In this document: positions 1 through 64,000 of the stretch, piece after piece | Layout: every line of letters begins with the position of its first letter | Numbering within the stretch: the first letter of the stretch is position 1 | Source: Saprospiraceae bacterium | Lineage (GTDB): Bacteria > Bacteroidota > Bacteroidia > Chitinophagales > Saprospiraceae | Length of the DNA: 64,000 bases | Assembly: GCA_027486765.1 (NCBI GenBank) | Contig: JAIXOO010000139.1 | Location: 1 to 64,000, forward strand | Direction of reading: 5' to 3' | Made by a program: the position numbers and the translations under genes | Notes under the pieces: model-generated | What the model saw: only the letters and a program-made list of their open reading frames with translations | Database searches by the model: none | Told to the model about the DNA's origin: nothing

Positions 1-2363
1 AACACAATCTCCACCCGCTGGTTCGCCAGCCTTCCTGCCGGAGAGCTATTGGTAGCAATGGGTTGCTCTTTGCCGGAGCCTCTCGCCCGAATCCGTTCCA
101 TCGGCACCTGATCCATAACCAGCAAATCGGCAATTCTTTCTGCCCGGCGATTGGTCAGTTCTGTAGCGAAGTTGTAGGTACAATGATTGTTCGTATGCGC
201 TACGATCTCGATGGCCAGATCGGGATTTTCCTTCAAAAAGGCTGCCATGCGGTGTATCTCCGCATAAGCTGAGGAATCCAACTCACTCTGATTGCGCAGG
301 AATACAATGTTTTCCAGCACAATGGTTTTTTCTACAATGGGGTCAAAAAGCTGGATGTCCTGTTCCAGTTCATTGCCAGCAATAACCATGAAGGTGTCCA
401 ACATCGTGGTTGATTCTGAGGCTGGACGAGTAGATGGGCGGTATTGAAACCCCCGTTCGATGCGCAATTGACCTTCTATTTTAATGCGAATTTGCTGATT
501 CATCGCTGCGGATTGCGCTGCAAGCATCCGCATATCCAGGAGGGTTCGCAGGTAATTGCGCACATCCGTTTTGATCTGGGTGGTCAGATCATTTTGGTTT
601 TTTTGCAAAATGTAATTGGAAATTTCACGAGAAACCTCCTCCTGCCATTCAAAACAAGGACTAAAAACCCCTTGCCACTTAGCCAGATCAGCTTCTGGTA
701 GCAACAACAAGGTTGGGTTTTTCAGGATTTGTTCTTTTTGCTCCCGCCAGATGGCTCTTTCATCCGCTTTGACTTGTTTGTCTTTTCTTTTGACCTCTTC
801 AGTCAACATTTGTAGAATGAGAGACTGAGCAGTGGCTGGCAAAATTTCCCAGCGTTGCTGGATTTCGATGAGGCGGACAAAATCTTCGAAAACGGTAGGA
901 ATAAAGGTTTCAATGGGGCTCGACTGATCGTTGGGTTTGAGTGAGCCATCGTGAAATTTCAACAAGGCTTGCTGTTTTTGCGCAGCCGCGTAGTCTCCAC
1001 GTAGTTTATTCAACCCGGATTCCAACGTTTTGAAACTAATGGAGGCGGTATCCTCCCATTGCTGCAAAATTGAAGTTACATACCTTTGCCGCTCTTTATT
1101 CAGGTTTTTGATGGCCACCAGATTCTGATTGTAAGCCAATTGGAGCGCTTCAATTTCCTCCTCTACCTGTCGATAAGTAGGGTTCGCACCGATCATGTCG
1201 CTCATCATGTCGTCGCTGTCTTCCCGTTCAATGGCGGCAGGTCCTTTGCGCAGCAAATTGTAGGTAGGCGAAAAAAACTGCCCAGACAGGGCGTTGACAG
1301 TCATCTCGGCATTGCGGGGCAAAAGCAATTGATATTTTCCTTGCAGGTTGCTGATGCCTTGTCTGAGCACCCGGGTATTGCGTTGGGGGTCAAAGTAGTT
1401 CAGGCTCACCGTAACATTGCTGGCTGGATTTTTGGATTGCGGCAGATAGACTTGGCCTTTGACCAAAATAACCGCCTGAGCCCTTAAAGAACCAGGGAGA
1501 TTGCCGCTGAGGATCCGGGGGATTCTGGCCTCTGTTCGGGTCCACCAAGCTTTTTCACCGATTACGGAAGTATAAAAACCCCATTCATCGTGTTCAGAAT
1601 TGAAATTTGAGCCCAAGTTGACCGGAGTACTCCATTCTGTCCAGGAATTGGCGACTCGGCGACTCATGTACAAGTCCAAGCCACCAAAGCCAAGGCGACC
1701 GTTGGTAGCAAAGTAGAGGGTTTGGCCGTCAGCAGCCAAAAAAGCACTGCGCTCCTGTCCGGAAGTATTGATAATTGACCCCAGGCTTTGCAGGTTTTTC
1801 CACAACAAATCACCTTCTCGTTGGGCCACATAAATATCGCTTCGACGGCTAGTGCTATCGGGATGGCTCAGGCACAACAATAAGGTTTGGCCATCGTTGC
1901 TGACAAAACCGTGCTGAATCTGGAAGGCCGAATCCCAAGGCTCAATTTGCATGTTTTGAGGAGCAGACCAACTGCGGAAACTGAGTTTTGATTGGGCGAT
2001 ACTTTTTTTTCCCGCTTCGTCTTCCATCAACAAGTAGAGCTCATTTTCATCCAGATTGATGGCCAGACATTGATCGTTTTGGTCTGAATTGATGGGCATT
2101 CCGATATTGACGGGCCGGCTCCATTGATTCTCACTCACGTTTTGACAAATCCAAATATCTGCCAGATCGGAGCGCCCAAAATTGGCATGATTGCCTGCTT
2201 CACTATACAACAGTAGGCTGCCATCAGGGCTCAATACCGGGGCATAATGTGGGAAGTGCTGCTGGTCATTTACACCGATACGCCTGGTATCCTGTGCCTG
2301 TAGCCCGGATTGACCGAGCCACAGCCACAGGAATAGCGCCAGGATATAGGTGTAAAAAGGCAT
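1..2363 (-). CDS. PD40-repeat / OmpA-family outer membrane protein (3' end cut by window)
   Basis: At least 787 residues are encoded; the frame stays open to the window edge, so the extreme C-terminus is missing. A signal peptide (MPFYTYILALFLWLWLGQSG) starts the protein. Residues about 25-480 contain PD40/WD40-like strands such as HYAPVLSPDGSLLLYSEAG, followed by a short carboxypeptidase-regulatory-like segment (VKGQVYLPQSKNPASNVTVS) and a helical, Gln/Glu-rich stretch. The visible end is an OmpA peptidoglycan-binding domain (IVLENIVFLRNQSELDSSA, then ELTNRRAERIADLL and LANQRVEIV). Proteins of this build are common in Bacteroidota and are thought to tether the outer membrane to peptidoglycan, often near gliding/T9SS functions. 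Start chosen at the ATG opening the signal peptide. The family call is firm; the specific role is unknown. Confidence 0.88.
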   Translation of the reverse strand, partial: MPFYTYILALFLWLWLGQSGLQAQDTRRIGVNDQQHFPHYAPVLSPDGSLLLYSEAGNHANFGRSDLADIWICQNVSENQWSRPVNIGMPINSDQNDQCLAINLDENELYLLMEDEAGKKSIAQSKLSFRSWSAPQNMQIEPWDSAFQIQHGFVSNDGQTLLLCLSHPDSTSRRSDIYVAQREGDLLWKNLQSLGSIINTSGQERSAFLAADGQTLYFATNGRLGFGGLDLYMSRRVANSWTEWSTPVNLGSNFNSEHDEWGFYTSVIGEKAWWTRTEARIPRILSGNLPGSLRAQAVILVKGQVYLPQSKNPASNVTVSLNYFDPQRNTRVLRQGISNLQGKYQLLLPRNAEMTVNALSGQFFSPTYNLLRKGPAAIEREDSDDMMSDMIGANPTYRQVEEEIEALQLAYNQNLVAIKNLNKERQRYVTSILQQWEDTASISFKTLESGLNKLRGDYAAAQKQQALLKFHDGSLKPNDQSSPIETFIPTVFEDFVRLIEIQQRWEILPATAQSLILQMLTEEVKRKDKQVKADERAIWREQKEQILKNPTLLLLPEADLAKWQGVFSPCFEWQEEVSREISNYILQKNQNDLTTQIKTDVRNYLRTLLDMRMLAAQSAAMNQQIRIKIEGQLRIERGFQYRPSTRPASESTTMLDTFMVIAGNELEQDIQLFDPIVEKTIVLENIVFLRNQSELDSSAYAEIHRMAAFLKENPDLAIEIVAHTNNHCTYNFATELTNRRAERIADLLVMDQVPMERIRARGSGKEQPIATNSSPAGRLANQRVEIV

Positions 2364-2392
2364 ACATCGTTTTTTTGCCCTTTAGAGCTTGT

Positions 2393-3493
2393 TTAAACGT
2401 CATAGGTGATTTCTACTTCCGCAGAAGTAGGATGCGATTGACAAGTCAGAATAAATCCTTTGCTTACTTCCTCATCGTCCAAAGCATAACAAGCGTCCAT
2501 TTTCACCGAACCTTTCAGCACCTTGGCCATACAACTGGAGCAAGCACCCGAAGTACAGGAATAAGGTGGATCTAGTTTTTGATCCAGCATTGCATCCAGG
2601 ATGGTTTTGTTGGGCGCAACGGCAACGGTATGAGTCTGCCCATTGAGTATTGCAATGACCTGAGCCCCACTTACGCCACTTACTTGAGGAGCATCGGGAT
2701 CAAGATTGGTGGTGAAATGCTCAATGTGGATGTGCTTTTTATCGATGTTTTGTTGGTGCAAAGCGTGTTCCACCACGTTAATCATTGGGCCCGGGCCACA
2801 GATGAAATACTCGGTTTCACGGGCATTGCTGGCATTTTCCAACAAAAAACGATTGATCAAAGCGCTGTCAACCCGTCCTGTCAAACCTTCCCAGGAAACG
2901 CTACCTTTAGCAAAAAGCCCCGAAAGTCCTTTGGGCTTTTCCCGTTTGGGTTGGCTCAGGGTATGGGTCACGCTCAATTGACCGTCGTAACGTTTTTGCA
3001 ATTGTTCGAGCTGGTTGTAGAACAAAATCGACTCTTCGCTGCGGTTGCCATACAAGAGGTGTACCTTACTTTGGGGTTCTTCTTCCAGGATGGTTTTTAG
3101 GATGGCCATCAAGGGAGTGATGCCACTTCCTGCACCAAAGAGGTAGTACGTTTTGCGCTGGTCCCCATCAAGGGCAGGCGTAAAGCGACCATCAGGTTGC
3201 ATGACCTCTACTTGTTCGCCTACTTTGAGTTTGTCGGCGATGTAGTTGGAGACCAAACCTTTTTTCACCCTTTTTACCGTTACCGCAATGTCACTTTCCA
3301 AAGGGCTGCTAGACATGGAGTACGCACGGCGTACTTCTTTGCCATTGATGGAAAATTTCAAAGTAAGGTATTGACCTGCTTTGTACGCAAACTCAGATTT
3401 TATATCTTCGGGAATGCCAAATGCTACCGTAACGGCATCGGCAGTCTCCGGGCGGATTTCTTTCACCGTTAGGGTAAAAAATTTCTTGCTCAT
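2393..3493 (-). CDS. PaaE-like FAD/NAD(P)H reductase with C-terminal [2Fe-2S] ferredoxin domain
   Basis: A 366-residue electron-transfer protein. The FAD domain (about 1-110) has the flavin motif RRAYSMSS (55-62). The NAD(P)H domain (about 112-250) has GAGSGITP (120-127) and CGPGPM (232-237). A plant-type ferredoxin domain (about 275-366) has cluster ligands Cys313, Cys318, Cys321 and Cys351 (C-x4-C-x2-C-x29-C). The domain order matches PaaE, the reductase of the phenylacetyl-CoA epoxidase, and Hmp-like reductases. No paaABCD genes are nearby; the divergent neighbour is an AlkB-type di-iron hydroxylase 254 bp away, so it may feed electrons to that enzyme in place of rubredoxin/rubredoxin reductase (inference). 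The catalytic domains are clear; the partner is not proven. Confidence 0.88.
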
Positions 3494-3501
3494 ATCTTTG
3501 T

Positions 3502-3637
3502 TGTTGAGGAGTTGAAAAATTGAGAAGGTTGAGAGAGTTGAGAAGGTTGAGGCTACCGCAGCGGTATTGACATTGCCAGTGTCAAAATTGCTGTGGTAGC
3601 CTCAACCTTCTCAACCTCCTCAACTTTCCTCAACCTT
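3502..3637. repeat. Intergenic palindromic element, GTTGAG arms, copy 1
   Basis: The left arm is made of GTTGAG/GTTGAGAAG words and the right arm of their complement (CTCAACCTTCTCAACC). Between them lies an inner stem GGCTACCGCAGCGGTATTG with complement ending GGTAGCC. It lies between divergent promoters and so may be transcribed in the 5' leader of the reductase gene. Three related elements occur at 6242-6358, 14918-15046 and 45697-45747. Confidence 0.8.
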
Positions 3638-3747
3638 CACTCTAACACAGTTTCACGTTTTCAGTTTTGAGGAGGCAAAAATAATTAAATGTTTGGGAGT
3701 TCTTGAGGAACTATGTCATTGAATGCACAGCACAAAAGTATTTACCG

Positions 3748-4812
3748 ATGAAATGGAGTGATTTGAAGTACCTGATTGCCTACACTGCTCCTTTGGCGAC
3801 CCTTTGGGGCTTGTATGAGCAAGGCCATTGGTCTTTCGCGGGCATCTATGTCGGCTTTGTATTCATTCCATTGGCGGAATTGATCAGCCCGGCTTCAGTG
3901 CGCAATTTGTCGCCGCAGGAAGAAGAACAAAAACTCAGCATGTGGTTTTTTGACCTCGTGTTGTACCTTAATGTTCCGTTGCTTTACTACATTTTACATG
4001 TATATTTTCAGCAGGTCTTTGCGGGGAATAGCGCTACCTATGAATTGATTGGCATGACTTGTAGTGTGGGCCTGATTGTAGGCACCATTGGCATCAATGT
4101 CGCCCATGAATTGGGGCACCGCAGCAAAAACAGCGAACAAACAATGGCCAAAATTTTACTACTGAGCGGCCTGTACATGCATTTTTTTATCGAACACAAC
4201 CGGGGCCACCACAAACACGTAAGTACAGATGCTGATCCCGCTTCGGCGCGTTTTGGCGAAAACATCTACACTTTCTGGCTGCGTTCGGTAATTGGCTCCT
4301 GGCGCAATGCCTGGAAACTGGAAGCCGAACGTTTGCAAAAAATGGGCATATCCTGGTTTTCCTGGCAAAACGAAATGCTGCGTTTTCAGGTAATCCAAGT
4401 CGGGTATTTGCTCTGTGTTGGGTTGGTCTACGCCTGGTGGATGCTGGGGTATGCCCTGGCTGTAGCGGTTTTTGGTTTTTTGTTGCTGGAATCAGTCAAT
4501 TACATCGAACACTACGGCTTGCGTCGAAAAACATTGGCCAATGGGCGTCCCGAACCCGTCCAGGCCTGGCATTCCTGGAACTCGGACCACGAATTGGGGC
4601 GCATTTTTTTGTACGAATTGACCCGACATTCGGATCACCATTTCAAGGCAAGCCGCAAGTATCAGATTTTGCGGCATTTTGACGAAAGTCCACAATTGCC
4701 CTTTGGTTATCCTACTTCCATCATCATTGCTTTGTTTCCACCCTTATGGTTTACATTGATGAACCCCAGGGTAAAACAAGCACAATTACGGCTTTCAATG
4801 CCAACCACCTAA
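3748..4812 (+). CDS. alkB: AlkB-type alkane/fatty-acid hydroxylase (membrane non-haem di-iron)
   Basis: A 354-residue integral membrane hydroxylase. The histidine boxes of the AlkB family are all present: HELGH (120-124), EHNRGHHKH (149-157), NYIEHYGL (about 251-258), NSDHELG and RHSDHH (293-298). They would coordinate the di-iron centre that inserts oxygen into terminal C-H bonds. Four to six hydrophobic segments lie between the boxes. The frame is open 15 codons upstream to a TTG, but the ATG giving MKWSDLKYLIAY is preferred. The next gene begins 2 bp after the stop, so the two are probably co-transcribed. No rubredoxin gene is in the window; the divergent [2Fe-2S] reductase is the obvious candidate donor. 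Substrate (alkane, fatty acid or xylene-type) cannot be read from sequence. Confidence 0.9.
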   Translation: MKWSDLKYLIAYTAPLATLWGLYEQGHWSFAGIYVGFVFIPLAELISPASVRNLSPQEEEQKLSMWFFDLVLYLNVPLLYYILHVYFQQVFAGNSATYELIGMTCSVGLIVGTIGINVAHELGHRSKNSEQTMAKILLLSGLYMHFFIEHNRGHHKHVSTDADPASARFGENIYTFWLRSVIGSWRNAWKLEAERLQKMGISWFSWQNEMLRFQVIQVGYLLCVGLVYAWWMLGYALAVAVFGFLLLESVNYIEHYGLRRKTLANGRPEPVQAWHSWNSDHELGRIFLYELTRHSDHHFKASRKYQILRHFDESPQLPFGYPTSIIIALFPPLWFTLMNPRVKQAQLRLSMPTT

Positions 4813-4814
4813 CG

Positions 4815-5522
4815 ATGCAACAAACTGGCAAACTGTATTTGATCCCGGTGCCCTTGGGCGAAACGGCCCACCATACCATTCCTCAATATGTAAAGGAGTG
4901 CCTTTGGCAATTGGACTATTTTATTGTGGAGCGCGCCAAAACCGCCCGGTATTTCATCAAGGCAGCTCAACATCCACGCCCACTGCCGGAATTGGAGATG
5001 GTAGAGCTCAGCGAGCATACCAAAGAGGCGGAGTACCGTTCCTTTTTAGCGCCAGCCCTCAGTGGCCGAAATATCGGCCTGATGTCGGAAGCGGGCTGCC
5101 CAGGGGTAGCCGATCCGGGCGCGGCAGTAGTCGAACTCGCACACCGACAGGGCATTCAGGTGCTGCCACTCGTAGGCCCTTCTTCAATTTTACTGGCGCT
5201 GATGGGGTCAGGGATGAACGGGCAAAAGTTTTGCTTTCAAGGGTATTTGAGTGCCAAAAAGCAAGACCTGGGGCAACAACTCAAACGCCTGGAACAGCTG
5301 GTCGAACGCGATCAATGCACCCAGATTTTTATTGAAGCACCCTACCGCAATCAGCAGATTGTTGCCGCCGCGCTTCAGCACTTGGCGCCCCAAACGCGTT
5401 TGTGTATTGCCGTGGATTTGACTTTGCCCAGCGAATACATTATGACTCGGAAAGTAGAGGAATGGAAGCGGAATCCGCCAGCGGATTTGCACAAACGGCC
5501 GGCGATATTTTTATTGGGTTGA
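4815..5522 (+). CDS. SAM-dependent methyltransferase, RsmI/tetrapyrrole-methylase superfamily
   Basis: A 235-residue protein with the RsmI-type layout: N-terminal KLYLIPVPLGE, the SEAGCPGVADPGA loop, the LVGPSSILLALMGSGMNGQ segment that lines the SAM pocket, FIEAPYRNQQ, and the tail HKRPAIFLLG. True RsmI 2'-O-methylates C1402 of 16S rRNA. This shorter Bacteroidota form lacks the usual C-terminal extension, so the rRNA target is only probable. The start is the ATG 2 bp after the alkB stop; an upstream in-frame start would lie deep inside alkB. Probably translated from the alkB message. Confidence 0.85.
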   Translation: MQQTGKLYLIPVPLGETAHHTIPQYVKECLWQLDYFIVERAKTARYFIKAAQHPRPLPELEMVELSEHTKEAEYRSFLAPALSGRNIGLMSEAGCPGVADPGAAVVELAHRQGIQVLPLVGPSSILLALMGSGMNGQKFCFQGYLSAKKQDLGQQLKRLEQLVERDQCTQIFIEAPYRNQQIVAAALQHLAPQTRLCIAVDLTLPSEYIMTRKVEEWKRNPPADLHKRPAIFLLG

Positions 5523-5566
5523 GTGCCTGAATTTTAGCTTTCTCAAGACCTATTTGTTAAACTTAG

Positions 5567-5690
5567 GGGCGATAAAAAAATAAGTGATCATTTTGCCAGA
5601 GGATTAGATGAGTAAACGTTTCATTTCAAGTGTCTTATCTAATTCTCTGGCTCAGGAAAAATGATCACTTATTTTTGCCCACTACTTAGA
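5567..5690. repeat. GGGCGATAAAA palindromic element, copy 1
   Basis: About 115 bp, starting GGGCGATAAAAAAATAAG and ending CTTATTTTTGCCC, with a second internal stem CCAGAGGATTAGAT / ATCTAATTCTCTGG around a short loop. A near-identical element lies at 34349-34470 and a partial one at 20891-20926. Stem differences between the two full copies are partly compensatory. It fills the gap between the methyltransferase gene and the next gene. Confidence 0.85.
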
Positions 5691-5767
5691 TGTTTTGACT
5701 TTATTTGCAGCGTGAAAACCATTTCGACAGCCATTCAATATGGCTGAATCTTTGAACACACTCGACC

Positions 5768-6241
5768 ATGATTTTTATAGACGAAAAAACCATCGACCTT
5801 GCCATTGACGCCATCAGTGATTCCGATGAGCGCTATGATGCTGCGCTGGCATCCATCGAAAGCCAACAGGCTGAAATGATGTCTTATCTGTTTGCAGAAG
5901 ACGAGGCGACTTTTAATGAAGATGAGAAGGATTTCCTTTTGTACCTGCTCCTGATCATCTGGGAATCGGTGCGAACCAAGGTTGAAAAAATCAATCCAAT
6001 CCCTGCCTCGGCCATTTCCGATGTTGAAGAGGCCAGCTGGGAATCTTTGGAAGCCAGTGTAGGTAAAAAATTCCGGGATCGGCTCGATCCTTTCTTTGAG
6101 GCCACCAAACAAGAAGATTTGTTGGCTTTTGTGGAGGATGCACTCCTCGATGACGACGATACGCCAGTCACGAAAGAAGGCCGCGAGCCAATGTTTGTGA
6201 CTTTGAAAGCTGTGATTGATTGTTTGGATCAGTTCAATTAG
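5768..6241 (+). CDS. Small acidic cytoplasmic protein, unknown function
   Basis: A 157-residue protein without signal peptide or membrane segment, rich in Asp/Glu (for example DALLDDDDTPVTKEGRE near residue 130) and predicted mainly helical. I do not recognise a family. It starts at an ATG (MIFIDEKTIDLAIDAI) 77 bp downstream of a palindromic element, and another palindromic element begins directly after its stop codon. It faces a lipoprotein gene on the other strand. The length, clean start and codon usage like its neighbours support a real gene. Confidence 0.65.
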   Translation: MIFIDEKTIDLAIDAISDSDERYDAALASIESQQAEMMSYLFAEDEATFNEDEKDFLLYLLLIIWESVRTKVEKINPIPASAISDVEEASWESLEASVGKKFRDRLDPFFEATKQEDLLAFVEDALLDDDDTPVTKEGREPMFVTLKAVIDCLDQFN

Positions 6242-6358
6242 AGGTTGAGGAAGGTTTAGGGAGGTTGAGAAGGTTTAGGCTACCGCGAGCGATGTTGACA
6301 TTGCCTTTGTCTAAGTCGCTCGCGGTAGCCTAAACCTTCTCAACCTCCCTAAACCTTT
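6242..6358. repeat. Intergenic palindromic element, GTTGAG/GTTTAGG arms, copy 2 (bidirectional terminator position)
   Basis: The arms read GGTTGAGGAAGGTTTAGG and the complement CCTAAACCTTCTCAACC. The inner stem GGCTACCGCGAGCGA pairs with TCGCTCGCGGTAGCC, and the loop includes TGTTGACATTG. It fits exactly between the stop codons of two convergent genes: it starts one base after the upstream stop, and its last base is part of the opposite stop. It therefore probably ends both transcripts. Confidence 0.85.
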
Positions 6359-6825
6359 TACTTGCATTCCACCTTCCCCAGATACGTCCCAATCTTTGCA
6401 TTGGCCGGGTCTTTCAATACCAGTTTCCCGCCAGTGCTTTCAGTGAGTTCTCCGGTCATTTCACCAACCGCGTCGGCCTCAATGACGAAGATTTTTTCTT
6501 CAGCTTGTTCACTTCCCTCAATTACGTAGTCCCAGTCGGCGGTTACTTTGTTGCCATCTAGAGTGCCAGAAAGGTCACCGCGGGCACCATCTTTTTCCCA
6601 GGGTTCCCAGGCCATATACCCCGTTACTTTCGTTCCTTCAATGGTTAAAGTCAGGTAAGTAGAGTCTTGACCTTCAGTGAAGAGGTAACAAGTAGTCCCG
6701 TCTTCGACAGTGAATTCGCCTTCTGTGCTGGTTTCTTCCTCGGTGCTTGGTTTGGCTTTTGGCTGGCAAGCCACAAAGGTGATTGCCAAAATCAGGCAAG
6801 CGCATAATCTGAGTAGGTTGGACAT
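6358..6825 (-). CDS. Putative lipoprotein, unknown function
   Basis: A 155-residue protein with a lipoprotein signal peptide: hydrophobic CLILAITF followed by lipobox FVAC (Cys20), then a Lys/Thr/Glu-rich linker and a beta-rich domain (TYLTLTIEGTKVTGYMAW, GTLDGNKVTADWDYV). The pattern resembles small Bacteroidota lipoproteins that fold as beta sandwiches; no named family is recognised. The gene is monocistronic, convergent with the upstream gene and separated from the next gene by 120 bp. Membrane anchoring is well supported; function is unknown. Confidence 0.72.
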   Translation of the reverse strand: MSNLLRLCACLILAITFVACQPKAKPSTEEETSTEGEFTVEDGTTCYLFTEGQDSTYLTLTIEGTKVTGYMAWEPWEKDGARGDLSGTLDGNKVTADWDYVIEGSEQAEEKIFVIEADAVGEMTGELTESTGGKLVLKDPANAKIGTYLGKVECK

Positions 6826-6945
6826 TGGATATCGGTTTTTAATGTTTTAATGGATCAAGGTAACAAGGCTTGGGAAAATACTTGAGCAAACCCACTGTAT
6901 TTTTCCCAAAAGCCCCTAATTTCAAGACTTAATCTACTTCGGTAA

Positions 6946-7620
6946 ATGGATTTTTTCAACACCTTATTGCTCACACTGCGCCTGGCGGGCGTTACGACTG
7001 CAATTTTGCTGGTTTTGGGCATTCCCATTGCCTACCGTTTGGCGTATACACGTAGTTTTTTAAAACCCGTTTTTGAAGCGCTGGTTAGTTTGCCACTGGT
7101 GTTGCCACCTACGGTGATTGGGTTTTATTTGCTGATTGCTTTCAGTCCGAATAGCGCCTTGGGGGAGTGGTTGCAAAACAACCTGGACATCCGCCTGGTG
7201 TTTACCTTTGAAGGCCTGGTGTTGGGCTCGGTCATTTATAGTTTTCCCTTTATGGTACAACCGCTCCAATCGGGCTTTGAACACTTGCCTCCGCATTTGG
7301 CGGAAGCTTCCTATACCCTGGGCAAATCGTCCTGGGTTACCTTGTGGCGGGTTCTGTTGCCCAACATTCGCCCGGCCTTACTGAGTGGGATTGTGTTGTC
7401 TTTTGCACATACGGTGGGGGAGTTTGGGGTGGTATTGATGATTGGGGGGAATATTCCTTCGGTTACGCGGGTGGCTTCGATTGCCATCTACGACGAGGTG
7501 GAAGCGCTCAATTTTGCTGCCGCCAATCAGTATGCTCTTACTATGGTTGTCCTTACTTTTGTTTTTTTGGTGTTATTTTTCCGCTTTAACCGCCGCTCAC
7601 AACAATGGATCACTCGATAA
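6946..7620 (+). CDS. modB: Molybdate ABC transporter permease ModB
   Basis: A 224-residue inner-membrane permease with five to six hydrophobic segments. The EAA loop that docks on the ATPase is clear (EASYTLGKSSWVTLWRVLLP), as is the ModB/CysT-type segment HTVGEFGVVLMIGGNIP. It overlaps modC by 16 bp, so translation is coupled. A modA gene for the periplasmic binding protein is not adjacent: the upstream gene is an unrelated lipoprotein on the other strand. Specificity for molybdate rather than tungstate or sulfate is inferred from family resemblance. Confidence 0.88.
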   Translation: MDFFNTLLLTLRLAGVTTAILLVLGIPIAYRLAYTRSFLKPVFEALVSLPLVLPPTVIGFYLLIAFSPNSALGEWLQNNLDIRLVFTFEGLVLGSVIYSFPFMVQPLQSGFEHLPPHLAEASYTLGKSSWVTLWRVLLPNIRPALLSGIVLSFAHTVGEFGVVLMIGGNIPSVTRVASIAIYDEVEALNFAAANQYALTMVVLTFVFLVLFFRFNRRSQQWITR

Positions 7621-8462
7621 GCCACCTCAATTGTAGTTTACAACTCAAGGATTCTCAGCGCTCCTTCCACCTGGAGGTCGACTTACAGCTCTACCAAAAG
7701 GAACTGCTGGCCTTGACTGGGCCATCGGGCAGTGGCAAAACGACGATTCTGCGCATCCTGGCCGGACTGGAAAAAAGAGCCAAAGGGCGTTTGTGGGTAC
7801 AAGGTGAGTTGTGGCAGGATTCCACAAAAGGCCTTTTTTTAGCCCCTCAGCAGCGTTCGATTGGGGTGGTATTTCAGGATTATGCGCTTTTTCCCAACAT
7901 GAGTGTGGTGCAAAACCTGCAGTTTGCCCTGCCTAAAACCGAAAATCACACCCTGATTGAGGAGTTACTGGAGGTGATGGATTTGCAGGAACTGAAAATA
8001 GCTTACCCTCGGGAATTGTCAGGTGGCCAACAACAAAGGGTGGCCCTGGCCCGTGCCCTCGTGCGTCGCCCCAAATTATTGTTGCTCGACGAACCCCTTT
8101 CAGCACTGGATACCCAAATGCGGGAGCATCTACAAGGGTTTATCCGTCTGCTCCATGAGCGGTATGGGCTGACTACCCTTTTGATCAGCCACCATCCCGA
8201 AGAAATTCAACGCCTGGCCGATCGGGTGATTGTTATGGAAAAAGGAAAGATCATTGATGGAAGTTTGACCCAGGAAGCGAGACCTAAGGGTTTGTTGCTG
8301 CGTGCCATCTGGTTGGTGCCGCAAAATGGGCTGATTCGGGTGCAATTGGGGGACAATGAGTTGCAGATGCCGCAGTCTGCGAAAGTATTTTCGGATTATC
8401 TTCCGGGGCAAGAGGTGTGGATTCGGATGGTGTCGGCGGTGGGGTTTGAGGTATGCGATTAG
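7605..8462 (+). CDS. modC: Molybdate ABC transporter ATP-binding protein ModC-like
   Basis: A 285-residue ATPase. Walker A GPSGSGKTT (about 39-47), Q-loop VFQDYALFP, signature LSGGQQQRVALARAL and Walker B LLLLDEPLSALD are intact, followed by the switch histidine in ISHHPEE. The C-terminal 60 residues (RAIWLVPQNGLIRVQLGD) look like a single, short TOBE-like module; canonical ModC is about 350 residues with a fuller molybdate-binding domain. It starts inside the last codons of modB. Together they energise oxyanion uptake, with the binding protein encoded elsewhere. Confidence 0.85.
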   Translation: MDHSISHLNCSLQLKDSQRSFHLEVDLQLYQKELLALTGPSGSGKTTILRILAGLEKRAKGRLWVQGELWQDSTKGLFLAPQQRSIGVVFQDYALFPNMSVVQNLQFALPKTENHTLIEELLEVMDLQELKIAYPRELSGGQQQRVALARALVRRPKLLLLDEPLSALDTQMREHLQGFIRLLHERYGLTTLLISHHPEEIQRLADRVIVMEKGKIIDGSLTQEARPKGLLLRAIWLVPQNGLIRVQLGDNELQMPQSAKVFSDYLPGQEVWIRMVSAVGFEVCD

Positions 8463-8504
8463 GAAAAATTGAAGTGATGGTAAAAAAATCAATAATTTGT
8501 GATT

Positions 8505-8906
8505 ATGGAACAATTTTTAACTGAAGGGGCTTTGTTTGGTGCAATGGGTGTCATTTTTACTCTTTTTATTTATTATGACAATAGGAAATCAATTTCTAAG
8601 TTTAGTACAAAAATTGGATATGCTCTTGCTCTGTATTATTTTATTTGGCTTATTGTAAGGAACTTCTCGTTATTGTACAGCTATGATTTAGTACCAGGCA
8701 CAACGCTAGGTACGGTTAATCCCATTAAGCAGACTAGCACTAGAATTGAGTATGAGTATTACTACAAGGGGAAATTACGCCACTCTAGTATTCTAAACAA
8801 GCAGGGGGTAATTGCAAAGGGGGGGAAGTATTACGTGAGAGTAGTAAATTTTTTCCCCTATTTCAACGAAATAGATTTTTCATTACCTATTACAACGGAA
8901 AAATGA
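8505..8906 (+). CDS. Small membrane protein, unknown
   Basis: A 133-residue protein starting MEQFLTEGALFGAMGVIF, with two predicted transmembrane segments (about 8-25 and 40-60) and a beta-rich soluble tail (YEYYYKGKLRHSSILNK). The base composition is noticeably more AT-rich than that of the adjacent mod genes, which may mean foreign origin. An in-frame GTG two codons upstream is possible; the ATG is preferred. It ends 13 bp from the convergent nuclease gene. No family recognised. Confidence 0.55.
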   Translation: MEQFLTEGALFGAMGVIFTLFIYYDNRKSISKFSTKIGYALALYYFIWLIVRNFSLLYSYDLVPGTTLGTVNPIKQTSTRIEYEYYYKGKLRHSSILNKQGVIAKGGKYYVRVVNFFPYFNEIDFSLPITTEK

Positions 8907-8919
8907 GTATTATCAAAAG

Positions 8920-9792
8920 TCATACAAACCTCGCCTGATAAGCCTCAATAGTAAGTATTGCCTCAGCTTCGGTTTGCCCTTCTGTTTGTAGGTAAGCACG
9001 AAGTATTTCCAAGAGTCTTTCGGGGCTAAGGTCTACCAATAGCGCTATTTTTTCCAAGGAAAACTCCTGGAGTGACCAGAGTTTTTGCACGAACATTTGT
9101 TTCTCCAGTTCGATACCTTCTTCGATACCCTTCAGAAAAAGGCCGTCAGTTTCGATGTCATAGTGAATCGTCATGGCTTCCACTTCGGTTTTTACGATGA
9201 GTTCCATCTTTCTTAAACGTGATAAAATTAGCAATTGTTTTTGAAACTTTTTGATTCGATTGGACTTGCGTAGGATTCGTTTCAGGTTGTACAGTATATC
9301 CCTTACCACTTTTGCGGGGTCATCTTCACCAAAATCACAAAGGATGGCCAGTACTACCTCTTCCGGAATTTCTGAATGAAGGAACTTCTCTTTAGGAATC
9401 TGCTTAAGCACAATCACTTCGTATTCCAAATCAAGCCCACTAAGGGTTAATTGGTTTTGATGGATGTGATTCGGATTGGCTAAAGTGCCGCCATAGATCA
9501 CTATTTGTCGCAATGGCAAGCCTGTAATGTGATGAAAAAGCGCATAATGCAGCAGGTTTCGCTTGCGCAAATCTTCGTCCGTAATGTGAAATTCAATTTG
9601 CAGACCATAGTCCTTTTCTGGGTCGTCGTGTACCACTCGGCGGATATGATCCATTTCTGCTTCCTGAGTAACCTGCATTTTAGCATCAATAGGCGCAAGT
9701 TTTGGCGGTTTGAGCCCCAAAAGTTTATTCAACAAAGGCAATAAGAGGGATTCGATGTTTTCTTTGAATATCCGGTCGTAATTGTTTGCCAT
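8920..9792 (-). CDS. Rpn/YhgA-like PD-(D/E)XK nuclease family protein
   Basis: A 290-residue protein beginning MANNYDRIFKENIESLLLPL, the typical opening of Rpn/transposase-YhgA-like proteins. The PD-(D/E)XK core is suggested by EAEMDHIRRVVHDD (about 45-58) followed by YGLQIEFHITDE, where QxEFH supplies the acidic/Gln motif. The C-terminal third is helical (EEGIELEKQMFVQKLW) and resembles DUF4351-type tails. Rpn proteins are DNA endonucleases linked to recombination and are widely mobile. The AT-rich region upstream should hold its promoter. Whether the active site is intact would need alignment. Confidence 0.75.
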   Translation of the reverse strand: MANNYDRIFKENIESLLLPLLNKLLGLKPPKLAPIDAKMQVTQEAEMDHIRRVVHDDPEKDYGLQIEFHITDEDLRKRNLLHYALFHHITGLPLRQIVIYGGTLANPNHIHQNQLTLSGLDLEYEVIVLKQIPKEKFLHSEIPEEVVLAILCDFGEDDPAKVVRDILYNLKRILRKSNRIKKFQKQLLILSRLRKMELIVKTEVEAMTIHYDIETDGLFLKGIEEGIELEKQMFVQKLWSLQEFSLEKIALLVDLSPERLLEILRAYLQTEGQTEAEAILTIEAYQARFV

Positions 9793-9955
9793 AGGAGCAA
9801 GTTAGACTGTAAAATAAAAAGTTTTAATTATTTTATTAAATGTTTTTTTGTTTATTTTTTGAAATAAACAAATTGATAGACACTTAACTCCCATACCTAC
9901 ATGAAAAATTCAACACATAATGAACACCTTGTAGCGAAAAAAACACCAGACCCTG

Positions 9956-9963
9956 TACCTTTG
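9956..9963 (+). promoter_or_regulatory. Bacteroidota -7 box (TACCTTTG)
   Basis: TACCTTTG matches the TAnnTTTG consensus of the Bacteroidota housekeeping sigma factor. A TTG lies 24 bases upstream (9929-9931) as a possible -33 element. The ATG of the DUF6089 gene follows 47 bases downstream. Confidence 0.6.
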
Positions 9964-10009
9964 CGCCAATTTTTATCGTTCCTAAAGCAAAATTAAGACT
10001 GTGCATACG

Positions 10010-10846
10010 ATGATTCTGAGTGGAAAGCCGTTTTTGCGGATTATTTTTGGTGTTATTTTTAGCTTGTTTCTGGTGACAACGTGGGCCCAAAAAGGCTGGG
10101 AAGCTGGTGTTTGGCTGGGAACAGCCTATTATTTTGGCGACCTGAATACCAGTTACAACCTTGGTGATCCCCGGCCAGCAGGTGGGATCATTGCCCGATA
10201 CAATTTCAACAATCGTGTTTGTTTCAAAATGGGAGGAGGCTACGGCGTCGTCAGCGGTGATGATGCCCGCTCGAATAATCCTTTTGAAAAGGCGCGTAAC
10301 CTCAGTTTTCGCTCGGAAGTTTTTGATGTCAGTGGTCAAGTGGAGATCAACTTTTTGCCTTATGTACATGGCAGCCGATCGGAATTTTTCACCCCTTACC
10401 TCTTTGCAGGTTTTTCAGCCTTTTCCTTCAATCCAACGGCGGATTTGAACGGCACACGTTACAACTTGCGTGAGTTGGGCACCGAAGGGCAATTCAAAGG
10501 CGAAGAATACTACAGCGTGAGTGGCAGTTTTGTCTACGGCGGCGGGTTGAAAATTGACGTGAGCAAAACCTGGAGCCTGAACCTTGAGTTAGGTGCCCGG
10601 GCAGCCTTTACCGATTACATCGATGACGTAAGTACGGTTTATGCGGATAAAAAAGACATCCTGCGCAGCCGGGGCGAAGTAGCGGCTGCACTTGCGGATC
10701 GCTCCATCATGATTCCAGGTGTCGACAGCAGCCAATTGGGCAAAGAAGGCTCACAACGCGGTAACAGCAGCAACAAGGATAATTTGGTGTTTATTCAGAT
10801 TGGGATTGTCCGGTATTTTGGGAATTTGGCTTGTCCGAAGCCGTAG
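10010..10846 (+). CDS. DUF6089-type outer membrane beta-barrel protein
   Basis: A 278-residue exported protein with a signal peptide ending TTWAQ. It contains repeated amphipathic beta strands (WEAGVWLGTAYYFGDLNTSY, RYNFNNRVCFKMGGGYG, YSVSGSFVYGGGLKIDVS). The opening GVWLGTAYYFGDLN is characteristic of the DUF6089 barrels of Bacteroidota (porin-like, PorG-related shape). The frame also allows GTG three codons earlier (10001); the ATG is chosen. It is monocistronic with its own TACCTTTG box. The barrel prediction is good; the substrate or role is unknown. Confidence 0.8.
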   Translation: MILSGKPFLRIIFGVIFSLFLVTTWAQKGWEAGVWLGTAYYFGDLNTSYNLGDPRPAGGIIARYNFNNRVCFKMGGGYGVVSGDDARSNNPFEKARNLSFRSEVFDVSGQVEINFLPYVHGSRSEFFTPYLFAGFSAFSFNPTADLNGTRYNLRELGTEGQFKGEEYYSVSGSFVYGGGLKIDVSKTWSLNLELGARAAFTDYIDDVSTVYADKKDILRSRGEVAAALADRSIMIPGVDSSQLGKEGSQRGNSSNKDNLVFIQIGIVRYFGNLACPKP

Positions 10847-10950
10847 TTAAACATTTCAATCCCTGTTGAAAATCAAACAAGGTTAATTTCTCAACTGAAA
10901 ATAGGCCTCCCAAAACTGCCTCAATGCAGGGAGGTATCTGCGTAAGGTTT

Positions 10951-10988
10951 AAAACAAAAAGGCCTGTCCCGGTAAACCAGAACAGGCC
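10951..10988 (-). terminator. Rho-independent terminator
   Basis: GGCCTGT (10961-10967) pairs with ACAGGCC (10982-10988). Read on the minus strand the hairpin is followed by TTTTTGTTTT, so it ends the transcript of the coiled-coil protein gene at 11076-11801. Confidence 0.75.
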
Positions 10989-11075
10989 GAACGTAAAGTT
11001 CTCTCTTAATACATTGTATGAGGGTAGATGCCAGCCGAAGCTTACATCTGGGTAGAATACAATTTTAGCCGGGGC

Positions 11076-11801
11076 TTAAATGCTACTCATTTTACGCTTC
11101 ACCATTTCGACCATCCGCTGCTGATCCTGTAGCTTCTTTTGTGTATCAACCTGATCCTTCTCATTTTGGGAAATGTTGGATTTGGCTTTTACAATCCGTT
11201 CTTCAGCCTGTTTGATTTCCTGATGGTAGCGGGTATTGGCACTTTTTAAGGTGCGCAATTGGCTTTCCATCTTTTTCAGGTTCTTCTCTTCAGTCATCAA
11301 TTCGAGGCGGGTTTGTTCGCGGCGTACTTCGCGGGCAAAATCTTCCAAGACGCCCCGGGCGGCGCGGTTGCGTTGCAGGTTGGTCGCATTGATGCTCCGT
11401 TGCTGCGAAAACCCGCCTACTTCCATTTCTACATAATTGTTTTCGCGGAAGGAGATTTCAAAATTGACGTCCTTACCCGATTGGCGGCTGGCGTACTCCA
11501 GGTTGGTCTCGCCATATGATTTAATCTGCGCCTGATCGGCCAGGTGCTGCTTGGTTTTGCGGTCGTAACGCACTTTGCTGCGCAGTTGAGTACGCGCAAA
11601 AGAAGACCATACCCGCTTCACCAGTCTTTCATCTACATTGGGCAGATTGACGCGTAAGGTATTGGTTTGGGCAATATCGTAATCTTCGGGGATATCGATT
11701 CCTTTGGGGGTGAAGCTTGGCCGGGTCATCGTATCCTGACCCTGCATGGGGATGAAACTGACAACGGAGCAGATTGCACAAAACAGCGCAATATTTTTCA
11801 T
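11076..11801 (-). CDS. Secreted coiled-coil protein, unknown
   Basis: A 241-residue protein with signal peptide (MKNIALFCAICSVVSFIPMQ, cleavage near GQD). After a short acidic/proline region comes a compact part (LRVNLPNVDERLVKRVWSSF, SKVRYDRKTKQHLADQAQ). Then residues about 140-235 form a long heptad-rich coiled coil (QTRLELMTEEKNLKKMESQ, EIKQAEERIVKAKSNI). No catalytic motif is visible. It is monocistronic and has a clear terminator. It may be a periplasmic structural or scaffold protein, but that is only a guess from composition. Confidence 0.7.
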   Translation of the reverse strand: MKNIALFCAICSVVSFIPMQGQDTMTRPSFTPKGIDIPEDYDIAQTNTLRVNLPNVDERLVKRVWSSFARTQLRSKVRYDRKTKQHLADQAQIKSYGETNLEYASRQSGKDVNFEISFRENNYVEMEVGGFSQQRSINATNLQRNRAARGVLEDFAREVRREQTRLELMTEEKNLKKMESQLRTLKSANTRYHQEIKQAEERIVKAKSNISQNEKDQVDTQKKLQDQQRMVEMVKRKMSSI

Positions 11802-12004
11802 AGCAATGATGGGTTGGATGAAATAATCAATTGTTATTTGATACTTATCTGACGTAAACCCGGGGGTGGGGTCACGAAGAGAAAATGTACATTTGTCCTC
11901 AAAACAGGGACGTACATCCGAAATTCTGCACTACTGCCCCTAAATATACTAATTTTCTAACTGATTTGTATTGACTTGTTCTAAAAGTTCTCATCTAGCA
12001 GCAC

Positions 12005-12922
12005 ATGGATCTAATTCTCGACTTACAAAACGTGGTGAAGACCTACGAAAAAAAGATTGCGGTGAACGACGTCAGTTTTGGCGTGCCCCGCGCCTCCATC
12101 TTTGGCTTGTTGGGCCCCAATGGCGCGGGTAAAACCTCGTTGATCCGCATCATTACCACCATTACCCGGGCGGATAGTGGCAAGGTTTTCCTGGATGGTC
12201 AAGCCCTCAACAGCCGCCATCCCGAGCAGATTGGCTACATGCCCGAAGAACGTGGCCTCTATAAAAAAATGAAAGTGGGCGAACAGCTCACTTACCTCGC
12301 GCGCTTAAAGGGGCTTTCCGCCAGCGACACCAAACTGGCCCTCAAGTACTGGATGGAAAAATTTGAGGTGATGGATTGGTGGGGCAAAAAAATTGAAGAA
12401 CTCTCCAAAGGGATGCAACAAAAAATTCAGTTCATCTCTACCGTTCTCCACAACCCCAAACTGATCATCCTCGACGAACCCTTTACCGGTCTCGACCCAA
12501 TCAACACCAATTTGCTCAAGGATGAAATCGCGGACTTGCGCGCCAAGGGAGTCAGCATCATCTTTTCAACTCACCGCATGGAGCAGGTGGAAGAGATTTG
12601 TGACAATATCGTACTAATCGACCAGGGTCAAAACATCCTCAATGGCCCCGTAAAAACCATCCGCAACAGTTTTAAACAAAACCGTTTCAAGGTTGATTTT
12701 GCTGAAGAATGGAAGGGGACTTTGCCGCCAGGGTTTGAAGTAGTTGACCAACAACCCGACTCACTGGTGGTAGGCTTGGCGGAAGGGGGCAACTCCAGCG
12801 CTTTGCTCCAATACCTCTTGGGGCAAGGGGTACAGATCAGCGCTTTCAACGAGATTATGCCTTCTTTGAATGAAATTTTTATTCAGGCAGTGGAAAAAAA
12901 TCATCCACAGGTTAAAGCTTAA
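12005..12922 (+). CDS. ABC transporter ATP-binding protein (NatA/ABC-2 exporter type)
   Basis: A 305-residue ATPase with Walker A GPNGAGKTS (about 36-44), Q-loop GYMPEERGLYKK, signature LSKGMQQKIQFISTVLH, Walker B LIILDEPFTGLDP and H-loop STHRMEQVEE. The C-terminal 90 residues form the DUF4162-like domain typical of NatA/YhaQ exporters. The permease gene starts 30 bp downstream, forming a two-gene operon. In NatAB systems the pair exports Na+ or small toxic molecules; the substrate here is unknown. Confidence 0.9.
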   Translation: MDLILDLQNVVKTYEKKIAVNDVSFGVPRASIFGLLGPNGAGKTSLIRIITTITRADSGKVFLDGQALNSRHPEQIGYMPEERGLYKKMKVGEQLTYLARLKGLSASDTKLALKYWMEKFEVMDWWGKKIEELSKGMQQKIQFISTVLHNPKLIILDEPFTGLDPINTNLLKDEIADLRAKGVSIIFSTHRMEQVEEICDNIVLIDQGQNILNGPVKTIRNSFKQNRFKVDFAEEWKGTLPPGFEVVDQQPDSLVVGLAEGGNSSALLQYLLGQGVQISAFNEIMPSLNEIFIQAVEKNHPQVKA

Positions 12923-12952
12923 TCCTATTTCGCACTACTCAAATCAACAGTC

Positions 12953-14269
12953 ATGGATAAACTTTTTCTCATCATAAAACGGGAGTACCTCACGCGGGTA
13001 ACCCGCCCTTCTTTCATCATCGCCACCTTGGTTACGCCCTTGGCGTTTGTGGCCTTTTTTGTAGTTGCCAGCCTCATTTTTTCTTACGAAAGTGATGATG
13101 CTAAAAAAATTGCGGTCATCGATGACAGTGGCATTCTCAATGGAGCGCTAAAGGACGAAAAAGGCCTGTACTTCAAATTTGAACAAAAGCCGCTGGCACA
13201 GCTGCGCAAAAATTTCAAAGACAGCGGCTACGATGCCATCCTGGTGTTGCCCAAGATTGACAACTTGTTCAGCAAAGATTACCAGGTGTTCTACTACACG
13301 TCTGGGCAATCGACGCTGGAAACGGAGGATCATATCGAAGATCGGGTCAGTGACGCTCTGCGCGACTACAAAATTGACGCCCTCAAATTGGAGCGTAAAC
13401 AACTGGAAGCCCTCAACACTTCAGTGAATATAGAACCCGAACCCATCGAAGAAGGGGGTAAAGATGCCACGAAACTCACCAGTGCCATTGGTGCGGGGAT
13501 CGGTTTCATCATGGGATTCATCATGTACATGGCCGTATTCATTTATGGCTCCATGGTGATGCGCTCGGTGATGGAAGAAAAAACCAACCGCATTGTAGAA
13601 GTTATGGTTTCTTCGGTGAAACCCTTCCAGATGATGATGGGCAAAATCATCGGAGTAGGTGCTGTGGGGCTTACCCAGGTGCTCATTTGGGCGATCCTGA
13701 TCCCACTGCTGATCACCATAGCTCAGGTGACGATGGGCTTCGATCCCCAACAACAAATGCCGATGGGCCCCGGTGCCCCCGCCATCAATCCCGATGATAC
13801 CCAAGCCATGGTGATGGCGATAATGAGTGAGGTCGGCAATATCCGCTGGAGTTTGATTTTGCCGCTGTTTATTGTCTATTTCCTGGGGGGATATTTCTTG
13901 TATTCTTCGATGTTTGCCGCCGTGGGTTCCGCAGTTGGCGATGACATGGGTGAAGCTCAAACGCTGACGATCCCGATCGTTATTCCAGTGGTACTCGCCA
14001 TCTACATCATGATCAAAGCGGTAGAGACACCTACTTCCAGCTTAGCGGTGTTTGCTTCAATTTTTCCTTTGTTTTCACCCATTGTGATGCCTTCACTTCT
14101 GGCAAGCAACCCTCCAGCCTGGCAAATCATTGTCTCGGTGCTGGTATTGATCGGCACTTCGGTGTTCTTTGTTTGGTTGTCTGGCCGAATTTACCGGGTA
14201 GGCATTTTGCTGTACGGCAAAAAAGGAACCTTTAAAGAATTCGCCAAGTGGATTTTTTACACGGATTAA
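12953..14269 (+). CDS. ABC-2 type transporter permease (NatB/YhaP-like)
   Basis: A 438-residue permease. A first transmembrane helix (about 20-45) is followed by a ~140-residue extracytoplasmic domain, then five C-terminal transmembrane helices including MGFIMYMAVFIYGSMVMRSV and the conserved EEKTNRIVEVMVSSVKPFQM of NatB-type permeases. A Met/Pro-rich loop (DPQQQMPMGPGAPAINPDD) lies between two helices. It forms an operon with the upstream ATPase and is followed by a terminator. Confidence 0.9.
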   Translation: MDKLFLIIKREYLTRVTRPSFIIATLVTPLAFVAFFVVASLIFSYESDDAKKIAVIDDSGILNGALKDEKGLYFKFEQKPLAQLRKNFKDSGYDAILVLPKIDNLFSKDYQVFYYTSGQSTLETEDHIEDRVSDALRDYKIDALKLERKQLEALNTSVNIEPEPIEEGGKDATKLTSAIGAGIGFIMGFIMYMAVFIYGSMVMRSVMEEKTNRIVEVMVSSVKPFQMMMGKIIGVGAVGLTQVLIWAILIPLLITIAQVTMGFDPQQQMPMGPGAPAINPDDTQAMVMAIMSEVGNIRWSLILPLFIVYFLGGYFLYSSMFAAVGSAVGDDMGEAQTLTIPIVIPVVLAIYIMIKAVETPTSSLAVFASIFPLFSPIVMPSLLASNPPAWQIIVSVLVLIGTSVFFVWLSGRIYRVGILLYGKKGTFKEFAKWIFYTD

Positions 14270-14291
14270 ACGCAAGGAATTAAAGATAGCC

Positions 14292-14389
14292 GAGCCAACC
14301 ATGGCTCTTTCAGGCTAAAGATTTGGCCAGTTCAAAAGCATTGGTGATCTTCCCTTGGGAGACCCGGTTTTTGAGCTGGCCATTTTTTT
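14292..14389 (+). terminator. Terminator region after the ABC exporter operon
   Basis: A small hairpin GAGCCA-acca-TGGCTC (14292-14307) is followed by a stronger one, GGCCAGTTCAAAA (14325-14337) pairing with TTTTTGAGCTGGCC (14368-14381), then T7 at 14383-14389. It ends transcription from the plus-strand ABC genes and insulates the BlaI operator region. Confidence 0.75.
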
Positions 14390-14451
14390 GAGCAAAAAGC
14401 GGCGGAATTGTATGCAACCTTTCTGAAGGCTTCCCTGTCTTTTACAATAAC

Positions 14452-14524
14452 TACGAAATTCTTCGTAAGAAAAATTTGCAATTACGAAAAGCTTCGTATA
14501 TATTTGTCTACGAAATTCTTCGTA
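14452..14524. promoter_or_regulatory. Three BlaI-type operator palindromes
   Basis: Three 16-bp sites: TACGAAATTCTTCGTA (14452-14467), TACGAAAAGCTTCGTA (14483-14498) and TACGAAATTCTTCGTA (14509-14524), with start-to-start spacings of 31 and 26 bp. All have TACGAA/TTCGTA half-sites. The last ends 12 bp before the ATG of the BlaI-family gene, which fits autorepression. Confidence 0.88.
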
Positions 14525-14536
14525 ACCACAAGGAAG

Positions 14537-14938
14537 ATGAGAACCAACGAGATACCACAACCCACGGAAGCCGAACTGGAAATCCTCACTGTACTCTGGG
14601 AACAAGGCCCAGTAACGGTACGTGAGGTCAACGACAAGCTCAATGAGCGACGCACCGATCCCAAAGAAATAGGGTACACCACGACCTTGAAGCTGCTGCA
14701 AATCATGTTTGAAAAAGAGCTGGTTGCCCGCAATGCCGATGCGCGTACCCACATCTACAGCGCCGCAATAGCACAAACCGATGTGCAACGCAACATGCTT
14801 CAACGCCTGGTCGATACCGCCTTCCAAGGCTCAGCCATGCAAATGGTCATGCAGGCCCTGGGGGATCATGATGCTTCGACAGAGGAATTGCAAGAAATAA
14901 AGGCATTGATTGAAAAAGTTGAGAAGTTGAGAAGTTGA
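14537..14938 (+). CDS. BlaI/MecI/CopY-family transcriptional repressor
   Basis: A 133-residue winged-helix repressor. The DNA-binding part (about 8-75) contains PTEAELEILTVLWEQGPVTV and GYTTTLKLLQIMFEKEL, where the recognition helix lies. The C-terminal dimerisation part runs QRNMLQRLVDTAFQGS to the end. The start is the ATG after aggaag; the longer upstream frame runs through the operators and is rejected. The gene precedes an M56 metalloprotease, the standard BlaI-BlaR1 pair. The last residues (KVEKLRS) and the stop are encoded by the left arm of a palindromic repeat, so the natural C-terminus has probably been replaced. Confidence 0.92.
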   Translation: MRTNEIPQPTEAELEILTVLWEQGPVTVREVNDKLNERRTDPKEIGYTTTLKLLQIMFEKELVARNADARTHIYSAAIAQTDVQRNMLQRLVDTAFQGSAMQMVMQALGDHDASTEELQEIKALIEKVEKLRS

Positions 14939-15046
14939 GGAGTTTGGCTACCGCGAGCGACTTAGACAAGGACATTGTCAATCTAATTCGCAGTAGCCTC
15001 AACTTCTTAACTTCTCAACTCCTCAGCTTCTCAACTCCTCAACCCT
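14918..15046. repeat. Intergenic palindromic element, GTTGAG arms, copy 3 (inverted core)
   Basis: Left arm GTTGAGAAGTTGAGAAGTTG, right arm CTTCTCAACTCCTCAACC. The core begins GGCTACCGCGAGCGACTTAG, which is the reverse complement of the core of copy 2, so elements occur in both orientations. It overlaps the last codons of the BlaI gene and ends at the ATG of the M56 gene. Confidence 0.85.
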
Positions 15047-17083
15047 ATGGAAAGCACCTACACAGATGCACTCATCTACGCTACAGGTTGGACAGTAGTT
15101 CACTCCTTGTGGCAGGCATTAACGATTGCTTTGATCTTGTCCCTTGTGTTGATCAGTACGCCACGTCGATTGGCCCGTTGGCGGTATAGCTGCGCCGGGA
15201 TTGCACTCTTGTTGGTGTTGCTGTCGGGAGGTGCCACCTTTTACCGCTATTTCCACCAGGCGATGCAGCAAGTAGACTCAAGTTTGATCAGCCTGGCTCA
15301 ATTCAGTGAACCCTCAGGAATTCCTACCGCCGAAAGCTTATGGCAGTACTGGCAAGGTCGCTTCACCGATTATTTCAACCAACATTTGCCCCTCATTGTC
15401 ACAGTGTGGCTCTGTGGTTTGACCTTCTTTATGCTGCGCATGCTGGGCGGTCTGGCTTACATCCGGCAATTGCGCCACCAAGGTATTCGGCCAGTACAGG
15501 AAGAGTGGGAAGAAATGTTGCGAGAATTGGCGCAGAAACTCAAGATTCAGCGGCCGGTGGCCATTTTAGAATCACTGCGCATTCAGTCCCCTGTGGTGAT
15601 TGGGCATTTCAAACCTTTGATTTTAATGCCCGTAGGGCTGCTGGCGGGCTTGAGCATCGATCAGGTCGAGGCCATTCTGGCACATGAGTTGGCGCATGTA
15701 TACCGCCGTGACTATTTGTTGAACCTTTTGCAAACCCTAATAGAAGCCTTATTCTATTTCAATCCTGGGGTATGGTGGATCTCCAGTTGCATTCGCATCG
15801 AGCGAGAGCATTGTTGTGATGACATTGCGGTAGCGCTTTGCCAAAACAACCTGGAATACGCCAAAGCCCTGGTCAGTATCAAAGAAATGAAACAGGGCTT
15901 CACGCCCCAGTTGGCCATGGCCGCCCGGAGCAAAAAGAAATTGTTGCTCACCCGCATTCAACGCATTTTACAACAACCCGTAAATACGTCCGACATGAGT
16001 GAAAAAATAATGGTTACAGGTATGCTAGCCTTTATGCTGGTATGTATGAACCTCAAAGCTGAACGCAAAGTACCTGAGCCCAACCGGGAAAGAACCGCCA
16101 TTTCGGTAAGTTCGGCTTCCCTAGCCCCACCGGTGGCAAAAACACCGGCCGATACTTTGCCAGAGGGCAAAATCACCATCCGCACCAATCGCGATGGCAA
16201 AAGGATCGAGGCCAAAATTTTGGACCAAAAAATCCAGGAATTGATCGTTGATGGCAAAACGGTACCCGCTGCTGAGTACAACAGCTATGAGGAAACCCTC
16301 AATGAGATCATTGCTTCGGTACCACCTCCTCCACCACCGCCATCTTTCCCCAAAATGCCACCACCAGGCATACCTGGGGATGTGCCTCCACCGCACATTC
16401 CTGCACCACCTAAAGTTCCTATGCCTCCCAAAGGGGATGGCTACTACTATTACCACAACGGTGATGACCACATCATCATTGAAGGGCAGAAAAAAGGGTT
16501 TGGCTACCAGTTTAAAATGAAACCTGAATTTAAATTTGACTGGAATGATGGCCCAGTCGGCTTTGATCGCTCGATTGTGATCGATGGAATGGACTCTACC
16601 GAGGTGGCTTTTTTTAGACCCAATTTTAATTTCCGTGGCTTTGAATCAGTTAATATGTATTTGGATTCAATGAAGCTCAGGATGATGGACACCGTACGGA
16701 TGCACAAGTTGAAGCACAAACTGGGCAATATACACATCCAATTGGACGAGTTGAAGCACAAGTTAGGCGACAGACAGTTTCATTTTGAAGGGCCAAAATT
16801 TAACATGGAGCCTGGCGACTTCCGCTATGATTTAAAAATGCAGCTTCCTTTTATGCCCAAGAAGGCTTGGGGGGGTAGCACGAGAGAACGCATTGAGTCA
16901 ACTCTGATCAGAGATGAATTGATCAAATCGGGTAGCCGTTATTCCTTTGAACTAACGGACAAGTACCTCAAAATCGACGGCAATAAAATGCCGGAGGCCT
17001 TGTTTGAAAAATACCGAAAAATCTACGAGGAAAGTACAGGCATAAAATTGGAAGGCGAGAGCAAAATTCTGCTCAGCAATTAA
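15047..17083 (+). CDS. M56 family metallopeptidase, BlaR1/MecR1-like
   Basis: A 678-residue membrane protease. The N-terminal part has transmembrane helices at about 20-38, 48-65 and 113-133. The zinc site is HELAH (213-217), with the downstream EREHCCDD motif (252-259) supplying another ligand. A fourth hydrophobic segment is near 330. The C-terminal half is not a penicillin-binding sensor. It has a proline-rich stretch (VPPPPPPPSFPKMPPP, about 425-440), a Tyr/His-rich YYYYHNGDDH, and charged beta/helical sequence with a duplicated LKHKLG motif. In known systems the protease cleaves BlaI to relieve repression. The sensed signal here is unknown and need not be a beta-lactam. Confidence 0.9.
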   Translation: MESTYTDALIYATGWTVVHSLWQALTIALILSLVLISTPRRLARWRYSCAGIALLLVLLSGGATFYRYFHQAMQQVDSSLISLAQFSEPSGIPTAESLWQYWQGRFTDYFNQHLPLIVTVWLCGLTFFMLRMLGGLAYIRQLRHQGIRPVQEEWEEMLRELAQKLKIQRPVAILESLRIQSPVVIGHFKPLILMPVGLLAGLSIDQVEAILAHELAHVYRRDYLLNLLQTLIEALFYFNPGVWWISSCIRIEREHCCDDIAVALCQNNLEYAKALVSIKEMKQGFTPQLAMAARSKKKLLLTRIQRILQQPVNTSDMSEKIMVTGMLAFMLVCMNLKAERKVPEPNRERTAISVSSASLAPPVAKTPADTLPEGKITIRTNRDGKRIEAKILDQKIQELIVDGKTVPAAEYNSYEETLNEIIASVPPPPPPPSFPKMPPPGIPGDVPPPHIPAPPKVPMPPKGDGYYYYHNGDDHIIIEGQKKGFGYQFKMKPEFKFDWNDGPVGFDRSIVIDGMDSTEVAFFRPNFNFRGFESVNMYLDSMKLRMMDTVRMHKLKHKLGNIHIQLDELKHKLGDRQFHFEGPKFNMEPGDFRYDLKMQLPFMPKKAWGGSTRERIESTLIRDELIKSGSRYSFELTDKYLKIDGNKMPEALFEKYRKIYEESTGIKLEGESKILLSN

Positions 17084-17160
17084 AGATGCAAAAGCTAGAA
17101 AATTCTGTAAAGGCTTGTAAGTATTAAAAACTGCGTGCAAGCCTTATTTTTTTCCACTAC

Positions 17161-17919
17161 TTATTGGTCAATCCAGTTTTTAAAATCCTGCACCCGCTCT
17201 CGGCTTACCACAATTTCAAAACCTGGGCTGGGCTGCAATTCCAACTTGAGTCGATTGTTGAAATAAGGATGAATTTTGTCCACCGCTTCGATGTGCAACA
17301 AAATTTTGCGGTTGATCCTAAAAAATTGGGTAGGATTCAGCAATTGTTCCAATTGTTCAAGGGTGTAATCAAGGGAGTATTTTTTGCCATCGGCCAGGCG
17401 GGTAAAAACCAGGCTATCCTCGGCATAACAAAAGCGCATTTCTTGGGCCTGAATATAGGTAAAGGCATTGCCAAACTTGACCAAAAAACGTTCCCGATAA
17501 TTCCGGTTTTTCAGGCTGTCCAACATCCCATTGAGCATCGAATAATCAAAGCTCGTGGCTTGGCCCCGCATCTGATCGTACTTGTCTAGTGCACTTTTAA
17601 GCTCCAGGGCATCAATGGGTTTCAACAAATAATCAATGCTATTGACTTTAAAAGCCCGAATGGCGTATTGGTCATAGGCGGTGGTGAAAATGACCATAGA
17701 CTGGATTTGGATCGACTGAAAAATGTCGAAACTTAATCCGTCGGCCAAGTGAATGTCCATCAAAATCAGCTCAGGGGCAGGGTTTTGAGCGAACCATTTC
17801 ACGGCTTCGGTGATCGAATCAATCACAGCCAGGATTTCTACCTGTGACCGTTGTTGGCGAATCAATTGCTCAATTCGGCGCGCAGCAGGCAACTCATCTT
17901 CGATGATTAAAACCTTCAT
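17161..17919 (-). CDS. LytTR-family response regulator
   Basis: A 252-residue two-component regulator. The receiver domain (1-120) has the acidic pair EDE (7-9), phospho-acceptor Asp55 in LILMDIHLAD, and later a conserved Lys in LLKPIDALE. The LytTR DNA-binding domain (about 150-252) has FLVKFGNAFTYIQAQEM and FFRINRKILLHIEAVDKIHP, and ends with VSRERVQDFKNWI. The usual partner, a LytS/YehU-like histidine kinase, is not adjacent: the next gene upstream is divergent. It has its own promoter. Target genes unknown. Confidence 0.92.
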   Translation of the reverse strand: MKVLIIEDELPAARRIEQLIRQQRSQVEILAVIDSITEAVKWFAQNPAPELILMDIHLADGLSFDIFQSIQIQSMVIFTTAYDQYAIRAFKVNSIDYLLKPIDALELKSALDKYDQMRGQATSFDYSMLNGMLDSLKNRNYRERFLVKFGNAFTYIQAQEMRFCYAEDSLVFTRLADGKKYSLDYTLEQLEQLLNPTQFFRINRKILLHIEAVDKIHPYFNNRLKLELQPSPGFEIVVSRERVQDFKNWIDQ

Positions 17920-17947
17920 TCAGAAAATTTGTATTTGTAGTTATAGG

Positions 17948-17982
17948 CAAAGTTAGTAACTTAGCCTAAATTTCATGTCAAA
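17948..17982 (-). promoter_or_regulatory. Promoter of the LytTR regulator
   Basis: On the minus strand TAACTTTG (17955-17948) matches the TAnnTTTG -7 box, and TTTG at 17982-17979 is a plausible -33 box with a 23-base spacer. The start codon lies 28 bases downstream of the -7 box. Confidence 0.6.
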
Positions 17983-18090
17983 ACCGTCGAGATGGCGGCG
18001 CTGGTACTCCATTCGCATCATACCCATATTATTTCTCCGATTGCTAACAATTGGCTTTTAACCAAAAAGCTGTAAAATACTGTATTGCTT

Positions 18091-19617
18091 ATGAAGGCCC
18101 TATATGAGTTGGCCGAGATGGTGCACAATACGAAGGTTAAAGAAGTTGAGTTGGTGCAGGAAAACCGCAGTGACAATTCTCCGCTTAGTGCACTATTAAA
18201 CGGCATTTTGAACAAGGAGTTCAATTCAGACCAGGATGCAGCGCAAAAAGTATTGAACGTGGATGCTGCCGATCAGGCTTATCAACGCTTGCGCCGCAAG
18301 TTGCGCCGCGGCTTGCTCAATACGGTATTTTTCTTTGACTTGCCCCATTCTGATTCCAACGAACGCCAACGAGCCTATCATGAAAGTTGTAAAACCTGGG
18401 CAGCAGCCAAAATTTTGTTGGCCAAAAATGCCAATTACATCGGTATCGAATTGTGCCATAAATTGCTGAAAAAGGCTGAGAAATTTGATTTTACCGATCT
18501 GATCATGGACATCACACGCATTCTGCGCTTGCATTATGCTACCCGAGAAGGAAACATCAAGAAGTACGAACTGTACAATGACTTGTTTAAGCAGTGTGAA
18601 AAAGTCTGGATAGAAGAAAATCTAGCCGAAGAACTGTACATGGAACTGGTCTTGCGTTATGTCAATAGCCAAACGATTCTAGAGGAAACCCATTCCATGG
18701 CCATTGAATATTACAAACAAATTGAAGACTCACTTGCTAAACATAAAAGTTTTCGCCTGCATTTGTGTGGCATGTTGATTCAACAAGTCATTCATTCTAC
18801 CAAATACGATTGGGAAGGGATGATTAATTTATGCCAGGAATCGATTCAATTTTTTCTCAACAAACCCTACAAAGCGTCAGTTCCATTACAAATTGCCTAC
18901 CACCATCAACTCATCGCCTATACCCAACTTTTGAGGTTTGAAGAAGGCCAAAAAGCCGCTACTTCTTGCCTGGAATACCTAGAGCCAGGTAGTTTTAACT
19001 GGTTCAAGCACCAGGAATACTATTTTTTATTGTGTATGAACACAAGAGAATATCAACAAGCTTTTGAAATTTTTAAAGAAACGACCACCCACCGCAGGGT
19101 GCAATTTCTTTCTGCCGCGGCTGCCGAAGTATGGAAAATATACGAGGCATATTTGTACTATTTAAGCTCTAATGAAGAATTAGTACTTCCTGACGAAGAT
19201 CAAACACTGTCCAGATTCAGAATATATCGGTTCCTGAATGATACTCCGATCTTTTCCAAAGACAAAAAAGGGATGTACATTCCCATTCTAATCATCCAAA
19301 TTTTAATTACCCTCAAGGAAAAAAAATACAACCAGGCTCAAGAAAACTTTGAAAACATTGGTCGCTTCTGCTCCCGTTACCTAAGACAAGGCGAAACGTT
19401 TCGCAGCAATTGTTTCATCAAAATGTTGTTGAGTATCCCCGCCTGTAACTTTCATCGAGAGGCAGTAATGCGAAAAACAGCCAAGCTAAAAAAACGCTTG
19501 GAATCAGATTCGAATAAATTCATTCGTGCAGAAATCGAAATCATACCCTATGAGAAGTTGTGGGACTATGTTCTGGAGTCTTTATCTAACAAAGCTTATC
19601 GGGTAAGAAAAAGTTAG
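18091..19617 (+). CDS. Large alpha-helical protein (TPR-like), unknown
   Basis: A 508-residue soluble protein with no signal peptide, almost entirely helical. It contains degenerate helix-turn-helix pairs suggestive of TPR-like repeats (AKILLAKNANYIGIELCHKL, SMAIEYYKQIEDSLAKHK, TREYQQAFEIFKETTTHR, KKYNQAQENFENIGRF). I do not recognise a named family. The start is the ATG (MKALYELAEMVHNT); a TTG two codons earlier is also in frame. It stands alone, with a divergent regulator upstream. Codon use is slightly more AT-rich than neighbouring housekeeping genes. Confidence 0.75.
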   Translation: MKALYELAEMVHNTKVKEVELVQENRSDNSPLSALLNGILNKEFNSDQDAAQKVLNVDAADQAYQRLRRKLRRGLLNTVFFFDLPHSDSNERQRAYHESCKTWAAAKILLAKNANYIGIELCHKLLKKAEKFDFTDLIMDITRILRLHYATREGNIKKYELYNDLFKQCEKVWIEENLAEELYMELVLRYVNSQTILEETHSMAIEYYKQIEDSLAKHKSFRLHLCGMLIQQVIHSTKYDWEGMINLCQESIQFFLNKPYKASVPLQIAYHHQLIAYTQLLRFEEGQKAATSCLEYLEPGSFNWFKHQEYYFLLCMNTREYQQAFEIFKETTTHRRVQFLSAAAAEVWKIYEAYLYYLSSNEELVLPDEDQTLSRFRIYRFLNDTPIFSKDKKGMYIPILIIQILITLKEKKYNQAQENFENIGRFCSRYLRQGETFRSNCFIKMLLSIPACNFHREAVMRKTAKLKKRLESDSNKFIRAEIEIIPYEKLWDYVLESLSNKAYRVRKS

Positions 19618-19660
19618 TGCACCAGCATGCAACTAGCAAAAGCAAGGAGCTCAAAACATC

Positions 19661-19698
19661 AAAAAAAAAGCAGAGACCGATAAGGTAAGAGTCTCTGC
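19661..19698 (-). terminator. Rho-independent terminator
   Basis: GCAGAGAC (19670-19677) pairs with GTCTCTGC (19691-19698). On the minus strand it is followed by T9 (19669-19661), so it serves the antirepressor-like gene, 138 bp past its stop codon. Confidence 0.75.
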
Positions 19699-19835
19699 TG
19701 CTACAATGTGCTTGTTATGGAAAAACTTAGATTTCAACTCGAAAGCGAAAAAAAAGTTCATATACAAACAAAAAAAACAGTAAACTCTGTCTTGTATTGG
19801 TCAAATCCTTTTTTGATCAGTCATTAAAAAAACAA

Positions 19836-20630
19836 TTAGGCCCGCTCCCTCTGTAGGGTTTTCACTTGTTGGACCAAGGCGGTATTGATTTCAGGGGCAA
19901 ACATATTCCCTGCCAAACGATCGTCAAAAATTTCCAGCTCCAATTGATTGGCCAGATTTTTTGCCAGATCACCCATCGCCCGGGCGAATCCTGCTGTTTT
20001 GCCTAAGGCCATAAAATGATCGACAATGGCCGCGCGGATGATTTCCAGCGGGTCGAGGTATTGCAACATCTGGCGTTGCGTTTTGCCTTTGCTGCTTACT
20101 CCCTTGTTTTCGAGGCGCAGGCGTAAATCTTCAGCATTAAAGCCCATGAGACTGGAACGGTAATTCCACCAATTGCCCGTAGAATTGCCATTTCGGGCTG
20201 CGTATACTTCCATATGGCGTTGTTCGGCGGCCTCCTGGCAAGAACGCATACTCATGGCTTTGACCAGTTCGATCATGTTGAGCACTTCTTCTTTGTCCAA
20301 AGGCATTTGGCTACCTTCTGAGGCTTCTATCTCTTGCAGGTAACGAGCCAATTTAAGTTTGACCTTACTTTTGGATTGTAAGGCAATCAGTTTGGCCAAT
20401 TCTATTGAGAGGTAATAGTCCTCCAATACAACTGCATCTTTTTGTCTGCGTATTGCGTAATCCTTCATGACCACGGGGCGCCGAATGCCATCTTGAAACT
20501 GATAAACATCCTTTAGCCAGCGCCTTACATTCACGCCGTAATGATGGTTGCTTAGCTCCAGCGCTTGATGTAGATCCATCGCCGTCACTACTTTGGTTCC
20601 TTTCTTGCTGGTGAAAACTGCGATTTCCAT
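19836..20630 (-). CDS. Phage AntA/AntB-antirepressor-like protein, chromosomal
   Basis: A 264-residue protein starting MEIAVFTSKKGTKVVTAMDL. Residues about 10-110 resemble the N-terminal domain of phage antirepressors: VVTAMDLHQALEL, then VRRWLKDVYQFQDG, then DYYLSIELAKLIALQSKS and LKLARYLQEIE. The C-terminal part is helical and basic/acidic mixed (GKTQRQMLQYLDPLEIIRAA), with no recognised domain. The start is the ATG at 20630; a longer frame to 20702 reads through AT-rich promoter-like DNA. No other phage genes surround it, so it is either a domesticated phage gene or a Saprospiria regulatory protein using the same fold. Confidence 0.6.
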   Translation of the reverse strand: MEIAVFTSKKGTKVVTAMDLHQALELSNHHYGVNVRRWLKDVYQFQDGIRRPVVMKDYAIRRQKDAVVLEDYYLSIELAKLIALQSKSKVKLKLARYLQEIEASEGSQMPLDKEEVLNMIELVKAMSMRSCQEAAEQRHMEVYAARNGNSTGNWWNYRSSLMGFNAEDLRLRLENKGVSSKGKTQRQMLQYLDPLEIIRAAIVDHFMALGKTAGFARAMGDLAKNLANQLELEIFDDRLAGNMFAPEINTALVQQVKTLQRERA

Positions 20631-20968
20631 ACGCAAATGATTGATTTTCAATGAAAATTCGTTTCTACACACCAAATATACATTAATAGTTTTAAAAGTC
20701 AAAATTTTTAAAACTATTTTTTTATTTTTTAAACTGGAATCTTTTTAGCCTTTACTGTATATTGCATTGGTTTTACCCATCAATTTGTTCAGAACTCACT
20801 GGCAACTTATAATCCACGTCCGTTACAATGCTTACAAAAGCCTGTGACAAAATCAATTTTTTACGGTCAAAACTCCCAAACAAGCCCTTGAGGCAATAAA
20901 AAAATAAGTGTTCATTTTGCCTACTACATTGGTGTTTGTTTGAATCATGAACATTATCCATTTGACGC
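20631..20968. other. Non-coding gap with AT-rich DNA, partial repeat and possible gene remnant
   Basis: This 338-bp gap contains a very AT-rich stretch (20640-20760), presumably promoter DNA for the divergent genes. A partial copy of the GGGCGATAAAA element lies at 20891-20926 (ATAAAAAAATAAGTG then TCATTTTGCC). A minus-strand frame at 20773-20885 (FDRKKLILSQAFVSIVTD) looks protein-like but has no start of its own. No complete gene is visible. Confidence 0.5.
20891..20926. repeat. GGGCGATAAAA element, partial copy 3
   Basis: GGCAATAAAAAAATAAGTG, TCATTTTGCC and CTACTA match the outer ends of the copies at 5567 and 34349, but the internal stem is absent, as if the middle had been deleted. Confidence 0.6.
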
Positions 20969-23900
20969 ATGAGAAAACGTTTACTCTCCTTATTGAGCAT
21001 CGCGCTAGGCGTTGTAACAGTCATTCAAGCCCAAAACAATTGTTGTGTTGGTGAAAACCTCGGAGGTACCTGCCTAGGCGAAGAAAACTGTGAAAGTTTT
21101 GTTCCCTACAATTGTGACACCCTCAACAATCGCTGTTTTCAAAAATGGTGGACATGGCCGGGTACTTCCATTACTGCCCAGGACTATGTACCTGCCAATT
21201 TGACTTCTGCGCGGAAGTACGAAGGTAGTCGATCCCTGCACATGCAGCCCGACGCCAATGGTGCCCGCCCCGACGTGGTCAAGGATTTGTTTGACTTGTC
21301 GAGTGGCATTCACCGCCTGTCCTGGAAAATGTACGTGCCGACCGGAAAAACGGGCTACTTCAACATTCAGCACGACTTTAAGCGGCTGATGCGCGGGCAA
21401 CCCAACTGGGCATACCAAGTGTTTTTCACCCCGGATGGCTCGGTGCAAGTGCGGGTAGGTGCCGAAGGTACTTTCCGGGTGGCTTCCTTCAAACCCGACT
21501 GCTGGCTCAAGGTCACCCAAGTGATCAACCTCGATCGCGACAGTGTACATTTTTTCCTCAACAACCGCCTGGTCGCCCGCTGGAAATTCAGCTTTGGCGT
21601 AGTTGACCTCGACAACGACGGTCGAGGGGATCAAAAATTTGTTGACCGCAAACTAGGGGCCATCGACTTTTATGCCGACAATGGTTTTGAATACTACATC
21701 GATAAAATTTGTTACCAACAAGCCCCGGTATTTTCGGGAGGCAATTGCCCAACGCAGGGAATTGGTAGCTACTGTCTGGGAGGGGTAGTTCCATACACCC
21801 CCACCAATGCCTGTGGACTACCGGCTTATGATGGCTATGTGGAGGGCGAAGAAGCTTTTCCCGGAGCATGCAATCCGGGCATAAGTGCCTGTGCCGATGC
21901 CATACCGCTGGCCTGTGGCCAAACCCTGAGTAATCAAAACAATGGCGGAATAGGTGCGAAAAACACCTTTACTTCGAAAGATTTTTCTTCCTGTGTGTCT
22001 ACCCAAAACGCTTACGGGGGCAACGACAAGGTCTACCGCATCAGCATTACAGAACCCACCAATTTACAAGCTACCTTAAACATCATCGATGCGGGGCGCA
22101 ACTTGGACATGTTCCTGATGAGTAGTTGCCTCACCTATCCTTTTTCCAATACGAGTCAGCCCGAATGTGTCTATTGTATTGCCTCAAGCACCAACAACAA
22201 CCTGAGCAACCCTGAAGAAAGTTTTAGTGTGTTCCTGGAACCCGGTATTTATTATTTGGTGGTTGACGCACCGCAGGCGGGCCTTAGTGCCAGATTTGAT
22301 TTGAGTGTGTCCTGTGGTTGCAGTTGTGTGGAAGGCGGCGATACCCCCTTAGGGCCAAACGTCTTGTGTGAAAATTTTGATGTGTACAACACTGGTGGCC
22401 TTACCGCACAGAGCCCACGTTGGAAACTTTGGGATGCCACTTCCCATGATGCGATAGTAGAAGCCTCTACGGAGGGTGCAGGCAAGGTGCTGCGCATTCA
22501 ACGCACGAGCACTACTGCGCCGGATGTCTTGTTCCCTTTGGGTAATCGGACGACTGGGCGCTATCGTTTGTCTTTTAATATGTTTGTAGCAAAAGGTGCC
22601 ACAGGCTATTACAATGTGCAACACACCGATGGCGGCGGAGCGAATCCCAATTGGGCCTTTCAACTGGAATTTCAAAGCAATGGCTTTGGTCGGCTTTTCA
22701 TCACGAGCAACCGTGTGATTGGCGCTTTTTATTATAAAAATGGCGAGTGGAATAAAATCGTACAAATCATCGATCTGGACAAAGACCAGGCCGAATTGTG
22801 GATCAACGATCAAAAGATTCATTCCTGGCGCTTCAGCGTGAGCAATACCGCTGAACTCAATCAACTCGGAGCCTTGAATTTTTATGCCAATACGGGCAAC
22901 AATATTTTGGTCGACAACATCTGTATGTTTGCCAAAGAAGCCACCTGTACCGATGCTTCGCTCAACCCCGTATGCCTCAGCGATGGGCGCAGTTACCGCA
23001 ATGAAACCCTGGCCCGTTGTGATTTGTACACGACAGCAGAGCTGGGTGCTTGTGTATCGGCTTGTGACCTGGGTGGTACCATGATTTACCGGGGTGACCG
23101 TTTTTCAGGCACTTTGGCCGTCACCGATCAAGCGCCCAATTTATCCTGGCAGGATTCCTGTGTGACCGCAACTTTTGCCCAAGCGGGGCTTGACTCGCTG
23201 TTCAGCCACGGCTACATCTTTTACAATGATGAAGCCAATCCATTCAATATCAACCTTACGGCCAGCAATGGCGCACGGGCTTTCATCTATCGTTGTTCGC
23301 AGGATGGCATCAGTAGCAATACGGCGCGTTTCCGCTGTATTGGGCGCGACGGCGAAACTTTTTCCCAAAAGGGCTATTATTACGTGTTGATCATGGGGCC
23401 ACGCAGCAATAGCACTTATGCTTTTTCGGTATTACCCGAAGCTACTTGTCGTCTCAATCCTACCGAAATTGCCTGCAATGTTCCATTCGCCAATACATTG
23501 AGTAATCCTAGCCGCTATGGGATCGGGAGTGGAGGCAGCAACGTTTACCAGAGCTGTTATCAAGGTGGCCGCACTTACGCGGGGTCTGATCGGGAATTTT
23601 CTTTCCGCTTGACCAAAGCCAGCAAAGTGAGCATCAGCATCCAGGGGCAAGCTGGATTGGGGGTTTTTGTATACGATTTCCTTTGTGGCAAAAACTGCAT
23701 CAATTTTGCCGAAACCAACGATCAGGGTGCACTAGCCCGGACGGATACCCTGATGTTAAATCCCGGAGTTTATTATGTGATTGTAGATCAGGCCATCAAT
23801 GGCACCAATGGCGCTTTTACCCTAACCGTCAATTGTACCGATTACAACCAGACTGTCTTTTTACAGGAAATTGGAGCACCCAATTGTGCCATCAATACCA

Positions 23901-26581
23901 CTGGTCGCCACAATGTGGTTCTGCGCTCTTTGCGCAATACCCGTGTCAATGGCCAACGATTGAACACCAATGATCGACTCCACTTTTTTTACCCTAAAAA
24001 CAATCGAGGCGATTTGTTGGCGAGTTCCGTGAATTGGAATGGCACAGAACTTCCAGTATCCTTGCCACAGGATGCGACGGGCGATACCCTCAAATGTGGC
24101 TATGCCAATAATGATTTAATCAAAATAAAACTCAGCCGCAACAATGTGGTATACGATCTAACCCCACGATATCAACCCATCGATGGCAGTGCCGTGACGG
24201 CAGGCAACCGTTTTGCCAGCAATGGCACCAGTTTGATTACCGAACTCAATAGCTGTTGTACGCCGCACAACCTAAAAGTATCTCCCTCGCAGCGCGAATT
24301 GACAGGGCAGGGCGGGATAGCCGAATTCCGGGTAGCTTCCAATATGTCTTGGACCGCTAGTGTCAAGGGAAACAGCTCCTGGCTTAAAGTGTCGAACGAA
24401 AATGGCTTTGCCAACGACATACTGCGCATCGAAGTAGACCCCAATAACTCCAATACCGATCGGCGCGACACGATCTATTTGGTGAGTCCTTCCAATGAGG
24501 TACAAAAAGTAGTGATTGCCCAGAGTAGGAGTTCCTGCGCCGCTGTAGCCGTCAACCTAGGGCCCGATCGGCAAATTTGTCGAGGTGAATCCCTCAACTT
24601 GACTGCATCAGGTACCGGCAATTTCCTGTGGAGCACCGGTCAAAGTGGTGGTACGATCAACGTGCGGCCCCAGGTCAGTGCTTCCTATGCCGTGACGATC
24701 ACCCAAAATGGCTGCTCCGGGGTAGATGAAGTCAATGTGACCGTGAATGAAACTCCGGTGGTAGATCTAGGCCAGGATTTACAACTGTGCTCTGGCGACA
24801 ACATCGTTTTTGTAGCCACGGGGGGCGATAGTTACCGCTGGAGCAATGGGGCCAGCACGGCAACCGTTTCAGTGCGGCCAATCCAAAGTTCTACCTACGC
24901 CGTCACCGTAACGAAGAATGGTTGTGCAGGCACGGATCAAGTGGTTGTTACGCTGGAAGAAGCACCCCAGGTCAATGTCACGGCCAATCAGGCGATCTGT
25001 TCTGGGCAATCCGTAACCCTTACTGCTGCTGGTGGAGCCTCCTATCTTTGGAGCAATGGCCGCACTTCGTCCACCATTTCGGTTTCGCCAACAACAACTA
25101 CACCCTATACCGTCACTGTGACCAATGGCAACTGTAGCGCCACCGGGCGCACGACGGTCAACGTTACGCCTGGCCCTACAGTCGCGACAAGCATTGACCT
25201 CACCATCTGTGCGGGAGAAAGCCCTACCATTGCTGCCAGTGGTACGGGGCCATTCCGCTGGAGTACAGGCGCAACAACTTCCAGCTTGATCGTTAGTCCT
25301 ACCGAGACAACGACCTACAGTGTATCGGTAAGCGCAAATGGGTGCGAATCCAGCGACAATGTGACGATCACCGTCTTGCCCAAACCCACCGTCAATGCCG
25401 GGAACGATCAAACCATCTGTGCCGGGCAGGTCGCCAATTTGGTGGCGAGTGGTTCGGGCGGAAATTACCGCTGGAGCAATGGGGCTACCACGGCTTCCGT
25501 ACAAGTCCAACCCAATGCCTTGAGTGAGTACACCGTCAGTGTGACCAAAGATGGCTGTACAACTAGTGATAAAGTGATTGTTGATGTCAATTCCAGTCCT
25601 GCGGCCAACGCCGGACCGGATAAAACCATCACCTGTGAAGCAGCACAGGTACGTCTGGATGGCAGCAAATCTGCTTCGGGGGTATTGATCCGCTACCAAT
25701 GGACCGAACTCGACGATGGGCGCATTGTATCGGGGAATACTACAGCCTCACCTGTTGTCAATCGACCAGGCAATTATAGTCTGTTGGTCAGCAACATCAT
25801 TACTGGCTGTTCCTCTACAGATCTGGTGACTGTCAGTGGGATCGAACCCGTGGAAGTGTTTTCGATTCAACTGTTGGAAGTACGTTGCTTTGGAGAAGCG
25901 ACCGGCTCCGCTAATTTAACGCTACGTGGTGGCCAACCACCTTACCAATATGCCTGGAGCAATGGCGGAACGACCAACGTGATACGAGGATTGAAAGGCG
26001 GGACTTACACGGTTACGGTTTCGGATCAAGGCAATTGCCGCGATACCCTCACCGTAGAAATTGTGCAACCAGAACCGGTTAAAGTGACCAATATCCGCCT
26101 CATTCCTGCCCCTGCCGGCAATACGGGCGGCATTGACATCAGCGTAGCAGGGGGGGCACCGCCTTATGATTTCCGCTGGTTCAAGGGCAGTACCTTGCTG
26201 AGTGCCACCGAAGATTTGATGGGCATTGGCATCGGCGAATACATTGTGGAAGTGTACGACGCCAACAACTGCTCTTTCCGCAGTGATCCCATCGTGGTGA
26301 GTAGAACAGTGGCGGTAGAGGATTTGACACTGGCCAAAGCAGCTAAATTGTATCCCAATCCTACGGATGGAAAATCCACGCTGGAGATTACGCTGCCGAA
26401 AGCGGAAAAAATTACCCTGGAATTGTACGATTACCTGGGCCGAAGGTTGGAACAACGTAAACTGGGTAGTGGTGCCCGGTTTATGGAAACCTTTGACCTC
26501 AGCAATCAGGCAGCGGGAATGTATTATGTGCGGATGGTGACGAAGGATGGATTTGCAGTGAAGGAACTGGTGAAGGAGTAA
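20969..26581 (+). CDS. Giant multidomain secreted protein with type IX secretion signal
   Basis: A 1870-residue protein with signal peptide (LLSIALGVVTVIQAQ). Approximate domains: concanavalin A/LamG-like sandwich (40-250); PPC-like domain (308-451); second LamG-like copy (452-660); Kazal-like Cys module (NPVCLSDGRSYRNETLARC, 660-690); two PPC-like domains (699-956); BACON-like domain (1101-1188, NMSWTASVKGNSSWLKVS); six Ig-like repeats (1193-1544); PKD-like domain (1545-1627, AGPDKTITCEAAQVRLDGSK); two SprB-type repeats (1629-1778, GGQPPYQYAWSNGGTT); T9SS type A sorting domain (1790-1870, KLYPNPTDGKSTLEI and DYLGRRL, ending AVKELVKE). No catalytic motif is evident, so an adhesin or polysaccharide-binding surface protein is most likely. 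It is monocistronic and closed by a strong palindromic terminator. Confidence 0.9.
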   Translation: MRKRLLSLLSIALGVVTVIQAQNNCCVGENLGGTCLGEENCESFVPYNCDTLNNRCFQKWWTWPGTSITAQDYVPANLTSARKYEGSRSLHMQPDANGARPDVVKDLFDLSSGIHRLSWKMYVPTGKTGYFNIQHDFKRLMRGQPNWAYQVFFTPDGSVQVRVGAEGTFRVASFKPDCWLKVTQVINLDRDSVHFFLNNRLVARWKFSFGVVDLDNDGRGDQKFVDRKLGAIDFYADNGFEYYIDKICYQQAPVFSGGNCPTQGIGSYCLGGVVPYTPTNACGLPAYDGYVEGEEAFPGACNPGISACADAIPLACGQTLSNQNNGGIGAKNTFTSKDFSSCVSTQNAYGGNDKVYRISITEPTNLQATLNIIDAGRNLDMFLMSSCLTYPFSNTSQPECVYCIASSTNNNLSNPEESFSVFLEPGIYYLVVDAPQAGLSARFDLSVSCGCSCVEGGDTPLGPNVLCENFDVYNTGGLTAQSPRWKLWDATSHDAIVEASTEGAGKVLRIQRTSTTAPDVLFPLGNRTTGRYRLSFNMFVAKGATGYYNVQHTDGGGANPNWAFQLEFQSNGFGRLFITSNRVIGAFYYKNGEWNKIVQIIDLDKDQAELWINDQKIHSWRFSVSNTAELNQLGALNFYANTGNNILVDNICMFAKEATCTDASLNPVCLSDGRSYRNETLARCDLYTTAELGACVSACDLGGTMIYRGDRFSGTLAVTDQAPNLSWQDSCVTATFAQAGLDSLFSHGYIFYNDEANPFNINLTASNGARAFIYRCSQDGISSNTARFRCIGRDGETFSQKGYYYVLIMGPRSNSTYAFSVLPEATCRLNPTEIACNVPFANTLSNPSRYGIGSGGSNVYQSCYQGGRTYAGSDREFSFRLTKASKVSISIQGQAGLGVFVYDFLCGKNCINFAETNDQGALARTDTLMLNPGVYYVIVDQAINGTNGAFTLTVNCTDYNQTVFLQEIGAPNCAINTTGRHNVVLRSLRNTRVNGQRLNTNDRLHFFYPKNNRGDLLASSVNWNGTELPVSLPQDATGDTLKCGYANNDLIKIKLSRNNVVYDLTPRYQPIDGSAVTAGNRFASNGTSLITELNSCCTPHNLKVSPSQRELTGQGGIAEFRVASNMSWTASVKGNSSWLKVSNENGFANDILRIEVDPNNSNTDRRDTIYLVSPSNEVQKVVIAQSRSSCAAVAVNLGPDRQICRGESLNLTASGTGNFLWSTGQSGGTINVRPQVSASYAVTITQNGCSGVDEVNVTVNETPVVDLGQDLQLCSGDNIVFVATGGDSYRWSNGASTATVSVRPIQSSTYAVTVTKNGCAGTDQVVVTLEEAPQVNVTANQAICSGQSVTLTAAGGASYLWSNGRTSSTISVSPTTTTPYTVTVTNGNCSATGRTTVNVTPGPTVATSIDLTICAGESPTIAASGTGPFRWSTGATTSSLIVSPTETTTYSVSVSANGCESSDNVTITVLPKPTVNAGNDQTICAGQVANLVASGSGGNYRWSNGATTASVQVQPNALSEYTVSVTKDGCTTSDKVIVDVNSSPAANAGPDKTITCEAAQVRLDGSKSASGVLIRYQWTELDDGRIVSGNTTASPVVNRPGNYSLLVSNIITGCSSTDLVTVSGIEPVEVFSIQLLEVRCFGEATGSANLTLRGGQPPYQYAWSNGGTTNVIRGLKGGTYTVTVSDQGNCRDTLTVEIVQPEPVKVTNIRLIPAPAGNTGGIDISVAGGAPPYDFRWFKGSTLLSATEDLMGIGIGEYIVEVYDANNCSFRSDPIVVSRTVAVEDLTLAKAAKLYPNPTDGKSTLEITLPKAEKITLELYDYLGRRLEQRKLGSGARFMETFDLSNQAAGMYYVRMVTKDGFAVKELVKE
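24545..25600 (+). repeat. Six tandem Ig-like repeats within the T9SS protein
   Basis: Six units of about 58-62 codons share the pattern D-x3-C-x-G ... tggagcaatggg or tggagtaca (WSNG/WSTG) ... YxVxVxxxGC. Local DNA is repetitive enough to allow unequal recombination and repeat-number change. Confidence 0.85.
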
Positions 26582-26604
26582 TTCCTTTTAAAGAAGTTTT
26601 AGCC

Positions 26605-26669
26605 ATTTAGTCAGGAAGGCACTAAGATCTGAACCGGTTCCTTAGTGCCTTCCTGACTAAATCATTTTT
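26605..26669. terminator. Strong bidirectional terminator
   Basis: A perfect 22-bp stem: 26605-26626 pairs with 26641-26662 (arm begins ATTTAGTCAGGAAGGCACTA), followed by CATTTTT on the plus strand. It lies between the convergent T9SS-protein and rpiB genes; the rpiB stop codon overlaps its T-run. Confidence 0.85.
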
Positions 26670-27108
26670 ACATACACGCAATTTTTCCAACCCGAGTAGC
26701 ATGCCTTCCGCCTTCAAACGTGGCATTTAAAAAAGCATTGACAATGGCGTCGGCCTGCTCTGGTGTAGTAAACCGAACGGGGAGGCACACGATATTGGCG
26801 TCGTTGTGCTGGCGGGCCAGGGCGGCAATTTCTTCAATCCAGCAGAGCGCAGCACGTACTCCCTGATGTTTATTGGCCGTGATGGCTACGCCATTTCCGC
26901 TGCCACAAAGCAGGACGCCCAGTTCGGCCCTCCCACTTTCCACATCATTGGCTACCGGGTGTACAAAGTCAGGGTAATCGACCGAATCCAAGGAGTTGGT
27001 ACCATAATCTACCACTTCGATGCCTCGGGCAAGTAAGAGATTTTTGATCCGATCTTTATAAGGAAACCCGGCGTGATCACAGCCGATGGAGATGCTTTTT
27101 GTGGTCAT
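26668..27108 (-). CDS. rpiB: Ribose-5-phosphate isomerase B
   Basis: A 146-residue enzyme interconverting ribose 5-phosphate and ribulose 5-phosphate in the pentose phosphate pathway. Family motifs: CDHAGFPYKD near the N-terminus, the catalytic-cysteine loop LLCGSGNGVAITANKHQGVR, and ARQHNDANIVCLPVRF containing the ring-opening histidine. The length matches the family. A minus-strand TACCTTTG box lies 17 bp upstream of the ATG. It is divergent from a TrpF-like gene. Confidence 0.93.
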   Translation of the reverse strand: MTTKSISIGCDHAGFPYKDRIKNLLLARGIEVVDYGTNSLDSVDYPDFVHPVANDVESGRAELGVLLCGSGNGVAITANKHQGVRAALCWIEEIAALARQHNDANIVCLPVRFTTPEQADAIVNAFLNATFEGGRHATRVGKIACM

Positions 27109-27125
27109 TGTATGGTCTTTGAACG

Positions 27126-27133
27126 CAAAGGTA
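27126..27133 (-). promoter_or_regulatory. Bacteroidota -7 box for rpiB
   Basis: TACCTTTG on the minus strand, 17 bases before the rpiB ATG, implying a very short leader. No convincing -33 box is seen. Confidence 0.5.
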
Positions 27134-27180
27134 AAACGAAAGCCATTTTTTCAGCTATCTTGGTCACCAAATTTGTCAAC

Positions 27181-27831
27181 ATGTCGGCCATCAAAATCAA
27201 GGCGGGATCGATCACCAACCTCACCGATGCACGTTATTTTTCAGCCTGGGAAGTGGAATGGCTGGGTTTCAACCTGAGTCAAGGGGAAGAAAATGCCATT
27301 AGTCCCTTAAAAGTCGCCGCCATGCGGGAATGGGTGGAAGGGCCAAAAATCGTGGGCGAATTCAGTCTGAGCAGCAAGGAGGACATCCTGCACCAAGTGT
27401 CGGAGCTGCGCCTGGATGCCGTGCAACTGGGCATGTTTACCGATGTGGCAACGGTGATGGATTTGTCCAATGAATTGCCTGTGATCAAGGAAATTGTCAT
27501 TGAAAAATCCACCAGTACTGGGGATATTGAGTTCATATTGAGCCACTTTTCGCCTCACGCCAGCTACTTTTTGCTCAATTTTGACAAAGGCGGTTTTAGC
27601 TGGGCTGAGGTTCAAAAAGGGGAAATTTTGAGCCCGGAAATCCTGCGTGATTTTTGCCAGCGTTACCCCATTTTGTTGAGCATTGGTGTGCAGGCAACTG
27701 AAGTCAAAGCCATGTTGGACTATTTACAACCCGCCGGACTCAATTTATTAGGAGGCGAAGAAGAAAAAACGGGAATAAAGTCGTTTGATGATGTAGATGA
27801 TATTTTTGAACAACTGTCTTTGGGATCATAA
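27181..27831 (+). CDS. TrpF-like (phosphoribosylanthranilate isomerase-like) TIM-barrel protein lacking catalytic residues
   Basis: A 216-residue protein whose N-terminus IKIKAGSITNLTDARYFSAW aligns by eye with the TrpF opening (KICGITN..DA). The rest follows TIM-barrel spacing (LDAVQLG, LSIGVQATEV). The catalytic Cys of the KxCG motif is absent (KIKAG). Where TrpF has the catalytic Asp before the glycine-rich phosphate loop there is YFLLNFDKGGFSW. Isomerase activity is therefore unlikely. There are no other trp genes nearby. The start is the ATG at 27181; the upstream frame overlaps the divergent rpiB promoter. It is followed after 10 bp by an aldo/keto reductase gene, probably co-transcribed. 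Confidence 0.7.
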   Translation: MSAIKIKAGSITNLTDARYFSAWEVEWLGFNLSQGEENAISPLKVAAMREWVEGPKIVGEFSLSSKEDILHQVSELRLDAVQLGMFTDVATVMDLSNELPVIKEIVIEKSTSTGDIEFILSHFSPHASYFLLNFDKGGFSWAEVQKGEILSPEILRDFCQRYPILLSIGVQATEVKAMLDYLQPAGLNLLGGEEEKTGIKSFDDVDDIFEQLSLGS

Positions 27832-27841
27832 ATCCAACATC

Positions 27842-28861
27842 ATGAAATACAAACTACTCGGTCGCAGCGGGTTGCGCGTTTCCGAACTTTGCCTGGGCAC
27901 CATGGGTTTTGGCAAAGAATGGAAATGGGGCGCTGATTACGACACCTCCAAACAAATTTTTGACACTTACGCCAATGCTGGCGGCAATTTTGTTGATACC
28001 GCCAACCGCTATACCGAAGGTACTTCCGAAAAATGGCTGGGCGAGTTCATTGCCGACAACCGCGACCATTTTGTCGTGGCCACGAAATATTCCCTACGCG
28101 ACGGTACGGGCGACCCCAACTTCGCGGGCAACTCCCGCAAAAACATGATGCGCTCAGTAGAAGGCAGCCTCAAACGCCTGAATACCGAATTCATCGACCT
28201 ACTCTGGGTACACGCCTGGGACAGCCTGACGCCAGTGGAGGAAGTCATGCGTGGCCTGGACGACTTGGTGGCACAAGGTAAAGTGCACTACGTCGGTATT
28301 TCTGACACCCCTGCCTGGATTGTGTCCCAAGCCAATACCCTGGCGGAATGGCGGGGCTGGTCTAAGTTTGTCGCCCTACAAGTAGAATATAGTTTGCTGC
28401 AACGCACTCCAGAGCGCGACTTGTTGCCAATGGCCGATGCTTTTGGCATGGCGGTCACACCTTGGGCACCTTTGGCGGGTGGCGCCTTGACCGGGAAATA
28501 CCTGCGTGGGGAACAAGGGCGATTACCCGAAGCCAGTGCACGCCGGGCCGATTATGCCAATCGGATTGCCCAGGAAGTAGTGGATGCTGCTGAAAAGCTG
28601 GGGGCATCACCCGCTCAAGTTGCCATTCGTTGGACGATGGAGCAGGGCAAAACGGTGATCCCGATTGTGGGTGCTACCAAACCTGCGCAATTGGAAGACT
28701 GTCTTGGTGCAGCGAATATAGCGTTGACCGATGAAATCACGGCACACCTGAATGAATTGAGCCGAATTGAACTGGGGTTCCCCCATGACTTCTTGCGGCA
28801 GCCGGGAGTGATTGATGTGTTGTATGGCGGAGCAGAAGTGTACGAGCAGATTGAAAAATGA
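27842..28861 (+). CDS. Aldo/keto reductase
   Basis: A 339-residue NADPH-dependent oxidoreductase of the AKR superfamily. Motifs: GxxG-type opening LGRSGLRVSELCLGTMGFG; catalytic Asp/Tyr in FVDTANRYTEGTSE; the Lys-containing FVVATKYSLR; the catalytic His in LLWVHAWDSLTP; and coenzyme-binding PIVGATKPAQLEDC near the C-terminus. The length is typical. Substrate unknown; the closest general type is the YajO/Tas-like AKR group. The start is the ATG 10 bp after the TrpF-like gene. Confidence 0.92.
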   Translation: MKYKLLGRSGLRVSELCLGTMGFGKEWKWGADYDTSKQIFDTYANAGGNFVDTANRYTEGTSEKWLGEFIADNRDHFVVATKYSLRDGTGDPNFAGNSRKNMMRSVEGSLKRLNTEFIDLLWVHAWDSLTPVEEVMRGLDDLVAQGKVHYVGISDTPAWIVSQANTLAEWRGWSKFVALQVEYSLLQRTPERDLLPMADAFGMAVTPWAPLAGGALTGKYLRGEQGRLPEASARRADYANRIAQEVVDAAEKLGASPAQVAIRWTMEQGKTVIPIVGATKPAQLEDCLGAANIALTDEITAHLNELSRIELGFPHDFLRQPGVIDVLYGGAEVYEQIEK

Positions 28862-28889
28862 GCACTTACAAACTGAGGTAAAGCTATCG

Positions 28890-28971
28890 TGTCTTCGGTT
28901 TCTTAGGTGGTGAAAAAGAAAAAGCCTGCGTAGCAGGGTCCTCTTCACTACCTAAGAAACCTAAGGCACTC
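28890..28971. repeat. Palindromic element with TTTCTTAGG words / bidirectional terminator
   Basis: GGTTTCTTAGGTGGTGAA pairs with TTCACTACCTAAGAAACC around a loop containing GCCTGCGTAGCAGGG. It lies between the convergent aldo/keto reductase and msrB genes. The same words (TTAGGTTTCTTAAGTTTCTT) recur at 46250. Confidence 0.8.
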
Positions 28972-28993
28972 AAGGAATCACCTCAGGAATTCA

Positions 28994-29467
28994 TTATTTT
29001 GTTTTTGTCTTTTCAAAAACCAGCGCCGCACTATTCATACAGTAGCGGAGCCCCGTTGGGCGAGGCCCATCGTCAAAAACGTGGCCCAAATGGGCATCAC
29101 AACGGCTACAAACCACTTCGGTCCGCGCCATGCCGTGGCTATCGTCGCCCTTTACTTGCACATGTTTAGGTTCGATGGGTTTGAAAAAGCTGGGCCAGCC
29201 TGTACCCGATTCAAACTTCGCCGCAGAATTGAACAGTTCCAGATCGCAACAAACACATTTGTAAACCCCTTTTTCGTGGTTGTCCCAGTAGGCATTTTGA
29301 AAAGCGCGTTCCGTTCCAGCTTGTCTGGTCACGTAGTATTGCTGTGTAGTAAGTTGTTTTTTCCACTCGGCATCCGTCTTTTTGATTTTTTGGATGCTGG
29401 TGTCTTGTGCATTGATACTCACACTAATCAGAAGGGCAATCAGCCCCAGAAAAAGTTTATTGATCAT
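28994..29467 (-). CDS. msrB: Peptide-methionine (R)-S-oxide reductase MsrB, exported
   Basis: A 157-residue enzyme with an N-terminal signal peptide ([17 protein letters not shown]), so it repairs oxidised methionine in the periplasm. Zinc ligands are the CVCC and CSRC pairs. The substrate pocket is [14 protein letters not shown], and the catalytic cysteine is in [11 protein letters not shown]. The resolving Cys position is not obvious by eye. The length minus signal equals a single MsrB domain with no MsrA fusion. The next gene upstream is on the same strand but separated by its own terminator. Confidence 0.93.
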
Positions 29468-29608
29468 TGTTTAATCGTTTGTTTGAAAAAATAGTACTTA
29501 TGAGGTTCTGCTACTAACAGATAATGATCAATACGGAAAAATGTTGTAGAAGGTTTACCATCCACTAAATAAGAGTATTCAATCTGTCCTCGCCAATACA
29601 CTTTTCCC

Positions 29609-29655
29609 AAAAAGGAAATGGGCTGGTGTAGCATCTGCCACACCAGCCCATTTCC
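29609..29655 (-). terminator. Rho-independent terminator
   Basis: A perfect 16-bp stem: GGAAATGGGCTGGTGT (29614-29629) with ACACCAGCCCATTTCC (29640-29655). On the minus strand it is followed by TTTTTGGG. It terminates the DUF937 gene. Confidence 0.85.
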
Positions 29656-29674
29656 TGGGTTATAAATGCTTGGG

Positions 29675-30304
29675 TTATTTTTTGCCACCAAACAATCCAC
29701 CCAAGCTTCCCATAAGGTCGTCGGTGAAATCACCGTCGCCATCCTTGTCCAGGAACTTGCCAATCATGTCCATTGCTGGATTGCCGCTGGCTTTTTTCTG
29801 CTGGGTGCCTTGCAGCATATTGAGGATGCCGCCGATATCGAAACCGCCGCCACCTTGTTTGCCCGTTTTGCTGAGCGCACTTAAGATGATAGGGGCCAAC
29901 ATGGACATCAAATTGCCCGTTTTATCCCCGCTCAAGCCACTCATTTTGCTGATCATGTCGATGATGCCGCCTTGTTTGCCACCCAAAAGTGAATTCACAA
30001 TACCTGCACCATTTTGCATCAAGCTAGCTTGACCGCCCGCCTGGCCACCGCCGCCTGAAACCATGTTCATCACATCGTCGATGATGCTGCCGTCTCCATC
30101 TGCATCCAGCATACCCATCAAGCCACTCGCGCCTTGCTCAGTTGCTGCAGTTTTGGACATTGCGGAAGACATGGCTGCGACAATACCGTTGGCTGCTGCA
30201 CGGGTTTGTTCTCTTTCAGCGCCCCCAATTTGTTGGCTCAAATTGTCGATGAAATTGTCATCGTTCAGGTGTTGATCAAGGATGTCGGCAAATTGATTAG
30301 ACAT
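29675..30304 (-). CDS. DUF937-family protein with EF-hand-like loops
   Basis: A 209-residue Gly/Met-rich soluble protein. The opening SNQFADILDQHLNDDNFIDN and the repeated segments GIVNSLLGGKQGGIIDMISK and MLAPIILSALSKTGKQGGGG are typical of DUF937. Two acidic loops, DADGDGSIIDD and DKDGDGDFTDD, look like EF-hand/dockerin-type calcium sites. No signal peptide. DUF937 function is unknown. The gene stands alone between two strong terminators on the same strand. Confidence 0.85.
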   Translation of the reverse strand: MSNQFADILDQHLNDDNFIDNLSQQIGGAEREQTRAAANGIVAAMSSAMSKTAATEQGASGLMGMLDADGDGSIIDDVMNMVSGGGGQAGGQASLMQNGAGIVNSLLGGKQGGIIDMISKMSGLSGDKTGNLMSMLAPIILSALSKTGKQGGGGFDIGGILNMLQGTQQKKASGNPAMDMIGKFLDKDGDGDFTDDLMGSLGGLFGGKK

Positions 30305-30331
30305 GATTTTGATTTTTGTAGTAAGTAAAAT

Positions 30332-30373
30332 AAAAAAACTTACTCAAAAGACGGTTGCCTTTTGAGTAAGTCA
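30332..30373 (-). terminator. Rho-independent terminator after the lytic transglycosylase gene
   Basis: ACTTACTCAAAAG and CTTTTGAGTAAGT form a 13-bp stem around ACGGTTGC. On the minus strand a T7 run follows (the A7 at 30332-30338 on the plus strand). It sits only about 25 bp upstream of the DUF937 ATG, so that gene's promoter must overlap it or be read-through. Confidence 0.8.
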
Positions 30374-30394
30374 CTTTTATTGAATCAAAAATAA

Positions 30395-31822
30395 CTAAAG
30401 TTTACGGATTTTTAGTCGAGTCCCCGCTCGAATGATGCGATTGGAATTGAGCTCATTTATTTTGAGGATATCCTGGAGCTTGGCCCCGGGGAAACGATCG
30501 GCAATTTCGAAAATACTTTCTGGCCGGGTCGTTACGTAGTACTGAAACGCTTCTTGTTCAGGTGCCAAATCTTTGGCTGAAGGCGCAACAATTTTAGCTT
30601 CTTGTTCTAGCAAACCCAATTTTAACATTGGAATCAAGCTGAACGTTTCCATCCGCTCTACGCGCAATTTCCAGTTTTTGGCGCGGAAAATTTTGAGGAA
30701 CTGGCCAGGAGCAACTGCTGTAGAATCGAGTTTGTTCCACTCTTTGATTTTGTCTACCGTACAGCCGTACATTTTTGCCAAGGCTTCCAGGGTTTCACCT
30801 GAACTTACTTCGTGGCTTTCTTCCACCAGGGCGCTCGCAGCCGATACGTCGCGTACTTTAGGTGCATTCATGCTGGTGATCAGCTCTGGTTTGACGGCAC
30901 CATCCGGGCGATTGGTTTCCAAATAAACCCGTACTTTTTCCATCACCTTGGAGGGCATGGTCAGGTAGTATCCACGGGCGCTAGCCGGGATGGATTTGCG
31001 GTTGAAGGCCGGATTGAGGAAGTCGATGGTTTCCATGCTCACTCCGGTTAGTTTTGCGACTTGTTCAAAACTCAAGTCCTGATGCACCAATATGGAGGTG
31101 GTCAGCAGCAGTTCTTCAGCTGGGAACTTTGGCGTCAGCCCATGTTTGTCGAAATGCTCCAACAAATAGCTGGCTGCAATAAAAGCAGGCACATAATTGG
31201 CGGTTTCTTTCGGCAAATCACCCCGAATGGCCCAATAGTTGGTGCCACGACCCCGCTTGAGTGCACGGATCACCCGGCCGCTACCAGAGTTGTAGGCAGC
31301 GATGGCCAATTCCCAGTCCGAAAACTCTTTGTATAGTTTTTTGAGGTAAACTGCAGCGGCCTCCGTAGAGCGGCGGGTATCCCGGCGTTCATCGATGTTC
31401 GCATCCACTTGTAGTCCTAAGCTACGCCCAGTAGGTGGCATAAATTGCCATAGGCCCATTGCGCCCACCCGGGAAACGGCCCGGTTGTGCAAAGCAGACT
31501 CTACAATGGATAGTGCTTTTAGTTCTTCAGGGAGGTCATTCTGAAATAGGACGTCTTCAAACAGGGGGAAGTAAATAAACCGACGTCCGAGCATTTGCTC
31601 TGTGCCTTCACGGCCTTTAACGAGATAAGTTCGAAGGTAGCTCATTACAACCGGATCGTATCGCGGTTTCACTACCCTGTTTTCCATCGCGTGGAGTCTG
31701 CGGGTAATTTCCGCTTCGTCCAGTTCGGTCTCGTTAGTTAATGTTTTTGCTTGGATTTCGAGGCTAAAACACATTAAGAGTGTCAGCATCGCCAGCAAAA
31801 ATTTTTGACACGACGATTCCAT
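30395..31822 (-). CDS. MltD-like lytic murein transglycosylase with LysM domains
   Basis: A 475-residue exported enzyme with signal peptide (FLLAMLTLLMCFSLEIQA). The SLT catalytic domain (about 95-235) has the catalytic glutamate in LSIVESALHNRAVSRVGAMG, then LWQFMPPTGRSLGL and AIAAYNSGSGRV. At least two LysM peptidoglycan-binding modules follow: VSSGETLEALAKMYGCTVDK (about 345-390) and a C-terminal one (PESIFEIADRFPGAKLQDIL, ending GTRLKIRKL). A degenerate LysM-like segment lies near 245-290. It cleaves glycan strands to 1,6-anhydro-muropeptides. Monocistronic. Confidence 0.92.
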   Translation of the reverse strand: MESSCQKFLLAMLTLLMCFSLEIQAKTLTNETELDEAEITRRLHAMENRVVKPRYDPVVMSYLRTYLVKGREGTEQMLGRRFIYFPLFEDVLFQNDLPEELKALSIVESALHNRAVSRVGAMGLWQFMPPTGRSLGLQVDANIDERRDTRRSTEAAAVYLKKLYKEFSDWELAIAAYNSGSGRVIRALKRGRGTNYWAIRGDLPKETANYVPAFIAASYLLEHFDKHGLTPKFPAEELLLTTSILVHQDLSFEQVAKLTGVSMETIDFLNPAFNRKSIPASARGYYLTMPSKVMEKVRVYLETNRPDGAVKPELITSMNAPKVRDVSAASALVEESHEVSSGETLEALAKMYGCTVDKIKEWNKLDSTAVAPGQFLKIFRAKNWKLRVERMETFSLIPMLKLGLLEQEAKIVAPSAKDLAPEQEAFQYYVTTRPESIFEIADRFPGAKLQDILKINELNSNRIIRAGTRLKIRKL

Positions 31823-32032
31823 TTGTTAAATTATTAATGAGTTTGGGTGTTTTTTGCAAGCTAGTTATTTGATAAAAATACCGAGCAAGAACCCCCATTT
31901 CCCATGATTTTTGGTGATGGTTGTAATGTAAAGGTAGCAAACTTTTTCAAAGTTGTACGCACCTACACTTCCCTTCATACGTAAATGACAAAAAAAGGAT
32001 GCAAAATTTGGGCTCATTTTCAAGGATAAGCA

Positions 32033-34276
32033 TCAAAAATCTTTCAAAAGCCAGCGCACCAATACTGGCGCGAGCATCAGCTCTGTCAGCATTCCAGCAA
32101 ATAAAGTGATGCTCGTCAGTACCCCGATGATCACACTGGTGGGGTGCTGAGAAAACAAGAGCACTAAAAAGCCAAAAAACAGAAAGACGGTGGTGAGAAT
32201 GAGCGCTTTTCCAGTTTCCAGCAGAGTCGTACGCAGTGCCTCTTCGACGCTGCGGCCACGATTGCGCTCCAGTTTGAGTTTGGCCAAAAAGTGAATCGTG
32301 TCGTCGACAGCGATGCCAAACACGACCGAAAAAACAATGGAAATACCGGCATCCAGTTCTACCCCCCAATACCCCAGCAAGGCACCTGCCACGAGCAGCG
32401 GAACCAAATTGGGCACCAAAAAGATCACCATCATGCGCCAACTCCGCAGCACCAAAGCGATGATGATACTGATCAAGCCCACCGAGGAGCCCAGGCCCAG
32501 CAATAAGTTGCGCCGAATATAGGCCGCATTTTTATCCATCACCAGTCCGGTGCCCGTACGCTGCACCTTGATGATCTTGGGGTCGATGTTTTTGGCCATC
32601 CAGGCATCCAACTGCTGGCCATATGCATTGATGTTGTCTGCGCCAATGTCACTGACCCGGGAGGTGATGCGGGCTTTACGTTCGTCGCGGCTGATCAAGA
32701 CTTGAGCATTGAGTTGGGGCAGGCGTTTGGCCAGGCGCTGATAACTGGCAAATTCTTCAGGGTCTTCGGGCAAGCGATAGGCATCTGGTCGGTTGTTGTG
32801 GGTCATTTGGTGGATGCTTTTGTAAATCGCGGTGCTGGAAAAAATAGCATTTACAAAATCGGCCTGGTGCAGCTTTTTTTCAATTTTTTCCATTTCGCGC
32901 AGCACTTCAAAATCCGTCACGTAGTAATCACCCTGAGCATATACGGCAAACTCCATGGGTCGGAAACCCGCCAGGTTTTTTTCAAAAAACAAAAAATCGC
33001 TGGTAATCTTGCTATTTCGCGGCAGGTTGCTGATGATGTCGTAGTTGGTGGTGATGCGGGAAATGCCCAGCAGGCTGACCAAGACTACTCCTAGCATAGC
33101 CAGTACAATTTGGCGGGGATATTTGGCAGTAAAGTCGACAACCCATTGCAAGAGGCGTTCCCAAAAGGCATGTTCTTTTTGGGGTTGTGCAATCTGATCG
33201 GCGCGAAACCAGGTCAACATCACCGTAGTAAAGAGGATGACTGTAAAGTAGGCGATCATCACCCCCACTGCTGCATTGATGCCAAAGTCTTTAATGGGCA
33301 TAACCCGATTGCTGACTAACGATGCAAAACCAATCGCCGTGGTTAGAGCCGTCATAAAAGTTGCTAAGCCTACGTCGCGAATGGTATTCCACATAGCGGT
33401 GTTGCGCTCATTTCCTTTATGCAGCTCATCGTTGTACTTGGACATGATGTGGACGATGTCGGAGGTTCCAATGATCAGCACCAGTACTGGGTAGAGGGCG
33501 GAAAGGGTGTTGAGCTCGCGCACAAAGCCGCCCAAAAAGCCAATAAAAAGCAACAAGCCCAAGGCCAATGAAACCACTGCAACTACGGTACCCCAAATCC
33601 GCCGAAAGACCAGGTACATCACTATACTCACCAAAATGGCCGAAACAAGGGTCGCCACGATGATCTCTCGCTGCTGCAAGCGCACCATTTCCTTCTGAAA
33701 ATAGGGGCGGCCTAGGTAGTGGTATTCCTCAAACTGGTATTTCTGGACAGCCTTGTCCACTGCCGCCATCAATTCCTTGGCTTGTGAGAGCTCGATCGAT
33801 TCAATTGTTTTGAGGAAAATGACGAGGGTTTTGCCATCCACGGAGATGAGGTTGCGCACAAAACGTTCGTCCTTAAGTACACGGGCTCGATCTTGAGGGT
33901 ATAATTCGGGCTGGTCAATGTGGATGGCCGGGACGGTGGTGATGGCAAAGGGCGTTTTGATGGGATAGCCAATCTTGGTCAAAGATTGAGCTTGCAGCAC
34001 GTACGGCAGATCGCGACAATCGAGGGTGAGCTGGTGAAATTTCTCCAAAAACTGTTGCTCAAAAACACCTTCGGAACGGTGTACTGCAATCAGCAAAAAA
34101 TTATCGTCTGTTTCAAAATCTTTGACAAAGGCCTTAAATGCCTCCAGGTCGGGATCACCCACCGGGAAAAATTGCTCAAAGTCAAAAGAAAAGCGAATGT
34201 TAAACGCAGCACGGACGCTCAGCAGCGACAACACCGCAAAGAGCACCAAAACAAGAATGCGAAACTGCTTGGTCAT
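32033..34276 (-). CDS. RND-superfamily (MMPL/HAE3-type) exporter
   Basis: A 747-residue polytopic protein with two repeats, each one transmembrane helix, a large periplasmic loop and five helices. The first half has FSFDFEQFFPVGDPD after TM1 and the helices containing SALYPVLVLIIGTSDIVHIM; the second half has ELDAGISIVFSVVFGIAVDD and TIHFLAKLKLERNRGR. Motif GISIVFSVVFGIAVDDTIHF is typical of the MMPL/SSD group. No HlyD or TolC partner gene is adjacent. Related proteins move lipids, hopanoids or hydrophobic compounds. The start is the ATG (MTKQFRILVLVLF); an upstream in-frame TTG adds six residues. Confidence 0.9.
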   Translation of the reverse strand: MTKQFRILVLVLFAVLSLLSVRAAFNIRFSFDFEQFFPVGDPDLEAFKAFVKDFETDDNFLLIAVHRSEGVFEQQFLEKFHQLTLDCRDLPYVLQAQSLTKIGYPIKTPFAITTVPAIHIDQPELYPQDRARVLKDERFVRNLISVDGKTLVIFLKTIESIELSQAKELMAAVDKAVQKYQFEEYHYLGRPYFQKEMVRLQQREIIVATLVSAILVSIVMYLVFRRIWGTVVAVVSLALGLLLFIGFLGGFVRELNTLSALYPVLVLIIGTSDIVHIMSKYNDELHKGNERNTAMWNTIRDVGLATFMTALTTAIGFASLVSNRVMPIKDFGINAAVGVMIAYFTVILFTTVMLTWFRADQIAQPQKEHAFWERLLQWVVDFTAKYPRQIVLAMLGVVLVSLLGISRITTNYDIISNLPRNSKITSDFLFFEKNLAGFRPMEFAVYAQGDYYVTDFEVLREMEKIEKKLHQADFVNAIFSSTAIYKSIHQMTHNNRPDAYRLPEDPEEFASYQRLAKRLPQLNAQVLISRDERKARITSRVSDIGADNINAYGQQLDAWMAKNIDPKIIKVQRTGTGLVMDKNAAYIRRNLLLGLGSSVGLISIIIALVLRSWRMMVIFLVPNLVPLLVAGALLGYWGVELDAGISIVFSVVFGIAVDDTIHFLAKLKLERNRGRSVEEALRTTLLETGKALILTTVFLFFGFLVLLFSQHPTSVIIGVLTSITLFAGMLTELMLAPVLVRWLLKDF

Positions 34277-34348
34277 AAACACAAGATTAAGCAAGCTCTA
34301 ACTCAAAACCTTTTCTTTGGTTCACTGGGATTGTATTTTAAATTTTCA

Positions 34349-34470
34349 GGGGCGATAAAAAATAAGGGCTCATTTTGCCAAAGGATTAGATGAGTAAACA
34401 TTTCATTTTAAGTGTCTTATCTAATCCTTTGGCTCAGGAAAAATGAGCACTTATTTTTGCCCAACTGCTT
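34349..34470. repeat. GGGCGATAAAA palindromic element, copy 2
   Basis: Matches the element at 5567 through nearly its whole length (GGGCGATAAAAAATAAG ... CTTATTTTTGCCC). The inner stem here is CCAAAGGATTAGAT / ATCTAATCCTTTGG, perfectly paired, where copy 1 has CCAGAG/CTCTGG. It sits between the divergent RND and DUF1963 genes. Confidence 0.85.
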
Positions 34471-34533
34471 AGCGCCGTTTTGCTTTTCGGAGCGACTTTT
34501 TATCTTTACCCCGAACAAAAATGAAGTTGGATT

Positions 34534-35322
34534 ATGCCATTGCAGTTGCCCAGCATCCTGGAAAAATTTCAGGAAAAAGTGGACACTACCCTGAACCACA
34601 CGATACGCATCAAACCTAGCGCGCAAGCGCCAATCTATCTATGGCAAAGCAAAATAGGAGGAAAACCGTATTGGCCAAAGGGTATGAACTATCCCAAAAG
34701 TAAAACGGGAGAGTGGTTGTTTTTTCTGGCACAGCTCAACTTTGCAGAAATTCCCGCTCTGAAGGGCTTCCCAACCCGTGGTATTCTTCAATTCTTTATT
34801 GCTGCCGATGGAATGTACGGTCTGGATTTTGACCGGCCGCAAGTCCAGGACAACTTCCGGGTGATATACCACGCCGAAGTCATCGAAGATAGCGTGCTGC
34901 TGGAAAGTGACTTTGCTTTTTTACCCCATTTTGATCAGGATACCCCTCTTCCACAGCACGCTTCCTTTGCATTGAATTTCAGCCAAGAGGAAGAATGGCT
35001 AGGGCCACCCGACTACCAGTTTGATCAGGTTTATCCTGAAGCTTTTTTAGCCAATTTTGGCGAGGAGCAAGAGGAAATTATGGATTTTTTCTACGAATTG
35101 GGCTCTAAAGCCAGCGGCCATAAACTTGGAGGTTACGCCTTTTTTACCCAATGCGATCCTCGCGACCCAGCAGTTCCGATGCAGCTCTTGTTTCAGATGG
35201 ATTCGGATAATGACATCAATACCATGTGGGGCGACATGGGCATTGCCAATTTTTTCATCCGCCCGGAAGATTTACAAGCCTTGCGATTTGATCGGGTTTT
35301 GTACAATTGGGACTGTGCGTGA
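34534..35322 (+). CDS. YwqG-family (DUF1963) protein
   Basis: A 262-residue soluble protein. The family pattern is visible: SKIGGKPYWPKGMNYPKSK, then FFLAQLNFAEIP, GILQFFIAADGMYG, KLGGYAFFTQCDPRD and LLFQMDSDNDINTMWGDMG with the terminal FFIRPEDLQALRFDRV. DUF1963 proteins are widespread and of unknown biochemical role. The upstream 190 bp hold a palindromic element. No operon partners. Confidence 0.85.
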   Translation: MPLQLPSILEKFQEKVDTTLNHTIRIKPSAQAPIYLWQSKIGGKPYWPKGMNYPKSKTGEWLFFLAQLNFAEIPALKGFPTRGILQFFIAADGMYGLDFDRPQVQDNFRVIYHAEVIEDSVLLESDFAFLPHFDQDTPLPQHASFALNFSQEEEWLGPPDYQFDQVYPEAFLANFGEEQEEIMDFFYELGSKASGHKLGGYAFFTQCDPRDPAVPMQLLFQMDSDNDINTMWGDMGIANFFIRPEDLQALRFDRVLYNWDCA

Positions 35323-35438
35323 CCAGGATTTTACATTTCATTGAAAATTTTATTTTATTTTTATAGTTCTATAGTAGACCTTTTGTACATAGGGTCTAAT
35401 GTATTCCCATTTCCTATAACCAACCAAAACGATCAATA

Positions 35439-36035
35439 ATGCTTGAGCCCTACTACGACCCGGATTTGTGCGAAGCTGGCTGCGATGAAGCTGGCCGTGG
35501 ATGTTTGGCCGGGCCAGTGTTTGCAGCAGCGGTTGTTTTGCCCAAGTCTTTCAGGCACCCCCTTTTGAACGATTCCAAACAACTCTCCGAGCAGCAGCGC
35601 ACGGAATTGCGTTGCATCATCAAGGCTGCCGCTGTCAGTTGGGCGGTTGCACAAGTAGACCCTGTCGAAATAGATGAGGTCAACATCCTCAATGCTTCCT
35701 TCTTGGCCATGCATCGGGCGCTAGATAAGCTGGATTTACAACCAGATCTCATTTTAGTGGACGGCAATCGCTTTAACCCCTACAAAAACATCAATCACAA
35801 GTGCATCATTAAGGGTGATGGCATTTACATGTCCATTGCTGCAGCGTCGGTACTGGCCAAAACTTATCGGGATGATTACATGGCTAACCTCGCCGACGAT
35901 CACCCGCAATACGGCTGGACGGCCAATAAGGGCTATCCCACCAAAGCACACCGCGAAGCGCTGCGCCACCATGGCCTCACGCCTCATCATCGGCGTTCTT
36001 TTCGCCTGCTGCCGGAACAGATGAGCCTTTTTTAA
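35439..36035 (+). CDS. rnhB: Ribonuclease HII
   Basis: A 198-residue enzyme that cuts RNA in RNA-DNA hybrids and removes misincorporated ribonucleotides. The active-site acidic residues are in [13 protein letters not shown] and LILVDGN and in [13 protein letters not shown]. The RNase HII C-terminal motif [18 protein letters not shown] is present, followed by HHRRSF. Family-typical length. It starts at an ATG after an AT-rich leader holding a small inverted repeat. Confidence 0.94.
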
Positions 36036-36141
36036 TGCTCGGCATAGATTATCCAAGCATTGGTAGAGCTTATTTCTTGGATTGTCCAAAAAAGTGACAG
36101 TGCATGGTGATTTGTTGTAAATTGGTTGAAAATTTTGAACC

Positions 36142-36582
36142 ATGAGCCAAAGCAAAAGAAGCGACAACCCATGGAATGCCATCATTGGTGTCGCAGTTAT
36201 CGTCGTTTTTATGGTAGGGCTATTTATGCTGGCCCGCTTTGTTTTCCGCATCTTGGCCTTCTTGTCGCCGATCATGCTGATTGCTGCCTTGGTCATTGAC
36301 TATACGGTAGTGACGGACTATTTCAAGTGGATTCGCAATACGTTCCGCCGCGATGCCATCGCAGGCGTGATTATCGGGATACTTTCAGTGATCGGTTTTC
36401 CGGTGCTGAGCGGCTACTTCTTGGCGAGAGCCTTGTTGAAAAAACAAGTAAAAAAAGCCAAAGCGGAATACGAACGCAAACGAGACGGAGATTTGGTGGA
36501 GTATGAAGAGTTACAAACCGATTTCCCACCACGCGCTCGCAAAGAACCAAGACCCATTAATGATGACGATCTGGTGCGCTAG
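36142..36582 (+). CDS. Membrane protein, unknown
   Basis: A 146-residue protein with three hydrophobic segments (about 13-33, 36-53, 72-95) and a long basic/acidic cytoplasmic tail (KKQVKKAKAEYERKRDG, then VEYEELQTDFPPRARKEP). No family recognised; small proteins of this type are common in Saprospiria and Cytophagia. It lies 106 bp after rnhB and 39 bp before the glycosyltransferase gene, so it may be co-transcribed with the latter. Confidence 0.7.
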   Translation: MSQSKRSDNPWNAIIGVAVIVVFMVGLFMLARFVFRILAFLSPIMLIAALVIDYTVVTDYFKWIRNTFRRDAIAGVIIGILSVIGFPVLSGYFLARALLKKQVKKAKAEYERKRDGDLVEYEELQTDFPPRARKEPRPINDDDLVR

Positions 36583-36604
36583 TGCCCACCAGACTTCATA
36601 AATC

Positions 36605-36612
36605 AAGGAGGA
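36605..36612 (+). promoter_or_regulatory. Canonical Shine-Dalgarno for the glycosyltransferase
   Basis: AAGGAGGA lies 9 bases before the ATG at 36622. Most start codons in this window lack such a site, as is usual in Bacteroidota, so this is an exception that supports the chosen start. Confidence 0.6.
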
Positions 36613-36621
36613 AACAGGCCA

Positions 36622-37758
36622 ATGTTGTACCTAGTGATCAGCACCGTTGTAGTAGGTACGGCCTATTTCCTCCTGATCCTCTATTTTTTGTACCATTGGT
36701 CAAAAATTCCCCAGCGGAATTTCCCTTCCCACTTTTTTCCTTCCACCGCAGTTTCTATCATCATTCCTGCGCGCAATGAGGCCACCAACATTGAGGCTTG
36801 TGTAAAAGCTGTTTTGCGCCAAAACTATCCCACGCACTTGATGGAATTGATCGTAGTGGACGATCACTCTGAAGATGATACCGCATCCATCGTCCAGTCC
36901 CTATCTGATCCACGCATTCACTTGATCGGCCTGGCCGATTATCCCATCCAAGGACTTGCTTTTAAAAAACATGGCATCCATACGGGCGTCCAGCAAAGCC
37001 GGGGTGACCTGATTGTGTGTACCGATGCCGATTGCGAGATGGGGCCAGAGTGGTTGCGCAACATGGTGGCATTTTTTGAACAGGAAGAAGTGCAAATGAT
37101 TGCTGGCCCAGTCAATTTTCATCAGGAAAATAACCTGTTGGAGCGCTTTCAATCGCTGGATTTTCTGGGGATGATGCTGCTCACCGGGGCAGGCCTGCAA
37201 TCGGGCCTAATGCGCATGGGGAATGGAGCCAATTTGGCTTATACCCGAGCGGCATTTGATGCAGTAGGTGGTTTCAGGGGGGTAGATCAGCTGGCTTCAG
37301 GCGACGATCTGTTTTTGATGCATAAAATTGAGCAGCGCTATCCTGGGCAAGTCAAGTTTTTAAAATCGCTGGAGGCGACAGTATATACCACAGCAATGCC
37401 GGATTGGAGGTCTTTTTTCCAACAGCGCGTCCGTTGGGGCACCAAAAATACTGCGTATCAGGAGTGGCGGATTACGGCGGTTTTGGGCTTGGTTTTTGGA
37501 CTGTGTTGGGCAATCATTGTGGCGTTTTTGTTGTCGCCATTTGTGCCTGGATTTGGCTGGTGCCTCTTGATTTTATTGCTGGCTAAAGTTGGAGCAGATT
37601 GTTTGCTCTTGAGCACAGCAAGTACTTTTTTTCAGCGTAAAGATTTGTTGCGGGTATTTTGGCAGGCGCAGGTTTTGCACATCTTATACATTGCCATTGT
37701 TGGACTATGGGCCAATGTGCGGAAGCAATATGAATGGAAGGGTAGACAGGTGCAGTAA
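36622..37758 (+). CDS. Family 2 glycosyltransferase, membrane-bound
   Basis: A 378-residue protein with an N-terminal transmembrane helix and three helices at the C-terminus (LGLVFGLCWAIIVAFLLSPF and onward). The GT-A catalytic core has SIIIPARNEATNIEACVKAV, LIVVDDHSEDD, the DxD motif in VCTDADCEMGPEW, the catalytic-base region GDDLFLMHKIEQRYPG, and the QxxRW motif in QQRVRWGTKN. QxxRW is associated with processive or membrane GT2 enzymes such as hyaluronan synthases and CrtQ-like enzymes. Acceptor unknown. Start supported by a Shine-Dalgarno site. Confidence 0.92.
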   Translation: MLYLVISTVVVGTAYFLLILYFLYHWSKIPQRNFPSHFFPSTAVSIIIPARNEATNIEACVKAVLRQNYPTHLMELIVVDDHSEDDTASIVQSLSDPRIHLIGLADYPIQGLAFKKHGIHTGVQQSRGDLIVCTDADCEMGPEWLRNMVAFFEQEEVQMIAGPVNFHQENNLLERFQSLDFLGMMLLTGAGLQSGLMRMGNGANLAYTRAAFDAVGGFRGVDQLASGDDLFLMHKIEQRYPGQVKFLKSLEATVYTTAMPDWRSFFQQRVRWGTKNTAYQEWRITAVLGLVFGLCWAIIVAFLLSPFVPGFGWCLLILLLAKVGADCLLLSTASTFFQRKDLLRVFWQAQVLHILYIAIVGLWANVRKQYEWKGRQVQ

Positions 37759-37761
37759 GGA

Positions 37762-37923
37762 ATGGAAAACAGCCCATTTGCCGTCCAACTTGAGTTCCTG
37801 AGTTTTGAAGAATTGGTTGAATGGTCTAAAAAAGAACCGGAAGCATTTTTCCATACCGCTGGCAATTTCTGGTTCTGGCCCGGGCATGGCAACATGATCA
37901 AAGGTAAGTTGCTGGTTTTTTAA
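37762..37923 (+). CDS. Possible small protein (53 aa)
   Basis: The ATG lies 3 bp after the glycosyltransferase stop. The product begins MENSPFAVQLEFLSFEELVE, then has EPEAFFHTAGNFWFWPGHGN, and ends IKGKLLVF. The composition is protein-like and the tight spacing suggests translational coupling, but no family is recognised. It could also be the remnant of a longer gene. The rest of the 331-bp gap to the next gene (37924-38089) shows nothing but AT-rich promoter-like DNA. Confidence 0.35.
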   Translation: MENSPFAVQLEFLSFEELVEWSKKEPEAFFHTAGNFWFWPGHGNMIKGKLLVF

Positions 37924-38089
37924 ATGAAAGTACATGAAGTGCCATCTGGCCTCGGCTTTGAAGTTTTTGGATGGAAGTAGAAAATCGATCAACTCAAACG
38001 CTCAGTAAAATAAAAATCCATTTTCTTTGTTGTATTGTAGAATGAAAATATGTTTGGCTGTCGTTATTATTTGATTTTAATAAATAGTT

Positions 38090-39499
38090 ATGAAACTCGT
38101 GCTTTCCCTGTTCTTGATTTTTTCAATTGGCCTTCTCCACTCAATTATTTTGCAAGGCCAAACCAATTCCACCAGTATCACCCTCCAAAAGGATGAAACC
38201 CCACAAAGTGCCTATGCGGTTGATGGCGCAGGTGTTCTATTTCTCAACAAAGCGTCGATGGAGGAAGCAAAACAGGGCGGCTTACGCGGCAATTATCCTG
38301 GGGCAAAAATATACCGCCTCAATACGCAAGGACAAAAAATATGGGAAGTACTGACTGGCCCTCAGTCTTATCAAGGCCTATTAGAAGAAACCAGTATAAT
38401 GGGCAAAATGATTTTTTCTTCCGGCTTAGAAACTGTATATTTTGTTTCAGGAACCCAGCAAAAATTGCTACTTACCCGGATCAATACCCAAGGGGAGACC
38501 AAAAAATTAGAGATTGAAAATCTTTTTGGCTACAATTTCCCTCATGCGATGTTTTGTACAAAAAATGAATTTGCGGTTATCATTCGTCGAAACGAGCCTG
38601 GTAAAAAAGGGATTCCAGCTAAAAAAATCTACTTCTTACATACCTGGGATAATGAAAATTTGACGAAACGTGAAATTACCCTCGAACTTCCACTGGTTGA
38701 AAAAAACAGCGCATATTCGGATTGGTCTTACTATAGCAACTCGGATGATGCGATGTACTTCGTGAGTCATTATACACCGGGGCTGGTACATGATACCAAA
38801 GTTCGCATTTTGAAAGTTGATTTTGCAGGCAAAGTCCAAGCTGATTTTATGCTGGATTTGGCAATTAATAAGGCTCTAGGAATGTATAGTGTCACCAATC
38901 CTCGAATGCTCCATGGAGCAGGATATTTTGACACCAACATCAATCAAAGCGATATGGCCTCACTACTATTTGACATTAAAAACAATGCCATCTATACTTG
39001 GGGTGTAGGCCTTTGGACGGATCAAAAAAAGCGCAGTGAAGGTTTTTATTTGAATAAATATGACTTGAATGGGCAGTTGGAATGGACTACGCAGGAAGAA
39101 ATACCGAAATCTTTTGTGAAAAACGGACTGGTCAAATCTGTATATGCTCTACACAGTTTTAGCGTCTTACAGGTAAATTTTGATCAAACCCTGAGGTTGC
39201 ATTTTTTAGCTCTTGGCTCAATCTATACCCTTGAATTTTTCCCCCATGGAGATTTAAGGGGCTCTTTTTTCAACAATGATGTAGGCACTCCAAGCATCAG
39301 TGATGCCAGTTTTCATTTTGTTGACAGAGACACCTCTCCCGCCTTCAATTTTTTACGAAAAAAATATGAAGTAGAGGCCAAGAACAAAGACTTTGCAAAA
39401 GGTTCTTTCCATTTCTTTCGCTTCACAGACGGGGAACTACTTGCCGAGTTTCCTAAAATTTCGGACCGCTTTGATTTGCATTGGTTCAAGAGGGAGTGA
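38090..39499 (+). CDS. Secreted protein, unknown
   Basis: A 469-residue protein with signal peptide (LVLSLFLIFSIGLLHSIILQ, cleavage near GQ). The remainder is beta-rich with repeated strand-turn patterns of the kind seen in beta-propellers (AKIYRLNTQGQKIWEVLTG, LLLTRINTQGETKKLEIE, FYLNKYDLNGQLEWTTQEE: the word N-x-x-GQ recurs). No T9SS tail is present. AT-richer than the adjacent glgP region. No named family recognised; a propeller fold is inferred from the repeats. Confidence 0.7.
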   Translation: MKLVLSLFLIFSIGLLHSIILQGQTNSTSITLQKDETPQSAYAVDGAGVLFLNKASMEEAKQGGLRGNYPGAKIYRLNTQGQKIWEVLTGPQSYQGLLEETSIMGKMIFSSGLETVYFVSGTQQKLLLTRINTQGETKKLEIENLFGYNFPHAMFCTKNEFAVIIRRNEPGKKGIPAKKIYFLHTWDNENLTKREITLELPLVEKNSAYSDWSYYSNSDDAMYFVSHYTPGLVHDTKVRILKVDFAGKVQADFMLDLAINKALGMYSVTNPRMLHGAGYFDTNINQSDMASLLFDIKNNAIYTWGVGLWTDQKKRSEGFYLNKYDLNGQLEWTTQEEIPKSFVKNGLVKSVYALHSFSVLQVNFDQTLRLHFLALGSIYTLEFFPHGDLRGSFFNNDVGTPSISDASFHFVDRDTSPAFNFLRKKYEVEAKNKDFAKGSFHFFRFTDGELLAEFPKISDRFDLHWFKRE

Positions 39500-39560
39500 G
39501 GCCATTGGGTATTTTAAGTCAAATATCAAATCGAAACTCATGTCAATGGGCTAAATACAA

Positions 39561-39591
39561 AGGGTTTGAGGTGCTTAGTTCCTCAAACCCT
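39561..39591. terminator. Bidirectional hairpin terminator
   Basis: AGGGTTTGAGG (39561-39571) pairs perfectly with CCTCAAACCCT (39581-39591), between the convergent secreted-protein and glycogen phosphorylase genes. No clear T-run on either strand. Confidence 0.65.
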
Positions 39592-39618
39592 CCCAATTTA
39601 TCTCGTATCAAAGCCTAC

Positions 39619-41238
39619 CTACGCCTTATACAACAACTCATAATACTCCTCCAACATCCGTTTCACTGCAAACTGATCCTTCGTGCTTAGGATACTCGCC
39701 TTCATCATGGCGACCCATTTTTTGCGGTTGTCGTAGTATGTTGGAATCACCTCATTTAGGAGTACATTGTACATTGCCTTGAGGTCGTGGGCGTCGTGGG
39801 CCTCTACATCCTCTTCATTTTCGTAAGCATCGCCGAATTGCCAGCCGTTCACGCCGTGCTCGCAAGCTTCGGGCCACCAGCCATCCAGGATGGAGAAGTT
39901 CAATACCCCGTTCATGGCGGCTTTCATCCCGGAAGTACCACTCGCTTCGAGCGGGCGGCGAGGGTTGTTCAACCAGATGTCCGAGCCGCGCGTGAGCATC
40001 CGCCCGATGGCCATGTCGTAGTTTTCGAGGAAGATGACCGCTTTAGGGTATTGGCGCGCCATTTTCACCAGATTGGCCACAATGCCTTTGCCGGTATCAT
40101 CCAGTGGGTGGGCTTTGCCAGAGAAAACGATCTGGACCTTGCGCGATTCCAGCAGCGGTGCAATGATTTCAGGATCGGTAAAGATCAAATCGGAGCGCTT
40201 GTACGGTGCCGCACGGCGGGAGAAACCAATGATCAGGTTGTTTTCATCCAGGCGGTGCCCCGTTTTGGCTTCGATGAAATCGATCATCGAACGTTTGTTC
40301 TGCAAGTGGGTCGCCCAAAGGTCGCCGTCATTTTCAGCAGCAGCGATCATCGCGGGATCCACCCAGGTAGGCTTGTGAATGGCATTGGTGATGGCGATGA
40401 TTTCGGAACGATCCTCAATTTCCGCCCACATTTTATTGGAAGTCTCGCCATGCAACTGTGCTACGGCGTTTGATTTTTTGGACAATCGTAGGGCTCCAAC
40501 GGTCATGTTGAAAGGGCTACCACCTAGTTCTTCCAATTGCTCCCAAGTCAGGTGCATGTTTGCGCCCATGTACATGATGCGCTCGATGGGGTGCGACTCG
40601 TTGCCCTGTAAGATGGGGGTATGGGTGGTGAAGACGACCTCACTTTTCACCGCGTCCACCGCTTCGTCAAACTCCAGGTCTTCTTCTTCCATCTTTTCGC
40701 GCAGCAATTCAAAACCGGCGAAAAGGGCGTGCCCTTCGTTGAAGTGGTACACATCTACCTTGATGCCCAGTTTGCGCAGGGCGCGGACGCCGCCAATGCC
40801 CAATACAATCTCCTGAGCAATCCGTTCCTCACCAAACCAGCCGTACAATTGTCCCGTCACCCAGGTATCATTGTTGCCAGGGAGGTCGGTATCCAGCAGG
40901 TAGAGTGGCGCGTTTCCGAAAGCTTCGAGTTTCCATACTTTACATTCCACTTCCAGGCCACGAATTTCTACGGTGACACTGACGCCAGTGTCTTCCATAA
41001 AGTCGTAGTTGTAGTTGTGGTAGGTATCGTAAGGCTTACCCATGGGGTCGATCCGCTGATCGGTGTAGCCTTGTTTCCATTTGATGCCAATGCCGACGAT
41101 GGGAAAATTGTGGTCTTTGGCGCCTTTCATGTAGTCGCCCGCCAGAATGCCCAGACCACCTGCATAGGCTTTGAAGGCTTGGTCCAAGCCGTACTCCATA
41201 CAGAAGTAGGCTACTGAAGGATTTGTTTGGGTTGCCAT
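39619..41238 (-). CDS. glgP: Alpha-glucan (glycogen) phosphorylase, short form
   Basis: A 539-residue enzyme releasing glucose 1-phosphate from alpha-1,4-glucans. The N-terminus AYFCMEYGLDQAFKAYAGGL and LAGDYMKGAKDHNFP are typical of the alpha-glucan phosphorylase subfamily. The pyridoxal-phosphate lysine lies in ASGTSGMKAAMNG, preceded by DIWLNNPRRPLEA, and IGFSRRAAPYKRSDLI binds substrate phosphate. It is about 300 residues shorter than classical GlgP, matching a short subclass seen in several bacteria. A palindromic element lies between it and the upstream gene on the same strand. Confidence 0.9.
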   Translation of the reverse strand: MATQTNPSVAYFCMEYGLDQAFKAYAGGLGILAGDYMKGAKDHNFPIVGIGIKWKQGYTDQRIDPMGKPYDTYHNYNYDFMEDTGVSVTVEIRGLEVECKVWKLEAFGNAPLYLLDTDLPGNNDTWVTGQLYGWFGEERIAQEIVLGIGGVRALRKLGIKVDVYHFNEGHALFAGFELLREKMEEEDLEFDEAVDAVKSEVVFTTHTPILQGNESHPIERIMYMGANMHLTWEQLEELGGSPFNMTVGALRLSKKSNAVAQLHGETSNKMWAEIEDRSEIIAITNAIHKPTWVDPAMIAAAENDGDLWATHLQNKRSMIDFIEAKTGHRLDENNLIIGFSRRAAPYKRSDLIFTDPEIIAPLLESRKVQIVFSGKAHPLDDTGKGIVANLVKMARQYPKAVIFLENYDMAIGRMLTRGSDIWLNNPRRPLEASGTSGMKAAMNGVLNFSILDGWWPEACEHGVNGWQFGDAYENEEDVEAHDAHDLKAMYNVLLNEVIPTYYDNRKKWVAMMKASILSTKDQFAVKRMLEEYYELLYKA

Positions 41239-41256
41239 AAAGTTGTGTTATGTTAA

Positions 41257-41360
41257 GGGGTTCCAGGGTTCCAAAGTTCCAGGGGTCCAGGGTTAAGGCC
41301 ACTGAGCGAAGTCGAGGTGTACGTAACCCTGGAACCCTGGAACTTTGGAACTTTGAAACC
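41257..41360. repeat. Intergenic palindromic element, GGTTCCA arms, copy 1
   Basis: Arms GGTTCCAGGGTTCCAAAGTT and AACTTTGGAACTTTGAAACC are built of ~8-bp words. The core CACTGAGCGAAGTCGAGGTG is itself a near-palindrome. It begins 18 bp upstream of the glgP start and ends at the stop codon of the next gene. A second member lies inside the atp operon at 50577. Confidence 0.85.
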
Positions 41361-41361
41361 T

Positions 41362-43137
41362 TTAAAAATCCATTCTCTGTTTCCCCATATTCACCCGCAC
41401 TCCGGCGCTGATGAACTGGGCTTTTTGGTCGCGCGCATTTTCGGCGCTGTCTTTTCGGCGGTAAAAATACTGAAGATCAATGAAAACATTATGCGCTAAT
41501 TGGTAACTCAAGTCTAAACCCAGCAAAGAAGTTTCAGCGGCAATGCCCTGACCGATGAAATTGCCATATTCGCGCTGGAATTTGTAGTTATTGAGGAGGA
41601 TGTTGCCACCCCAGTTGTCGGTAGGGCCATCTTCACCAAAATTGGCACGGATGTAGCGGGCGTCCAACACCAGCCCTTTGAATGGCTGATAACGCAGCAT
41701 CGCGATGAACTCTTTAAAATTCGCGCTGAGCGGATGCGCCAAAGGCTGGTTGATCTGAGTGTAGGATGATGCAGTATCGAAATGCGCGTAGGTGTAGGGC
41801 CGGGCCAGGTTGTATTCCAATTGTAAATCCAGGTGGTCTATGCCCAGCGCGTTGACGTATTTGAGGCCCGCTTGCAGTGCGAATTTGTTGGCCCAATACC
41901 CTTGATTGTCAGAGATGAGGCGTTTGAACAAAAATTCATCAATGGTCAACTGGCCGTAGAGCTGAATTTTGCGAAACAAGTTCCATTTGCCATCAAAACC
42001 CAGGATTACGTTGTCCGGACTACCCAAGCCCTGCTCCACGGCCCGGTAAAAAATGACCGGATTGAGGTAGTGGAATTCAAAATGATCGGTACGGGTAAAC
42101 ATCACGGTTTCAAAAAGGCCCAGGTTGAGATTCGGTCCCAGGTTGATGCTCAGGTGGTGAGCGGCCATGTATTTTTTCTTTTCGATGACATTGTTGCTAT
42201 TGAAATTGGGCGAGGAGGACACCATCTCGGCGAAGATGTTCTGGAAGTGAAATTTCCAGATCTGCCAGTTGAGTTTGAGGTAAAAATAATTGGGGGCAAA
42301 ATCGGACAACAGTAGGGAGCGGTAGCCATTGCCGATAAAGTTGCGGCCAAAACCAACTTGTGTACCAATATGCCGGGTCATATTGAACCCGACATAGCCA
42401 TCACTCAGTAAAAAATCGTAGCCGTTGTTGAATTTCAGGAACTTGCTGTTGTAGTTTTTGACTAGCGCTGCACCGGGCAAGGCAAAGGTTTTATTGTACA
42501 AATCCCGCACATATTGAGGGTATTTGGCCTGATTTTCCAGCAAGTTCATGTACACAAATACCCGATCGTCGATGCCGCCGCGTAGCTCCACACCTCGGGA
42601 GTATTGGAAAAAATTTTGTGCATCATCGTCGGTTTTTCCCAATTGCATGTTGAGGATCGGGTTGACCCTCAGGTGGAAATCAGGGGTATTGACCTCCAGC
42701 AGGTTGGCCGGCGTAGGGTAAAGCCATTTGAACAATTGCCGTTTGCTGCGCTGGTAATGCGGGCTGCGTAGGCTGGCTTCGATCATGTTCACCACCGTAT
42801 CACCTTTGGGCTGGTATTTGGGGCCGCCGATAGTATTGGGCAAAGCCGCTTGGCCCAGCCATTCATTGTTGTCGAGAAAAAGGTAATTCAGGTCCTCGCG
42901 GTCCAACGTCGACCAATTCGCGGAGGATAGGCTATCCAATTGCAGTGCAAATTGAGCGACTTTGCTGCGGGCGTAGTATTTGAGCGAAGAGTGATAAGGA
43001 GCTTCGATGCCGCCGAGGATTTCCAGGCGATCCAGAATGGAGTAGGCGTAGTTGCCACGGGGGATGGGGCTGCTTTGGGCGTTGAGGACACCGTGGTTGA
43101 GGAGGAGGAAAAGGATAAAGAGGAGTTGTTTTTTCAT
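41362..43137 (-). CDS. RemB/Wzi-like outer membrane beta-barrel protein
   Basis: A 591-residue exported protein (signal LLFILFLLLNHGVLNAQ). The mature start PIPRGNYAYSILDRLEILGG resembles the opening of Wzi/RemB-type proteins. The rest is a succession of amphipathic strands (YDFLLSDGYVGFNMTRHIGT, FYLKLNWQIWKFHFQNIFAE, LQLEYNLARPYTYAHFDT), with a C-terminal barrel strand ending VNMGKQRMDF. Wzi anchors capsule polysaccharide; RemB has been linked to gliding in flavobacteria. Which applies here is open. Confidence 0.75.
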   Translation of the reverse strand: MKKQLLFILFLLLNHGVLNAQSSPIPRGNYAYSILDRLEILGGIEAPYHSSLKYYARSKVAQFALQLDSLSSANWSTLDREDLNYLFLDNNEWLGQAALPNTIGGPKYQPKGDTVVNMIEASLRSPHYQRSKRQLFKWLYPTPANLLEVNTPDFHLRVNPILNMQLGKTDDDAQNFFQYSRGVELRGGIDDRVFVYMNLLENQAKYPQYVRDLYNKTFALPGAALVKNYNSKFLKFNNGYDFLLSDGYVGFNMTRHIGTQVGFGRNFIGNGYRSLLLSDFAPNYFYLKLNWQIWKFHFQNIFAEMVSSSPNFNSNNVIEKKKYMAAHHLSINLGPNLNLGLFETVMFTRTDHFEFHYLNPVIFYRAVEQGLGSPDNVILGFDGKWNLFRKIQLYGQLTIDEFLFKRLISDNQGYWANKFALQAGLKYVNALGIDHLDLQLEYNLARPYTYAHFDTASSYTQINQPLAHPLSANFKEFIAMLRYQPFKGLVLDARYIRANFGEDGPTDNWGGNILLNNYKFQREYGNFIGQGIAAETSLLGLDLSYQLAHNVFIDLQYFYRRKDSAENARDQKAQFISAGVRVNMGKQRMDF

Positions 43138-43184
43138 GGCTGCATTTTCAGTGACATTCAGAGGATCACTAAAGCGGCATTTTT

Positions 43185-43366
43185 TAGCACAAAGAACACA
43201 AAGGAGGGCACAAAGGACACAAGGAGAGCGATGTTGACAGGGCTTTCACCAATAGTTAGAATTCCATACGTTGCACCAATAGCTTAGCTTGAATTCAACC
43301 GTTGTCAACATCTCGTCTTTGTGTCCTTTGTGCTTTTCCTTGTGTTCTTTGTGCTATTAAATAGTA
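43185..43366. repeat. Intergenic palindromic element, CACAAAGGA arms
   Basis: Arms TAGCACAAAGAACACAAAGG and its complement CCTTGTGTTCTTTGTGCTA flank an inner pair GCGATGTTGACA / TGTCAACATC and a loop with AATAGTTAG and ACCAATAGCTTAG. The inner word GAGCGATGTTGACA is identical to one in the GTTGAG-type element at 6242, linking the two arm types. It lies between two minus-strand genes. Confidence 0.85.
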
Positions 43367-43403
43367 GCTTTTGAACCCACATTGTGTTCAAATTCGATAT
43401 CAA

Positions 43404-43895
43404 TCAGCTATTCTTGATCTTCTGTTCAATTGAAGTCGTAGAGTATCCTTCTACAAAAGGCAAAGTCATCACTTTTCCACCTCGCCCCAATACAATATCT
43501 GCCCCAATGATGCTCTCTGGCGCATAATCCCCACCTTTCACCAATATATCCGGTTGCAATACTTGCAGCAAGTCCCAAGGGGTATCTTCCTCAAACGTCA
43601 CTACTGCATCAATAAATTGTAAGGAGGCCATTTGCCAAATCCGAGTATGTTCGTCGTTGATAGGTCGGTGGGGACCTTTCAGGCGCGATACGGAAGCGGC
43701 TGAATTCAAGCCCAGCACCAGTCTTTGTCCTAAATCTCGTGCCTGCGCCAGGTAATGCAAATGCCCGTAATGCAACAAGTCAAAGCAGCCATTGGTAAAC
43801 ACCACCATTTCGCCCTGGGCTTGCCATGCTTGCACCTTTCGGCCTGCGGCATCCCAATCCAGGATTTTGGCCTCAATTTGCGCCAGCATGCTCAT
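43404..43895 (-). CDS. rfaE2: D-glycero-beta-D-manno-heptose 1-phosphate adenylyltransferase (RfaE2)
   Basis: A 163-residue nucleotidyltransferase corresponding to the C-terminal half of HldE. Motifs: FTNGCFDLLHYGHLHYLAQA (the HxGH nucleotide-binding site), LVLGLNSAASVSRLKG, and VKGGDYAPESIIGAD, ending EGYSTTSIEQKI with the family's ST-TSI motif. It makes ADP-heptose precursor for LPS core or S-layer glycans. The kinase half (RfaE1) is not in the window. The start overlaps the end of the upstream flippase-like gene by 23 bp, so the two are coupled. Confidence 0.92.
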   Translation of the reverse strand: MSMLAQIEAKILDWDAAGRKVQAWQAQGEMVVFTNGCFDLLHYGHLHYLAQARDLGQRLVLGLNSAASVSRLKGPHRPINDEHTRIWQMASLQFIDAVVTFEEDTPWDLLQVLQPDILVKGGDYAPESIIGADIVLGRGGKVMTLPFVEGYSTTSIEQKIKNS

Positions 43896-44955
43896 GGCCT
43901 AGGGTTTTGGGGTGGTAGTTGCGATTCACGACCGGGAGCAACATCCAGGAAGCCAAGCCGATCGCCACGTTGCCGCCCAATTGGATGGTAAAAAAGGAGA
44001 TGTTCGCCCAGGAAAAACCATCGTCACCACTGATGCCGTACATCGCCAGAGCGGTTTGTGCCAAAAAGTGGTAGGTACCCATCCCACCAGGGGAAGGAAT
44101 CACGATGCCCCAGCCGCCAAATACAAAAGTGATCAGCGCAGCCACTACGGAGAGGTGTGCCGTAGGGGGAAAAGCGTGAAAATTGAGGTAAGTCATGGAA
44201 TAATACATGAACCAGATCAAAAAGCTGTGGAAAACAAACAACCAGGGGCGCTCCAATTGGCGGACGGTTTGAATGCCTTGCCAAAAACCTTGCGCGAGAT
44301 TTGTGATTTTTTGTCCGAGGCTGGTCGCCAGTAGCGGCTTGCGGAAGTACCACAGTACTCCAAATCCGAGCAGCATCACCGGAATGCCCCACAAGATCAT
44401 TTTTTGCAAAAGCGCAATTTTATCCGCCACCGATACGTGCTGTTTGGCAAAAGCCAGGATGGTATCGTATTCCAGGGCAATGGCTAAGGCTGTAACCAGT
44501 AAAATACTGATTACGTCAATGATCCGATCCACCACCACGGTGCCCATCACTTTTTCTACGGGGATTTTTTCGTATTGTGCCATGGTACCTGCCCGCAACA
44601 CCTCGCCCAAACGGGGCAAGCCCAGATTAGCAAAATAACCAATCATGATGCAAAAAAAGGAGTTGATGAGCCGTGGCGTATAACCCAGGGGTTTGATCAA
44701 CATGTTCCAGCGAATCGCCCGGGAAATGTTGCTTACAATAAAAGCACAGAGCACCAAAAACAACCAACTTATCTTTACCGTGCCAAAATCATGCACGACC
44801 TTATCAATCAAACTACATTCCTCGCCAGGGATTCCTTTCAGGGCACATTCTGCCTGAAAAGCGGCGTTTTGATGGCGGTACAAAAGGTACAAAATGACTA
44901 CGCCAACGCCGAGAAACAAGAGGAATTTTAAAAAATTGAGCACATATCGTGGCAT
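43873..44955 (-). CDS. YbhN/UPF0104-type flippase-like membrane protein
   Basis: A 360-residue protein with about eight transmembrane helices. The signature of the lysylphosphatidylglycerol-synthase TM/AglD-like family is present: FIVSNISRAIRWNMLIKPLG, then NLGLPRLGEVLRAGTMAQYE, VMGTVVVDRIIDVISILLV and, near the end, VIPSPGGMGTYHFLAQTAL. Members are proposed lipid or polyprenyl-glycan flippases. Coupling to a heptose-activation gene is consistent with envelope glycan assembly, but substrate is unknown. Confidence 0.88.
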   Translation of the reverse strand: MPRYVLNFLKFLLFLGVGVVILYLLYRHQNAAFQAECALKGIPGEECSLIDKVVHDFGTVKISWLFLVLCAFIVSNISRAIRWNMLIKPLGYTPRLINSFFCIMIGYFANLGLPRLGEVLRAGTMAQYEKIPVEKVMGTVVVDRIIDVISILLVTALAIALEYDTILAFAKQHVSVADKIALLQKMILWGIPVMLLGFGVLWYFRKPLLATSLGQKITNLAQGFWQGIQTVRQLERPWLFVFHSFLIWFMYYSMTYLNFHAFPPTAHLSVVAALITFVFGGWGIVIPSPGGMGTYHFLAQTALAMYGISGDDGFSWANISFFTIQLGGNVAIGLASWMLLPVVNRNYHPKTLGHEHAGAN

Positions 44956-45023
44956 AAGTGGTGATTAGAGGTAAGTCAAACGGGTGATGAATTCAAATGG
45001 TTGTATTGCAGTCAATAGCCCAT

Positions 45024-45650
45024 TTACGCTTGAACGTAAACTGCGTATTTTTCCTCATAATAAGGATCTTTAAAAAAAGTACTGAGGGGAATTTTATTCA
45101 CAAAAGTTCCCTTCGGCAGTGCCGCAATTTCTTCGCGGAGGTCGCCCCCCTTGAGCGTAATGAGGCCATTGGGCAAGGCATGCTGGTGCTTGCGCTTGAT
45201 GAGTGGCCAGCTCCAGGCGCACAATTTGTCCAAGGTTGTGACGGCTCGGCATACAGTGAAGTCGAACTGTCGCTTGAGTTCCTCGGCGCGGGCATGCTGC
45301 GCATCCACATTTTTTAGGCCCAGGGTCTGGGCAATTTCTTTGACGACCAGGATTTTTTTACCCGTTCCATCCACCAGCGTAAACTGGGTTTCGGGAAAAA
45401 CAATCGCCAAGGGAATCCCCGGCAAGCCGCCACCTGTACCAATATCAAGTATCTCCGCACCAGGTTTGAATTGTACCACTTTGGCGATGCCCAAGGAATG
45501 AAGGATGTGGTGCGCGTAAAGGGAATCAATGTCCTTGCGCGATACCACGTTGATCTTGGCATTCCACTCTCGGTACAAGTCGTCCAACTGCGCAAACTGC
45601 GCCTGTTGTTGGGCATTGAGGTTGGGAAAATAGTCGAGGATAACCTGCAT
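45024..45650 (-). CDS. rsmG: 16S rRNA (guanine-527-N7) methyltransferase
   Basis: A 208-residue methyltransferase. The SAM-binding motif is ILDIGTGGGLPGIPLAIVFP with the acidic residue in FTLVDGTGKKI; VCRAVTTLDKLCAWSWPLIK and NGLITLKGGDL match GidB/RsmG. It methylates G527 of 16S rRNA. The N-terminus (LDYFPNLNAQQQAQFAQLDD, then YREWNAKINVVSRKD) is also typical. Loss of this enzyme in other bacteria gives low-level streptomycin resistance. Confidence 0.94.
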   Translation of the reverse strand: MQVILDYFPNLNAQQQAQFAQLDDLYREWNAKINVVSRKDIDSLYAHHILHSLGIAKVVQFKPGAEILDIGTGGGLPGIPLAIVFPETQFTLVDGTGKKILVVKEIAQTLGLKNVDAQHARAEELKRQFDFTVCRAVTTLDKLCAWSWPLIKRKHQHALPNGLITLKGGDLREEIAALPKGTFVNKIPLSTFFKDPYYEEKYAVYVQA

Positions 45651-45696
45651 CGATTGGCTTGGCTTTTTTTGTACGGCGCAAAGATAATAAAAGTGC

Positions 45697-45747
45697 AGGA
45701 GTTGAGCAGTTGAGGGGTTGAGAAGTTGAGGCTACCGCGATCAACAT
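45697..45747. repeat. Half palindromic element, GTTGAG arm only, copy 4
   Basis: GAGTTGAGCAGTTGAGGGG and GTTGAGAAGTTGAGGCTACC are present, with CGCGATCAACATTC following, but the second arm is missing. It sits directly after the stop codon of the TMEM220-like gene (stop at 45748-45750). Confidence 0.75.
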
Positions 45748-46113
45748 TCACATTTTTTGGCTTTTCCGCAACCGGTACCACTGCCAGCCCAAGGCCGTCA
45801 TACACACCACCAGGCCCAAAAACTCCCGGGTCAGCTCAATGTGTGGGGCCTCGGCTTTCATGTGGGCTACAATGGTCGGCATGCCCATCTGTACCCAGTG
45901 GATAAAATCGGGCACTAGGGACAACATCCAGATGGCGCTTACCCCAAGTCCAAGGAGAAGCATAATTTTGTTGCTTTTGCCAAAGGCTGCCATGCCGCAA
46001 GCGGCGGCTACGTAGAGGTACAATGCGGCCCAGCCCCAAGGATCGGGGTCGTTGTATTGCACAACGGCGAAAAGGACAAAGAGGACGGCGAGGATGAGGT
46101 TGAGGACTTTCAT
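45748..46113 (-). CDS. TMEM220-family transmembrane protein
   Basis: A 121-residue protein with four hydrophobic segments. It begins MKVLNLILAVLFVLFAVVQY followed by NDPDPWGWAALYLYVAAACG; the QYNDPDPW motif is diagnostic of the TMEM220 family. Later segments are LLGLGVSAIWMLSLVPDF and FLGLVVCMTALGWQWYRLR. Function unknown. The start is the ATG at 46113; the frame continues upstream through a repeat-containing spacer and is not used. rsmG follows on the same strand. Confidence 0.82.
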   Translation of the reverse strand: MKVLNLILAVLFVLFAVVQYNDPDPWGWAALYLYVAAACGMAAFGKSNKIMLLLGLGVSAIWMLSLVPDFIHWVQMGMPTIVAHMKAEAPHIELTREFLGLVVCMTALGWQWYRLRKSQKM

Positions 46114-46239
46114 GTGGTGGTAGATTTTTGGGGGAAAGTTAAGGGGAAAAGTAAAAGGAGTGGGATGATTTTTGTTTTCGGGCCCATAAAACTTAAATAA
46201 CCTATCAGCAAATACTTGTATGCATCGTAGCTGTATGAC

Positions 46240-46283
46240 TGAGGTGTTGCTTAGGTTTCTTAAGTTTCTTAGGTGGTAAAAAC
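46240..46283. repeat. TTTCTTAGG-word repeat (single arm)
   Basis: GAGGTGTTGCTTAGG, TTTCTTAAG and TTTCTTAGGTGG are 9-bp words matching the left arm of the palindrome at 28890. No complementary arm follows; the atp terminator is adjacent. Confidence 0.6.
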
Positions 46284-46325
46284 CAAAAAGGGGCGCCACA
46301 CCTCTCAGCGCCACACCCCTTTTAT
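46274..46325 (-). terminator. Terminator of the atp operon
   Basis: AAAAGGGG (minus-strand 46325-46314 region) pairs with CCCCTTTT at 46285-46292, with an internal GCGCC/GGCGC pairing. On the minus strand it is followed by a T-rich stretch (TTTTTGGTTTTT). It lies 27 bp after the atpG stop. Confidence 0.75.
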
Positions 46326-46351
46326 CTTTCGTTTTGTTTCTCTGTATTTCC

Positions 46352-47248
46352 TTAATCCGACGACAACGCCGCAGCACCGCCCACGATTTCCAAAATCTCA
46401 TTGGTAATCGTTTCCTGACGGGCTTTGTTGTAGTGGATGCGCAGGTCGCGGAGCAGGTCGTTTGCGTTTTCGGTCGCTTTGTCCATCGAAGTCATCCGGG
46501 CACCATGCTCAGAAGCGTGGGTATCCAAGAGGAATTTCTGGAACTGCGTCTGCAGGATGCTGGGCACCAGGTACTCCAACAAACCTTCTTTGGTTGGTTC
46601 AAAGATGTAGTCAGCTTTTTTGGTGCTGGCACCCGCTTGAACCTCCAGTTTGGCGACTGGCAACCAGCGTTCAACTTCGGCGAATTGCATGGCAGCGTTG
46701 CGGAAGCGGCCATAAGCTACTTCTACCGCATCGTATTGCTTGCTCACGAAGGCCTCCATCAGCTTGCTGGATACTTTTCCTACGTTACTTGAGCTCAGGT
46801 CTTCAAAAAGCATCATGTGATCGTCGATGATCCGGCAATCCGAGTAGCGTTTTTTGAAGAATTCTGCGCCCCGTTTGCCAATGCAGAGGATGTCCAGGTT
46901 GCCCTTGGCGCGTACTCCAGCGTACTTGGTTTCGATGGCATGAACCGCCGCTTTATTCACGTTGGTATTGAAAGCACCACAAAGGCCACGATTGGAGGTC
47001 ACGACCACAATACAGGCTCGTTCCACTGGGCGCTCCTGGCCGTAGGTTGTGCTGGCATCGCCCTCCAGGTTGGAGAGGATGTTGCGCAGCATTGCGTTCA
47101 ATTTATCAGCATAAGGCCGCAATTGTTGGATCGCAGTCTGTGCTCTACGCAATTTGGACGCCGAAACCATTTTCATGGCTTTGGTGATCTGTTGCGTATT
47201 CATCACCGACTTGATCCGATCACGAACCTCTTTTAAGTTTGCACCCAT
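46352..47248 (-). CDS. atpG: ATP synthase F1 subunit gamma
   Basis: A 298-residue subunit forming the rotating central stalk. The N-terminal coiled helix reads ANLKEVRDRIKSVMNTQQIT, KAMKMVSASKLRRAQ; the middle has VTSNRGLCGAFNTNV; and the C-terminal helix has HGARMTSMDKATENANDLLR, with NKARQETITNEILEIVGGA at the end. These are diagnostic. Last gene of the operon, 6 bp after atpA. A terminator follows. Confidence 0.96.
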   Translation of the reverse strand: MGANLKEVRDRIKSVMNTQQITKAMKMVSASKLRRAQTAIQQLRPYADKLNAMLRNILSNLEGDASTTYGQERPVERACIVVVTSNRGLCGAFNTNVNKAAVHAIETKYAGVRAKGNLDILCIGKRGAEFFKKRYSDCRIIDDHMMLFEDLSSSNVGKVSSKLMEAFVSKQYDAVEVAYGRFRNAAMQFAEVERWLPVAKLEVQAGASTKKADYIFEPTKEGLLEYLVPSILQTQFQKFLLDTHASEHGARMTSMDKATENANDLLRDLRIHYNKARQETITNEILEIVGGAAALSSD

Positions 47249-47254
47249 GGCAGA

Positions 47255-48856
47255 TTACTTGAATTGATTGGTCAGCTCAGCGGCAACTTCTTTCACTTTT
47301 GCCAAGTCGTCATTTTCCAGTTTACCTACTCTGAACGCGTCCAATACTGCTGGATAGCGCCCTTCGAGGGTAGTCAGGAACAAATCTTCGAATTCACGAA
47401 CTTTATTTACTGGCACATCCTTCAACAAACCGTTGGTACCCAGGTAAATGATGGCTACCTGCTTCTGTACCGATACTGGAGAGTACTGTGGTTGTTTGAG
47501 GATTTCCACGTTGCGCTTTCCTTTTTCCAATACCGCCAAGGTAGCTGGATCGAGGTCGGAACCGAATTTTGCAAACGCTTCCAATTCGCGGTATTGCGCC
47601 TGGTCGAGTTTCAAAGTACCGGATACTTTCTTCATCGACTTGATCTGCGCGTTACCCCCTACCCGGCTCACGGAGATACCTACGTTGATGGCTGGGCGGA
47701 TACCCGCGTTGAACAAGTTGGATTCGAGGAAGATCTGACCGTCGGTAATCGAAATTACGTTGGTCGGGATGTATGCAGAAACGTCACCAGCCTGGGTTTC
47801 GATGATCGGCAGGGCCGTCAAAGAACCACCACCTTTTACGATGGGTTGGCCGTTGGCATCTTTTCCGTTTTTCAGAGAGTCTGGCAAGTCGTTCATGTTG
47901 CGGGCAATCTCATCGTTGGCGATGATCTTGGCGGCACGCTCCAACAAACGGCTGTGCAGGTAAAATACGTCCCCAGGATAGGCTTCACGACCGGGAGGGC
48001 GACGCAGCAGCAGGGATACCTCGCGGTAAGCTACAGCCTGCTTGGAAAGGTCATCGTAAATAATCAAGGCAGGACGACCAGTATCGCGGAAGAACTCCCC
48101 AATCGACGCACCAGCAAATGGCGCGTAGAACTGTAGTGGAGCAGGATCAGAAGCAGAAGCAGATACGATTACGGTATATGCCAATGCACCAGCGTCTTCC
48201 AGGGTTTTGGCCACGTTGGCTACTGTAGAAGCCTTTTGGCCAGAAGCTACATAGATACAGAATACAGGCTCGCCCCGATCGTAAAATTCGCGTTGGTTGA
48301 TGATGGTGTCGATCGCGATGGCGGTTTTACCCGTTTGACGGTCACCAATGATCAATTCCCGCTGGCCACGACCGATTGGAATCATGGCGTCGATGGCCTT
48401 GATACCCGTTTGGAGTGGTTCAGTTACAGGCTGACGGAAAATTACCCCGGGAGCTTTGCGTTCCAGTGGCATTTCGTACTTGGCACCCGTGATTGGTCCG
48501 CGACCGTCGATGGGCTGACCCAGTGGGTTTACAACCCGGCCAAGGTAACCATCACCTACTTCAATCGAAGCAATGCGGCTGGTGCGTTTCACGCGAGAAC
48601 CTTCTTTGATGCCGTCGCCAGCACCCATCAATACAACCCCTACGTTGTCCTCTTCGAGGTTCAGAACGATGGCTTGTACGCCTGAATCGAACTCTACCAA
48701 TTCACCGGCCTGAGCACTATTCAGACCATAAACACGAGCAATACCGTCGCCTACCTGTAGTACGGTACCAAACTCCTCCAATTCGGAAGCAGATCCAAAT
48801 CCAGAGATCTGCTGCTTGAGTATCTGAGAAATTTCTTCTGGTCTTACATCAACCAT
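47255..48856 (-). CDS. atpA: ATP synthase F1 subunit alpha
   Basis: A 533-residue non-catalytic nucleotide-binding subunit of F1. The P-loop is GDRQTGKT (171-178). [20 protein letters not shown] and the DELSKQ-like [20 protein letters not shown] are conserved, and [18 protein letters not shown] carries the arginine finger region (SVSRVGG). Length is normal apart from a short insertion ([15 protein letters not shown]). In the operon it lies between atpH and atpG. Separated from atpH by a palindromic repeat. Confidence 0.97.
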
Positions 48857-48908
48857 TGTTTATCGAATTTGCACCTGCCGGTGAGAGCAGATGAGGTTAT
48901 TTTAAAAA

Positions 48909-48986
48909 GTGATGAGTGTTGAATGATGAGTGATAAATCGATTTGAATGTTAGCCATTCATCATTCATCACTTATCATTCATCATT
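48909..48986. repeat. Palindromic element, GATGAGTG/ATGAT words, inside the atp operon
   Basis: GTGATGAGTGTTGAATGATG and its complement CATCATTCATCACTTATC form a long imperfect hairpin of 7-bp words. It starts 52 bp upstream of the atpA start and ends 6 bp from the atpH stop codon. Confidence 0.8.
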
Positions 48987-48992
48987 CCTGTT

Positions 48993-49562
48993 TTATCTTC
49001 CAATTGCAGATTCAAACAAGTTGCCTTTGAACTGTTTGCGCATTTGATCCAGTTCGTAGCGCACACTCACATCGTAAACGTGGCCTTCGAACTCGATGAC
49101 AAAACCGCCAATCAGGCTTGGGTCAACTTTGGTTACCACCTCTACATTGGCGTAACCGATGGTAGCATCCTGTAATTTTGCCTGGATTTGGGCCTCCAGC
49201 TCGGGCGTAATTTCACCAGCCGTGATGATCTTGGCTTGTGAAATCTTATTCAAAGTCCGGTATTGGATGATGAATTCCTCAGCAATTTCCGGCAAATAAG
49301 CTTCCCGTTTTTTGGACGCCAACAAGTCGACGAATTTGAAGGTCAAGTCTTCAAATTTATCCTTCAGCAATGCCTCCAAAGCCTTTTTTTTGCGCGAGTA
49401 CTGGATAACCGGGCTGCGCAAGAAGCTGTTGAAGTCCTTACTGCTCTGGATCATCCGACGCAAATGCTCCACATCCCCGTGAATTTTCTCCAGGTTATTT
49501 TGCTCTACTGCCAAATCGATCAGAGACTTGGCGTAGCGAGATGCAATGCGATTTACAGACAT
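48993..49562 (-). CDS. atpH: ATP synthase F1 subunit delta
   Basis: A 189-residue subunit linking F1 to the peripheral stalk. It begins SVNRIASRYAKSLIDLAVEQ, typical of delta/OSCP, has the helical N-domain (FLRSPVIQYSRKKKALEALL) and the C-terminal sheet motif VVTKVDPSLIGGFVIEFEGH then YDVSVRYELDQMRKQF. Normal length. Operon position between atpF and atpA. Confidence 0.95.
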   Translation of the reverse strand: MSVNRIASRYAKSLIDLAVEQNNLEKIHGDVEHLRRMIQSSKDFNSFLRSPVIQYSRKKKALEALLKDKFEDLTFKFVDLLASKKREAYLPEIAEEFIIQYRTLNKISQAKIITAGEITPELEAQIQAKLQDATIGYANVEVVTKVDPSLIGGFVIEFEGHVYDVSVRYELDQMRKQFKGNLFESAIGR

Positions 49563-49564
49563 AT

Positions 49565-49600
49565 ATGAGGTGTGAGTGTGGGTGTGGGTGTGGGTGTGCC
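49565..49600. repeat. GTGTGG hexamer microsatellite between atpF and atpH
   Basis: About four tandem GTGTGG units just before the atpH start (atpF-atpH junction). Its position would put it in the leader of atpH. No second arm. Confidence 0.75.
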
Positions 49601-49628
49601 CGAGACATACCCAAATCCCTTACCTCTG

Positions 49629-50150
49629 CTAGTTAAATTTGATCTCTTCCACCAGTTTCTGCGCGAGCTCCATATTTTCAGTGTTGCTCTTGAGTTCTTT
49701 GCGCACCAGCTTCTCAGCAATGTCCAGGGCCATGTTGCCCAATTCATTCTTGATGCTGGTTTTTAATTCGAGGCGCATGTGCTCTACGTCGGTTTTGGCC
49801 TCAGCAATCATGGCTTGCACCTTTACTTTGGCTTCTTCCTCGGCGCGTTTGATGGTCGCTTCACGAATTTCTTTTGCTTCTTTGATGATCCCCGCACGTT
49901 GTTCCTGCGCTTCTTTCAACAAAAGTTCATTCTGCGATTGCATTTTGCCAATTTCCTCCCGGGCACGTTTGGCTTCATCCAATGCATGCTGGATGTCAGC
50001 GTCACGCTTTTTCAAGGATTCCTGGATCGGACGGAACGCGGTACGTCCCAAAACAACCCACACCAAAAGGAAAATGACCGTAGTCCAGAAAATCAAACCT
50101 GGATCCGGTTGCATGACTGAAAAGCCGCCTAAAAAAACAAACTGCGTCAT
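49629..50150 (-). CDS. atpF: ATP synthase F0 subunit b
   Basis: A 173-residue peripheral stalk subunit. One transmembrane helix near the N-terminus (GLIFWTTVIFLLVWVVLG, about 18-36) is followed by a long charged coiled coil (RTAFRPIQESLKKRDADIQH onward to EEIKFN). The RDADIQHALDEA segment is typical. Single b gene, so a homodimer is expected. Confidence 0.95.
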   Translation of the reverse strand: MTQFVFLGGFSVMQPDPGLIFWTTVIFLLVWVVLGRTAFRPIQESLKKRDADIQHALDEAKRAREEIGKMQSQNELLLKEAQEQRAGIIKEAKEIREATIKRAEEEAKVKVQAMIAEAKTDVEHMRLELKTSIKNELGNMALDIAEKLVRKELKSNTENMELAQKLVEEIKFN

Positions 50151-50264
50151 GTTTTATACATTGTAGCGCCGCTTTGAAAACGACGAGTATATTAAAAATG
50201 ATGACTTTCCAAAACACGTTTGCACAGGTTCCACGAGGAACATGCGCATCCACAACAGGAATAT

Positions 50265-50303
50265 GAAGACCGGCCAAAAGCCAACCGCTGCTGTCCGGTC
50301 TTC
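50265..50303. promoter_or_regulatory. Hairpin between atpE and atpF
   Basis: GAAGACCGG (50265-50273) pairs perfectly with CCGGTCTTC (50295-50303). It lies about 35 bp after the atpE stop on the minus-strand transcript, with no T-run in that direction, so it is more likely an mRNA stabiliser or processing site than a terminator. That fits the high demand for subunit c. Confidence 0.6.
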
Positions 50304-50338
50304 GCTTTTTGTTGTAGCTTTTTTACTACGGGTAGGAA

Positions 50339-50545
<207 letters not shown>

Positions 50546-50576
50546 TTAAAACGTTATGAATGTTCGTATCAAAAAA

Positions 50577-50650
50577 GTTCCAGGGTTTCAAAGTTCCAAG
50601 GTTCGGGGTTTTTCAACCTTGGAACTGTGGAACTTAGGAACCTTGGAACC
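50577..50650. repeat. Intergenic palindromic element, GGTTCCA arms, copy 2, inside the atp operon
   Basis: GTTCCAGGGTTTCAAAGTTC and its complement around GAACCTTGGAACC; same words as the element at 41257 but without the CACTGAGCG core. It lies between atpB and atpE and ends 7 bp from the atpB stop codon. Confidence 0.85.
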
Positions 50651-50657
50651 TATTTTT

Positions 50658-51902
50658 TTAATGTGCATGCGCCTCATCGTGGTGATCGTGATGGCCATCT
50701 TCTACTGCCGCGCCAATATAGGACGCCGTCAGCATCGAAAACACGAAGGCTTGCAGGAATGCCACCAACAATTCGATCAAGTTCATAAACGCGGTGAACG
50801 CGCCACCAACGATTGCGCCTACGACACCGCCACCGAAACTGGTGCCATTTTCGCCAAATACAAAGATCAAACCGATCAAACTCAGGATAATGATGTGACC
50901 AGCGGATATGTTGGCGAAAAGACGAATCATCAAGGAGAAAGGTTTGATGACCAAACCGAGTACTTCTACTGGCGTCAAAATCGTTTTGACCCAAGCTGGA
51001 ATGCCGGGCATCCAGAAGATGTGCTGCCAGTAATGGCGATTGCCATTGATGTTGGTGACGATGAAGGCAAAAACGGCCAGTACAAAGGTTACTGCCAGGT
51101 TACCTGTTACGTTGGCACCACCGGGGAAGAAAGGCATCAAACCCAAGAGGTTGCAGAACAAGATGAAGAAGAACAAAGTCAAAATGAAAGGCATAAAACG
51201 CTCGTAGTGTTTTAGCCCAATATTTGGTTTGGCAACTTCGTCCCGAATAAACACAAAGAAAGGTTCGAAGAAAGATTGAATGCCACTTGGTGCTTTGCCT
51301 TCATTTTTGCGGTAGCCATTGCGTACCGAAGAAAAAATCAGGATCAGCAGCAGGGCTGCCAACATCATCGTGAACACGTTCTTGGTGATGGAGAAGTCAT
51401 AAAAGGAAGTGATGCCACCACCCATCATGCCACCATCTAATGTACTGGGTTTTTCCAACTTATATTCTTTGCCTTCGTAATGTGCATAAAAAACTTCTAC
51501 TTCTTTTTCTTTGCCCTTTACGATTTGCATTTCCTCTTTGCCGTGGACACCTTCAATGTGTACTTCACCCATGGGGAAGGAAGCATCCGCGATGCGGTTG
51601 ACCCGACCGTGGTTGATCACGTAGCGGTCAACGGCTTTGTGGCCATGTTCGAATTTGCCGGAGGAGAGAAAAGTCCATTTTTTGGTGGGCTCGCCTGGAG
51701 CATAAAGGAAACAAGGGAGGGGAATGTGTACTCCTTTCCAGATGTGGAATTCATTGGCATCAGAAATGTGGTTCATCACAGTACCAACTGGATCGTACTT
51801 ACCTGGGGTCTCCTCTTCGTTCGCCCAGGCAAGATTCATGCCCAAAATACTGATAAACAACGTCAAAGCTATTCTGATGATCGGCTTATTGCTCACTTTC
51901 AC
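50658..51902 (-). CDS. atpB: ATP synthase F0 subunit a (long form)
   Basis: A 414-residue subunit of the proton channel. Core helices carry the essential Arg327 in PFSLMIRLFANISAGHIII, and NLLGLMPFFPGGANVTGNLA is typical. The N-terminal ~170 residues form an extension with signal-like MKVSNKPIIRIALTLFISIL and a periplasmic charged region (GKEEMQIVKGKEKEVEVFYA), characteristic of Bacteroidota and much longer than E. coli subunit a. The C-terminus is histidine-rich (DGHHDHHDEAHAH). First gene of the operon; beta and epsilon are not in the window, as usual in this phylum. Confidence 0.95.
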   Translation of the reverse strand: MKVSNKPIIRIALTLFISILGMNLAWANEEETPGKYDPVGTVMNHISDANEFHIWKGVHIPLPCFLYAPGEPTKKWTFLSSGKFEHGHKAVDRYVINHGRVNRIADASFPMGEVHIEGVHGKEEMQIVKGKEKEVEVFYAHYEGKEYKLEKPSTLDGGMMGGGITSFYDFSITKNVFTMMLAALLLILIFSSVRNGYRKNEGKAPSGIQSFFEPFFVFIRDEVAKPNIGLKHYERFMPFILTLFFFILFCNLLGLMPFFPGGANVTGNLAVTFVLAVFAFIVTNINGNRHYWQHIFWMPGIPAWVKTILTPVEVLGLVIKPFSLMIRLFANISAGHIIILSLIGLIFVFGENGTSFGGGVVGAIVGGAFTAFMNLIELLVAFLQAFVFSMLTASYIGAAVEDGHHDHHDEAHAH

Positions 51903-51948
51903 CTTCGTTTGTCTTTAAGAATGAATTATGCTTTCGCTTAAATCGGTG

Positions 51949-51956
51949 CAAAGGTA
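51949..51956 (-). promoter_or_regulatory. Promoter -7 box of the atp operon
   Basis: TACCTTTG on the minus strand, 46 bp before the atpB ATG. A small hairpin TCGCTT-aaag-AAGCGA lies upstream at about 51970. The rest of the 301-bp gap to the GMC gene holds no recognisable gene. Confidence 0.65.
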
Positions 51957-52203
51957 GTATCTCTATCTCGCTTAAAGAAGCGAAAAATATCTTTTTTTAC
52001 AATTAAGAAACATAAGGGATCACTGAGTGACAAACACTTAGGCCATTTCCCCCATTTTTTACATACAGAAAGCGGTAGGGCTCAGATGACGTGCAATGGC
52101 ATTTGGTCGGTTTTTCCTACAACAAAATTAAATTTTTACAAGGGTCAATACTCCATCCTGCGTCTACTTTGTAAATTACCGCTCTAAAATAGTACCTGCA
52201 TCA

Positions 52204-53913
52204 ATGGCAAATCTCAACCTGGATAGCATCAAAAAACGCAGTTTCGATGCCATCGTGATTGGCACCGGAATCAGTGGCGGCTGGGCCGCTAAGGAATTGA
52301 CCGAAAAAGGACTCAAAACGCTGGTCCTCGAACGGGGCCGCGACGTGCAACACATCGTGGATTACCCGACCGCCAATAAAATGCCCTGGGAGCTCGAACA
52401 CTTGGGCACCGTACCCAGTGCCATTGCTGCGGAATACCAAAAATCCAGAACCAGTAGCCACTACATTTTTTCGGAAGCTACCACGCATTTTTTGGCCAAA
52501 GACAGCGAGCAGGAATACATTCAGGACAAACCCTTTGGCTGGATTCGCGGCTACCAGGTAGGGGGGCGTTCCTTGCTGTGGGCCCGCCAAACCCAGCGTT
52601 GGAGTGATTTTGACTTTGAAGGCCCAGCGCGCGACGGCTACGCGGTGGATTGGCCGATCCGGTACAAAGACATTGCCCCTTGGTATAGCCACGTGGAAAA
52701 ATTTGCAGGCATCAGCGGCAACCGCGATGGGGTGGCCAGTTTGCCCGATGGGGAGTTTTTGCCCCCACACGAAATGAGCTGTGTGGAAAAACACTTTAGC
52801 CAGCAGGTGGCCCAAAAATTCCCGGATCGCCACGTCATCATGGGGCGTTGTGCTAACCTGACCCAGGTCAACGAGATTCACCGCCAGCAAGGTCGGGGCA
52901 AATGTGCCAACCGCACCCTCTGCGAACGCGGCTGCCCGCTGGGCGGTTATTTCAGCACCAATTCCTCCACCTTGCCTTGGGCGGCTAAAACGGGCAAAAT
53001 GACCTTGCGCCCGCATTCGCTGGTACACTCCATTATTTATGATGAGCAAAAACAAAAAGCAGTAGGTGTCCGCGTGATCGATACCCAAACCCGCGAAACG
53101 CTGGAGTTCTATGCTAAAATCATCTTCCTGAACGCGAGTGCCATGAATAGCAATCTGGTGCTCCTGAATTCTACCTCCACCCGCTTCCCCAATGGCCTGG
53201 GCAACGACAGCGGGGTATTGGGCAAATTCATCGGTTTTCACAACTACCGGGGCCGCATCTCTGCCGAATACGATGGCTTTTTGGACAGCACCACCGAAGG
53301 GAAACGCCCCAATGGTGCCTACGTTCCGCGTTTTCGCAATGTGTACAAACAAGAAACGGACTTCCTACGTGGATATGCTGCGCAAATGGGCTCTTCGCGC
53401 GATATCCTACGGGATGGCCTGGGGGTGGAGCTGAAGGACAATCTGCTTAAAAAACTGGGCCCATGGAGCATCAATGCCGGGATGGTGGGCGAGGTGATTC
53501 CCCGCGAAACCAATTTTGTCCGGCTCGATTCGGAACTGAAAGACAAATACGGCCTTCCCCAAATGCGCTTTTCGGTCGACTTCAGCGACAATGAGCTAAA
53601 AATGATCAAGGACTTTTACAACACCTTTGAGGAAATGCTCGACGCTGCGGGTTTTAAAAACATCCAAAAAATTGATACCCAGCGGGTACCCGGCCACGCC
53701 AACCACGAGATGGGCGGGGTGCGGATGGGCAAAGACCCGAAGACTTCCATGCTGAATGCGTACAATCAGCTGCATGCTTGCAAAAACGTGTTTGTGACAG
53801 ATGGGGCTTGTATGACTTCGACGTCGACGCAGAATCCGTCGTTGACGTATATGGCGCTGACGGCGCGGGCGGTCAATCATGCGGTGGAGGAGCTGAAGAA
53901 GAAAAATTTGTGA
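52204..53913 (+). CDS. GMC-family oxidoreductase (FAD)
   Basis: A 569-residue flavoprotein. The N-terminal dinucleotide-binding motif is VIGTGISGGWAAKELTEKGL followed by LVLERGRD. The GMC C-terminal domain has the catalytic His region VPGHANHEMGGVRMGKDPKT and VTDGACMTSTSTQNPSLTYM. It resembles the large subunit of gluconate 2-dehydrogenase/sugar dehydrogenases. The small subunit-3 gene that usually accompanies it is not adjacent. A CANRTLCERGCPLGGYF segment adds a Cys pair. No twin-arginine signal is seen. Divergent from the atp operon. Confidence 0.9.
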   Translation: MANLNLDSIKKRSFDAIVIGTGISGGWAAKELTEKGLKTLVLERGRDVQHIVDYPTANKMPWELEHLGTVPSAIAAEYQKSRTSSHYIFSEATTHFLAKDSEQEYIQDKPFGWIRGYQVGGRSLLWARQTQRWSDFDFEGPARDGYAVDWPIRYKDIAPWYSHVEKFAGISGNRDGVASLPDGEFLPPHEMSCVEKHFSQQVAQKFPDRHVIMGRCANLTQVNEIHRQQGRGKCANRTLCERGCPLGGYFSTNSSTLPWAAKTGKMTLRPHSLVHSIIYDEQKQKAVGVRVIDTQTRETLEFYAKIIFLNASAMNSNLVLLNSTSTRFPNGLGNDSGVLGKFIGFHNYRGRISAEYDGFLDSTTEGKRPNGAYVPRFRNVYKQETDFLRGYAAQMGSSRDILRDGLGVELKDNLLKKLGPWSINAGMVGEVIPRETNFVRLDSELKDKYGLPQMRFSVDFSDNELKMIKDFYNTFEEMLDAAGFKNIQKIDTQRVPGHANHEMGGVRMGKDPKTSMLNAYNQLHACKNVFVTDGACMTSTSTQNPSLTYMALTARAVNHAVEELKKKNL

Positions 53914-53956
53914 GGATTTCTTTATGGTATCGAAAGATTTTTCACGTTTGTTTTTT

Positions 53957-54451
53957 TCAGGAGGCTTGCTCCTTTCGAAAAATTACCGCCAGTATCATTG
54001 AAATGAAAAATGAAAAAACACATTGGATGACAAAGGTAAAAGCCAGGCTTGAAAGAGAATAACGAGCTTGGATTCTTTCCCTAATCTTGTCTACATCAAC
54101 TTCTAAAACAGCATTCATGAGTTTCAGCTCTGCAATTTCGCCATCGTATTCACTACTTATTTTGTAATCAATCAAGCCAGGGTCGACAAGATTGTACAAC
54201 ACGAACACAATGATGAGTTGCGCAAATGATGAAAAAACAAAGAACCAAAAGGTATAGAGTAGTGTCTGGTGAAAGGCTGCCCACTTCATCTTCCGCCTGA
54301 ATCCATATAACAAATATACCACAAGGCCATAAAAAATCAAATTTTGCACTTGAGCATACCGCTCAATGGCAAAGCCCTCCGGACTGTAGAAATAGGCCAC
54401 CAAGCTAAAAATAGCCCAAATTAAGCCGACCAGAATGTGTTCTGATTTCAT
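53957..54451 (-). CDS. Small membrane protein (DUF4199-like), last gene of the peptide locus
   Basis: A 164-residue protein with four hydrophobic segments (about 8-25, 37-52, 65-90, 132-155) and an amphipathic stretch with SEYDGEIAELKLMNAVLEVD between TM3 and TM4. Topology and length resemble DUF4199 proteins; the match is by eye only. Its ATG overlaps the upstream permease stop (ATGA), so it is translationally coupled to an ABC module and may be an accessory immunity protein. AT-rich like the rest of this region. Confidence 0.65.
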   Translation of the reverse strand: MKSEHILVGLIWAIFSLVAYFYSPEGFAIERYAQVQNLIFYGLVVYLLYGFRRKMKWAAFHQTLLYTFWFFVFSSFAQLIIVFVLYNLVDPGLIDYKISSEYDGEIAELKLMNAVLEVDVDKIRERIQARYSLSSLAFTFVIQCVFSFFISMILAVIFRKEQAS

Positions 54452-55251
54452 TTCTTTGGAAATAACAAACGATTTGTCCCCAGCAAAAAAGCCAATAGGT
54501 GTAGACCAATCACCCACAAAATACTATACATTTCATAGGTAAATAGCTTTAAAGCATAAGGATGGGTATTCCCCTGATTTGCGGTAAAATTTACTGCTGA
54601 TTTTAAGGCATAAGCAGTTGGGAGGTAATTCATTTTTGAGGGAATAATAAAACCCGAAAGCCAAAACAAAAACGAGCACATCAATGCAAAGGGGAAATGT
54701 TTCAATCGAAAATTGATTAATAAAAGTAAGGTAAGTATGCCCATTTGATTGATAAAAAAAACAACAGCAAAGTAAGCTTGCTGGTCTAAGGTAGCGGCAA
54801 AGGAGTAGGCATTAAGCTCTGGTTTATTGGCAGCTCCGTTGATGTAAGCACTAATTCCCATTGCTATGGAACAAAACAGAACCAGAACAAACAGGTAGGC
54901 AATCATCGCCCAGAACTTCTGTAAAAAGAATTTATATTGGGTCTCAGGTAAAACAGACCACAATAAAAAAGCGCTGTTTTTATGTTCGACATACATCATT
55001 AGAACTGGAAGAAAAAAGCAAAACAAAGGCCATACGATTACATTGACGAGGCGACAACCCGACAAAAACGCATACCACAAGTTAGGAATTTGGCTTGATC
55101 CAAAGATGGCATATTCCATTTTCAATTCAGTATCAAAAGTATAGCCAATCAAAAAGGTCGCAAGTGCGCTACAACAAATAAAAACAACCAGGGTTTTCCA
55201 TTTGAGCAGCTTGTAGGTTTCATTGGCAACAATTAATGCAAGGTTATTCAT
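54448..55251 (-). CDS. ABC-2 permease, putative immunity subunit (LanE/LanG-like) 2
   Basis: A 267-residue membrane protein with six predicted helices and a short N-terminus (NLALIVANETYKLLKWKTLV) typical of lantibiotic-immunity permeases, where a soluble helix precedes TM1. Segments include LVVFICCSALATFLIGYTF, YAFLSGCRLVNVIVWPLFCF and YEMYSILWVIGLHLLAFLLG. It follows the first permease by 24 bp. In LanFEG systems two such permeases and one ATPase expel the peptide from the membrane. Assignment to immunity rests on gene order. Confidence 0.75.
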   Translation of the reverse strand: MNNLALIVANETYKLLKWKTLVVFICCSALATFLIGYTFDTELKMEYAIFGSSQIPNLWYAFLSGCRLVNVIVWPLFCFFLPVLMMYVEHKNSAFLLWSVLPETQYKFFLQKFWAMIAYLFVLVLFCSIAMGISAYINGAANKPELNAYSFAATLDQQAYFAVVFFINQMGILTLLLLINFRLKHFPFALMCSFLFWLSGFIIPSKMNYLPTAYALKSAVNFTANQGNTHPYALKLFTYEMYSILWVIGLHLLAFLLGTNRLLFPKK

Positions 55252-55275
55252 AGCACCATCAGATTAGGATAATGA

Positions 55276-56019
55276 TTACATAAAATACCGCAATGCACTT
55301 TCTTTTTTTAGAAAATAGATAGCGATGAAACAGTACAACACAGCTATTCCAGCAACAACCAAAACATCAGTCATCGTACTGTTGAAACTAAATAAAGCTC
55401 CGTAGGGTAAATATTGGTATGGCATAAAGAGGCCTAAGCAGCCAATTAAAAAAGAAAAAAACTGATTCTCTTTCAATCTAGTTGATAGCCAAAAGTGGAA
55501 AAAAATGAACTTACTAAAAGCAAAAACAGAAAAAAAATACCACAGGAAGTATTTAGAACCGTTCTCTTGGTACATCTCATTTTTGAAAAGGAAATCATAT
55601 TTTTCTATGATTATGGGCTTGGCAATTGCCAGTGTACTCACCCACAGCAAAGAATAGACGACCAAAAATACCAAAAATACCAAATATAGCTTTGACAATA
55701 AAATATGAAACAAAGACTGCGGCAAGGTCAACAATCGCCGCCAATTGTGGTGTTGACTTTCAATATAAGCTACAACTAAAATGAGTACCAGCAATATCAA
55801 GCTCGAAACCAAAGAAAGATTAAGGGCGAATCGGTGTAAAAGAAGATCCCAGGCATTGCTTTCATGCATAAACTCGACCCATATGTTGTAATGCTTCAAA
55901 AAACCATTGGTCAGTTTTAGCATAAGCAATACATAAAGACCAATCAATACAAGCAAACTATACCAAAAAAGGGGATGTCGAAATAGTTTTTTCGCCTCAA
56001 TCCGTATTAATTCTACCAT
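55276..56019 (-). CDS. ABC-2 permease, putative immunity subunit (LanE/LanG-like) 1
   Basis: A 247-residue membrane protein with six predicted helices. It begins MVELIRIEAKKLFRHPLFWY, the amphipathic lead-in and first helix of this permease class; VSSLILLVLILVVAYIESQH and FFSFLIGCLGLFMPYQYLP are further helices. The start chosen overlaps the ATPase stop by 23 bp, and an upstream ATG is also in frame. It forms a tight ATPase-permease-permease-accessory set downstream of the peptide genes. No substrate motif; immunity role inferred from context. Confidence 0.75.
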   Translation of the reverse strand: MVELIRIEAKKLFRHPLFWYSLLVLIGLYVLLMLKLTNGFLKHYNIWVEFMHESNAWDLLLHRFALNLSLVSSLILLVLILVVAYIESQHHNWRRLLTLPQSLFHILLSKLYLVFLVFLVVYSLLWVSTLAIAKPIIIEKYDFLFKNEMYQENGSKYFLWYFFSVFAFSKFIFFHFWLSTRLKENQFFSFLIGCLGLFMPYQYLPYGALFSFNSTMTDVLVVAGIAVLYCFIAIYFLKKESALRYFM

Positions 56020-56926
56020 TTTGAGCCTGTTTTGCAAGGTAATAATGTTCAAGAGAGAATGGAACTTGCGCTGATTTTGACAATAGGGAATTCAAGCCCA
56101 TGTCGAATTCTGCCACAAAATTCCCTTCTTGTACCGGGAGAAGAAAACGAATAAGCTTCCCTTCTTGATAATACAAACCATCAATAGACGCATTGCGGCA
56201 ATAAGTGTTTATTTCCTCCTGATTTTCGGGGCTTTTATCTATTTCAAATGCCGTATATTTTTTGAGTACTTGCGCTTTATCAAAAAAATCAATTATTTCA
56301 CCCTCTTTAAGAATGGCTATCGTGTCCGCCATTTTTTCCACTTCGCCTAAAATGTGCGTGGTGATAAAAAAAGTGCATTTTTTGGCATCATTAAGCTCTT
56401 GAACTAAGTTTCTGAATGCAATCACTCCCTGAGGATCCATCCCATTGGTAGGTTCATCAAAAATGATGATCTCTGGCTTGTGGACGATGGCCATGGCTAG
56501 CCCTAGACGCTGTTTCATACCCATAGACAAATTAGCTGCCCTTTTGTCCAACTCGCCCGATAGCCCCAATAGTTGTGCTGCCTCGACAGGATAATGTTTG
56601 GGCACCTTAAAATACCGGGCATGCAAGCTTAAGTTTTCTAGCACAGATAGGTGGCCATAGAAGGCCGCTTGCTCAATAAAAACGCCCATCAAGGGAATCA
56701 ATTTTTTCCGATTTTGGGGGTTCATTTCTATGCCGTTGATGCTCACGGTTCCATTATTTGGGCCGATTAGCCCCAATAATAGTTTAATCAGCGTAGTTTT
56801 TCCTGCACCGTTTGGGCCAACTAAATAAAATATTTGCCCCTCATTTATGTGGAGAGAAACATTAGCGAGGATTGATTTACTTGGGCTAATGTTGTATTCT
56901 AAAGCATCCAATCGTATTTTCTCCAT
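55997..56926 (-). CDS. ABC transporter ATP-binding protein, LanF/BcrA-like
   Basis: A 309-residue ATPase: Walker A GPNGAGKTT, Q-loop MGVFIEQAAFYGHL, a slightly unusual signature LSMGMKQRLGLAMAIVH, Walker B IIIFDEPTNGMDP and H-loop TTHILGEVEK. The LSMGMKQR signature and FIEQAAFYGHLSVLENL are typical of LanF/BcrA peptide-resistance ATPases. The C-terminal ~90 residues are a beta-rich accessory region. The frame is open 48 codons further upstream (to 57070) with an odd Leu/Arg/His-rich extension; the ATG giving MEKIRLDALEYNISPSKS is preferred because it places the ATPase core normally. Confidence 0.85.
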   Translation of the reverse strand: MEKIRLDALEYNISPSKSILANVSLHINEGQIFYLVGPNGAGKTTLIKLLLGLIGPNNGTVSINGIEMNPQNRKKLIPLMGVFIEQAAFYGHLSVLENLSLHARYFKVPKHYPVEAAQLLGLSGELDKRAANLSMGMKQRLGLAMAIVHKPEIIIFDEPTNGMDPQGVIAFRNLVQELNDAKKCTFFITTHILGEVEKMADTIAILKEGEIIDFFDKAQVLKKYTAFEIDKSPENQEEINTYCRNASIDGLYYQEGKLIRFLLPVQEGNFVAEFDMGLNSLLSKSAQVPFSLEHYYLAKQAQNGRINTD

Positions 56927-57171
56927 TTCGTTATTTAAATAGTATGAAAAATTTAAATCTCTATGTGGTGAAGGCAATAACCTTTCTTCTTGCAAGGAAG
57001 CTTTCATCGAAAGGTGCGGCTCCAGTTTGGCAGACCTTAGGGTGTTTTTTTTAAAAACATTAATGATCATTGTTTTATAAAAAAAACAGCACTTTTAAAT
57101 TCACGACTTCTGGTGGAAGGGTTTCCATTAATTTATGTCAAACCAAAGCCGCCCCATTATTAAATTGATCC

Positions 57172-57384
57172 TTAACTAACAGTAACAGGCATCCACACTC
57201 CATTCAAATTGATTGAAACAACAACAGAGTAAGATCCATCGGAACAATACCACGCTGTCACCCGAAGGTCACCAGATTTAACTCGACTTAACACTTTGCA
57301 TGTGGCTTGTGCAAAAATGCTTGAAGAAACTAAGACTAACGCTAGAAGTAGAGCGTAGGCTTTAGATTTAAATAAATTTTTCAT
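57172..57384 (-). CDS. Small Sec-exported two-cysteine peptide
   Basis: A 70-residue protein. A signal peptide (KSKAYALLLALVLVSSSIFA) with cleavage near AQA leaves a ~45-residue mature part beginning TCKVLSRVKSGDLRV, then TAWYCSDGSYSVVV and ending VWMPVTVS. Two cysteines could form a disulfide. It is located between the thioredoxin protein and the immunity-like ABC genes. It has no GG leader, so it would be exported by Sec, unlike the precursors. It may be an immunity protein, a second effector or an inhibitor; no family recognised. Confidence 0.65.
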   Translation of the reverse strand: MKNLFKSKAYALLLALVLVSSSIFAQATCKVLSRVKSGDLRVTAWYCSDGSYSVVVSINLNGVWMPVTVS

Positions 57385-57479
57385 ATTAATAGTTTTGAGT
57401 TAAAAATTCCAAGCAATAGCTTTATCTGTTTAAAGAATGAAGCGTTTAGAGAACCAGCATCAAAGCTTCTCCAGAAGTT

Positions 57480-58703
57480 TCAATTCCCTCGGATCATCTC
57501 TGCCAACTTATCCCAATTCCCCGCCGGATTCCCTCTCCAGCGCACTTTCATATTAGAATCGAGCAAAATGGCATGAGGAATACTTTTTCCTGGATTCAAA
57601 AAAGCTCTCAGCACTTTACCGGCATAGCCCTGCGTCCAGGTCATGTTGTGTTGAGTAATCATCTGCTTCACATGATCTGCGCGGTGGTCTCCTTCATTAA
57701 GGCTAATCACCTCCAACACTGCTGTATTTTCAGCTTGAAAAGCCGCTAATTGAGGCATTCCTCGAAGGCAGGGTCCACACCAGGTAGCCCAAAAGTCAAT
57801 CAAAATAAATTTACCATTCTGGCGGCTGTACAAACTTTCCAGTTGATTGTTATCTACCGAGTAAAAGGAAAAATCGGGCAATGTTGGGGCTAGTTCAATG
57901 TTTTTGCCTACTAGATGCTGATTCAATTTTTGATCGGCATACTGTACACTGTCTAATGTGCCAAAATTGATGCTGCGAAGGCGAGGGAGGATGGGGTCGA
58001 TTGGGCCTGGAGTTATTTTGTGAATACTTTTATGATTCTGAATACCTTTAGCATTCATCTCACTTTTTAAAATTACACCTTTGGGGGTGAATATAGAGTT
58101 GAAAAAATACGGAAGCTGTTGTGATTCATCGCTTGGCAATTCTTCTGTAATCCAATAGCGATAAGGCGTACTGTTGGGTGGGGTACTAAAGGGGAGTTCA
58201 TATTCTTGACTGAGGTAACCTCCAATTATTTCTTTACTCCCTCTGAGTTTTTTTAGTTTGGAGTAATCCAAGTTAAACAACTCACTCACTTTAATTTTGT
58301 CTCGCCAATTGGGATCAGAAGCATTCTTCTCTAAAGACTCTTCTAATGCTTTAAGATTGCTAATCATAGTACGCCCTCCACTATAATGGTCAATGACTTC
58401 TGCGTGAAAACCAGCTTGAAAATTGATTTTATGAATCTCTTTTTCATCATTCAAATAGGCTTCCTCCCAAATACTATCCTGCTTTATATAAGTTCGAAAT
58501 CGTACAGAATCCGCTTGAAAAAATTGAAGTTTTTTATCATTTGAACCCAAACTTTTCAATCCCATTAGTATCTTTTCTCTAAAGCCTTGTTCATATTTAA
58601 ACACTATTGTATATTCCAAAACTCCTTCAAATCCAGCTTGTTGTCCAAAGCAAAAGAAGAGTGTAATAATGTATAGAGTAAGGATTAGCAAAAATCTTTT
58701 CAT
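57480..58703 (-). CDS. Exported GLPGLI-like / TlpA thioredoxin fusion, copy 1
   Basis: A 407-residue protein with signal peptide (FLLILTLYIITLFFCFG). Residues about 25-250 resemble the GLPGLI-type domain of Bacteroidota (FEGVLEYTIVFKYEQGF, then YRYWITEELPSDESQQLPY and FFNSIFTPKGVI). The C-terminal TlpA/thioredoxin domain has DFWATWCGPCLRGMPQL with active site CGPC (309-312) and a cis-proline region KSIPHAIL. It follows precursor peptide 1. The C-terminal ~180 residues are about 90% identical to copy 2, while the N-terminal domain is much more divergent. Likely a periplasmic thiol oxidoreductase acting on the adjacent Cys-containing peptide (inference). Confidence 0.85.
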   Translation of the reverse strand: MKRFLLILTLYIITLFFCFGQQAGFEGVLEYTIVFKYEQGFREKILMGLKSLGSNDKKLQFFQADSVRFRTYIKQDSIWEEAYLNDEKEIHKINFQAGFHAEVIDHYSGGRTMISNLKALEESLEKNASDPNWRDKIKVSELFNLDYSKLKKLRGSKEIIGGYLSQEYELPFSTPPNSTPYRYWITEELPSDESQQLPYFFNSIFTPKGVILKSEMNAKGIQNHKSIHKITPGPIDPILPRLRSINFGTLDSVQYADQKLNQHLVGKNIELAPTLPDFSFYSVDNNQLESLYSRQNGKFILIDFWATWCGPCLRGMPQLAAFQAENTAVLEVISLNEGDHRADHVKQMITQHNMTWTQGYAGKVLRAFLNPGKSIPHAILLDSNMKVRWRGNPAGNWDKLAEMIRGN

Positions 58704-58717
58704 TTCTTGAAAATTAA

Positions 58718-58769
58718 ATTCCAGATTGTAGTTTAGTGAAACCTGTTTTCACCAACTACAACCTGGAAT
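58718..58769. promoter_or_regulatory. Hairpin between precursor 1 and its thioredoxin gene
   Basis: ATTCCAGATTGTAGTT (58718-58733) pairs with AACTACAACCTGGAAT (58754-58769) with one wobble. It lies 16 bp past the precursor stop. It is likely a partial terminator or 3' stabiliser that makes the peptide mRNA more abundant than the downstream gene. Confidence 0.75.
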
Positions 58770-58785
58770 ATTTAATAAAACTCTA

Positions 58786-58965
58786 CTATCCTGGTTGGCA
58801 TTGAAGTGTATACGTCCCCCCGTGCCCAAACACGGAATACGTTTCAAGTAAGGTCATGCCTTGTCTAGAATTTTGTGTCATTACAACCGCTAAGACCGCT
58901 TCAATTTGACTACACAGGATACCCCCTTGTAGCGCCTCCAAATTTTCATTTGATAAAACTTTCAT
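58786..58965 (-). CDS. GG-leader precursor peptide 1 (59 aa, bacteriocin-like)
   Basis: The peptide begins with leader MKVLSNENLEALQGG, a classical double-glycine leader for C39-peptidase exporters. The predicted mature part is 44 residues starting ILCSQIEAVLAVVMTQ and ending TYSVFGHGGTYTLQCQPG. Cysteines are at 18 and 56 of the precursor. Precursor 2 shares the leader, the ILCSQI start and the FGHGGTYTLQC end, while the middle differs. No Ser/Thr-rich lanthionine pattern and no modification enzyme are present, so a single disulfide is the likely modification. Too short for routine gene calling. Cleavage after GG15 is predicted. Confidence 0.85.
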   Translation of the reverse strand: MKVLSNENLEALQGGILCSQIEAVLAVVMTQNSRQGMTLLETYSVFGHGGTYTLQCQPG

Positions 58966-59000
58966 TGTTTATGAATTTAGTTGTGAAAAAATCAAATACT
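58966..59000. repeat. Duplicated leader segment before precursor 1
   Basis: A 29-base stretch starting atgaatttagttgtgaaaa and ending tcaaatac at 58971-58999 is identical to 60497-60525, where it spans the end of the C39 exporter gene. It marks the border of the tandem precursor-thioredoxin duplication. Confidence 0.85.
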
Positions 59001-59026
59001 TTCAGCGTCACCCATTCCTCACACAA

Positions 59027-60244
59027 TCAATTCCCCCGAACCAGTTCCGCCAACTTACCCCAATTTCCCGCCGGATTCCCGCGCCAACGTACCTTCAGGT
59101 TGGAGTCGAGCAAAACGGCATACGGAATGGTTTTTCCTGGATTCAAAAAAGCTTTCAGCACCTTACCGGCATAACCCTGTGTCCAGGTCATGTTGTGTTG
59201 AGTAATCATCTGCTTCACATGATCTGCCCGGTGATCGCCTTCATTAAGGCTAATCACCTCCAACACTGCTGCATTTTCAGCTTGAAAAGCCGCTAATTGA
59301 GGCATTTCTCGAAGGCAGGGAGCACACCAGGTAGCCCAAAAGTCAATCAAAATAAATTTACCATTCTGGCGGCTGTATAAACTTTCCAGTTGATTGTTAT
59401 CTACCGAGTAAAAGGAAAAATCGGGCAATATTGGCGCTTGTTCAATGTTTTTGACCTTAAGATGCTGATTCAATTTTTGGTCGGCGTACTGTACACTGTC
59501 CAAAGTGCCAAAATTGAGGCTGCGAAGGCGAGGGAGAATGGGGTCAATTGGGCCTGGAGTTATTTTCTGTAGAGTTTTATAAGTCTGGACGTACTTAGTT
59601 TTTATTTCACGTTTTATGATTGAGCCTTTCGGCGTAAAAATCGAATTAAAAAAGTAGGGAATTTGTTGTTCGTCTCCTCCTATCAAATCTTCAGTTATCC
59701 AATAATAATAAGGTGTACCATCTGGAATGCTGGGAGGTAATTCGTATACCTGGCAAAGATAGCCCTGGATCATTTCTTTACGTCTGGCCAATTTTTTCAG
59801 CCTTGAATAGTCCGTTTTGAACCACTCACCTACTTTGATTTTTGCTCGCCAATTGGGATCATTAGTGTTTTTGTCTAAATGGTCTTCAATTTCTTTGATT
59901 TTACCAAATATTGTTCGATTTCCGCTATACAGGTCAATTGTTTCCGCCTGAAAACCAGCCTGGTAGTTGATTTTATCTATTCCTGGTTCATCATTTAAAT
60001 AATGCTCCTCCCAAATACTATCTTGTCGAATGTAGCAACGAATGCGGGTGGAATCGGCATAAAAAGGTTTAATTTGTCGTTCAGTCCAGCCAGCGTTTCT
60101 GAAGCCGTTGATGGTTTTTTGAAGGTAATCTGGATCATGTTTATAGATGATGGTGTATTCTATAATGCCCTCGAAAGTATGATTTTGAGCATAAAGTGCT
60201 GGTAAAAAAAGGTGAATTAATAAAATTAGGTTCAGGTTTTTCAT
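59027..60244 (-). CDS. Exported GLPGLI-like / TlpA thioredoxin fusion, copy 2
   Basis: A 405-residue protein from the ATG giving MKNLNLILLIHLFLPALYAQ (signal peptide). The N-terminal GLPGLI-like domain reads FEGIIEYTIIYKHDPDYLQK and YYWITEDLIGGDEQQIPYF. The thioredoxin domain has CAPC (307-310) instead of CGPC, in FWATWCAPCLREMPQL. CxPC changes shift redox potential, so this paralogue may behave differently. It follows precursor 2 and is itself followed by precursor 1, so the pair has been tandemly duplicated. An in-frame TTG three codons upstream is not used. Confidence 0.85.
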   Translation of the reverse strand: MKNLNLILLIHLFLPALYAQNHTFEGIIEYTIIYKHDPDYLQKTINGFRNAGWTERQIKPFYADSTRIRCYIRQDSIWEEHYLNDEPGIDKINYQAGFQAETIDLYSGNRTIFGKIKEIEDHLDKNTNDPNWRAKIKVGEWFKTDYSRLKKLARRKEMIQGYLCQVYELPPSIPDGTPYYYWITEDLIGGDEQQIPYFFNSIFTPKGSIIKREIKTKYVQTYKTLQKITPGPIDPILPRLRSLNFGTLDSVQYADQKLNQHLKVKNIEQAPILPDFSFYSVDNNQLESLYSRQNGKFILIDFWATWCAPCLREMPQLAAFQAENAAVLEVISLNEGDHRADHVKQMITQHNMTWTQGYAGKVLKAFLNPGKTIPYAVLLDSNLKVRWRGNPAGNWGKLAELVRGN

Positions 60245-60268
60245 GCAATACAATTTTTTATATAAAAT

Positions 60269-60299
60269 GTGGATAGAGGTTAACTCGTCCTCTACCCAC
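60269..60299. promoter_or_regulatory. Hairpin between precursor 2 and its thioredoxin gene
   Basis: GTGGATAGAGG (60269-60279) pairs with CCTCTACCCAC (60289-60299) with one mismatch, 18 bp past the precursor 2 stop. Same position as the hairpins after precursors 1 and 3 but with unrelated sequence. Confidence 0.72.
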
Positions 60300-60317
60300 T
60301 ACACTCAAGAGTTATTC

Positions 60318-60491
60318 TTAGTCACATTGCAATGTGTACGTTCCCCCATGTCCAAATATCGAGTAGGTTGTTAGCAAGACATGATACTGATCAGGTTTTT
60401 CGTCCAGCAGGTGTTGCATTACTGCTCCGATTTGACTGCACAGGATCCCCCCTTGTAGCGCTTCCAAATTTTGATTCGGTAAAACTTTCAT
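60318..60491 (-). CDS. GG-leader precursor peptide 2 (57 aa, bacteriocin-like)
   Basis: Leader MKVLPNQNLEALQGG followed by a predicted 42-residue mature part: ILCSQIGAVMQHLLDEKP at the start and TTYSIFGHGGTYTLQCD at the end. Cysteines at precursor positions 18 and 56 align exactly with precursor 1. The middle (about residues 22-40) differs completely between the two, as expected for diversifying toxin or signal peptides with a constant scaffold. It lies 26 bp after the C39 exporter gene and 73 bp before the copy-2 thioredoxin gene. Confidence 0.85.
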   Translation of the reverse strand: MKVLPNQNLEALQGGILCSQIGAVMQHLLDEKPDQYHVLLTTYSIFGHGGTYTLQCD

Positions 60492-60517
60492 CGGTTATGA
60501 ATTTAGTTGTGAAAAAA

Positions 60518-62656
60518 TCAAATACCTACAGACTCCCCTATTTCGCTCACAATCATTTGCCCTTCAATTTTGTACACCTTATCCACCCCATCCAAGAGGT
60601 CACTCCGATGCGTAAGCAATAAAATGCCCATCCGGGATTTTAACTGCATTAAGATCTGGTGTACAAAGGCTTCAGCACTTTGATCCAAGGCTGAACTGGG
60701 CTCATCTAACAGCAACAATTGTGGTTGTTTCCACAAGGCTCTGGCCAATCCAATTAGTTGTTTTTGGCCACCGGAAGGGCTGATTCCATTTTGACCGATC
60801 AGGGTGTTGACCCCTTGAGGGAATTTATCGAAATAAGGCGAAAAGCCATACTGCTCCAAAAAGTCAAAAAAAAGCTGGGGGCTTTCAGGTATACTCCCAA
60901 ACAAAATATTTTCCGCCAATGAGCCATTGAAAATTTTCACTTCTTGCTCCACTACACCCAAGCAGTTTCTCCAAGCACTAGTAGCAATCAAGTCCAGATC
61001 GATGCCGTTCACTTTAATTTTACCTTGTTCCTGCTTGTAAAATTTTTGGAGGGTTTGTAAAAGGGTACTTTTGCCGCTGCCTGTTTCACCCATGAGCACC
61101 ACCAGTTCCCCTTTTTTTACAGAGAGACTTACTGATTCGAGCAGGGGGTTGCGTCCAGGAAAACGAAAACTGAGGTTTTGCACTTGCAATTCCTGAAAAT
61201 CTTTGACCTGGGCCAAATCTTGCTCGGTATTTGGATCAAACTCGGCCTGCAGCCCGGTGAACTCCTTCATCCGATCAAAAGCCACCCGCGCCTCTTGCAA
61301 CTGGATATTGGTCATGGCCAGCCTGGATGCGGCCGCAATCAGCATTCCGGACATTTGGAGTACGGCCATCAGGGATCCCACGGTCATCCCTCCGCGCAAT
61401 ACATGCCACGAAATGTAGAGCAACAATAAACCAGTAAAAACTGAGCTAAGCAACTCCGTCCAAAATCCAAAGTTCATTCCCACTTTGCCCAGTTCCAACG
61501 AACGTTGCTGAAAAATGGCATACACATTTTTGAGCGAATGGATGAAATGGGTTTCCCGGTTAAAAAGCTTGATGGTTCCCGCACCTTGAACTGCCTCCAC
61601 AAAAGTGCTTTCCGCATTGCTGTAACTTATCATGGCCTCTTTTTGGCTTTTCAATATGGGTTGATGATAACGCCAGGCTATCCAAAAGAACAAAGGCAGC
61701 CAGGCCAACATCACCACACCCGTCACCCAATTGTAGCTTAAGCCTCCGATGAGGACCACCAAAATCATCAAAAGGTCAATGGTACTGGAGGCCGACAATT
61801 GGCTTACTGTTCTTTGGATGCGAGAGGTATCATGCATGCGGGCAATCAGGTCTCCTGTGCGTCGATTGTCAAAAAAAGCTTTGGGTAGATGCAGCAGAGA
61901 CTCAAAAAAATACTGCACAATGCGCAAGTTAAAATCTCGGGCTTGTCGCAACAAAAACAATTGCCGGACATAGCCCAAGGCACTTCGGGCAAATAAGAGC
62001 ACCAAGAGCAGGCTTATACCCCCATACAAACGTACGTAATCCTTCTTGGGCAAAATATGATCGATCAATTGTTGGGAAAATACCGCTGTGCTGATGCCAA
62101 GAATGGCCAAAACCACCCCAATGACCACCGCCATACCCAATAAATTCAGGTCTTCCTGCAAAAATGACCACATCCAGCGCCATTGACTTTGGGGGCTATT
62201 TTTTTCGGCTTGTGGTGCGTCAGCAGGGAATTTAAAAAGCAGTAGTGTTTTGGATTGCCATACATCATCTAATTCTTCTGCGGTATATTCTTCTACCATC
62301 CCTTTCCCCGGGTCACTGACGATGTATCGCTGCAGGGCTTCATCGTAGCCCCAGTACACCAGATAATGGTAGAAATTGTTGCTTACAATGTGCAGGATAC
62401 AAATGTCTGCACAGGCTTTGAGGCTATCCAGATCAGCTTCGTAGCCGTCTACTTCCAGCCCGGTTTGGATGGCTGCCTGTTTTAGCCCCAACATGGTTGT
62501 GCCCGAGGCATTGGTGCCACTCCAATCGCGGAGTTGCTCCATGGATATGGTTTTGCCCCAATACTTGAGAATGGTTTGAAGGCAGGCTACTCCACAATCG
62601 GCTTGGTCGTGTTGGCGGACGGTGGCGCGTTGGAGTTGTTTGTAGGGGATGGTCAT
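60518..62656 (-). CDS. Peptidase-containing ABC exporter (C39 peptidase, PCAT)
   Basis: A 712-residue fusion. The N-terminal C39 cysteine peptidase (1-140) has catalytic Cys21 in QADCGVACLQTILKYWG, His97 in FYHYLVYWG and Asp115 in YIVSDPGKG. Six transmembrane helices span about 170-450. The ATPase domain has Walker A GETGSGKST (523-531), signature SPSGGQKQLIGLARAL and Walker B LLLLDEPSSALD. It would cut the GG leaders and pump the cores across the inner membrane. No HlyD or TolC gene is in the window; they may lie beyond the right edge. The stop lies 26 bp before precursor 2. Confidence 0.93.
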   Translation of the reverse strand: MTIPYKQLQRATVRQHDQADCGVACLQTILKYWGKTISMEQLRDWSGTNASGTTMLGLKQAAIQTGLEVDGYEADLDSLKACADICILHIVSNNFYHYLVYWGYDEALQRYIVSDPGKGMVEEYTAEELDDVWQSKTLLLFKFPADAPQAEKNSPQSQWRWMWSFLQEDLNLLGMAVVIGVVLAILGISTAVFSQQLIDHILPKKDYVRLYGGISLLLVLLFARSALGYVRQLFLLRQARDFNLRIVQYFFESLLHLPKAFFDNRRTGDLIARMHDTSRIQRTVSQLSASSTIDLLMILVVLIGGLSYNWVTGVVMLAWLPLFFWIAWRYHQPILKSQKEAMISYSNAESTFVEAVQGAGTIKLFNRETHFIHSLKNVYAIFQQRSLELGKVGMNFGFWTELLSSVFTGLLLLYISWHVLRGGMTVGSLMAVLQMSGMLIAAASRLAMTNIQLQEARVAFDRMKEFTGLQAEFDPNTEQDLAQVKDFQELQVQNLSFRFPGRNPLLESVSLSVKKGELVVLMGETGSGKSTLLQTLQKFYKQEQGKIKVNGIDLDLIATSAWRNCLGVVEQEVKIFNGSLAENILFGSIPESPQLFFDFLEQYGFSPYFDKFPQGVNTLIGQNGISPSGGQKQLIGLARALWKQPQLLLLDEPSSALDQSAEAFVHQILMQLKSRMGILLLTHRSDLLDGVDKVYKIEGQMIVSEIGESVGI

Positions 62657-62666
62657 GGCGGAAAGG

Positions 62667-63881
62667 TTAATGATTACGAATGATTGATTCTATCTCACCC
62701 CAATGCTGAGCAGGATTTCCCATCCATCGAATTTTCATTTGGTCATCCAGTAAAACAACAAAAGGGATTGTTTTGCTAGGGTTTAGAAATGATCCTAACG
62801 CTCGCCCCGCGTAAGCTTGCTGCCATGACATGTTGTTTTTCTGAATAAAATTTTGTACAAAATCTTCGCGATGATCTCCTGTATTGAGCCCAATTATCTC
62901 TAAAGTAGCTGCGTTTTTTTCACCCAACTGTCGAATAATGGGGAAGTCCTTGATGCAGGGGCCACACCAAGTAGCCCATAAATCCAGTAACATGAATTTC
63001 CCACTGCCTCTCTGGGTGTACAAGTTCACTGGCTCTGGCTTTCCGACTGGATAAAATGAAAAGTCAGGGACAATCGAAGCATTTTCAATGTTTTTTCCTT
63101 TCAAGTGCTGATTGATGTCTTCATCGGCGTATTGAAGGCTATCTAAGGTGCCTAAGGTTAAATTTTTTAGACGAGATTGTATTGATCCGATGGTAGTTGG
63201 CTTTATTTTAATTATAGAGGACTGTTGCGAAATGCCTTCCGACTGCCATTCGGAGCTCATCTTCAGCCCAAATGGTGTGAAAAAAGTATTGAAAAAATGT
63301 TGCTGTTGTTGATTTTTAGCAAACTTGAAGTCTTCAGCAATCCAGTGCAAGCTGACACTTCCTGTTCGCTTCGGATTATACTCTTGATAAAGTGTACAAG
63401 TGTAACCCTCAATTATTTTTGTTCTATTTTTTATTCTTTTGTAATTGGAATAATCAGCATTGAGCCAACCGCCCAAATCCTTCGTATTAGGCGAATTCTT
63501 TTGAGTTTGAGCATCTAATTCATTTTCTATTGGTTTTGCGCCCAGCACTATTTTTAATCCTGTTGATGGATTAATGATTAAAGCATAATCATTGGCTTGG
63601 TAATAATTTCTTTTTGTTTCTAAAGAATAAGTAGAAATTTGCTCAGCCCACAGGCTATCTCCTTTGAAGAAATAGGTAGCTTTAATTGAGTCAATTTTTT
63701 GAACTTTTTCAGCCAATTTGTACATTCCAATTGCATTTAATTTATCGGCTAATGCTTTTTTTGAATTTTCATTTTGTTGCGCAATAGTCAGAACTTCTAT
63801 CACGCCTTCAAAAGTTTGATTTTGAGCCAACAAAGAATGCCCAATGCAACACAACAAATAAATCAATGCGAATTTCATCAT
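62667..63881 (-). CDS. Exported GLPGLI-like / TlpA thioredoxin fusion, copy 3
   Basis: A 404-residue protein with signal peptide (MMKFALIYLLCCIGHSLLAQ). The N-terminal domain FEGVIEVLTIAQQNENSKKA and LHWIAEDFKFAKNQQQQHFF parallel the other copies but are far more divergent. The thioredoxin domain has CGPC (306-309) in DLWATWCGPCIKDFP and cis-proline KTIPFVVLL. It lies 10 bp upstream of the C39 exporter gene, so it is co-transcribed with it, and directly follows precursor 3. It represents the oldest of the three precursor-thioredoxin pairs. Confidence 0.85.
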   Translation of the reverse strand: MMKFALIYLLCCIGHSLLAQNQTFEGVIEVLTIAQQNENSKKALADKLNAIGMYKLAEKVQKIDSIKATYFFKGDSLWAEQISTYSLETKRNYYQANDYALIINPSTGLKIVLGAKPIENELDAQTQKNSPNTKDLGGWLNADYSNYKRIKNRTKIIEGYTCTLYQEYNPKRTGSVSLHWIAEDFKFAKNQQQQHFFNTFFTPFGLKMSSEWQSEGISQQSSIIKIKPTTIGSIQSRLKNLTLGTLDSLQYADEDINQHLKGKNIENASIVPDFSFYPVGKPEPVNLYTQRGSGKFMLLDLWATWCGPCIKDFPIIRQLGEKNAATLEIIGLNTGDHREDFVQNFIQKNNMSWQQAYAGRALGSFLNPSKTIPFVVLLDDQMKIRWMGNPAQHWGEIESIIRNH

Positions 63882-63900
63882 AGGATCAATATTTGTATGG

Positions 63901-63948
63901 TTTCTAGTGGCCCTAGAGCTTTTGGTTAAGCTCTAGGGCCACTAGAAA
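63901..63948. promoter_or_regulatory. Perfect 20-bp hairpin between precursor 3 and its thioredoxin gene
   Basis: TTTCTAGTGGCCCTAGAGCT (63901-63920) pairs perfectly with its complement at 63929-63948 around an 8-base loop. It starts 8 bp past the precursor 3 stop. It is the strongest of the three post-precursor hairpins; a weak terminator that lets some transcription pass to the exporter is likely. Confidence 0.8.
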
Positions 63949-63956
63949 AGTGGACA

Positions 63957-64000
63957 TTAAACGGGAGTACAAAGTGTGTATCCGTTATCTATCAAGTCGA
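63957..64000 (-). CDS. C-terminal end of a third precursor peptide (cut by window edge)
   Basis: The last 13 codons read DLIDNGYTLCTPV then TAA. The GYTLC ending parallels GTYTLQC of precursors 1 and 2, and the position (hairpin, then thioredoxin gene) is the same. The leader lies outside the window, so GG processing cannot be confirmed. A chance reading frame is possible. Confidence 0.6.
   Translation of the reverse strand, partial: DLIDNGYTLCTPV

Follow-up and report, generated by a model that had tools for sequence, protein, structure and literature searches.

Bacteroidetocins are class IIf bacteriocins of Bacteroidetes that kill Bacteroidetes, with BamA as the target. They have a 15-residue leader ending in a double glycine (GG) and a short core that contains two or more cysteines, and their loci hold a C39-ABC exporter, a thiol oxidoreductase and a five-segment membrane protein, according to the parts of Coyne et al. 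(2019; PMC6671954) drawn on here. The same parts of that paper describe Bacteroides as devoid of general disulfide-bond machinery, consider the thiol oxidoreductase encoded in the locus the probable catalyst of the bond, and report no immunity proteins for the producers. A locus of a Saprospiraceae bacterium has the same leader, core and three genes, the likeness being one of gene content and described features. It differs in having several precursors, each of them followed in the window by an additional fusion of a DUF4412-like domain to a thioredoxin domain, and in the glycosyltransferase gene and ABC-2 transporter that adjoin it. Judged by sequence, the surroundings of the fusions resemble a bacteroidetocin locus, and the extra fusion behind each window precursor is the unusual part. 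We report here that a peptide gene and the front half of its partner have been exchanged as one block, the redox back half remaining common.

Layout of the locus

The window is the whole stretch of DNA that was analysed, 64,000 nucleotides from contig JAIXOO010000139.1 (Table 1). It was compared with G199, a genome of the same genus, whose neighbouring cassettes B and C/X served as the reference for the mosaic of T3.

Table 1. Genes, domains and spacers of the peptide locus and its downstream neighbours (window coordinates)
Feature	Position	Strand	Remarks
ABC-2-type transporter genes	53957..56926	-	ATPase, ABC2_membrane_4 permease, second permease, DUF4199 protein; downstream of the peptide locus
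T1, secreted fusion	57480..58703	-	N-domain ~58017-58643; thioredoxin domain ~57483-57881, TlpA/ResA-like, WCGPC and conserved Pro
Spacer precursor 1/T1, with hairpin	58704..58785	-	-29.3 kcal/mol, z -7.16, 0/200 shuffles as stable
Precursor 1	58786..58965	-	double-glycine leader 15 aa; core 44 aa, Cys 3 and Cys 41
T2, fusion of T1 type	59027..60244	-	ATG at 60244; N-domain ~59564-60187; thioredoxin domain ~59030-59425, WCAPC
Spacer precursor 2/T2, with hairpin	60245..60317	-	-18.3 kcal/mol, z -2.50, 6/200 shuffles as stable
Precursor 2	60318..60491	-	double-glycine leader 15 aa; core 42 aa, Cys 3 and Cys 41
C39-peptidase ABC exporter	60518..62656	-	PF03412 E 2.5e-28, PF00664, PF00005
T3, fusion	62667..63881	-	N-domain and linker to ~residue 283 (63033-63824, after signal peptide); resembles fusion B of G199
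T3 thioredoxin domain	62670-63014	-	from ~residue 290; resembles fusion X of G199
Spacer precursor 3/T3, with hairpin	63882..63956	-	-39.0 kcal/mol, z -9.68, 0/200 shuffles as stable
Precursor 3, 3' part only	63957..64000	-	gene continues to contig position 64136, beyond the window

The leaders of precursors 1, 2 and 3 all have 15 residues and end in GG, within the 15-16 residues of the class IIf definition. The six distinct precursors of the window family have cores of 39-44 residues with exactly two cysteines each. Cysteines were counted in 20 cores chosen by eye from the ORF lists; the count omits L140:10638-10856 (a single core cysteine), three near-copies in L154, precursor B (its protein is identical to precursor 3) and the peptides of 13 fetched membrane-protein regions. 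The core is probably closed by one disulfide, and the small secreted peptides of the window are probably antibacterial. The exporter is expected to cleave the double-glycine leaders and export the cores.

The gap between precursor and fusion measures 73-82 bp in the window. Hairpins were found in the spacers behind seven precursors (z -2.5 to -9.7), and two upstream control spacers had none (z 0.02 and 0.06). The thiol oxidoreductase gene of the peptide locus (L021:11761-12276) matches AhpC-TSA at E 3.1e-11; this separate enzyme could already form the disulfide, a counterpoint to a bond made by the fusions. The five-segment protein (L021:12273-12983) showed five hydrophobic segments in a Kyte-Doolittle scan. 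Its relatives occur with a thiol oxidoreductase and an exporter in 4 of 13 loci fetched from other genomes, and at 6 of 7 exporter loci they lie next to the exporter. In related genomes, seven exporter loci encode peptides with cysteines but no fusion. The second ABC-2 permease stayed below the cut-off of all Pfam families; the ATPase and both permeases lie directly downstream in G199 as well, and this transporter could possibly be an exporter for self-protection.

Two halves of T1 and T2

The original prediction held that T1 and T2 have near-identical redox parts behind diverged N-terminal parts, and the alignment of 405 residue pairs agrees with it: 17 of the last 180 aligned residues differ, as against 106 of the first 225. 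In 40-column nucleotide windows the identity climbs from 0.52-0.73 to 0.84-0.97. The max-chi2 method placed the breakpoint at residue 229, with 254 differing sites out of 678 on the left and 49 out of 537 on the right (chi2 128.6). No permutation out of 2000 reached this value, the largest giving 23.5. The orthologous pair T2/D, taken as control (D being a fusion gene of G199), gave a weak signal (chi2 12.7, reached in 26 of 2000 permutations). The first 225 residues of T1 and T2 still have 53% in common; hence their N-domains are diverged homologues, not unrelated domains.

The pS between T1 and T2 was 0.68 for the N part and 0.26 for the redox part. Since synonymous differences become fewer in the redox half as well, recombination, and not selection alone, made these halves alike. 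The proposal that recombination had homogenised the redox half therefore stands, but the T1/T2 event is not very recent: a redox pS of 0.26 is similar to the values between the two genomes (T1-D 0.21, T2-D 0.28). Precursors 1 and 2 have, as described earlier, constant ends and a variable middle, with identity at 19 of 21 residues of the leader end, 5 of 20 of the middle and 14 of 15 of the tail. Because of several silent differences in the alignment of the tail, its constancy looks like selection. Unlike the tail, the upstream DNA and the leader are similar at the nucleotide level.

The block exchanged at T3

T3 is a sharper mosaic than T1/T2. Compared with G199, its precursor and N-domain are like cassette B, while its upstream DNA and redox domain are like cassette C/X. 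Left of the breakpoint 299 of 305 two-way informative sites agree with B, and right of it 102 of 108 agree with X; 0 of 2000 shuffles reached this split. The domain trees conflict: the N-domain rejects a group of T3 and X (p-AU 0.0001), and the redox domain rejects one of T3 and B (p-AU 0.002). Along the fusion, synonymous differences are low and then high for T3/B, and high and then low for T3/X.

On the 5' side of precursor 3, the match to cassette C is 174/187 for the redox 3' end and 34/42 for the spacer, compared with 65/136 and 17/42 for cassette B. The core of precursor 3, in contrast, matches B at 135/135 positions and C at 67/132. The breakpoints lie 7-21 nt 5' of the start codon of precursor 3 and at about residues 283-290 of T3; hence the swapped block consists of the precursor, the hairpin and the N-domain. 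Between the window genome and G199, 8 of 207 synonymous sites are changed in the precursor and N part, a lower share than the 100 of 470 counted for the exporter (Fisher p 6e-10).

Domains of the fusion protein

The C-terminal domains of T1, T2 and T3 match PF08534 (Redoxin) and PF13905 (Thioredoxin_8) above cut-off. The WCxPC motif is kept in all 11 fusions of alignment A3, together with an aligned proline that we take to be the cis-proline of the thioredoxin fold. The N-domain, about 200 residues long, gave no match at the cut-offs of Pfam and NCBIfam in T1-T3. The cut-off of DUF4412 (PF14371) was likewise reached by none of T1-T3, the best of nine N-domains giving E 0.0088; LppX_LprAFG followed at E 0.015, each of these two families was matched by one of the nine members, and families without any relation to them follow from E 0.026 upward. 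The N-domain profile matches a protein of G065 (9.2e-6) that itself passes PF14371 (35.8 bits; cut-off 21.6), and hhalign of the N-domain against DUF4412 gave a probability of 66.8 across 55 columns. A remote relationship of the N-domain to DUF4412 is suggested.

When T1-T3 and the nine N-domains were searched at E up to 10, no NCBIfam model named GLPGLI was matched, the presence of such a model being assumed. A search of PDB sequences with the N-domain profile returned a single match at chance level (E 0.98). The structure model of T1, made from the three window copies, was of too low confidence (mean pLDDT 36.6) to show a binding site or to enter a fold search. A hypervariable N-domain was ruled out by the orthologues T2 and D, for which pN is 0.068 in the N-domain (pS 0.317) and 0.046 in the C part.

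Co-variation of peptide and N-domain

The N-domain was predicted to co-vary with the precursor, and it does so in six precursor/fusion pairs. Distances between cores correlate with those between N-domains at 0.80 (reached by 2 of 720 permutations), and with those between redox domains at 0.40 (58 of 720). The leader also correlates with the N-domain (0.72, 12 of 720), as is expected from linkage. In T3/B the precursor and the N-domain moved jointly and the redox domain did not. Such co-exchange suggests that the N-domain is matched to its own peptide, and an N-domain that recognises this peptide would fit these data.

Not every copy is paired. Gene D of G199 has lost its precursor by a deletion that may be recent, its N-domain being kept and constrained. 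In G199 the gene behind precursor X is the exporter and not a fusion, and no precursor of the window family was found near the tandem fusion pairs E0/E and F0/F (G199 and G018).

Distribution

Full-length fusions (E <= 1e-30) were found in 3 genomes, all of the window genus, in a family sample of 298, and a class-wide full-length alignment search (E <= 1e-22) matched 8 of 395 genomes, its own included; in both searches four or six candidates were scored per genome, and misses are possible. Outside its own genome the class-wide match was limited to the redox part. The N-domain profile (E <= 1e-4) matched 8 of the 298 family genomes, four of them of the window genus; in the other four, G065, G100, G158 and G210, the relatives of the N-domain stand alone. 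Class-wide, the membrane protein had matches in 13 of 295 genomes, its own included, and the N-domain (E <= 0.01) was absent from the 13 membrane-protein regions fetched from other genomes. In contigs of named species the generic redox motif occurred at at least 80 loci. In 6836 ORFs of L034-L122 the N-domain profile had matches only in L042, the window's own genome. The literature searched on bacteroidetocins, double-glycine leaders, DUF4412, bacteriocin-linked oxidoreductases, bacteriocin recombination and blp loci yielded no description of precursor/N-domain exchange cassettes.

Discussion

We put at roughly 55% the reading that the locus makes bacteroidetocin-like peptides, each with a double-glycine leader, a core closed by one probable disulfide and, in the window, a secreted partner of its own in which a TlpA/ResA-like redox domain follows a variable, remotely DUF4412-like N-domain. 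The exporter would remove the leader, and in the periplasm the N-domain would hold its own core while the CxPC redox domain forms or corrects the Cys-Cys bond. Homologous recombination would swap precursor, hairpin and N-domain between constant flanks and so give new peptide types. What the sequences establish is the mosaic, the recombination, the block with its breakpoints, the two cysteines, the domain make-up and the neighbouring genes; binding and its specificity, disulfide chemistry and antibacterial action are inferred. Counting against this reading are the unpaired copies, the absence of hypervariability between orthologous N-domains, the separate thiol oxidoreductase and the seven loci without a fusion. 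With somewhat less assurance, we suggest a polymorphic bacteriocin system whose exchangeable unit joins a peptide to a recognition domain dedicated to it, inserted between upstream DNA and a redox engine that both stay constant. If so, each new peptide would carry its maturation specificity with it, and homologous recombination would spread it between lineages.

A bacteriocin is usually inherited together with the genes that protect its producer, and orphan immunity genes are known in other systems. Joint inheritance, the precursor-less copies D, E0/E and F0/F, and the weak similarity to DUF4412 and LppX_LprAFG would suit a cognate immunity domain, a periplasmic LppX/DUF4412-like fold that sequesters and neutralises the producer's own peptide, the redox domain reducing or handling what is bound. 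We consider this rival unlikely, though a live one, as the adjoining ABC-2-type transporter could serve that role, fusion to an intact CxPC domain suggests that thiol chemistry is carried out on the peptide, and bacteroidetocin producers are reported to have no immunity proteins in the parts of PMC6671954 used here. Equally improbable to us is that precursor and N-domain travel together merely as neighbours, with recombination ends set by sequence likeness. The breakpoints do lie in or beside similar stretches (near the start of the precursor and within the redox domain), the spacers of the window measure 73-82 bp, and the correlation of the leader with the N-domain is nearly that of the core. 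Linkage by itself, however, explains neither the constraint on the N-domain nor the presence of a separate fusion for every window precursor, where a single redox protein could suffice, and no exchange ending between core and N-domain was seen in the two mosaic events examined.

Far less probable than either is a mosaic made by uneven selection, with purifying selection on the redox domain and a diverging N-domain in place of recombination. The redox domain is slightly more constrained, as the pN values of T2-D indicate, but synonymous and amino-acid differences change in step and in opposite directions between pairs, and the trees contradict each other significantly in either direction. The synonymous-site pattern and the tree conflict refute such selection as the sole cause.

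On the reading of a matched, exchangeable partner, it matters that a dedicated redox partner accompanies every window peptide besides the thiol oxidoreductase of the locus, and that a natural domain-swap experiment exists. The locus supplies matched and mismatched sets of peptide and partner for asking if maturation enzymes can be restricted to a single core peptide, and it may offer a way of pairing new cores with their helpers.

In polymorphic toxin/immunity modules such as CdiA-CT/CdiI, a toxin part and its cognate partner are swapped as a block beside a constant region. The block described here differs in that it is flanked on both sides by constant sequence, the upstream DNA and the redox domain, has its end within the second gene, and has a fusion enzyme as the partner. 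With TlpA/ResA-like thioredoxins the fusions share the C-terminal domain, WCxPC and the conserved proline, to which they add the N-domain of about 200 residues. PedC, BdbA and BlpGst, as described in the parts of PMC4919988 drawn on here, are like the fusions in being CxxC thioredoxin-fold proteins tied to a disulfide-bonded bacteriocin. The same description mentions no comparable N-terminal domain for them, and the fusions of the window are set apart by that variable N-domain and by the presence of one fusion for each precursor.

Layout of the locus

The genome that holds the window is a 7.72-Mb draft. Its three fusions (T1, T2, and T3, each an N-domain joined to a TlpA/ResA-like redox domain) follow double-glycine precursors 1, 2, and 3, respectively. 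Beyond the window, upstream, lie R4 (a truncated redox-domain copy) and genes for a glycosyltransferase, for a thiol oxidoreductase, and for a membrane protein that has five hydrophobic segments (the five-segment protein). The nearest relative of R4 was the redox domain of fusion B of G199, a genome of the same genus, and R4 is a decayed cassette. A UDP-glucosyltransferase-like gene (L021:10381-11748) is present in the locus of both genomes; its product might be a candidate peptide modifier. A small ORF (57172-57384) between T1 and the ABC-2 genes has a signal-peptide-like start and two cysteines, and was not seen at the corresponding place in G199.

Features of the locus and of related regions (first eight rows in order of transcription)
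Feature	Position	Strand	Remark
Precursor 3	contig 64136-63957	-	extends beyond window
T3 fusion	63881-62667	-	
C39-peptidase ABC exporter	62656-60518	-	
Precursor 2	60491-60318	-	
T2 fusion	60244-59027	-	
Precursor 1	58965-58786	-	
T1 fusion	58703-57480	-	
ABC-2-type transporter genes	after T1	-	
Hairpin spacers	58704-58785; 60245-60317; 63882-63956		
R4	contig C241 64222-64473 (L021:10220-10489)		extends to glycosyltransferase gene end
Precursor-less tandem fusion pairs	L032:7201-9744; L033:7757-10206		
Partial fusion gene	L141:1-495		no double-glycine precursor

G199 carries a related array over two contigs (L031 and L030), in the order precursor A, fusion A, precursor B, fusion B, precursor C, fusion X, precursor X, exporter, fusion D. 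As fusion X appears divided by the contig ends, the two were taken as neighbours.

Mosaic structure of the cassettes

The original prediction held that T1 and T2 combine diverged N-domains with redox domains kept alike by gene conversion or recent recombination. When aligned, the two differed at 106 of the first 225 residues, compared with 17 of the last 180. Identity was 59% and pS (synonymous differences) 0.683 ahead of the PDFSFY motif, and 92% and 0.263 from the motif onward. The best breakpoint, residue 229, near the border of N-domain and linker, gave a chi2 of 128.6, reached by 0/2000 permutations; the orthologous control pair T2/D gave 12.7 (26/2000). Since synonymous differences decrease together with amino-acid differences, the pattern is due to recombination, and purifying selection alone is insufficient. 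This event was not very recent: redox-domain pS for T1-T2 (0.26) is similar to that between genomes (T1-D, 0.21; T2-D, 0.28), which places the event at roughly the time when the window genome and G199 separated.

T3, compared with fusions B and X, is a clearer mosaic than the T1/T2 pair. Informative sites were 299 B-like versus 6 X-like up to residue 283, and 102 X-like versus 6 B-like from residue 290, a switch reached by 0/2000 shuffles. The N and redox parts gave conflicting trees: either part rejects the grouping that the other supports (p-AU 0.0001 and 0.002). On the 5' side of precursor 3, the window matched cassette C at 174/187 in the redox 3' end (B, 65/136), 34/42 in the spacer (B, 17/42), and 35/40 in the final 40 nt ahead of the start codon (B, 30/40). 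Site by site, C-like letters stop at -21 and B-like letters start at -7, isolated single B-like letters being present farther upstream. The leader is almost identical in both (45/45 to B, 44/45 to C), and in the core the match was 135/135 to B and 67/132 to C. A type-B unit of precursor, spacer hairpin, and N-domain therefore lies between cassette C/X flanks. G199 is a draft of about 420 contigs; misassembly at this cassette is unlikely, as the B and X redox domains have only 68% of residues in common.

The exchanged unit showed 0/37 and 8/170 synonymous changes between the genomes. Eight neighbouring genes had pS of 0.14-0.39; among them, the exporter had 100/470 changes (Fisher p 6e-10 against the unit). 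Hence, the block was exchanged between the lineages, in one direction or the other, more recently than its surroundings.

Hairpins were found in the spacers 3' of seven precursors (three window, four G199; six distinct sequences), with z from -2.5 to -9.7; two G199 spacers were folded minus their final 20-30 nt, and that behind precursor C extends into the start of fusion X. Shuffles folding equally well numbered 0/200 for five spacers, 1/200 behind precursor C, and 6/200 behind precursor 2. The spacer behind precursor X leads into the exporter. Precursors 3 and B share a hairpin, and sequences differ in the other cassettes. Two control spacers upstream of precursors formed no hairpin (z 0.02 and 0.06). 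The hairpins may hold precursor message above enzyme message.

Precursor and N-domain

Distance matrices were compared over six precursor/fusion pairs, precursor C being paired with fusion X. Core and N-domain distances correlated at 0.80 (2/720 permutations), leader and N-domain at 0.72 (12/720), N-domain and redox domain at 0.59 (27/720), and core and redox domain at 0.40 (58/720); with pair A dropped, core correlated with N-domain at 0.96 (2/120) and with redox domain at 0.56 (10/120). These permutation figures are merely indicative, because the pairs are few and T3 and B form nearly one pair. The predicted co-variation was seen in the correlations. Several observations speak against strict pairing. 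G199 has lost all of precursor 2 except the first five codons, yet fusion D is still present there, and the gene that comes after precursor X is the exporter. G018 and G199 carry tandem fusion pairs (E0/E, F0/F) without precursors. A profile search recovered three precursors from the window genome and four from G199; the remaining three genomes of the genus gave none at E <= 1. A partial fusion gene occurs in G247. The fusion genes in L033 and L141 adjoin a large gene, which we take to resemble a GH95-type glycosidase.

The N-domain matched no Pfam or NCBIfam family above cut-off. Weak matches to DUF4412 and LppX appeared, and a G065 protein that passes PF14371 gives a further weak link to DUF4412. 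G100, of another genus, has two stand-alone relatives, one just 100 aa long, whose neighbours include a relative of the five-segment protein as well as double-glycine precursors (hhalign probability 94.6 over 58 columns; E 3.4e-11 and 8e-11). The N-domain thus has a link of its own, separate from the redox domain, to peptide loci of this kind. Between T2 and D, constraint on the two domains was similar; thus, the N-domain is not fast-evolving in place, and its variety was apparently created by exchange of old types.

These results describe genetic anatomy, from which binding, chemistry, and killing are proposed. In the most probable scheme, the C39-ABC protein would remove the leader and export the core; in the periplasm, each core may be bound by its own N-domain, and the CxPC domain would oxidise or correct the single Cys-Cys bond.

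Comparison with known systems

Exporter relatives at E <= 1e-120 occurred in 8/298 genomes, own genome counted. Seven exporter loci from six further genomes (G018, G116 twice, G024, G176, G153, G157) were examined with their neighbours. Cysteine-containing peptides with a double-glycine-like leader lay near the exporter in all seven; the membrane protein was present in six, the oxidoreductase in five, and an N-domain or fusion in none. Cysteine number was even in 20/20 counted cores, and exactly two in 18; the cores were chosen by eye, leaving out L140:10638-10856 (single core Cys), three L154 near-copies, precursor B, and the membrane-protein-region peptides. At L154:7174-8708 (G024), four almost identical double-glycine precursors precede a C39-ABC exporter; their cores are rich in cysteine, the one counted having six. 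A short ORF of G100 (L140:12515-12976) without Pfam match has, by eye, a thiol-oxidoreductase-like start and an exporter-like end, and looks like an internal deletion or an assembly join.

At the cut-offs used, among 13 regions around membrane-protein relatives in other genomes, thiol oxidoreductase and exporter were both present in four, oxidoreductase only in one (a short contig), an exporter-like gene only (E 2.2e-12) in one, and neither in seven.

The bacteroidetocin region described in PMC6671954 comprises four genes. Their products are a five-TM protein, a GG-leader peptide, a peptidase-ABC transporter, and a thiol oxidoreductase; genes of each kind were found at this locus. A redox helper of a bacteriocin has a precedent in PedC: this thioredoxin-like protein is encoded in the pediocin operon, and its co-expression increased pediocin potency, according to PMC4919988.
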